Virus record (IMG/VR): IMGVR_UViG_3300031524_000096
Coordinates: 1 to 21,109 of that record
Direction: 5' to 3' (one strand)
DNA: 21,109 nucleotides
DNA from: a virus
Both the position numbers and the translations under genes were made by a program. Each line of letters begins with the position of its first letter. Position 1 is the first letter of the stretch. Positions 1-21,109 of the stretch are shown here, piece by piece. The notes under the pieces were generated by a model. That model made no database searches. It was not told the origin of the DNA and worked only from the letters and a program-made list of their open reading frames with translations.

Positions 1-1171
1 TGGCCGATGCGGGAGGGGCCACCATGTTAAGCTTCGCCCCTATGTTGGTTGCCATGACGCCATCCGACGCGAAGTTTTGCAGCGCGCTGACGAATTGCCC
101 CCATTCAATCGAGTTGAATGCCGCCGTTGTCTCGCCGTGGATGAACGGAATCGCGAACTTCTCACAGAAGGCGACCCATGCACGAAGCGCCAGCTGCTTG
201 TACATCCATGAAATGCAGGAAACGATTTGCAGCCCCTGGCCCGTCGTCACCATCCAGCCGAACTGATCCAGCGGGATGCCGTCCAGCGCCAGCTCATACG
301 GCAGGTAGCGAAGGACTCCGGTGCGGTTCTCGAAGAACCAGAGCGGCACATAGCGCAGCTCAGCCGTGAGCGATGCGGATCCCGTGTCCGGGTTCACGTC
401 CGGCTTCCAGATGATCTCATGGACCGCGAACTTGAAGCCCACCGACTCCATCATTTGCCGCACCATGAGCGCCACACCCCCCTGCTCATTCTGGTTGATC
501 GCGGACGTGCAGGTCAGGTTGTCGTAGAACTCCTCCAGGGCCTCCTTGTGCGCGTCGGCTTCCGGCGTGTCGTCCATCTGCATGACCTCCCATTCGAGGC
601 GCGACACGGCGAATATGCGCTTCGCCTCCACCGCGATTATCTGGTCGTCGCGCTCGCGGATGAATGACCAGTCGAGCGACAGCCATCGAAGGAAGCCCAG
701 CTGCCACTGCTCGATGTCCTGCTCCAGCCGCCTCGGCGTGAGCCCGCGTATCGGGTTGAAGCGCGCAAGGAGGTACTGGATGATTCGCGCCGCGCTGACG
801 ACCGATTCATCGTGCTCCGGGCCCGCGACCTTGCCGGGGTATTCCAGCGTGTCCGCCGTGTCGTAGGGTGGCGGCGCAAGATCGATGTTCGTTGTCCGCT
901 GCCCGCCGCCATAGGTCACGCGACCGATTGCCGCCGCCATGGACTGCATGGACGCAACGCCGCCGCCAGCTGCGAGTGCGGCCCATTGTCCCGGAGTGAA
1001 CGGCGCGTAGGGGGGTGTACCCGCTGCCGCACTGGCGCTTGACTGCGGGGCTCGCAGCACACCCAGAGCGTCACCCACGGGTGGCGTCGCAGGGAGTGCC
1101 TTGCCCTTCAGGAAGCCGAAGAAGCCCTTGCCGGTCGATCCGCCTGTGCCTTTAAGGGTGGATTTAGCCAT
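1..1171 (-). CDS. Phage portal protein, DUF935 (Mu gp29-like) family, 3' end cut by window edge
   Basis: This is the dodecameric channel protein at the packaging vertex; the terminase docks on it and DNA passes through it. The frame was read by hand from an ATG at 1171 and stays open to the window edge, giving about 390 residues without the C-terminus. The first ~100 residues are Gly/Ala/Pro/Ser-rich. Next comes an Asp/Glu-rich helical segment (QDIEQWQLGFLRWLSLDW, RERDDQIIAVEAKR, RLEWEVM) typical of the DUF935 body. Further on are YLPYELALDGIPLDQFG and SWMYKQLALRAWVAFCEKF followed by PFIHGET, which I recognise as the family's conserved core. It starts 6 nt after the large terminase stop, the usual terminase-portal order. 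The family call rests on recalled motifs, not a search. Confidence 0.85.
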   Translation of the reverse strand, partial: MAKSTLKGTGGSTGKGFFGFLKGKALPATPPVGDALGVLRAPQSSASAAAGTPPYAPFTPGQWAALAAGGGVASMQSMAAAIGRVTYGGGQRTTNIDLAPPPYDTADTLEYPGKVAGPEHDESVVSAARIIQYLLARFNPIRGLTPRRLEQDIEQWQLGFLRWLSLDWSFIRERDDQIIAVEAKRIFAVSRLEWEVMQMDDTPEADAHKEALEEFYDNLTCTSAINQNEQGGVALMVRQMMESVGFKFAVHEIIWKPDVNPDTGSASLTAELRYVPLWFFENRTGVLRYLPYELALDGIPLDQFGWMVTTGQGLQIVSCISWMYKQLALRAWVAFCEKFAIPFIHGETTAAFNSIEWGQFVSALQNFASDGVMATNIGAKLNMVAPPASA

Positions 1172-1177
1172 GGCGCT

Positions 1178-2512
1178 TTAGAACCCTAACCCCCTGCGAT
1201 CCTCCCAGCCTGCGCGCACGCGGTTGGTGTCGTCGTAGGCAGGCTGCGTTTCCGTGTCGCCATCGCCACTCGCCTTTCCAACGCGGCTGGAAGCGAACGG
1301 CTGCCCCCGCGCACCGAGGCCAAAAACAGCCAGCGCGAGGGCGCACACGCAGTCGTCGTGCATGCCATCGGGCGCCGAGTAGCGGACGCCATGCGCCGTG
1401 TATTCGTATTCAAACGATTCCAATTCGTTTATCAGTACCTCCCCTGTCAATCCGATTTCCTTGTGCTGGATCGCGACCACCAGCCGTTCCATGAGCGCCT
1501 GCTTGCTCTTGGGCGAGAACAGATAGCCCTGAAAGTTGGTGCCCGGGGCCGCCTGCAAATCCTCAAGGATCGGATCTCCAACGCCCGTCGAATCCATGAG
1601 CGCGGATTTCCCATTGCTGGCGTTCACCATGGCGAATTTCGTGTCCCGCCAAGGCTTCTGAAAACGCTCCATGTGCACCATGTCGCCGCCGCGGTCGAGT
1701 GCGATGCCGACCGTCCAGTCCACTTTCCGCGCAACGTCCCACCCCCACGCCTGCACCGGGAATAGCGACATCTTCGGGATGTGGCATGCGCGTATCGCCT
1801 CGATGCCGAACGGGTTTCCCTCGTCGTCGGCGGGGTCCGCCTCGTAGAGCTGCTTGAACGCCTGCTCGGGCAGGACGCGGCGTGCGTCGTCAATTTCCTC
1901 CATGTCGAGGATCTTCGCCGACACGGCGTCCTTCCATGTGATCTTGTGGTATGCCGCGTTCGGCATGTCGCCGCTTTCCGCCTTGCGGCACATCTTGTAG
2001 AACCAGTTGCGCCGGCCCTTGACGTTGCCGATTATGCGGACGCGGCCGCGCGTCTTCGTGAGCGTGGTGCGAACCGCGATGAACGCCTCCTCACGCATGC
2101 GGCTAGCCTCATCCAGCACGACGGCGTGAACGTCCTCGCCGTAGAGGTTGTCCGGCTTCTCGCCGCTCTTGAAGAAAATGTGTGTGCCGTTCGGTAAGTC
2201 CACACGGAGCTCGCTCTCGTTCTTCTCGAACATCCCGGGCGGCATCCCGGCGATCATTCGGCGGAAGGCGACCGTCGCCACGGGGAACACGGGCGCGACC
2301 CACCAGTAGTTCCAGCCTGGCTGCCCGTGAGCCGCCTGATCCATGAGCCACACCAGGCACCCAGCCGTCTTGCCTGCCTTCGTCGTCGCCTCGATCAGTG
2401 AATAGCGCGCCGGGTCGTAGATGGCTGCGAACTGGACCGGGTAGAGGTCGGCGCCCTTGAACTCGATCCGCTCGAAGATCTGCGGCGAGTTCGGGTAATC
2501 ATCCTGATACAC
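1178..2512 (-). CDS. terL: Terminase large subunit (ATPase and nuclease)
   Basis: This is the DNA-packaging motor: an ATPase that pumps DNA through the portal and a nuclease that cuts concatemers. Numbered from the GTG at 2512 (444 aa), the Walker A-like loop is ATTKAGKT (42-49) and Walker B is AVVLDEA (130-136). The C-terminal RNase H-like nuclease shows WGWDVARKVDWTVGIALD, then MDSTGVGDPI, and a late acidic HDD. The frame stays open up to an ATG at 2623, but those 37 extra residues lie over the small terminase gene and are a Ser/Pro/Arg-rich stretch unlike the rest. The GTG at 2512 overlaps the small-subunit stop by 14 nt and leaves the normal short N-terminus before the helicase motifs, so I prefer it. 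No strong Shine-Dalgarno supports either start; translation may be coupled to terS. Confidence 0.93.
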   Translation of the reverse strand: MYQDDYPNSPQIFERIEFKGADLYPVQFAAIYDPARYSLIEATTKAGKTAGCLVWLMDQAAHGQPGWNYWWVAPVFPVATVAFRRMIAGMPPGMFEKNESELRVDLPNGTHIFFKSGEKPDNLYGEDVHAVVLDEASRMREEAFIAVRTTLTKTRGRVRIIGNVKGRRNWFYKMCRKAESGDMPNAAYHKITWKDAVSAKILDMEEIDDARRVLPEQAFKQLYEADPADDEGNPFGIEAIRACHIPKMSLFPVQAWGWDVARKVDWTVGIALDRGGDMVHMERFQKPWRDTKFAMVNASNGKSALMDSTGVGDPILEDLQAAPGTNFQGYLFSPKSKQALMERLVVAIQHKEIGLTGEVLINELESFEYEYTAHGVRYSAPDGMHDDCVCALALAVFGLGARGQPFASSRVGKASGDGDTETQPAYDDTNRVRAGWEDRRGLGF

Positions 2513-3095
2513 GGGGGATGGCGGCTTCGTGCTCGGCGACCGCGCGTGAGGCCCGCATCGGATCGAACACGAATACGGTTTTCCGCTGGTCGATTGCGAC
2601 GTTGGTTTCCGCGTGGTCGCCATACTTCTTAGGCGCCAGCTTTGACATGAGCCATTTGCGTGCGTCGATGCGCAGCTTGGCGCGGTCGATCATGTCGCCC
2701 TCAATCACCTTCACGCCGCCATCAGGATTGATCTCGCGGCGCGTGCCTACCTCGCAAACGTCGGCAAGCTCCTTGATCTCGTCAGCCCACGATTCCAGCT
2801 GCATTTCACGGGCGCGCGCGTACCGCCCCCACAGGCCGCGGATGTCCGCGATCAGCCAGCGGCGAAAACTCGTCTCAGGGATTCGCATGTCGGGTCCTCG
2901 GGTGCATGAACGAAGGGATGCGCCGCGGGCGACCTGCTCCAGGATGTCATTAATGGCCTCATCGTCCCATTCGCGCGGAAGGGGTTGCTCGATCGCGGGT
3001 TTTGTAGGAGCCATGTGACTATTCCCGTTCATGTGCTCGATGTGCCCGTTGCCGTTCGTTCCGTTCGCTGCATGTCCGCCATTCTCGCCGTGCAT
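2499..3095 (-). CDS. terS: Terminase small subunit (Sf6 gp1-like)
   Basis: This is the DNA-recognition subunit of the packaging enzyme, which recruits the large subunit to the packaging site. The 198-aa product has a helix-turn-helix-like start (DDEAINDILEQVARGASLRSC, ETSFRRWLIADIRGLWGRYARA). A long helical arm follows (AREMQLESWADEIKELAD), then the RAKLRIDARKWLMSKLAPKKYGD segment characteristic of Sf6-type small subunits. The first 27 residues are a His/Asn/Gly-rich low-complexity run (HAANGTNGNGHIEHMNGN) that is atypical. ATG codons at 3032 and 3014 are alternative starts. A promoter-like pair just upstream would begin transcription at about 3095, so either the message is leaderless or translation begins at one of the later ATGs. 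The large terminase follows with a 14-nt overlap. Confidence 0.85.
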   Translation of the reverse strand: MHGENGGHAANGTNGNGHIEHMNGNSHMAPTKPAIEQPLPREWDDEAINDILEQVARGASLRSCTRGPDMRIPETSFRRWLIADIRGLWGRYARAREMQLESWADEIKELADVCEVGTRREINPDGGVKVIEGDMIDRAKLRIDARKWLMSKLAPKKYGDHAETNVAIDQRKTVFVFDPMRASRAVAEHEAAIPRVSG

Positions 3096-3101
3096 TCACG
3101 G

Positions 3102-3132
3102 ATTCTACCGTCCGTTTTTTCGGTCGTGTCAA
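3102..3132 (-). promoter_or_regulatory. Sigma70-like promoter for the terminase/portal genes
   Basis: On the minus strand, 3132-3127 reads TTGACA, a perfect -35 box. Positions 3107-3102 read TAGAAT, a 5/6 match to the -10 box, with a 19-nt spacer that is longer than the preferred 17. The spacer contains an A6 tract. It lies in the 51-nt gap between the HNH gene and terS, the natural place for a promoter that keeps packaging genes independent of the upstream restriction-modification cassette. This is read by eye only. Confidence 0.5.
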
Positions 3133-3146
3133 GAAAATTAGGGGAA

Positions 3147-3725
3147 CTATATCTTTGACTCCCTTGGCTCGAATTTCTTTTGAAGAAATTTCAAGACCGC
3201 CTGTTGTTCATCGAAGCCTGCCTTCCTAATCTGAGAGAGAAGCCAAATGGTGCTAGGCTTTTCAGCGGTTACATTCTTAGCGCCTTGGTTGCATGTCGAA
3301 CAAAGCGCCCGAAGATTCGATAACTCCTCTTTTCCGCCAAGGCTCTTATCTTTGATGTGACCTATATGCAGCCGAACTTTTCGATTTGTGGCCGGATCTA
3401 TTTCACCGGGCGTCAGGCCGCACATCTGGCAAGTGAAGCCATTGCGGTCCAGTACCTGCGCCCTCAGCTTGGCAGAAATCCCGCGCTTGAAAGTAACTTG
3501 GGACGGTGCCGGAGGATTTCCGGCTAGAAGATATTGCCCAGGCTTTAAGGCTGCCGAGTCGTTATTGGTCAGAATTGGCCATCCCTCCTCGGCCTTAATC
3601 TCACGAACACGTCTAGCCCATTCACTAGTCTCCACAACTCCCTTGAGTTGTGTAGATGAAACCACAATTCCTATGTTTTCTAGGAAGAAAAGTTTTAGTC
3701 GCGCCTTTGCGCTCAACTTACGCAT
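3147..3725 (-). CDS. HNH endonuclease, probable type II restriction enzyme partner of the adjacent methyltransferase
   Basis: This 192-aa protein has two parts. Residues 5-67 look like a winged-helix DNA-binding domain (KARLKLFFLENIGIVVSSTQL, SEWARRVREIKAEEGWPI, LKPGQYLL). Residues 85-150 form a beta-beta-alpha-metal HNH nuclease. A structural zinc site is visible as CQMC (99-102) and CSTC (142-145). The catalytic region is LHIGHIKD with H123, then SNLRAL with N137 and N146. The start is set by an AAGG-type Shine-Dalgarno inside the end of the methyltransferase gene, which it overlaps by 8 nt. The wHTH-HNH layout beside a C5 methyltransferase fits a type II restriction enzyme. A free-standing phage HNH nuclease, as often found near terminases, is the alternative. 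Base composition is lower in GC than the flanking terminase genes. Confidence 0.8.
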   Translation of the reverse strand: MRKLSAKARLKLFFLENIGIVVSSTQLKGVVETSEWARRVREIKAEEGWPILTNNDSAALKPGQYLLAGNPPAPSQVTFKRGISAKLRAQVLDRNGFTCQMCGLTPGEIDPATNRKVRLHIGHIKDKSLGGKEELSNLRALCSTCNQGAKNVTAEKPSTIWLLSQIRKAGFDEQQAVLKFLQKKFEPRESKI

Positions 3726-4431
3726 TTTTTCTCACCTTAATTGGCTCGCGTTCAATAAATGACAGATAGTGGATCAACTGCTCTCCTATAAGTTCGGTAT
3801 AGGCTGGCGGGATGGATTCATTAATCTCCACTTTACCCATCCAGTTTATACCCATCGCATCGCGGGCTGCCGCAAGAGTGCAATTCCCTCCTCCTGTGAC
3901 CTGAACGAAATCTTTCCATTCGTTGGTTTTCCCAAAATGAGATTTGCGGCGGTCGAAGGTGTGGACTTTGGGGTGTTTCTTGTGCGGGGGGGCGATGATC
4001 TCAAAATTCGCCTCAAATAATCGGTGCCTAAGCACGCGTAAGCCTGGGAACATCGTGCCGCAAAGCACAACCGGGTTAAGGAGGGGCGCTCCATCCACGT
4101 TTTCAATGATGTACGGCAACCCAGAACGAATAAGCATTTCCCTGACAGGTTCAATCAGTCTGGGCCATGCGTCGGCATTCGCGTTCCGTTTCGCCAAATC
4201 TGAATAAGACTGGCAGGGAGGTGATGCGTGAACGGCGTCGAACCCCGCAATGAAACTCGGGATAAGTGTTAATGCGTCGGCCTGTATGAACTGGAATGGA
4301 TAATGGGGCTGCGGATTAATATCCACACCGACAACCTCGAATCCGGCACGGCTGTAACCCACCGCTGCCCCGCCAGCGCAACAAAATAGGTCAAGGAGTC
4401 TAGGTTTGCGCGAGGTCTTCATCAAAATCAT
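3718..4431 (-). CDS. DNA (cytosine-5) methyltransferase
   Basis: This enzyme transfers a methyl group from S-adenosylmethionine to C5 of cytosine in a specific DNA sequence. Visible motifs are: motif I DLFCCAGG (14-21), binding SAM; motif II-like VVGVDINP; motif IV SPPCQS with catalytic Cys73; motif VI ENV (110-112); motif VIII RHR (135-137); and a C-terminal motif IX/X-like PPAYTELIGEQL. At 237 aa it is short, with a small target-recognition region of about 60 residues between motifs VIII and IX. This matches the compact C5 methyltransferases common in phages. The ATG at 4431 overlaps the upstream regulator by 32 nt; an ATG at 4422 is possible. It could protect phage DNA from host restriction alone, or form a restriction-modification pair with the downstream HNH protein. 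Confidence 0.9.
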   Translation of the reverse strand: MILMKTSRKPRLLDLFCCAGGAAVGYSRAGFEVVGVDINPQPHYPFQFIQADALTLIPSFIAGFDAVHASPPCQSYSDLAKRNANADAWPRLIEPVREMLIRSGLPYIIENVDGAPLLNPVVLCGTMFPGLRVLRHRLFEANFEIIAPPHKKHPKVHTFDRRKSHFGKTNEWKDFVQVTGGGNCTLAAARDAMGINWMGKVEINESIPPAYTELIGEQLIHYLSFIEREPIKVRKNA

Positions 4432-5263
4432 CCCACTTCAGTTGCTTACCGCCTCCAAAGAGCGCGACAAAAAATTCAATAAAATCCTGCCTATTCTTGG
4501 CTATCTGCAAAAATCCCGTGATCTTGCTGATGTGATCCCGCAATTCCTCTTTTGCGTTTTCTTCTATGAATTGGTGCAGCTTTAACCATTCAGCATCCTT
4601 CCCGGATTCATCGGAATACTTCGCCCGTTTGGCTTTCAATTCAGATGGCAACCCGGAAAAAATCGGCTCGTATATAAAGCGATTAGTCCAACGGCCAACC
4701 CAACTCGGCTTGTTCTTGCTGGCATCGAACGAGTCCCCATATAGGCGAAGGAGGGAAATGTAGAACTCGTCCTTAAATGTCTTTTTCCACTTTTCAGGAA
4801 TTGAAAGCAGGAGCGCATCGACCGGTCGAAGTTTCTTCCTGGCATTGCGGAACGCGATAATGAGCCGTAACCGAAATTCTCGGGTGGCAGCCGTAGTCCG
4901 GCTCAGGGTCAGCAAAAATGCTATTTGGTCGAAATTCAGCCATGCGAACTTTGGGGGGTTGCCTCCGGTTTTTGGCGCTCGCTTAGCAACTCCGGTTTCA
5001 AACCGGAGTTGCCCTAACTGGCTTAGTGGCTCCGTGTTTTTATTGATGAGATCGAAGAAGTTCTCATGCTGAACCCCGAAAAGCTTAGCGATTTCCCTTG
5101 AATCGACGTAAATCTCACTCCCCTGATTTACAGCGTGGTCAAATTCGTTCATGGGTCTTGGCCGATAAGCGAGGATTGTATCGGCTATCTTATCCAGAAT
5201 TTCGAGGTTGGGGTTCACGCTGTTAGCTGCTTGTAGGTGAGCCGAAACCGAATTGAACGGCAA
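4400..5263 (-). CDS. Rha-like / P63C-domain phage regulatory protein
   Basis: The 287-aa product (TTG start at 5263) has two recognisable parts. From about residue 50, IYVDSREIAKLFGVQHENFFDLI and later TREFRLRLIIAFRNARKKL resemble the Rha/phage-regulator domain found in antirepressor-like proteins. The C-terminal half (WTNRFIYEPIFSGLPSELK, then LKLHQFIEENAKEELRDHI and a helical NRQDFIEFFVALFGGG) resembles the P63C domain, whose function is unknown. The segment NLEILDKIADTILAYRPRP before the first ATG (5152) looks coded, which supports the upstream TTG, but a GTG at 5218 and the ATG at 5152 are alternatives. It is the first gene of the minus-strand unit and overlaps the methyltransferase, so it may control expression of this block. 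Its GC content is low like that of its two partners. Confidence 0.7.
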   Translation of the reverse strand: MPFNSVSAHLQAANSVNPNLEILDKIADTILAYRPRPMNEFDHAVNQGSEIYVDSREIAKLFGVQHENFFDLINKNTEPLSQLGQLRFETGVAKRAPKTGGNPPKFAWLNFDQIAFLLTLSRTTAATREFRLRLIIAFRNARKKLRPVDALLLSIPEKWKKTFKDEFYISLLRLYGDSFDASKNKPSWVGRWTNRFIYEPIFSGLPSELKAKRAKYSDESGKDAEWLKLHQFIEENAKEELRDHISKITGFLQIAKNRQDFIEFFVALFGGGKQLKWDDFDEDLAQT

Positions 5264-5294
5264 GCCGCAGGGCGATCGACTGCGTTTCTGATAA

Positions 5295-5306
5295 ACGGTT
5301 TACCGT
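5295..5306. promoter_or_regulatory. ACGGTTTACCGT palindrome, candidate operator
   Basis: ACGGT and ACCGT are exact inverted repeats separated by TT. The site lies 32 bp upstream of the TTG start of the Rha/P63C regulator gene, within a possible promoter spacer. A related half-site (ATTACCGT) recurs at 5487-5494, next to the GTG start of the replication initiator. Position and symmetry suggest binding by a dimeric regulator; the protein is unknown. Confidence 0.35.
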
Positions 5307-5435
5307 AATCGCCGCAAGCGTATTTTGGTGTTGCCTGGTTGAGTGAAACATGAATCATTCCAGCTTCGGCGTTTCCCCGCTATTCGTTTCCCAACCCATT
5401 TGCCGCAAGGTGAACGCCGCTCGTCAGTAGGCTTG

Positions 5436-5450
5436 CCGCGCCTAGCGCGG
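5436..5450. other. GC-only hairpin CCGCGC-CTA-GCGCGG upstream of the replication initiator
   Basis: A perfect 6-bp GC stem closed by a 3-nt loop lies 46 bp before the initiator start codon. If transcribed it would fold in the 5' untranslated region of the replication mRNA. It has no following T tract, so it is not an intrinsic terminator. Chance occurrence in GC-rich DNA cannot be excluded. Confidence 0.3.
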
Positions 5451-5496
5451 GGAAACCAGGTCGAAAGCGGGCGGCGATATTTTCCCATTACCGTCA

Positions 5497-6273
5497 GTGA
5501 CTAAGCTCCCTTGGATAAAATTCTGGCCCTCAGACTGGCTAAGTGATGAGGCTTTGCGCCTCGTCTCACTGTCGGCCCGGGGTGTGTGGATCGACCTCCT
5601 TTGCCTCATGGCGAAGTCAGAGCGGACGGGATTCTTGCAGGTTAAGGGGGGGGTTAACGGGTGGGTTAACCCCACCCTTGAGCAGGTGGGTAAACTAGTG
5701 GGGTCAAGTGAGGCTGAAATTACACCTCTTTTGGGTGAGCTAAAACAGGCAGGAGTGTGTTCTTTGGAGGAAGGAACGGGCATTATTTTCAGTAGGCGAA
5801 TGGTGCGTGATCATGCTGCCTATGAACAGGCTTGCGAATATGGAAAGAGGGGGGGTAATCCTCGCATTATTGGGGTTAAGGGTAGGGTTAAGGGTAGGGT
5901 TAACCTAAGCCGGCAACCCTCTCTAGCTTCTAGCATTAGCATCTTGCCTCTAGCTTCTGGATTGGATCCTGAGGCGCTGGCTATCTATGAGGCGTACCCG
6001 AGACGGGTGGCTCGAGCCCACGCACTCAAGGCGATCAAGGCAGCGTTGGCGAAGAAACCATCTGCGCACCTGCTGGATGCCACCAGGGCTTTTGCGTCCG
6101 CAACCGAGGGATGGCCCGCGGACCGCAGGCAATTCATTCCCTACCCGGCATCGTGGTTTAACTCCGAGTCCTACGATGACGACCGGACGGCGTGGGCTTA
6201 CATCCCAAAGGACACAACTGTCCCTTGGCAGCGCCGCACCTCGACGGACGAGGATCATGCCAAGGGATTCTAA
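5497..6273 (+). CDS. Phage replication initiator-like protein
   Basis: The 258-aa product starts at GTG 5497. Its N-terminal part (WIKFWPSDWLSDEALRLVSL, RGVWIDLLCLMA, then TLEQVGKLVGSSEAEITPLL) reads as a winged-helix domain of the type found in phage O-like/DnaD-like replication proteins. A Gly/Lys/Arg linker (RIIGVKGRVKGRVN) follows. The C-terminal part (ALAIYEAYPRRVARAHALKAI, then FIPYPASWFNSESYDDD) is the segment I know from the C-termini of phage replication proteins. It is followed after 2 nt by a DnaC-like ATPase, the usual initiator-loader pair, so its job is probably to bind the origin and recruit helicase through that partner. The linker-coding DNA is itself repetitive and may contain the origin, as in lambda O. 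Exact family membership was not checked. Confidence 0.8.
   Translation: MTKLPWIKFWPSDWLSDEALRLVSLSARGVWIDLLCLMAKSERTGFLQVKGGVNGWVNPTLEQVGKLVGSSEAEITPLLGELKQAGVCSLEEGTGIIFSRRMVRDHAAYEQACEYGKRGGNPRIIGVKGRVKGRVNLSRQPSLASSISILPLASGLDPEALAIYEAYPRRVARAHALKAIKAALAKKPSAHLLDATRAFASATEGWPADRRQFIPYPASWFNSESYDDDRTAWAYIPKDTTVPWQRRTSTDEDHAKGF
5640..5677 (+). repeat. GGTTAA repeats and perfect 7-bp hairpin inside the initiator gene
   Basis: GGTTAA occurs three times within 30 bp, twice as GGGTTAAC. Positions 5659-5665 (GGGTGGG) and 5671-5677 (CCCACCC) form a perfect 7-bp stem around a TTAAC loop. An eight-G run precedes the second copy. The DNA codes for the VKGGVNGWVNP segment of the initiator. The same GGTTAA motif returns at 5874-5905, so the two clusters may be iteron-like binding sites for the initiator. 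Confidence 0.5.
5872..5905 (+). repeat. Tandem GGGTTAAGGGTA repeats with G-quadruplex potential
   Basis: The 12-bp unit GGGTTAAGGGTA is repeated exactly twice (5873-5884, 5885-5896) and followed by a partial third copy ending in GGTTAACC. On the plus strand this gives five G-tracts of three or more, separated by loops of 2-4 nt, which satisfies the usual intramolecular G-quadruplex pattern. It encodes the GVKGRVKGRVN linker of the initiator. The resemblance to telomere repeats is superficial, since the context is a bacteriophage coding region. Confidence 0.65.
5921..5958 (+). repeat. CTCTAGCTTCT direct repeat downstream of the GGTTAA cluster
   Basis: An 11-bp sequence occurs exactly at 5921-5931 and 5948-5958, 27 bp apart start to start, in a stretch less rich in GC than the surrounding gene. 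It encodes two similar LAS-containing peptides. Together with the GGTTAA repeats just upstream, it gives the iterons-then-easily-melted arrangement of an origin. Coding constraint alone could also explain it. Confidence 0.35.
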
Positions 6274-6275
6274 CC

Positions 6276-7064
6276 ATGAATGACGAACCTGAAGTACCCT
6301 TTGAGGCCCTCGAGCCCGCATGGGAGGCAATCGGCAGCCGAGTCTGCCCCGAGCCGGTCCCTATCGGCGCCCTGATTGCCCGCGCAGTCGATTCCGTGTG
6401 GCTGCATGGCCTTCCGGAGCCCGATCCAAGCAAACACCCCTACCAGGGCATTTGCCGCCAATGCGGGCAGGAACTGGATATCAAATGGACCCAAATTGCA
6501 AAGTGCACCGGGTGGTTCCCCGTCAATATTCACGTCGAGTGCCTGCCAGCCTATTGCGCGACGATCGGGCCGGCCGGCGAGCAGGCCGAACAGTGGAAGC
6601 GAATATGCCCGCCCGACTTCAGGACGCCATGGGACGGACAAAAAGGGAACGGGAAGCTGCTGTCCCGCGTACTTCAGTTTGACCCAAAGACTTGCAAGGG
6701 GCTGCTGATCCACGGACCAAGCGGAAGGGGCAAGACCCGCGTGGCGTGGCTGCTCGCGCGCCAACTCATGGAGGGCGGATTCAGCGTGACTTTTGTCGCG
6801 TCAATCGACCTGCCCGACGAGCCAACGAAGGAAATGATGCACGCTTCAATCCTCATCATCGACGACTTCGGCAACGACAGGATGCAGGCCAAGAGCGAGG
6901 CGATTGTGCTCAAGATCCTGCGCAACCGCACGGAGTGGCATCGTCCGACAATCGTGACGACGCAGTTTACAGGCGCACAACTTGAGGAGCGTTTCAGCGA
7001 CGGGCACACTGCAAGGGCCGTGATCCGCCGCCTGCGCGAATACTGCGACGGGGTGCCCGCATGA
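6276..7064 (+). CDS. DnaC-like AAA+ helicase loader with N-terminal zinc-finger-like segment
   Basis: This 262-aa ATPase probably loads the replicative helicase at the phage origin in partnership with the initiator encoded 2 nt upstream. It has Walker A GPSGRGKT (147-154), Walker B ILIIDDFG (192-199), a sensor-1-like TIVTTQFTG, and a C-terminal Arg-rich RAVIRRLREYC that could include the Arg finger/sensor 2. Before the ATPase domain, CRQC (60-63), C77, H86 and C89 could form a zinc-binding fold, as in other phage DnaC-type proteins with an N-terminal partner-binding domain. The frame is open from 6192, but the ATG at 6276 has an AGGGA Shine-Dalgarno inside the end of the upstream gene and avoids a long overlap. 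Confidence 0.88.
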   Translation: MNDEPEVPFEALEPAWEAIGSRVCPEPVPIGALIARAVDSVWLHGLPEPDPSKHPYQGICRQCGQELDIKWTQIAKCTGWFPVNIHVECLPAYCATIGPAGEQAEQWKRICPPDFRTPWDGQKGNGKLLSRVLQFDPKTCKGLLIHGPSGRGKTRVAWLLARQLMEGGFSVTFVASIDLPDEPTKEMMHASILIIDDFGNDRMQAKSEAIVLKILRNRTEWHRPTIVTTQFTGAQLEERFSDGHTARAVIRRLREYCDGVPA

Positions 7065-7123
7065 CCGCCGTTCGGATGCTGCCTACTCATCTGGCATCAC
7101 CAACCAAAATAATCCTATGTTAA
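7061..7123 (+). CDS. Possible 20-aa linking ORF between helicase loader and glycosyltransferase
   Basis: An ATG at 7061 overlaps the helicase-loader stop as ATGA. Its frame encodes about 20 residues (MTAVRMLPTHLASPTKIILC) and ends at a TAA inside the first codons of the next gene (ATGTTAA). This could carry ribosomes across the 52-nt gap to the glycosyltransferase, whose own Shine-Dalgarno is not evident. The peptide has no recognisable features, and such an ORF can easily arise by chance. Confidence 0.25.
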   Translation: MTAVRMLPTHLASPTKIILC

Positions 7124-8124
7124 ACATCGCCTACTGCACGGCTCGCAAAGAGCCCCACATCGAATGGTTCCTGTCCTCCCTCGCCAACGAGGCTGCCGGT
7201 GACTTCTCCCAGCTCAAGATCATCATCGTCGATTATTGGGCCAACCCCTTCGGCGGCACGAAACAGGCGCACGAGGAACGCCGCGCCTACATTTTCGACC
7301 GCGTTGACGATGCCGGAATCCCGCAGGAGGCCGTCAACTGGACCGCGCCCAAGAGCACGCCATGGCAGGGCAAGCAGCGCCAGACGCAGGGAGATTGGTT
7401 CAACGTGGCGAACAGCCGCAACACGGCGCTCTGCTACTGCGAGGACGGGCACGTCGCGTTCGTTGACGATCTAAGCGTTCTCATGCCGGGATGGCTCGGC
7501 TTCGCGGCGCAGGCTGCGATGATCCCGAAGACGATCACGCTCTGCCGCTACCAGAAAGTTCGGGACTTGATTGTGGAAAAGGGCGAAGTCAAATCCTTCA
7601 CCCCGCAGGCCATGGATTCTCGGGCGAAGCACTTCCGCGACCTGACGCGGCCACACCTGAACGCGCCGTCGGACCTGCATTACGGCTACGTGATCGGACC
7701 CGTCCATGCCTACCTTGACGTGAATGGCTACGTCGAGACAGAGACGGCTGGGCTCGGATTCGAGGATGTGCCGACTGGCATCAATCTCGCCAAGAAGGGC
7801 TATGCCTTCCGCTACGATCCGCGCATGTTCACCCTCGAAAGCGAGGATGGGCATGACGACACGAAGTTTCACAAGGCGGATTACGGGGTGTCGCCGAACG
7901 ATAAGAGCCACCTTATACTCCAAAGGTCTAAGACGGGAAACGGCTACGCGGCGAACGACTTTTGGAACGGCCAATCGCTGGCGGAATTGCGCGATCACGT
8001 CTTTGCGAAGGCGTCGAATCCATTCCCTGCCCCGCGACCGAACGTGCGCGAATGGTACTCAGGCATACTGCTTTCTCAATTGCATCAATATCCTGATGGA
8101 TCAAAAGTTTTAAGAGCCCAATGA
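7117..8124 (+). CDS. GT-A-type glycosyltransferase-like protein
   Basis: The 335-aa product begins IAYCTARKEPHIEWFLSSL and continues LKIIIVDYWAN, which resembles the opening strand-helix-strand of a GT-A (GT2-like) nucleotide-sugar transferase. HVAFVDDLSVLMPGWL supplies a DxD-like acidic pair for metal and sugar-nucleotide binding. GLGFEDVPTGINLAKKGYAFRYDP matches the late GT2 motif in which ED is followed by a helix. No membrane segment is obvious, so it should act in the cytoplasm. It lies in the replication operon, away from the other sugar-transfer genes at 13-17 kb. The acceptor could be a glycan, a protein or modified phage DNA; nothing in the sequence decides. The fold is fairly clear, the substrate unknown. 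Confidence 0.7.
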   Translation: MLNIAYCTARKEPHIEWFLSSLANEAAGDFSQLKIIIVDYWANPFGGTKQAHEERRAYIFDRVDDAGIPQEAVNWTAPKSTPWQGKQRQTQGDWFNVANSRNTALCYCEDGHVAFVDDLSVLMPGWLGFAAQAAMIPKTITLCRYQKVRDLIVEKGEVKSFTPQAMDSRAKHFRDLTRPHLNAPSDLHYGYVIGPVHAYLDVNGYVETETAGLGFEDVPTGINLAKKGYAFRYDPRMFTLESEDGHDDTKFHKADYGVSPNDKSHLILQRSKTGNGYAANDFWNGQSLAELRDHVFAKASNPFPAPRPNVREWYSGILLSQLHQYPDGSKVLRAQ

Positions 8125-8174
8125 AATACACCAATTGTTTTGAAAAAGCACACGAAAACAGGTTAAATACATGA
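8121..8174 (+). CDS. Possible 17-aa linking ORF after the glycosyltransferase
   Basis: An ATG at 8121 overlaps the glycosyltransferase stop as ATGA and opens a 17-codon frame (MKYTNCFEKAHENRLNT). Its TGA lies 1 nt before the ATG of the next gene at 8176. As at 7061-7123, the arrangement would let terminating ribosomes reach the next start. The stretch is AT-rich compared with its neighbours. Peptide function, if any, is unknown and chance is a fair alternative. Confidence 0.25.
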   Translation: MKYTNCFEKAHENRLNT

Positions 8175-8175
8175 C

Positions 8176-8472
8176 ATGAAGCCTATTAAGATACAATTCA
8201 GGCGCGACGGCATAGATTTCCGCCAGATTCGCCGGGAAGGCAACGCGGCGGTCTACGAACTCAGTAAACCGATTTGGTCAACATGTAGGTATGAAACGGT
8301 CGTTATCCTGCACCATAGCCCCCGCCGTATAGGCGAGGTCGAGATAGGTGCCTCCGAAGGGTACCCGTGTACCAACCAGTGGGGCAGGCTAGGATGGAGC
8401 TATCCCGATTTGGCGTGCGCTAAGGCCAAGCTTCAGGCGATTGCGGAAAAGCAGGCCCGAAAGGTGGCTTAA
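8176..8472 (+). CDS. Small hypothetical phage protein
   Basis: This 98-aa protein is not recognised. It begins with a basic beta-like segment (MKPIKIQFRRDGIDFRQIRR) and continues with strands such as YETVVILHHSPRRIGEVEIG. It ends in a Lys/Ala-rich helix (AKAKLQAIAEKQARKVA). Two cysteines (in STCRYE and GYPCTNQ) are too few for an obvious zinc site. It is the last gene of the plus-strand replication unit and its TAA overlaps the stop of the convergent gene on the other strand. The normal composition and good codon usage argue that it is real; no function can be assigned. Confidence 0.65.
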   Translation: MKPIKIQFRRDGIDFRQIRREGNAAVYELSKPIWSTCRYETVVILHHSPRRIGEVEIGASEGYPCTNQWGRLGWSYPDLACAKAKLQAIAEKQARKVA

Positions 8473-8843
8473 GCCGCCCATTTGCCTAATGGGCACCTAC
8501 TGGTGGCCAAATAAGACGCCCCCTTCGTGCATCCGCAGGATTTATGCCCGCACTCGCCTAAACCCCAATTACCCTTAGGGTTCCACAAATCGCACCCGCG
8601 GCAGACCGCCTGACGGGCCTTCCGGGCGTCCCGAGGCGTGAATTTCGCGCCCGCCTTGACCCACCGCACCATGTCCCGCTTGAGGTGCGCGGCCTTGCTG
8701 AGAAGGCTCGGGTGATTTCGGGGGAGCGTGGGCGGCTGAACAAGCGACGGCACTCCCCCGCACGGCGCGACGGTCCCTATAACCTGGGTGCCCGGCTTGA
8801 ACCAGACAACCCGCGCATTCTTAGTCTCTCCTTGGGGTTCCAT
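8469..8843 (-). CDS. Cysteine-rich putative zinc-binding protein at the end of the tail operon
   Basis: The 124-aa product from ATG 8843 carries a C-terminal cysteine cluster. AVCRGCDLW is followed by GECGHKSCGC and, 12 residues on, by SRCPLGKW. The spacing resembles a zinc-ribbon pattern found in small proteins near the tail genes of some phages. The first 80 residues contain a Pro-rich segment and KRDMVRWVKAGAKFTPRDARKARQ, a basic amphipathic helix. The frame extends upstream to 8876, but the ATG at 8843 sits 1 nt after the stop of the preceding gene, matching the tight spacing of this operon. It is the last gene of the 17482-8469 unit. The function is unknown; a role in tail assembly or packing is an inference from position. 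Confidence 0.6.
   Translation of the reverse strand: MEPQGETKNARVVWFKPGTQVIGTVAPCGGVPSLVQPPTLPRNHPSLLSKAAHLKRDMVRWVKAGAKFTPRDARKARQAVCRGCDLWNPKGNWGLGECGHKSCGCTKGASYLATSRCPLGKWAA
8476..8494. other. Hairpin GCCCATT-TGCCT-AATGGGC at the convergent gene ends
   Basis: This perfect 7-bp inverted repeat with a 5-nt loop starts 3 nt past the plus-strand stop and lies in the last codons of the minus-strand gene. A second palindrome, GGCTTAAGCC, covers the overlapping stops (8467-8476). There is no T tract on either side, so it is not a standard intrinsic terminator. It may still stall or stabilise the converging transcripts. Confidence 0.35.
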
Positions 8844-8844
8844 A

Positions 8845-9768
8845 TTAAATGGCCTGCACGGTGCATCCCGTCGCATGGACTTCCTCCCCCGACACGTTGG
8901 GGATCTGCTGATATTCCGATACGCCAGTCCCGGAGGGTGGTAGCGTCAATTCAAAAACCAATAGGCCGATGGGCACCAAGGGGTCCGAGGTGCCATAAGC
9001 CCTCTGCGACAGTTGCACCGAGATTTGGTAGGTCCCCCCAGGAGTGCCGCTCATACTTACCTGGACCTGCGCAGCCCTGAATGCGAAGGTGCGCGAACCG
9101 GCCTCGGGCGCCTGCGTGACGGAATAATTGGTGCTGCAATCCGTGCCTGACCAAGGAATACCAATAAGCGCGAATGCGATTGCGTCAGCGGGCTCGTCCA
9201 CGTCCGTAAGGTTGGAGGCGCTGCTCTGTGCCTGCATCTGGGCGGCACCGAAACCCCCTCCCCCGCTCTGCACGCAGGCGAAGGACTGAATGAGGGTGTG
9301 GCTCGTCTTGGTGAAGTCGTCCGTGGCCCCAATTCCCGAATCATTGACACTGATGGCCCCTGTTATGTCGGCCACGGGGCCGGTGGAAACTCCTGTAACG
9401 GCGCAAGACCCGCCGACCACAACCGCGGCGCCATTCGTAAAGGCGCGTGTCACCTTACCATAGGTATTCGCGCCCGAATACGAGGCGTCGGCCGAGCAGC
9501 TTATGATGGCACACCCGCCGCTATTGGGGCCGCCGATAGCACTCCAGCCCCCGCTTACCGTGAGGGTGCGGTAATAGAGCGGCGGGATGCTGGGATTGAT
9601 GAACTCGGCATAGCCTACGAAAACAGCCTGCCCGTCCGCGCTCGAGCGCGACTGGCATATGATCGAGCAACCACCCGGGCAGTTGCAGCCCGACTGGTCC
9701 GCGCAGGGGCAGCATTGGCTTGCGCCCCCGGTGGATTCCGGAACCTGGACTGTTCCCAAGGTGGCCAT
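8845..9768 (-). CDS. Putative virion/tail structural protein with cysteine-rich N-terminus
   Basis: This 307-aa protein is not matched to a family. Residues 19-38 are packed with eight cysteines (CCPC, then CNC, GGC, IIC), which could bind metal or form disulphides. The body is rich in Gly, Ser, Thr and Val with alternating hydrophobic residues (GKVTRAFTNGAAVVVGGSC, FAFRAAQVQVSMSGTPG, TYQISVQLSQRAYG), typical of beta-structured tail or fibre proteins. There is no signal peptide or transmembrane helix. It starts on the base after the hub-like gene's stop, so it is translated with tail genes. A tail-tip or fibre role is likely but inferred. It could also be an adhesin-like decoration. Confidence 0.6.
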   Translation of the reverse strand: MATLGTVQVPESTGGASQCCPCADQSGCNCPGGCSIICQSRSSADGQAVFVGYAEFINPSIPPLYYRTLTVSGGWSAIGGPNSGGCAIISCSADASYSGANTYGKVTRAFTNGAAVVVGGSCAVTGVSTGPVADITGAISVNDSGIGATDDFTKTSHTLIQSFACVQSGGGGFGAAQMQAQSSASNLTDVDEPADAIAFALIGIPWSGTDCSTNYSVTQAPEAGSRTFAFRAAQVQVSMSGTPGGTYQISVQLSQRAYGTSDPLVPIGLLVFELTLPPSGTGVSEYQQIPNVSGEEVHATGCTVQAI

Positions 9769-11286
9769 TTATCCTGGGACACCGCCGCCCGGCGACTCAC
9801 AATAGACGGCTATCGTGGATAATTGGCCTCCGTTGCAGATATTTATTGCGCACGTGGGGAGGTTCTTTCCAATCGCCGCCCCGCCGCCAGCCGCCTGAAT
9901 CACTGAAGATCCGCTGCCCGCCACCTTGTTGAGAAGCTTCTGGGTTTCCGGGGAAATACCCTGCGGACAGCTGCCGCCCGACACACCCGGCGTGTTGACC
10001 GCCGACAATCCTGAAATGACGAGCGGCCGCCGCGCGGTCATGTTGACCAGATAAGCGAAGGTTTGAGGGGCCAAATGCTGCGGCGTGCCCACCTTGGCTG
10101 TCGTTTCACCGGTGTAGAGGTTCTCCGTCACCTCCTGAATCGTGCTCCTCATGGTCGCCCAAGGCGTCTGTCCGTTCGCCAAATTAAGCGCCTTTCCGGG
10201 ACGAAGAATCCCACTGCATTCCTGCTCATGGGTCGTTACCGATCCATCATAAAGCGGGGTGACAAGGTACACATAGTACTGCAACGCGAGCCCGATGGGC
10301 GGCGTTTCCGTGGTCGTACCTGTCAACTGTTGGAGGTCGATTGAGCCAATAAGACACCCCGGCTGCGCGTCCGCGTTGCCGCCCGCGTTGTCCTGCGTGA
10401 TCGTCTGGACCTGCACAGGGTCTTGGCTGAGCGTCGCCGCACCCGTGTTCAGGACGCCGGTCGAGGGGTCAACACATCCGTTCGGAACGTTGACGTTGCA
10501 GCTCGCAATCCCGATATAATTGAAGCGGACGCCGGCCGGCACAAGGTCATCGCGCGGGACGAGCTCGAAAGACGACACGAGGTTTTCTAGGCTGAGGTCC
10601 AGCGTGACGGACGACAGCGCGGCGCGGTCATTCGCATTAAACGTGACCGATCCCGTCGAGTAGTTGAACCATGTCGCCCCCTGCGGCGTCCACTGCATGC
10701 AGCGGCGAATGACCGCGGCAAGCGTCAGATCGCGGGTCTCCTCAAACGGGACATTGATGAAGGCCGGCGCGATCCCGGGGCCTATGGGGATGCCGAGCAA
10801 CGCGGCGTATTCGATGATGTTCGTTATCTGCTGTCCGGTCGTTATCGAAGCGCCCGTCACGGGGTCTTGGAACAGGACCACCTTGGTCATTTTCTCGCCC
10901 AGCAGCAGGCATGTCTGGGCCTGCTGCTGGTAGCATTGGCAGAGAACCTGCCAGAGCGTCGTCTTCAGCTTGAACCATGGGCCGCTGACGACGTAGCGGA
11001 AGCCCTCGCTCGCCGCGCTTCCGAAGGCCGTCATTTTCGTTACGGTGCCGACAAACCAGACGGTTTTCACGCCGCCCGCGTACTTGTTTATACTGATGCC
11101 GCAGCCATAGGGGAATAGTGGCGCGGAAAGCGCGCTTGTCTTTAGCTCGAAGGTGAAATCGTCGTCGTCCTGGGAGCGGAAGGTGACCCGCGGGTTAATT
11201 ACACCCCATGCGGCAAGGGGCGACTCGACCGGCGGGTTGAAGCCCACGCCATTGACCAGCATTGTCCAGACAGTCGCGACGCTCAC
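9769..11286 (-). CDS. Putative tail hub / baseplate protein
   Basis: The 505-aa product starts at GTG 11286, overlapping the tape-measure stop as GTGA. The N-terminal region (GVINPRVTFRSQDDDDFTFELKT, then GGVKTVWFVGTVTKM and FRYVVSGPWFKLKTTLWQ) reads like the beta-barrel start of a tail hub protein, the class that includes phage late protein D and T4 gp27-like folds. The middle holds alternating beta segments (FELVPRDDLVPAGVRFNYIG). The C-terminus is a low-complexity Gly/Ala/Cys stretch. Cysteines cluster at LCQCYQQQAQTC. Its place directly after the tape-measure gene is where the hub is normally encoded. The assignment rests on position and general sequence character, so it is moderate. Confidence 0.55.
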   Translation of the reverse strand: MSVATVWTMLVNGVGFNPPVESPLAAWGVINPRVTFRSQDDDDFTFELKTSALSAPLFPYGCGISINKYAGGVKTVWFVGTVTKMTAFGSAASEGFRYVVSGPWFKLKTTLWQVLCQCYQQQAQTCLLLGEKMTKVVLFQDPVTGASITTGQQITNIIEYAALLGIPIGPGIAPAFINVPFEETRDLTLAAVIRRCMQWTPQGATWFNYSTGSVTFNANDRAALSSVTLDLSLENLVSSFELVPRDDLVPAGVRFNYIGIASCNVNVPNGCVDPSTGVLNTGAATLSQDPVQVQTITQDNAGGNADAQPGCLIGSIDLQQLTGTTTETPPIGLALQYYVYLVTPLYDGSVTTHEQECSGILRPGKALNLANGQTPWATMRSTIQEVTENLYTGETTAKVGTPQHLAPQTFAYLVNMTARRPLVISGLSAVNTPGVSGGSCPQGISPETQKLLNKVAGSGSSVIQAAGGGAAIGKNLPTCAINICNGGQLSTIAVYCESPGGGVPG

Positions 11287-12971
11287 GGCGAGGTGTCGGC
11301 GAGGGCGTTGCGGGCCTGGCGCTCGGTGCGCTCGCCACGCACGGCGGCATGAATGGCGACATGCGAAGGCCCACGCTCCTTCTCCTTCTTGGGTCCGGTG
11401 TTCGACGCGATGTGGTGCAGGGCGGCTGTATGCTTTTTAAGCTCTTCAAGGATTTCCTTCTGATGCTGCGCCAGGGCATGCGCCGCCGCCTTGTCCTCCT
11501 TGTCCTCGGATTTCTCGGCCTCGGACTTTGTTTTGGCTTCGGATTTCTCGGCCTCCTTTTCGCCCTCCTCTTTCGCCTTTTCCGATTTCGCCTCGGCCTT
11601 TGCCTGGGACTTCTGCTCACGGACCTCGGCACTTGCGGCCTTGGCGGCAGCCCTTGCCTCGGCGGATGATTCCTCATCCCCCTCTTTTTCCACGGGTGGC
11701 TTAGAAGTGTTCACCGTCGCCCTATCCACATCGCGCCCCTTGACGATGGCCTCGGCGACCTTGTTCGTCGCCGTAGCGGATTCATTGGCGGCAACCTCCT
11801 TCTCGCGATCAACCTTTAGCTGGGCTGACTGCAACACGTCTGCCGCCTTCGCCGCCTGATCGTCGATTGGTTGCTGCTTCGCCTCAATATCCTTTACCCG
11901 CGACGCAGATTCCTGCGCATCCTTTAAAGTTTGGATTCGCTGCTTATTGTATTCGTCGGCCTGAGCCTTCTCCAGTTTCGCGTCTATCGACTCCGGCAGC
12001 GCATCGACGGCGTTTGCCCCAAGATGCCCCGCACCGTTGTCATACGACAGCTTGTCGGCCGCCGCCGCCTGCGCCTGGGCTTTCGCTGTCGCTTGGTTTT
12101 CCTTAACGAGGGCCTGCTCGTAAAACTCGGAAGCCCTTCGGGCAGCGTCAGTCTTTTCAGCCAAATCCGCCTTGGCGTCGGCGAGCTTTTGCTGGCCTTC
12201 CGCCGCCACCGCAGCCTTCTTTCCCTCTTCATCCTGTGCCGCGCCAAGTTTAACAATAGCGTCCCGCAGCCCCTTCCCCGCTTCGTTCTGCTCCTGCTGG
12301 GCCTTGATGAGTTCCCGGCGCGCGGCATATTCCTTTTCGATATATGCGCGCTTGGTTTCGTCTCCACCCGCTCCCTCAAGCTCCTTCGCCTCATTCAGTG
12401 ATAGTTGGGATTCGGCAAGGGCAATCTGGGATCTCTCCAGTTCTTTTGCTTCCGATTCCGCCTCGGACATGCGTTGTTTTAGTGCGGAAAACTGTTCATT
12501 GATCAGCTTCAGCTCCTCCTCCAGCGGCTTGAACGACTCATCGACAGCCCTCTTGATGGCCTCCATTTTCTTGGCGGCTTCCTCTGCCGCCCTGCCGACC
12601 TTATCTGTCGCGTCGGCCGCTTCGTGGCCACGACCCGCCATTGCAAGGAATGCCCCGGCGACCAGGCCCGCCAGAATAAGCAGCACCCCGAGCGGCCCCG
12701 AGCCTATCAGGTGGGCCGCAATGAGGGAAAGGGATCGAAGCCCCCGGACCATCTCGCCCACGCCCCTTGCCCCCCCGCTCGCAGCCGCGCCCAGGCCGCG
12801 AAAGATTTCCTGCCCCTCACGCGAGCTTCCTGTCAGGTGCCGCAGTTCGGTCGCCGTCTCGCCGAGCGTGCCCTTAAGCCCCGACGCGCCTTCCTGCGCC
12901 TCTCGCAGACCGGAAGTGTCCGCGGTCGAGGTGACCTTAATGCCTAGGTTGACATCGCCTTCGTCTGACAT
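11283..12971 (-). CDS. Tape measure-like tail protein (long coiled coil)
   Basis: The 562-aa protein starts MSDEGDVNLGIKVTSTADTSGLREAQEGASGL, the typical tape-measure opening in which short helices with Gly-Leu repeats follow a beta segment. A hydrophobic stretch around residues 88-113 (LSLIAAHLIGSGPLGVLLIL, then AGLVAGAFLAMAG) is the membrane-active part usual in such proteins. Nearly all the rest is Ala/Glu/Lys/Gln-rich coiled coil, ending in a very charged EKSEAKTKSEAEKSEDKEDK segment. Tape measures set tail length and eject first; at 562 aa this would imply a fairly short tail. The ATG at 12971 was chosen over a GTG at 12986. The hub-like gene follows by a 4-nt overlap. A tail scaffold or internal virion protein is the alternative. 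Confidence 0.65.
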   Translation of the reverse strand: MSDEGDVNLGIKVTSTADTSGLREAQEGASGLKGTLGETATELRHLTGSSREGQEIFRGLGAAASGGARGVGEMVRGLRSLSLIAAHLIGSGPLGVLLILAGLVAGAFLAMAGRGHEAADATDKVGRAAEEAAKKMEAIKRAVDESFKPLEEELKLINEQFSALKQRMSEAESEAKELERSQIALAESQLSLNEAKELEGAGGDETKRAYIEKEYAARRELIKAQQEQNEAGKGLRDAIVKLGAAQDEEGKKAAVAAEGQQKLADAKADLAEKTDAARRASEFYEQALVKENQATAKAQAQAAAADKLSYDNGAGHLGANAVDALPESIDAKLEKAQADEYNKQRIQTLKDAQESASRVKDIEAKQQPIDDQAAKAADVLQSAQLKVDREKEVAANESATATNKVAEAIVKGRDVDRATVNTSKPPVEKEGDEESSAEARAAAKAASAEVREQKSQAKAEAKSEKAKEEGEKEAEKSEAKTKSEAEKSEDKEDKAAAHALAQHQKEILEELKKHTAALHHIASNTGPKKEKERGPSHVAIHAAVRGERTERQARNALADTSP

Positions 12972-13014
12972 CGGTTGCCGGTACACCTACCGACCTGCAT
13001 GCCGGGGGGCAAGA

Positions 13015-13710
13015 CTAGACCTTCGGGGGCGGATAAACGGTTCCCGCGTCCAGAGCCCGAAGATGATGCGGGTCCATCATGGGAGGGACATTGTTGTCGT
13101 TCCTGTCCGACAGGTCGCTCATGTTCTGGTACTGGACAAAAAGAGTCGGGTCCACGCAGTAGCAATCGCGGTCACGGTGCCACTTTCCGAGCAGAACGTC
13201 TATAGGGCCGTTTCCCGAAATCTCGGGGGCGATCTCGCGGGCGAACCCGCCGCGAATTATGTAGGAGCTGGTGGTGAACAGACGCCCGATTTTTATTACA
13301 TGGGGCGAGCGTCGAGCCAAGGGCATCTCCGCGAAGTGCCGCCCAAGGTAGAGCATGTCGAAGCGCGTCGGAAGCTCCGGGATGTAGGAGGCGAACGCGG
13401 CCTGCGGATCGATGCGCTGGCGGCAACGGAAGTCGGTGAAGGCGAAGTCGGCATCGTCCTCGAAGATGAGCGCCTTTTCCACCTTGTCATGCGCGATCAG
13501 CTCGTAAACGCCGCGATGGGATGCGACACATCCGGCATTTCCGCTGGGCACGCCATCGAGCGCGGGTTTGTCGTGCGCCTCGAATATCGTCACGGCGTCC
13601 ATTGAAATGCCCAGCTTGCCGAACATGGCGACGGCATGCGCAAGGCGGTCTGGACGCCGTTTCAGGTTTATCAGGTAGATGCGATCCACGAATGATTCAA
13701 GCGGAGTCAT
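13015..13710 (-). CDS. Glycosyltransferase family 25 (LPS-type) protein
   Basis: The 231-aa product shows the GT25 signature order. These are IYLINLKRRPDR (11-22), the SGNAGCVASHRGVYE segment (56-70), and LIFEDDADF (81-89) with the DxD-like acidic triad for a nucleotide sugar. LFTTSSYIIRGGFA and a C-terminal DRDCYCVDPTLFVQ also match. GT25 enzymes transfer galactose or related sugars in LPS/lipooligosaccharide and protein glycosylation. The frame is open up to 13767, but the ATG at 13710 sits 1 nt after the upstream methyltransferase stop. It closes the glycan/methyl-transfer group, and the tape-measure gene follows after 43 nt. The likely acceptor is a virion or host-surface glycan (inference). 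Confidence 0.85.
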   Translation of the reverse strand: MTPLESFVDRIYLINLKRRPDRLAHAVAMFGKLGISMDAVTIFEAHDKPALDGVPSGNAGCVASHRGVYELIAHDKVEKALIFEDDADFAFTDFRCRQRIDPQAAFASYIPELPTRFDMLYLGRHFAEMPLARRSPHVIKIGRLFTTSSYIIRGGFAREIAPEISGNGPIDVLLGKWHRDRDCYCVDPTLFVQYQNMSDLSDRNDNNVPPMMDPHHLRALDAGTVYPPPKV

Positions 13711-13711
13711 G

Positions 13712-14254
13712 TTAAAAAGGGAATCCTGGCGGCACGGCAACCAGCAGCATCTTTTCGCGCACCCCATTCAACCTCTCGAAATAGTAGCCGCTGTTGATGT
13801 CCTTAAGCGCGGACAATAGTTCGCTCGCGGTCATTCCGCCAAGATGATCGGTGCCGGCCAAGTCGTAATCATCCACGGCGATAAGATGGTCGTGCCGGTC
13901 AGCCGCCCGCAGTATCTCCAACTCGCGGCGCAATGGGCATTCTGACGGGTCGGTACCCTGCGTGGCGTGGGCGTCGAGCAGGATGGAGAACTTGCCGACG
14001 CCCGCGTCCTTCAGCATCTTCGGCAGGCATACAGAAGACGATCCGGCGTAATAGTGGGCGCGGCCGAACTGTGTTCCCATGTTGTCCCGGGCCCTGGAAA
14101 GCAGAACGGGGTCCAGCTCGCAGGTATAGATTTCCTTGAATCCGGCCATTACAGCGCCGAGCACCCCGCCGCCGACGTGCGTGCCGGTCTCGATGAAAAC
14201 CTCCGACCAGCGCCGCATGTAAACGAACGAATGGCTATGGAGCGACATGCTCAT
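13712..14254 (-). CDS. Class I SAM-dependent methyltransferase-like protein
   Basis: This 180-aa protein has the Rossmann-type start SEVFIETGTHVGGGVLGAVMAGF (17-39), in which ETGT replaces the commoner D/E-x-G-x-G. A strand ending in an acidic residue follows (EIYTCELDP, 41-49). Then come GSSSVCLPKML, ILLDAHAT (91-98), and LIAVDDYD (124-131). The ETGT...LDAH...DD pattern is shared by small phage and bacterial proteins related to TylF/cephalosporin-hydroxylase-like and sugar O-methyltransferases. ATG 14254 overlaps the preceding gene as ATGA; the longer open frame to 14359 is unlikely. It lies between a small membrane protein and GT25, so a sugar is a reasonable substrate. Methyltransferase activity is inferred. 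Confidence 0.7.
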   Translation of the reverse strand: MSMSLHSHSFVYMRRWSEVFIETGTHVGGGVLGAVMAGFKEIYTCELDPVLLSRARDNMGTQFGRAHYYAGSSSVCLPKMLKDAGVGKFSILLDAHATQGTDPSECPLRRELEILRAADRHDHLIAVDDYDLAGTDHLGGMTASELLSALKDINSGYYFERLNGVREKMLLVAVPPGFPF

Positions 14255-14412
14255 GCCGCTGGGGGCGTCTTCTTCTTTAACATCGCCTTTAGCGCACCGA
14301 GGACGAAAGCGAGTGAGAACGCGGCGATTGCCAGCAGGGCAGCCGAGAAGATGATGCAAAGCAGAATTCCGCCCTCAAGGGCGACGAAATCGGAGAAGGT
14401 ATGGATTTTCAT
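14251..14412 (-). CDS. Small single-pass membrane protein (53 aa)
   Basis: From ATG 14412 the product is 53 residues. A short polar N-terminus (MKIHTFSDFVALEG) is followed by about 24 hydrophobic residues (GILLCIIFSAALLAIAAFSL, then AFVLG) and a basic tail KAMLKKKTPPAA. This is one transmembrane helix, with the positive C-terminus predicted inside. The start overlaps the preceding stop as ATGA and the end overlaps the next start the same way. It could anchor the neighbouring transferases at the membrane or be a small phage membrane effector. It is not a recognised holin family, and no lysis genes are nearby. Confidence 0.65.
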   Translation of the reverse strand: MKIHTFSDFVALEGGILLCIIFSAALLAIAAFSLAFVLGALKAMLKKKTPPAA

Positions 14413-14912
14413 AGGGAGGAAAAGAGGTGAGCGCGGTCGCCATAAATACCGCCAAGTATCTGGGCGAGGCGAGCGTGAACGATTCGCGGCCCGGGGCCCA
14501 TCTTGCTCACCCACCCGGAGCGGGTCCACCGACAGGCATGCCAGACGTTTCCCTCACTATCGGCAATCAGGGCGACACGGACAGGTTTCGCAAGGCCCTC
14601 GCTGAATCCGAAATATGCGATAACCCGACGCCATACGGAAATATGCCGACAGGGAGGAATGTCGGGATGGATTTCGGGGAACTTAAAAACGTCAAACCAA
14701 GGAACCTTGATTTCCAGAGCGTCCATGAAGCAAATGACTTCATCCTCGTCATTCTCTATCACACTCCATTCGTCGCAGTTCATGTTTGGGTAAAACTTCA
14801 AAATATCTATTTTCATACCATCTCCGCAACGGATCACCGCTTTTTTCCCATCGGGCTCGAATCGGTTCCTGAAACGCGCCTCCCCTTCGGGCGATGTCGC
14901 CAGCTCTATCAC
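14409..14912 (-). CDS. Hypothetical protein, 167 aa
   Basis: I do not recognise this protein. The GTG at 14912 is chosen because it overlaps the preceding stop as GTGA and has a GGAGG Shine-Dalgarno 7 nt upstream. The open frame continues to 15065, but that part is a shadow of the preceding gene. The sequence is well mixed: an acidic segment (CDEWSVIENDEDEVICFMDA), aromatic-rich beta-like stretches (EIKVPWFDVFKFPEIH) and a basic C-terminal half (VWRRVIAYFGF, then RVALIADSEGNVWHACRW). There is no signal peptide, transmembrane helix or obvious catalytic motif. It lies in the sugar/methyl-transfer operon between two membrane proteins, so it may belong to that pathway. Confidence 0.6.
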   Translation of the reverse strand: MIELATSPEGEARFRNRFEPDGKKAVIRCGDGMKIDILKFYPNMNCDEWSVIENDEDEVICFMDALEIKVPWFDVFKFPEIHPDIPPCRHISVWRRVIAYFGFSEGLAKPVRVALIADSEGNVWHACRWTRSGWVSKMGPGPRIVHARLAQILGGIYGDRAHLFSSL

Positions 14913-15313
14913 CGCAAGTCCTCCACCGTCACCGTCCAGCTTGCGTCGAAGCCTTGGACGCTTAAGTGATAGATTCCCCCGTCGCGGATATACTCGGTTC
15001 GCACACCGTCCGCGCTCATGTTGATCGGGTTGAGATTCGCCTCGCCTGCATCGGGATCGGCCCACACGGCAACCTGCATTTCAGGCCCGACCTTGGACGC
15101 AGCGCAGACAACCCGCCAGTGGGCGTGAACGGTGAACTTCGCGGAGTCCTTCGCCTCGTCGTTTCCGCTTATGCGCAGGATTTCGTGATAGGACTTCATT
15201 GCGGTGGGCGGTTCATCGCCCCTACATACGACGCCCAAGAGCGCCGCCAGAAGCGCAACCATCAGGAAGGCGGCTAGGACGCCGAAGATGAATTCAATGA
15301 CGGTGCGCTTCAT
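14909..15313 (-). CDS. Membrane-anchored or secreted hypothetical protein, 134 aa
   Basis: From ATG 15313 the protein begins MKRTVIEFIFGVLAAFLMVA, then LLAALLGVVCRGDEPP. That is a basic start, about 23 hydrophobic residues, and a Cys followed by polar sequence: a signal anchor or an imperfect lipoprotein-like signal. The remaining ~95 residues (YHEILRISGNDEAKDSAKF, VHAHWRVVCAASKVGPEMQV, YHLSVQGFDASWTVTVEDL) look like a small beta-rich domain that would face the periplasm. The start is set by an ATGA overlap with the FkbM methyltransferase. Function is unknown. Its place in the operon suggests envelope action, or possibly a role related to superinfection, but no family is recognised. Confidence 0.6.
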   Translation of the reverse strand: MKRTVIEFIFGVLAAFLMVALLAALLGVVCRGDEPPTAMKSYHEILRISGNDEAKDSAKFTVHAHWRVVCAASKVGPEMQVAVWADPDAGEANLNPINMSADGVRTEYIRDGGIYHLSVQGFDASWTVTVEDLR

Positions 15314-15885
15314 TTGCGGATTGTCCACCCTTCCCACACAAACGGCTCGCGCCATTGCAGCTCATGCGTCTGCGAAAGTGCTGCGGCTATCGAGTCATAC
15401 CGCTTTTGGTAGTCGGGCGCGCAGGTGTGAAATTGGGCGGCGATGTTGGCGAACATCGTCAGGGCCTTGTGATCGATGAGGCTTTCGAGGATCTCGTACT
15501 CCATCCCCTCGCAGTTGAGTTTCAGCAGGTCGAACTTTCCCGCCGCATAGACCTGCCGAAGGTGGTCCACGATTGGCAGGATTATCACCTTCTCCTTGAC
15601 TTCGGAGCCCGCGAACACGCCGCTTGAGTCGCTTTGGACGCCGAACATTTCGGTTCGGAAGTGCGAGCCAAGGCCGCAGTTGAACAGATTGATGCGCGGA
15701 TATTCGCGGCAGGCAATCGACGCCTGCTCGAAGTGCGCCTTCACCGGCTCGAAGGCCAGAACGATGCACTTGTATTTTTCGTGCATGGTCTTGGCGAAGC
15801 CACCGGTGAACGCGCCGACATCGACAACGACCGATTGCGGGCCGAATGGGTAGGCGTGGCGAAGGGATTCAGTGAAGGGTATCAT
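15310..15885 (-). CDS. FkbM family methyltransferase
   Basis: The 191-aa product has SAM motif I VVVDVGAFTGGFAKTM (19-34), the acidic-end strand IVLAFEPVKAHFEQA (41-55), the Asn/Gly strand LFNCGLGS (67-74), and the FkbM hallmark FDLLKLNCEGMEYEIL (118-133). The usual hallmark is DhhKhDhEGxE, with Asp rather than Asn as in LNCEGME here. FkbM enzymes O-methylate hydroxyls on polyketides and, commonly in gene clusters like this one, on sugars of surface glycans. The length is near the short end for the family. It overlaps both neighbours by 4 nt and probably works with the fucosyltransferase and GT25 encoded in the same unit, for example to cap a glycan. The substrate is inferred only from context. 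Confidence 0.88.
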   Translation of the reverse strand: MIPFTESLRHAYPFGPQSVVVDVGAFTGGFAKTMHEKYKCIVLAFEPVKAHFEQASIACREYPRINLFNCGLGSHFRTEMFGVQSDSSGVFAGSEVKEKVIILPIVDHLRQVYAAGKFDLLKLNCEGMEYEILESLIDHKALTMFANIAAQFHTCAPDYQKRYDSIAAALSQTHELQWREPFVWEGWTIRK

Positions 15886-16130
15886 TCTAGGGATTCATCA
15901 ATCACGCCGCCAGTAAGCCAGATTTGCCCTTCGCCGCCATAGCCAACCGATTTCAGCTTACCTATAAACCCAGATTCCTTTTTATTGCGCACGGCCATGC
16001 ACACTTCATCGGTATATGGAAACTCCTGAAGTTTCTCGATAAGTGCCCCTACCGTCATTCCTATGGCATAAGGAGAACCGTCCTTATTTCGCCCCCACAC
16101 CCTACGAGGCTCTTTTGTGAAAAGGCTCAT
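15882..16130 (-). CDS. Small hypothetical protein with LIEKLQEFP motif
   Basis: The 82-aa product has MTVGALIEKLQEFPYTDEVCMAV in its middle. This form (helix LIEKLQ, then P, D/E and a hydrophobic strand) recurs in small phage proteins of unknown function, often written LIxxLxxxPxDxEV. A Gly-rich strand region follows (GKLKSVGYGGEGQIWLTGG). It has no membrane segment or cysteine pair. Both ends overlap the neighbouring genes by 4 nt. Local GC is lower than in the flanking transferase genes. No function can be given. Confidence 0.65.
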   Translation of the reverse strand: MSLFTKEPRRVWGRNKDGSPYAIGMTVGALIEKLQEFPYTDEVCMAVRNKKESGFIGKLKSVGYGGEGQIWLTGGVIDESLE

Positions 16131-16333
16131 GCCTTCACTTCCTTTTTCTTAAAGTGGACGCATCCGAAATTCGGTCCAACCCAAAACGATCCACCCTCAT
16201 CATAGTCGTAAATCATTTGGTCTTGGTTTTCAGGGCGTTCCCTTTCACCGCCCACATATCCACCGCCTTCACAAATCTTTGGGTGAAGGCAGTAGCCTTG
16301 TTCGTCGCGGTATTCACAGTCGGCGCACTTCAT
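16127..16333 (-). CDS. Small cysteine-rich probable zinc-binding protein
   Basis: This 68-aa protein has CADCEYRDEQGYC, then KIC, and near the end MIYDYDEGGSFWVGPNFGCVHF. The last segment (YDEGG-FWVGP-FGC-HF) is one I recognise from many small phage and prophage proteins. Together the four or five cysteines and His probably hold a zinc ion. The biological role of the group is unknown. It sits between the fucosyltransferase and the 82-aa gene with 4-nt overlaps on both sides. Confidence 0.7.
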   Translation of the reverse strand: MKCADCEYRDEQGYCLHPKICEGGGYVGGERERPENQDQMIYDYDEGGSFWVGPNFGCVHFKKKEVKA

Positions 16334-17100
16334 GGCTCTCCTTTGAGTTTAAGATCCCCACATCCCTCAAGCCACGTCAGCCGGGGCCAATTGCCTTCGA
16401 TAAACGCGCAGTCGTTGTCCACCTGCCCGCGCATGTCCTGCGTGATTACCGGAGAGAAAACGCGGTTTGGGTTCAGCAGGCCGGCGACCCAGCTGAAGCT
16501 GCTATTGGCGCGCAAGAGAATCGGTGCCGTCGCTAGCGTCATAAAATCGGGCAGGAACGAAATGGCCTTCTGCAGTATCGTCACATGCCTCGGGTTGTGC
16601 TCTGACACCAAAAGGAACGTCTCGAAATTGGCCTTAAGATGCGAATTGAGCCCATGCGTCTTAATCGCCCGCTCGTAGCTCACCAAGGAAACCAAAGGGT
16701 AACCGGAGTAACCTGTATAATCCCCGCGCCTCATGTGGGCGACCACGCGGTATTGAGGGCCGGAAGCGAATTGCGCCAAAAGGTCGTGCGGGTCCAGCCT
16801 GAACGGAAGCCACTCCCGCGCATCCTCCTTGGTATAAAGGCGTGTCGCCAATTCCGACTGAGCGTAGCCGCGCAATTCCACATTCACCTCGCCGTGCTTC
16901 AGGTCGATTTCAGACCTTTGCGGCAGCTGCGGGCCCGCGTACCGCCCATATCCCGGAAGGTTGAAAACCTTTTCGCCAACCCACTCGTTGCAGGTGAATT
17001 CAGCGCCGACGCTCTTTGCGTAGGCGTAGGACCAGAGGAAGGAACATGTAGAGTTACCTAGCTTACTTCCCGGCGGATTGCAATGGATGTGGCCGCTCAT
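16330..17100 (-). CDS. Glycosyltransferase family 11 (alpha-1,2-fucosyltransferase-like)
   Basis: The 256-aa product carries the GT11 core motif VVAHMRRGDYTG (119-130), the HxRRGDY sequence that binds the GDP part of GDP-fucose. The usual N-terminal GGLGNQLFQYAFARAL element appears here as GSKLGNSTCSFLWSYAYAKS (11-30), a degenerate form. The C-terminal half contains HNPRHVTILQKAISF and ILLRANSSFSWVAGLLNP, matching the GT11 acceptor-side SNSSFSWWAA-like region. Family members add fucose in alpha-1,2 linkage, typically to galactose in surface glycans. The ATG at 17100 overlaps the preceding stop as ATGA. Phage GT11 genes are uncommon compared with GT2 and GT25. Fucose itself is inferred from the family, since no GDP-fucose synthesis genes are in the window. 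Confidence 0.83.
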   Translation of the reverse strand: MSGHIHCNPPGSKLGNSTCSFLWSYAYAKSVGAEFTCNEWVGEKVFNLPGYGRYAGPQLPQRSEIDLKHGEVNVELRGYAQSELATRLYTKEDAREWLPFRLDPHDLLAQFASGPQYRVVAHMRRGDYTGYSGYPLVSLVSYERAIKTHGLNSHLKANFETFLLVSEHNPRHVTILQKAISFLPDFMTLATAPILLRANSSFSWVAGLLNPNRVFSPVITQDMRGQVDNDCAFIEGNWPRLTWLEGCGDLKLKGEP

Positions 17101-17333
17101 TTCCAGAATTGCCACCAGCGTTTGCGCCTGAAGTCCGTTCCGCACCTCTCGGAAGCGAAGGCCATGAATTCGTTGAGCACAACAACCTTGAATTCGAGGC
17201 TATTAAGGCGGGCGACAATATCGGTACGCAAAAAGCCTTCTGCGATGGCGGCGTCTCGCCGATGCTTCTCCAGCGCCTCAATGCGTACACGAAGCTGCTC
17301 GACGGAGGAAGGTTGACGGCCGGGGGTGCTCAT
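17097..17333 (-). CDS. Small coiled-coil protein with aromatic-basic C-terminus
   Basis: The 78-aa product from ATG 17333 has a coiled-coil body (VEQLRVRIEALEKHRRDAAI, then DIVARLNSLEFKVVVLNEFM) and ends in RRKRWWQFWK, a basic and tryptophan-rich tail that could insert in the membrane interface. A longer open frame to 17360 exists, but the ATG at 17333 overlaps the upstream ribbon-helix-helix gene by 4 nt. The ending with W/F before the last Lys is common in small phage proteins of unknown function. It may tether a partner to the inner membrane, a guess from the tail only. Confidence 0.6.
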   Translation of the reverse strand: MSTPGRQPSSVEQLRVRIEALEKHRRDAAIAEGFLRTDIVARLNSLEFKVVVLNEFMAFASERCGTDFRRKRWWQFWK

Positions 17334-17482
17334 TTCGCTGCCAGTTTCTGCCGAATCCACATTCCAGCAATCTGGGAGGGTGAGCGAAGGCCAGCCTCCT
17401 GAGCCGCCTTGCGAAGGGCGTTCATTTCATCCCGTGTAACGTAGTTGACCACGCGAGGTTTTGAGGCCGAAGATTGTTTCAT
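17330..17482 (-). CDS. Ribbon-helix-helix (CopG/Arc-like) small regulator, 50 aa
   Basis: This gene was read by hand from ATG 17482 to TGA 17330. The 50-residue product is MKQSSASKPRV, then a strand RVVNYVTRDE, then helix A EMNALRKAAQEAG and helix B SPSQIAGMWIRQKLAAK. That strand-helix-helix form is the ribbon-helix-helix fold of Arc, CopG and MetJ-type repressors, in which paired N-terminal strands read DNA. It is the first gene of the long minus-strand unit and lies beside the divergent promoter region. That region has an exact 10-bp tandem repeat (17531-17550), the kind of site such dimers bind cooperatively. It may therefore repress its own operon, the divergent early operon, or both. The fold is inferred from pattern only. 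Confidence 0.65.
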   Translation of the reverse strand: MKQSSASKPRVVNYVTRDEMNALRKAAQEAGLRSPSQIAGMWIRQKLAAK

Positions 17483-17635
17483 CTGGAACACACCATGGGT
17501 AGGCCCCGAAACATGGCAAGAACATTTTTGGCGATTTAGTGCGATTTAGTGTTGACGCCACCAAAAAGCCGTGAAAAGGTAGCGCGTCAGAGGGCAATTC
17601 CGCTCGATGACATTTCACAGCGACGAAACACAAAC
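17483..17635. promoter_or_regulatory. Divergent control region between transferase/tail operon and recombination operon
   Basis: The 153-bp gap lies between the ribbon-helix-helix gene (minus) and the first small gene of the recombination unit (plus). It holds the tandem GCGATTTAGT repeat at 17531-17550, followed on the plus strand by TTGACG (17552-17557), a good -35 box. No good -10 lies 16-19 nt downstream (AAAGGT/AAGGTA), so an activator may be needed. On the minus strand TTGCCA and CATGGT with a 17-nt spacer is a weak pair that would give an almost leaderless message for the first gene. A 68-codon open frame on the minus strand (17427-17633) has a non-protein-like translation and was not called. 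Confidence 0.55.
17531..17550. repeat. Exact 10-bp tandem repeat GCGATTTAGT, candidate operator
   Basis: Two identical GCGATTTAGT copies sit head to tail, so the same bases recur on the same face of the helix, one turn apart. The repeat lies 48 bp upstream of the ribbon-helix-helix start codon and directly before TTGACG. Ribbon-helix-helix dimers often bind tandem sites this way, which makes it the prime candidate for autoregulation. Confidence 0.5.
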
Positions 17636-17872
17636 ATGAATCCCCTTAACGCAACCGAGTGCCGCGAATGGCGCGAACTTGCCGGCTGGAAGGTAAATGA
17701 CTCAGGCGAGGTCCGTCACGCGATCGACAACCTAGAATGTCGCGCAAGGTCGGTTATCGACTACTGGATCGTTCGCCCGTGGATGGTCGCGAAGATCGAG
17801 GCTTTCGTCTACCGCGAGACGGAGCGCATGCGTGATGAGCTTCACGATATACTGGTCGCGCAGGATTACTGA
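17636..17872 (+). CDS. Small hypothetical early protein, 78 aa
   Basis: From ATG 17636 the product is 78 residues: MNPLNATECREWRELAGWKV, followed by charged helices (EVRHAIDNLECRARSVIDYW, KIEAFVYRETERMRDELHDI). It is rich in Arg and Glu and predicted mainly helical. Only two cysteines are seen and no membrane segment. The open frame continues upstream to 17549, but that would run over the candidate operator. It is the first gene of the plus-strand recombination unit, where phages commonly place small early proteins. No family recognised. Confidence 0.6.
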   Translation: MNPLNATECREWRELAGWKVNDSGEVRHAIDNLECRARSVIDYWIVRPWMVAKIEAFVYRETERMRDELHDILVAQDY

Positions 17873-17876
17873 AAAA

Positions 17877-18098
17877 ATGAACTCCTTCATCTACACCCAC
17901 TCCGTCCCGTCCTGCGTGCAGCGGCTCGAATTCCACCCGCTTATGGCCTGCGTGTGCGCCTGGCATCCCAACAAGGCCGAGGGCGATTCATGGGCCAAGC
18001 GGCACGGCATCGCAGTCACTCACGGCATATGCGCGGATTGCAAGAAGCGCGTGGACGCCGAGACGGTCGATTCCATGCGCGAGGCGGCGGTTGACTAA
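17877..18098 (+). CDS. Small CxxC/HGIC zinc-finger-like protein, 73 aa
   Basis: The product contains ACVCAWHPNKAEGD and, 16 residues later, VTHGICADCKKRVDAE. The pattern CxCxWH...HGICxxC resembles small one-zinc phage and bacterial proteins in which CxWC is followed by S/T-HGICPxC. It is therefore probably metal-binding and may act as an adaptor or DNA-associated protein. ATG 17877 starts 4 nt after the preceding stop; the later Met in LMACVC is an alternative start. It is part of a run of short plus-strand early genes before the recombination genes. Confidence 0.65.
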   Translation: MNSFIYTHSVPSCVQRLEFHPLMACVCAWHPNKAEGDSWAKRHGIAVTHGICADCKKRVDAETVDSMREAAVD

Positions 18099-18099
18099 C

Positions 18100-18348
18100 A
18101 TGAACCCGTCATCCCTCCAATTCCAGCTTACCGCCCTCGGCTTCTCCGCGCTCGGGCTGGCGTACTTGGCTACGTGCGTGATGGAGCGCAGGGAAGCCGC
18201 CAGGGCTCGCGCCAACGCCCGCAAGCTGGCGCAGGACCTCGAGCACATGGGCGTCGTGAACGTCCTGCAATCATCATGGAAGCCCCACCGCGACCGCTAT
18301 GGGAGGTTTGAGACGGTGCGCAGATTCGCACCTCCACGGAAATTATGA
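18100..18348 (+). CDS. Small membrane protein with Arg/Ala-rich cytoplasmic helix, 82 aa
   Basis: The protein begins MNPSSLQFQLTALGFSALGL, then AYLATCV, giving one hydrophobic segment of about 18 residues. An Ala/Arg helix follows (MERREAARARANARKLAQDL) and then a basic C-terminus (KPHRDRYGRFETVRRFAPPR). The positive charge after the helix predicts a cytoplasmic C-terminus. The ATG at 18100 comes just after the preceding TAA; a TTG at 18091 is less likely. The next gene starts within its stop. Not recognised; perhaps a small early membrane protein. Confidence 0.55.
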   Translation: MNPSSLQFQLTALGFSALGLAYLATCVMERREAARARANARKLAQDLEHMGVVNVLQSSWKPHRDRYGRFETVRRFAPPRKL

Positions 18349-18533
18349 AAATCGAAATATGCGAGAACACCTTCCGGGTGCTGATATGCGCGGTCATTTG
18401 CGCCGCCGTTATCGCCCTTGTTGCGATTCTGGTTCACGGCGTGAACACGCAGTATCAAAACGCGTTCACGGCGGGATACCAAGAGGTGGCCCTTCCCGGC
18501 CAAATGTCCACGGCGTGGCAGAAAACGAAATAA
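18345..18533 (+). CDS. Small single-pass membrane protein, 62 aa
   Basis: The 62-aa product has MKIEICENTFRVLICAVICA followed by AVIALVAILVHG, a strongly hydrophobic transmembrane helix after a short charged start. A polar C-terminal half follows (NTQYQNAFTAGYQEVALPGQ and then MSTAWQKTK), probably outside the membrane. It overlaps the preceding gene as ATGA and ends 4 nt before the coiled-coil gene. No family recognised. Confidence 0.6.
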   Translation: MKIEICENTFRVLICAVICAAVIALVAILVHGVNTQYQNAFTAGYQEVALPGQMSTAWQKTK

Positions 18534-18537
18534 CCTT

Positions 18538-19686
18538 ATGCCTACAGAAACCGCAGAGCTTGAAATCGTCGCGCCCGAGGCCCGACTCACGAAATACGCC
18601 AACGAGGCGGGACTTGAGCAGTCGGCGACGACTCCGCTTGTCTCAGCCTTCGCGCCCATCTTCAAGGAGGCCCGAACGGTCTTGGGCGCCGCCCGCGGGG
18701 TTGCGGAGACCGTCAAGGACGCGACATGCGTCACGGAGATCCGCAAGGCCCGCGAATGCCGTCTTGCCATCCGCAAGGTTCGCATCGCCGGCGAGAAGGT
18801 CCGCAAGGACCAAAAGGCAACCGTACTCGCCTACGGAAAGGCGGTTGACGGATTCTATAACATCCTGGAGGCCGACCTGGCACCCGTTGAGAAGGAGCTC
18901 CAGGACGCCGAGGATACCGCCGAACGTGCCGAAGTTGCTCGTAAGGACGGGATAGAGGCGGGCCGCAAGGCCGCGCTCGCCCCATTCGTCACGGACGTTG
19001 CTCTCTACGCCGTCCGCGACATGGCTGAGCCCGCGTTCGCCGCTCTCCTGACCGGCGTCTGTGTTGCCAAGGAGCAGGCAGAGGCCGCCGCCGTTAAGGC
19101 CAAAGCGGATCGCATCGCCGCAGAGGAGGCGCGGCTTGCGGAGGAGGCGCGGATCAAGGCAGAGAACGAGCGGCTTCGCTTGGAGGCTGAGGCGCTTGCC
19201 GAGGCCAACCGTCAGGAGCGGCTAAAGGAGCAGGCTGCACGGGAGGTTGCACGCCAGAAGGCTGAGAGTGACGCGAAAGCGGCTGCCGAGGTGGCCCGCA
19301 AGGAGAGGGAGGCGATCGAGGCCAAGGCCAAGGCTGACGCCGAGGCGCAGGAGGCAAGGAACCGTTCCGAGCGTGCCGCCGCCGATATTAAGGCGAAGGC
19401 TGAAAAGGACGCAGCGGACGCAATCGCCGCCAAGGAGAGGGTTGCACGCCAGAAGGCCGAGGCCCAACTCAAGGCCGCCCAGGAGGCCGTAGCGGCCAAG
19501 GTTCGTGCCGAGGCGCTTGCGGCCAAGAAGGCGGCGAACGCCGGCGATGCCGAAAAGATAAACAACTACGCCGCCACTCTGCGGCACACGACGCCCTCGC
19601 TCAAGAACAAGCAGGTTCAGGAGGACATCGAGAAGCAGGCGCTCAACTTCATCGCGTGGCTGGAAAAGAAAGTGGAGGCGCTATGA
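18538..19686 (+). CDS. Long Ala/Lys/Glu-rich coiled-coil protein of the recombination operon
   Basis: The 382-aa protein has three zones. Residues 1-80 are mixed, ending in a short conserved-looking TEIRKARECRLAIRKVRIAG. A helical domain then runs EKVRKDQKATVLAYGKAVDG to about residue 140 (APVEKELQDAEDTAERAEV). From about 175 to 340 it is a continuous Ala/Glu/Lys/Arg coiled coil (AEEARLAEEARIKAENERLR). A small folded C-terminus closes it (INNYAATLRHTT, then KNKQVQEDIEKQALNFIAWL). The middle zone resembles the DUF1351-type phage proteins encoded near recombination genes, but this is uncertain. The erf gene follows with an ATGA overlap, and its GGAGG ribosome site lies in this gene's last codons. 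It may be an accessory or scaffold for recombination. Confidence 0.6.
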   Translation: MPTETAELEIVAPEARLTKYANEAGLEQSATTPLVSAFAPIFKEARTVLGAARGVAETVKDATCVTEIRKARECRLAIRKVRIAGEKVRKDQKATVLAYGKAVDGFYNILEADLAPVEKELQDAEDTAERAEVARKDGIEAGRKAALAPFVTDVALYAVRDMAEPAFAALLTGVCVAKEQAEAAAVKAKADRIAAEEARLAEEARIKAENERLRLEAEALAEANRQERLKEQAAREVARQKAESDAKAAAEVARKEREAIEAKAKADAEAQEARNRSERAAADIKAKAEKDAADAIAAKERVARQKAEAQLKAAQEAVAAKVRAEALAAKKAANAGDAEKINNYAATLRHTTPSLKNKQVQEDIEKQALNFIAWLEKKVEAL

Positions 19687-20456
19687 GCAACAGCGATTCA
19701 AACCTTTTCGCGGAGTCGGAGATACCGACGCGGGAATTGGCTGTCGTTCAGCCGACCGCCCTTTCACTGATCGACAAGCTAATAAGCGCCGGACCCCTCA
19801 ACGCTGATTCGGTGGGCGTCATGGAGCGGCTAGTGGCCCTCGACCGCGAGGTCAGGAAGGACAACGCCGAGCGCGACTTTGCCGTGGCACTTGCGGCCCT
19901 TCAGCAGGAGACCGGCAAGGTGAAGGCGACCAAGGCCGTGCCGAACCGCGACCAGACTATCCGCTACTACTTCGCCCCGTTTGAGGACATCATGGACCAG
20001 GTGCAGCCGTTGCTGAACAAGCACTCCTTCTCGGTGTCGTTCGATATGGACTTCTCGGAAGGCCGCGTGACAGAGACCTGCATCCTGACGCATTCCAGCG
20101 GCCACCAGAGGCGCAATAAGTTCATCGTGCGTATCGGTGGAGGGCCGCCAGGAGCCACCGAGACGCAGGCAGACGGGGCTGCCGCCACCTACGCCAAGCG
20201 CGGCGCCCTCTGTAATGCGCTCAACATCGTTACGGGCGTGGACACGGACGGCGTTGCGACGGATGCCCGCGCCGAGGGCGCCCCCATAACCGAGGACCAG
20301 GCCCTCTGGCTGCGCGACATGGTTAAGCAGACGAAAAGCGATGAGGCCGCGTTTCTCAAGTTCGCGAACGCAGGACCCGGAACCTATGAGACCATCGGAA
20401 GCGCGCGCTTCCCTGAACTGTCGCGCGCACTCAACAAGAAACTCGCCGGACTATGA
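19683..20456 (+). CDS. erf: ERF family single-strand annealing protein
   Basis: ERF-type proteins, first known from phage P22, bind single-stranded DNA as rings and anneal complementary strands during phage recombination. The 257-aa product shows the family's core: NAERDFAVALAALQQE, VPNRDQTIRYYFAPFEDIMD, QVQPLLNKHSFSVSFDMDFS and the end motif ADGAAATYAKRGALCNALNI followed by VTGVDTDG. The C-terminal ~60 residues (ITEDQALWLRDMVKQTKSDE on) form a small helical tail, common in phage ERF proteins. The ATG at 19683 has GGAGG 6 nt upstream and overlaps the coiled-coil gene by 4 nt. An exonuclease gene begins two genes downstream, so the pair should work as an exonuclease-annealase recombinase. Confidence 0.92.
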   Translation: MSNSDSNLFAESEIPTRELAVVQPTALSLIDKLISAGPLNADSVGVMERLVALDREVRKDNAERDFAVALAALQQETGKVKATKAVPNRDQTIRYYFAPFEDIMDQVQPLLNKHSFSVSFDMDFSEGRVTETCILTHSSGHQRRNKFIVRIGGGPPGATETQADGAAATYAKRGALCNALNIVTGVDTDGVATDARAEGAPITEDQALWLRDMVKQTKSDEAAFLKFANAGPGTYETIGSARFPELSRALNKKLAGL

Positions 20457-21064
20457 AAAATACAACACCCATAACCCATCTGTCGGACATCAACGCCTGT
20501 TTGTCGGCTATCGAATGGGTTAAAGCGTCCAATTCGCGTAGCCTCGAATCCGCATGGCAGAAGTGCGAGCGCGGTGACTGGATGCTCTGGTACGCTGGCA
20601 AGAAGGCTGGCCCTGTTGGCGACGAGAAGCGCAAGAAGCTGGTCCTAGCGGCCTGTGCGTGCGCCCGGTTGGGGCTTCCGACCTTTGAGAAGCGTTACCC
20701 CGGCAACGACGTTATGCGAGTCTGTCTCGACACGGCAGAGAAGTGGACGCGAAATAAAGCAACGCTGGAGGCGTTGCAAGTTTCGCGCAGAAATTGCTAC
20801 GCCGCCGCCGACGCCGCCGCCTACGACGCCTACGCCGCCGCCTACGACGCCTGCGCCGCCGCCTGCGCCGCCGCCTACGACGCCGCCTACGACGCCGCCG
20901 CCGCCGCCTACGACGCCGCCGCCTGCGCCGCCTGCGCCGCCGCCTACGCCGCCGCCGCCGCCGCCTGCGCCGCCGCCTACGCCGCCGCCGCCGCCACTAA
21001 AAAGAAGGTCTTAAAGGAGTGCGCGGATATCGTGCGCAAGTGGTATCCCGAATTGCCGCAATGA
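20453..21064 (+). CDS. Protein with Ala/Tyr/Asp/Cys repeat (putative-immunity-protein-like)
   Basis: The 203-aa protein has an ordered N-terminal half. It includes SLESAWQKCERGDWMLWYAG, the EKRKKLVLAACACARLGLP segment, and CLDTAEKWTRNKATLEALQV. Residues 116-181 are then built from just four residue types (Ala, Tyr, Asp, Cys), followed by KKKVLKECADIVRKWYPELP. The plan of a W-rich start, an LVLAACACAR helix, AAxAAAxAA repeats and a CADIVRKxYP end is one I know from phage and bacterial proteins annotated as putative immunity proteins; their role is unproven. The Ala-rich part would form a long helix with Tyr and Cys on recurring faces. It lies between erf and the exonuclease with 4-nt overlaps at both ends. 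Confidence 0.65.
   Translation: MKNTTPITHLSDINACLSAIEWVKASNSRSLESAWQKCERGDWMLWYAGKKAGPVGDEKRKKLVLAACACARLGLPTFEKRYPGNDVMRVCLDTAEKWTRNKATLEALQVSRRNCYAAADAAAYDAYAAAYDACAAACAAAYDAAYDAAAAAYDAAACAACAAAYAAAAAACAAAYAAAAATKKKVLKECADIVRKWYPELPQ
20798..20995 (+). repeat. 66-codon low-complexity repeat using only GCC, TAC, GAC and TGC
   Basis: These 198 bases read in frame as 66 codons, every one of them GCC, TAC, GAC or TGC. All alanines are GCC, while elsewhere in the gene alanine uses GCG, GCT and GCA too. Units such as GCCGCCTACGACGCC and GCCGCCTGCGCC recur imperfectly. The composition suggests growth by slippage or unequal exchange in steps of three bases, which keeps the frame and changes only the length of the helix. 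Confidence 0.9.
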
Positions 21065-21109
21065 AAACACTCCACATGGCCCAAGGATCAGTGGAATGGC
21101 ACGCGGCCC
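21061..21109 (+). CDS. YqaJ/lambda-exonuclease-like recombinase, first 16 codons only
   Basis: The window ends 49 bases into this gene. The readable start, MKTLHMAQGSVEWHAA, matches the opening of YqaJ/lambda-exo type nucleases (hxQGSxEWxxxR), the 5'-3' exonucleases that make the single strands used by annealing proteins. The ATG overlaps the preceding stop as ATGA. Its position after an ERF annealase supports the call. The catalytic core lies beyond the window, so activity cannot be judged. Confidence 0.75.
   Translation, partial: MKTLHMAQGSVEWHAA

Follow-up and report, generated by a model that had tools for sequence, protein, structure and literature searches.

The virus record IMGVR_UViG_3300031524_000096 is 21,109 bases long, lies entirely inside the window (the whole stretch of DNA that was analysed, 21,109 nucleotides), and may be only a fragment of the viral genome. 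Close to its 3' end, a complete gene encodes a protein with an Imm5-like head, a long array and a C-terminal helix, and ATGA overlaps join this gene to both neighbours (Table 1). The upstream neighbour is an ERF-type annealase (E = 5.8 × 10−18 for PF04404, and E = 1.1 × 10−25 for phrog_155). The downstream open reading frame, which starts with MKTLHMAQGSVEWHAA and has 16 codons in the window, resembles the gene at the YqaJ match in L014, the record of the nearest relative, and is likely, but not proven, to encode an exonuclease. The first-pass annotation had placed the gene between an annealase and an exonuclease; of these two, the annealase is identified and the exonuclease is likely.

Table 1. 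The array gene, its parts and its neighbours in the window
Feature	Position	Strand	Basis
ERF-type single-strand annealing protein	19686..20456	+	PF04404, phrog_155; 4-bp overlap with the array gene
Complete gene: Imm5-like head, Ala/Tyr/Asp/Cys array and C-terminal helix	20453..21064	+	203 aa ORF
Head, residues 1-114: phage-type RGDWMLW segment, then Imm5-like core	20453..20794	+	PF21805, 27.9 bits (residues 1-112, without the array)
Hairpin helix 1 (predicted), residues 105-148	20765..20896	+	AlphaFold model
Homocodon array, codons 115-181, 67 codons GCC/TAC/TGC/GAC	20795..20995	+	Codon count, Tandem Repeats Finder
Hairpin helix 2 (predicted), residues 153-197	20909..21043	+	AlphaFold model
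C-terminal helix, conserved, TKKKVLKECADIVRKWYPELPQ	20996..21061	+	71-protein alignment, consensus CADIVR..YP
Likely YqaJ exonuclease, first 16 codons, ends with the record	21061..21109	+	Likeness to L014; 4-bp overlap

In the 201 bases of the array, we counted 46 GCC, 9 TAC, 6 TGC and 6 GAC codons. The earlier description of a run made only of these four codons is correct, although its size had been given as 66 codons (198 bases) instead of 67. Tandem Repeats Finder flagged the array independently, in three rows with scores of 173-260 and periods of 12, 21 and 33. All 46 Ala codons in the scored array (65 codons) are GCC, whereas the remainder of the gene has GCC at 3 of its 14 Ala codons (binomial p = 9 × 10−31); in the five other plus-strand genes of the window, 93 of the 217 Ala codons are GCC. 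At the codon level, this usage is not due to chance. The longest repeated codon word in the window array was not significant (p = 0.12).

By sequence comparison, the head is a divergent member of PF21805, the Imm5-like family of putative immunity proteins. The complete window protein scored 35.2 bits against PF21805 (cut-off 25), residues 1-112 still matched the family (Table 1), and an hhalign comparison of 12 phage heads with six cellular Imm5-like proteins yielded 97.4% with E = 1 × 10−11 over 65 columns outside the array. This filing agrees with the statement in the first-pass annotation that similar repeat proteins are annotated as putative immunity proteins without proof. Three overlapping scans of IMG/VR returned 193, 145 and 144 relatives, of which the best 80 of each were kept, and genome contigs contributed another 24, every one titled as a MAG; from 112 homologues, 71 proteins were aligned after leaving out duplicates and truncated, very long or divergent sequences. 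PF21805 matched 42 of these 71 phage-type proteins and PF14423 (Imm5) matched 9 at a threshold of E = 0.01, and the window protein itself had no match to PF14423 at E = 1. The RGDWMLW motif is invariant across the 71 proteins, most of which were gathered by this motif or the CERGDWM pattern, so that its conservation comes partly from selection of the set. The first segment with RGDWMLW is absent from the six cellular Imm5-like proteins aligned. In the C-terminal half of the cellular proteins, G98, H105 and H109 are invariant (alignment A8, six members); the window array, which holds Ala, Tyr, Asp and Cys codons only, lacks this conserved Gly and the two His. The window protein had no match in NCBIfam or among the PADLOC defence models, where 1 of the 71 relatives gave a weak methyltransferase match (E = 0.004). 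Among named phages, relatives of the window gene amounted to one weak match, to the same record from three queries, and a single query of plasmids returned none.

The junction of the gene with recombination genes, which the first-pass annotation had taken as a sign of coupling, is local and not a general trait. ERF was found in 8 of 50 relatives' records, in 7 of these 8 within about 3 kb of the array gene, and YqaJ was found in 3 of 50, so that a fixed recombination operon was rejected. Among 209 of 267 crude nearby ORFs that were scanned, and within the 25 commonest families listed per scan, the neighbours were a mixture of replication, recombination and methylation genes with no constant partner.

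Array DNA for the most part uses a single Ala codon in each gene. We compared 125 non-redundant arrays with a minimum of 30 codons (shorter and duplicate arrays were dropped); in these, the main Ala codon accounted for 4,846 of 5,187 Ala codons (93.4%), compared to 594 of 1,928 (30.8%) in the flanks of the same genes, and 89 of the 125 arrays were at least 95% pure for it. The array finder favours Ala and therefore biases Ala content upward, but codon choice is unbiased. Array length ranges from the 30-codon limit up to 161 codons, the latter in L052, with a median of 58. Among 84 arrays, the main Ala codon was GCC in 48, GCT in 32, GCA in 2 and GCG in 2. Codon choice tracked genome GC (medians 0.56 and 0.40); in the phage of L002, three paralogues within one genome had GCT, GCC and GCC as main codons. 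In the 84 arrays, no more than one base separated 4,960 of 5,128 codons from the main Ala or Tyr codon of their own array. Ala and Tyr codons agreed in their third base (TAC 40 and TAT 13 in GCC arrays, TAC 3 and TAT 58 in GCT arrays; Fisher p = 6.5 × 10−16).

The array is absent from the 14 cellular relatives that served as a control (14 of 31 loci, L291-L321; 17 without a motif match were left out). In the homologous region of these genes, the main Ala codon made up 167 of 357 Ala codons (46.8%), none of the 14 was at least 95% pure, and length was near constant by eye. The first-pass annotation had named fixed length together with synonymous diversity as the mark of ordinary selection; synonymous diversity at near-fixed length is seen in these 14 cellular-genome relatives and not in most phage genes. 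The comparison of repeat length among relatives that it had recommended gave the range reported above for the 125 arrays, and its proposal of in-frame expansion with variable length is supported by the single Ala codon per array and by lengths of up to 161 aa.

Similar arrays occur on unrelated heads and in isolated phages. A DNA scan for AADAAYAAAYAA with pyrimidine third bases identified 64 stretches, some of them on the same contig or from near-identical phages, whose Ala/Asp/Tyr composition is partly built into the selection. When the arrays were masked, blastp grouped 41 of the 64 with Imm5-like heads, 6 in a family A and 6 in a family B, the remainder being single or too short for judgement; in all 53 stretches with recognised heads (41 + 12), the head was in the frame of the array. 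With arrays masked, blastp linked families A and B neither to Imm5-like heads nor to one another, and Pfam gave no match above cut-off for the five members tested, three from family A and two from family B. Family B comprised 444 relatives found by pattern and tblastn; of the best 80 that were kept, 63 had arrays of at least 30 aa and 14 ran off the contig. In family B arrays, the main Ala codon accounted for 2,626 of 2,802 Ala codons, compared to 28.4% in the flanks, and the composition (Ala 69.4%, Tyr 10.5%, Asp 9.6% and Ser 3.0%) was near that of Imm5-like arrays. A search of 50 records with Imm5-like genes, run without a positive control, returned no family B heads. The isolated phages include Caulobacter phage Cr30, with a family A head and a GCT/GAT/TAT array, and Xanthomonas phages, whose family B head bears a GCG array with much Ser, Arg, Glu and Trp; Methanosarcina virus MetMV carries an Imm5-like head with a GCG-rich array.

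The residues other than Ala differ from what single mutations of the main codon would supply. A single change turns GCC or GCT into a codon for Asp, Ser, Val, Thr, Gly or Pro, and Tyr takes two. In the 125 arrays, Tyr made up 11.5% of residues, Asp 8.6%, Ser 3.0%, Val 1.9%, Thr 1.9%, Gly 0.7%, Cys 0.5% and Pro 0.2%; Tyr or Trp was present in 124 of the 125, and Ile, Leu, Phe and Gly were rare. Because Tyr, two changes away, exceeds Val, Thr, Gly and Pro, each one step away, these frequencies point to selection at the protein level. A tally of codon types in each array gave 53 synonymous and 168 non-synonymous single-step variants of the main Ala codon (opportunity 3:6), and 4 synonymous and 148 non-synonymous ones of the Tyr codon (opportunity 1:6). 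In 183 GCC or GCT arrays, Tyr amounted to 11-12% and Trp to about 0.2%, whereas 12 GCG arrays, among which two pairs are closely related, had 6.2% Trp and 0.6% Tyr, with all the Tyr in one array.

Non-Ala residues rarely stand next to each other (5 YY pairs vs. 107 expected, and 8 DY pairs vs. 79 expected) and prefer spacings of 3 and 4. In 127 Imm5-like arrays, the pooled periodicity had its maximum at 3.4-3.5 residues, 2.6 times that of shuffled sequences, and individual periodicity was significant in 36 of 84 arrays; in the window array, it was not significant (p = 0.26). The same 3.4-3.5 period was found in seven family A arrays, whereas family B had maxima at 3.0 and 4.0, which rules out a universal heptad. 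Of the ladder of Tyr, Asp and Cys along the helix that had been suggested for the window array, the pooled stripe of 3.4-3.5 residues is retained, but not its Cys component, which was rejected given the rarity of Cys in other arrays; family B lacks the stripe, and in the window array itself it is not significant.

Arrays also change between near-identical phages. In the comparison of L018 to L019, from two metagenomes, all 68 differing columns among 9,185 aligned columns fell within two arrays, which differed in residues as well as in length (CAT codons occur in L018 and not in L019); both are metagenome assemblies with two identical tandem copies each, an arrangement that short-read assembly handles poorly. 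Across 6.4 kb, L157 and L160 differed at a single base, which exchanges Ala for Val in the array, and L047 and L048 differed by two bases, both in the array and within the last eight bases of the L047 contig. In all, nine comparisons each covered at least 35 array codons (L013/L014, in which the array was not covered, was omitted, and the comparisons of L157 with L158, L159 and L160 are not independent). Array turnover is uneven, because the shared array stretch was identical in the six other comparisons, three of which had 3-8 SNPs elsewhere. In L169, 9 of 15 paralogue pairs were 86-96% identical in head DNA and had unlike arrays.

Two isolates, the Xanthomonas phages KPhi1 and BsXeu269p/3, share 98.98% identity across 3.3 kb; their arrays begin with (GCG)5 and (GCG)6, respectively, and, besides this one-codon gap, differ by two synonymous and two non-synonymous substitutions. 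The array of KPhi1 differs from that of phiXaf18 by one synonymous and no non-synonymous change, and the arrays of XapPhi3 and XapPhi5 by four synonymous and no non-synonymous changes at the same length; four XapPhi isolates share a single array length. As the array changes in these isolates are largely synonymous, the array protein is mostly conserved there, which speaks for purifying selection in these phages and not for fast diversification. The suggestion that the protein is length-variable is supported by KPhi1/BsXeu269p/3 and L018/L019 as well; the six of nine pairs with identical stretches and the four XapPhi isolates speak against constant variability.

The AlphaFold2 model of the window protein, built from the alignment of 71 proteins, has a mean pLDDT of 90.2 and a pTM of 0.79. 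It consists of seven short helices followed by the two long helices of Table 1, the first of which starts within the head segment; between them lies a tip, within the array, with a pLDDT of 67-69. A model of the short-array relative L008 has the same layout with shorter arms (mean pLDDT 86.8, tip below 50); both models are monomers with a hairpin tip of low confidence. The break between the long helices and the way the elements follow one another suggest that these helices pack as a hairpin, which, to judge from the two models, probably lengthens symmetrically with codon number. In VIA, the short-array model had 7jtu_B at rank 1 (Z = 6.1, rmsd 4.6, 120 aligned), the next score being 4.7, and Foldseek placed the same chain at rank 2 (E = 2.5). 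The window model had 7jtu_B at rank 1 in Foldseek (E = 0.82) and third in VIA (Z = 5.1). We take 7jtu chain B to be SsdAI, by its length and the portion of PMC7901873 available to us. Likeness of the models to SsdAI is weak, with scores that unrelated helical proteins also reach: the VIA rows were mostly unrelated helical proteins for both models, Foldseek against the PDB found nothing at E = 0.001 or better for either, and sequence searches of solved structures yielded no convincing relative and no match to 7jtu. Against viral models, Foldseek matched an uncharacterised protein of an uncultured Caudovirales phage (E = 4.2 × 10−5) and an 'Imm-5-like domain' protein (E = 0.27).

These observations suggest an arm that grows with its own codons. 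The array would gain or lose whole codons through slippage or misaligned recombination, which would keep the frame; mutation of codon positions 1 and 2 would lead to Asp, Tyr, Ser, Val, Thr, Asn, His or Cys; renewed expansion would spread the new residues and purge synonymous variants; and selection on the protein would retain an Ala helix along which aromatic and acidic residues are spaced out. Part of the residue diversity of an array may, however, stem from its seed and not from later mutation. In the predicted structure, the array forms an antiparallel helix hairpin, capped by the conserved C-terminal helix, and added codons would extend both arms and leave the head undisturbed. Such a hairpin might serve as a varied binding arm, with the head meeting a changing partner as immunity or inhibitor proteins do, a more weakly grounded step; one candidate partner would be an enzyme of the host or of a competitor that acts on nucleic acid. 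For the self-growing helical arm together with its role as a variable surface for binding, we consider the chance to be close to even, but below it; the growth mechanism alone is more secure than this, and the deaminase-inhibitor reading less secure. A broader version would hold that a portable, self-expanding arm written in GCC, GCT or GCG evolved repeatedly on Imm5-like, family A and family B heads, changing mostly at positions 1 and 2, with Ala, acidic residues and one aromatic (Trp in the G dialect, otherwise Tyr) spaced along the hairpin, and that in some lineages the arm acts as an arms-race surface that diversifies faster than other parts of the genome, with no reverse transcriptase involved. 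This version is possible but rather doubtful, its chances being lowered by the synonymous changes and the constant array protein in the isolates.

Alternatively, the gene may encode an ordinary immunity or inhibitor protein, whose head blocks a nucleic-acid-modifying toxin (a DYW-like deaminase, cf. SsdAI) and whose array is length-tolerant filler. The match to PF21805, the 9 of 71 proteins with PF14423, the grouping of Imm5 with DYW deaminases in the available part of PMC3482391, and the first ranks of 7jtu_B (VIA for the short-array model, Foldseek for the window model) are all consistent with this reading, which we nonetheless judge unlikely: Z = 6.1 is within the range common among helical proteins, the window model places 7jtu_B only third by VIA, neither a PDB match at E = 0.001 nor a sequence match to 7jtu was obtained, and a linked DYW_deaminase was found in 0 of 50 phage records at E = 0.1, in a search for one toxin family among records that may be fragments. 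Neutral or selfish slippage, with Ala-rich hairpins tolerating the growth of codon runs and the arrays serving no purpose other than to remain soluble and helical, predicts the homocodon purity, the GC-dependent codon choice and the variable length, and is in line with array sequences that are unconserved between relatives and with the mixture of synonymous and non-synonymous changes in KPhi1/BsXeu269p/3. It is quite unlikely to be the explanation, given that Tyr, two mutations from GCC or GCT, is still the commonest non-Ala residue, that Trp takes its place in GCG arrays, that synonymous one-step types are fewer than non-synonymous ones for both Ala and Tyr codons, and that the same composition recurs on unrelated heads.

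The remaining alternatives concern the DNA and its assembly. If the arrays were recombination or signal sequences with incidental translation, the position of the window gene between an annealase gene and a likely exonuclease gene would be accounted for; the scarcity of ERF and YqaJ in the other records, the recognised heads in the frame of the array (53 of 64), and third-base dialects that alter the DNA yet preserve Ala and the aromatic residue make such a role very improbable. An artefact of short-read assembly might be suspected because 30 of 160 distinct genes run off the contig end, 21 of these 30 at a point over 75 residues beyond RGDWM, which places the break inside the array or close to it, and because L047 and L048 differ solely in the last eight bases of L047. 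We consider it a highly improbable cause, since Ala-rich arrays are present in the deposited genomes of Cr30, KPhi1, phiXaf18, BsXeu269p/3 and XapPhi, for which a host is named, and of MetMV, and since arrays differ in residues and not just in copy number (the CAT codons of L018 vs. L019). A diversity-generating retroelement could produce TAC, GAC and TGC from AAC by adenine mutagenesis, and the non-Ala codons of the window are consistent with AAC mutants. Array length varies, however, Ile, Leu, Phe and Gly are rare, and the reverse transcriptase PF00078 was found in 0 of 50 relatives' records (the window's own excluded; the control was positive in 3 of 14 genomes), so that retroelement diversification was rejected and has hardly any probability left.

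If the self-growing arm is real, it would represent a general in-frame route by which phages vary proteins, distinct from retroelements and phase-variable frameshifts, in genes that often lie near the replication/recombination module. Testable objects would include sets of related genes whose main differences lie in the length and sequence of the arm, natural Tyr-to-Trp dialect switches, and carriers among isolated phages, Cr30 with its host Caulobacter crescentus CB15 being one. A further caution is that a large uncharacterised group hides behind the label 'putative immunity protein', and that metagenome contigs often terminate inside array genes.

Among known systems, the cellular members of PF21805 Imm5_like share a homologous core with the window protein, whereas the phage proteins have an additional N-terminal RGDWMLW segment and carry the array where cellular members have a mixed-codon hairpin with conserved Gly and His. 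The type I antifreeze protein Maxi (PDB 4KE2) is built of Ala-rich helices and appears in the fold lists of the window model (VIA Z = 4.2, Foldseek E = 7.2); the arrays differ in having no 11-residue signal (0.48 of shuffles at period 11) and only 1.9% Thr. Diversity-generating retroelements diversify a phage protein in place, whereas the arrays change in length and the 50 records surveyed contained no reverse transcriptase. SsdAI, the immunity protein of the single-strand DNA deaminase SsdA, is exclusively helical, its protrusion enters the active site, and SsdA belongs to a DYW-like group, according to the part of PMC7901873 available to us, in which an array of this kind is not mentioned. 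The likeness to PF14423 Imm5/SsdAI lies in the all-helical fold, the top VIA row for the short-array model and the PF14423 matches in 9 of 71 proteins; it is offset by weak scores and by the lack of DYW deaminase in the 50 phage records. Eukaryotic homocodon and poly-Ala expansions are likewise codon-pure runs of changing length (PMC8113271 and PMC11285758, from the portions available), and the phage arrays differ from them by spaced aromatic and acidic residues and by their occurrence in unrelated families. In the titles and abstract openings of the literature searched, phage arrays of this kind are not described. Homocodon growth is a known kind of process; what is new here is that it would have arisen convergently in phage proteins of unrelated families, with the third base shared among codons.

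Among the array carriers, the locus L169 holds 6 Imm5-like paralogues (L169:2439-7633), all within a single 7.7-kb stretch. Of the 15 head pairs, 9 are 86-96% alike; the arrays, which have a lower Ala content, are unlike, and the region looks like a multigene locus undergoing diversification. Array proteins of four further loci (L327, L354, L353 and L375) carry different N-terminal parts, which precede either an Imm5-like core or the array directly, and one of which (L353) matches DUF7666; these may represent additional domain shuffling.

In the near-identical metagenomic phages L018 and L019, the gene occurs as two tandem copies (L018:2237-3433 and L019:2220-3464), with the head and array identical between both copies within each phage, and with arrays that differ between the two phages. 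This pattern could reflect either real concerted change or an effect of assembly. In family B, an array-carrying family whose heads show no blastp link to the Imm5-like ones, the normal array of L412 is followed in the same frame by a Pro/Thr-rich stretch, which is what a GCC/TAC array would give when read in a shifted frame: a frameshift within the array, either real or an assembly error. Besides Ala, the array of another family B gene (L402) contains Trp, Arg and Gly; to judge by how its contig is named, this gene may come from a sequenced genome and not from a metagenome. In the XapPhi isolates (L469-L472), the family B gene encodes 328 aa in all four, with a GCG-rich array containing Ser/Trp/Gln/Arg/Glu, and two pairs differ by 4 synonymous array changes and 1 head change.

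Other ORFs of the window
Feature	Position	Strand	Remark
Ala/Lys/Glu-rich 382-aa protein	18538-19686	+	directly upstream of ERF
Glycosyltransferase- or sugar-related methyltransferase-like	7117-8124	+	by motif
Same	13015-13767	-	by motif
Same	15310-15885	-	by motif
Same	16330-17145	-	by motif

The 382-aa protein had no match in Pfam or PHROG and is probably a coiled-coil. A PHROG search likewise gave no match for the ORF at 7117-8124, one of the four that, by motif, we take to resemble glycosyltransferases or sugar-related methyltransferases.
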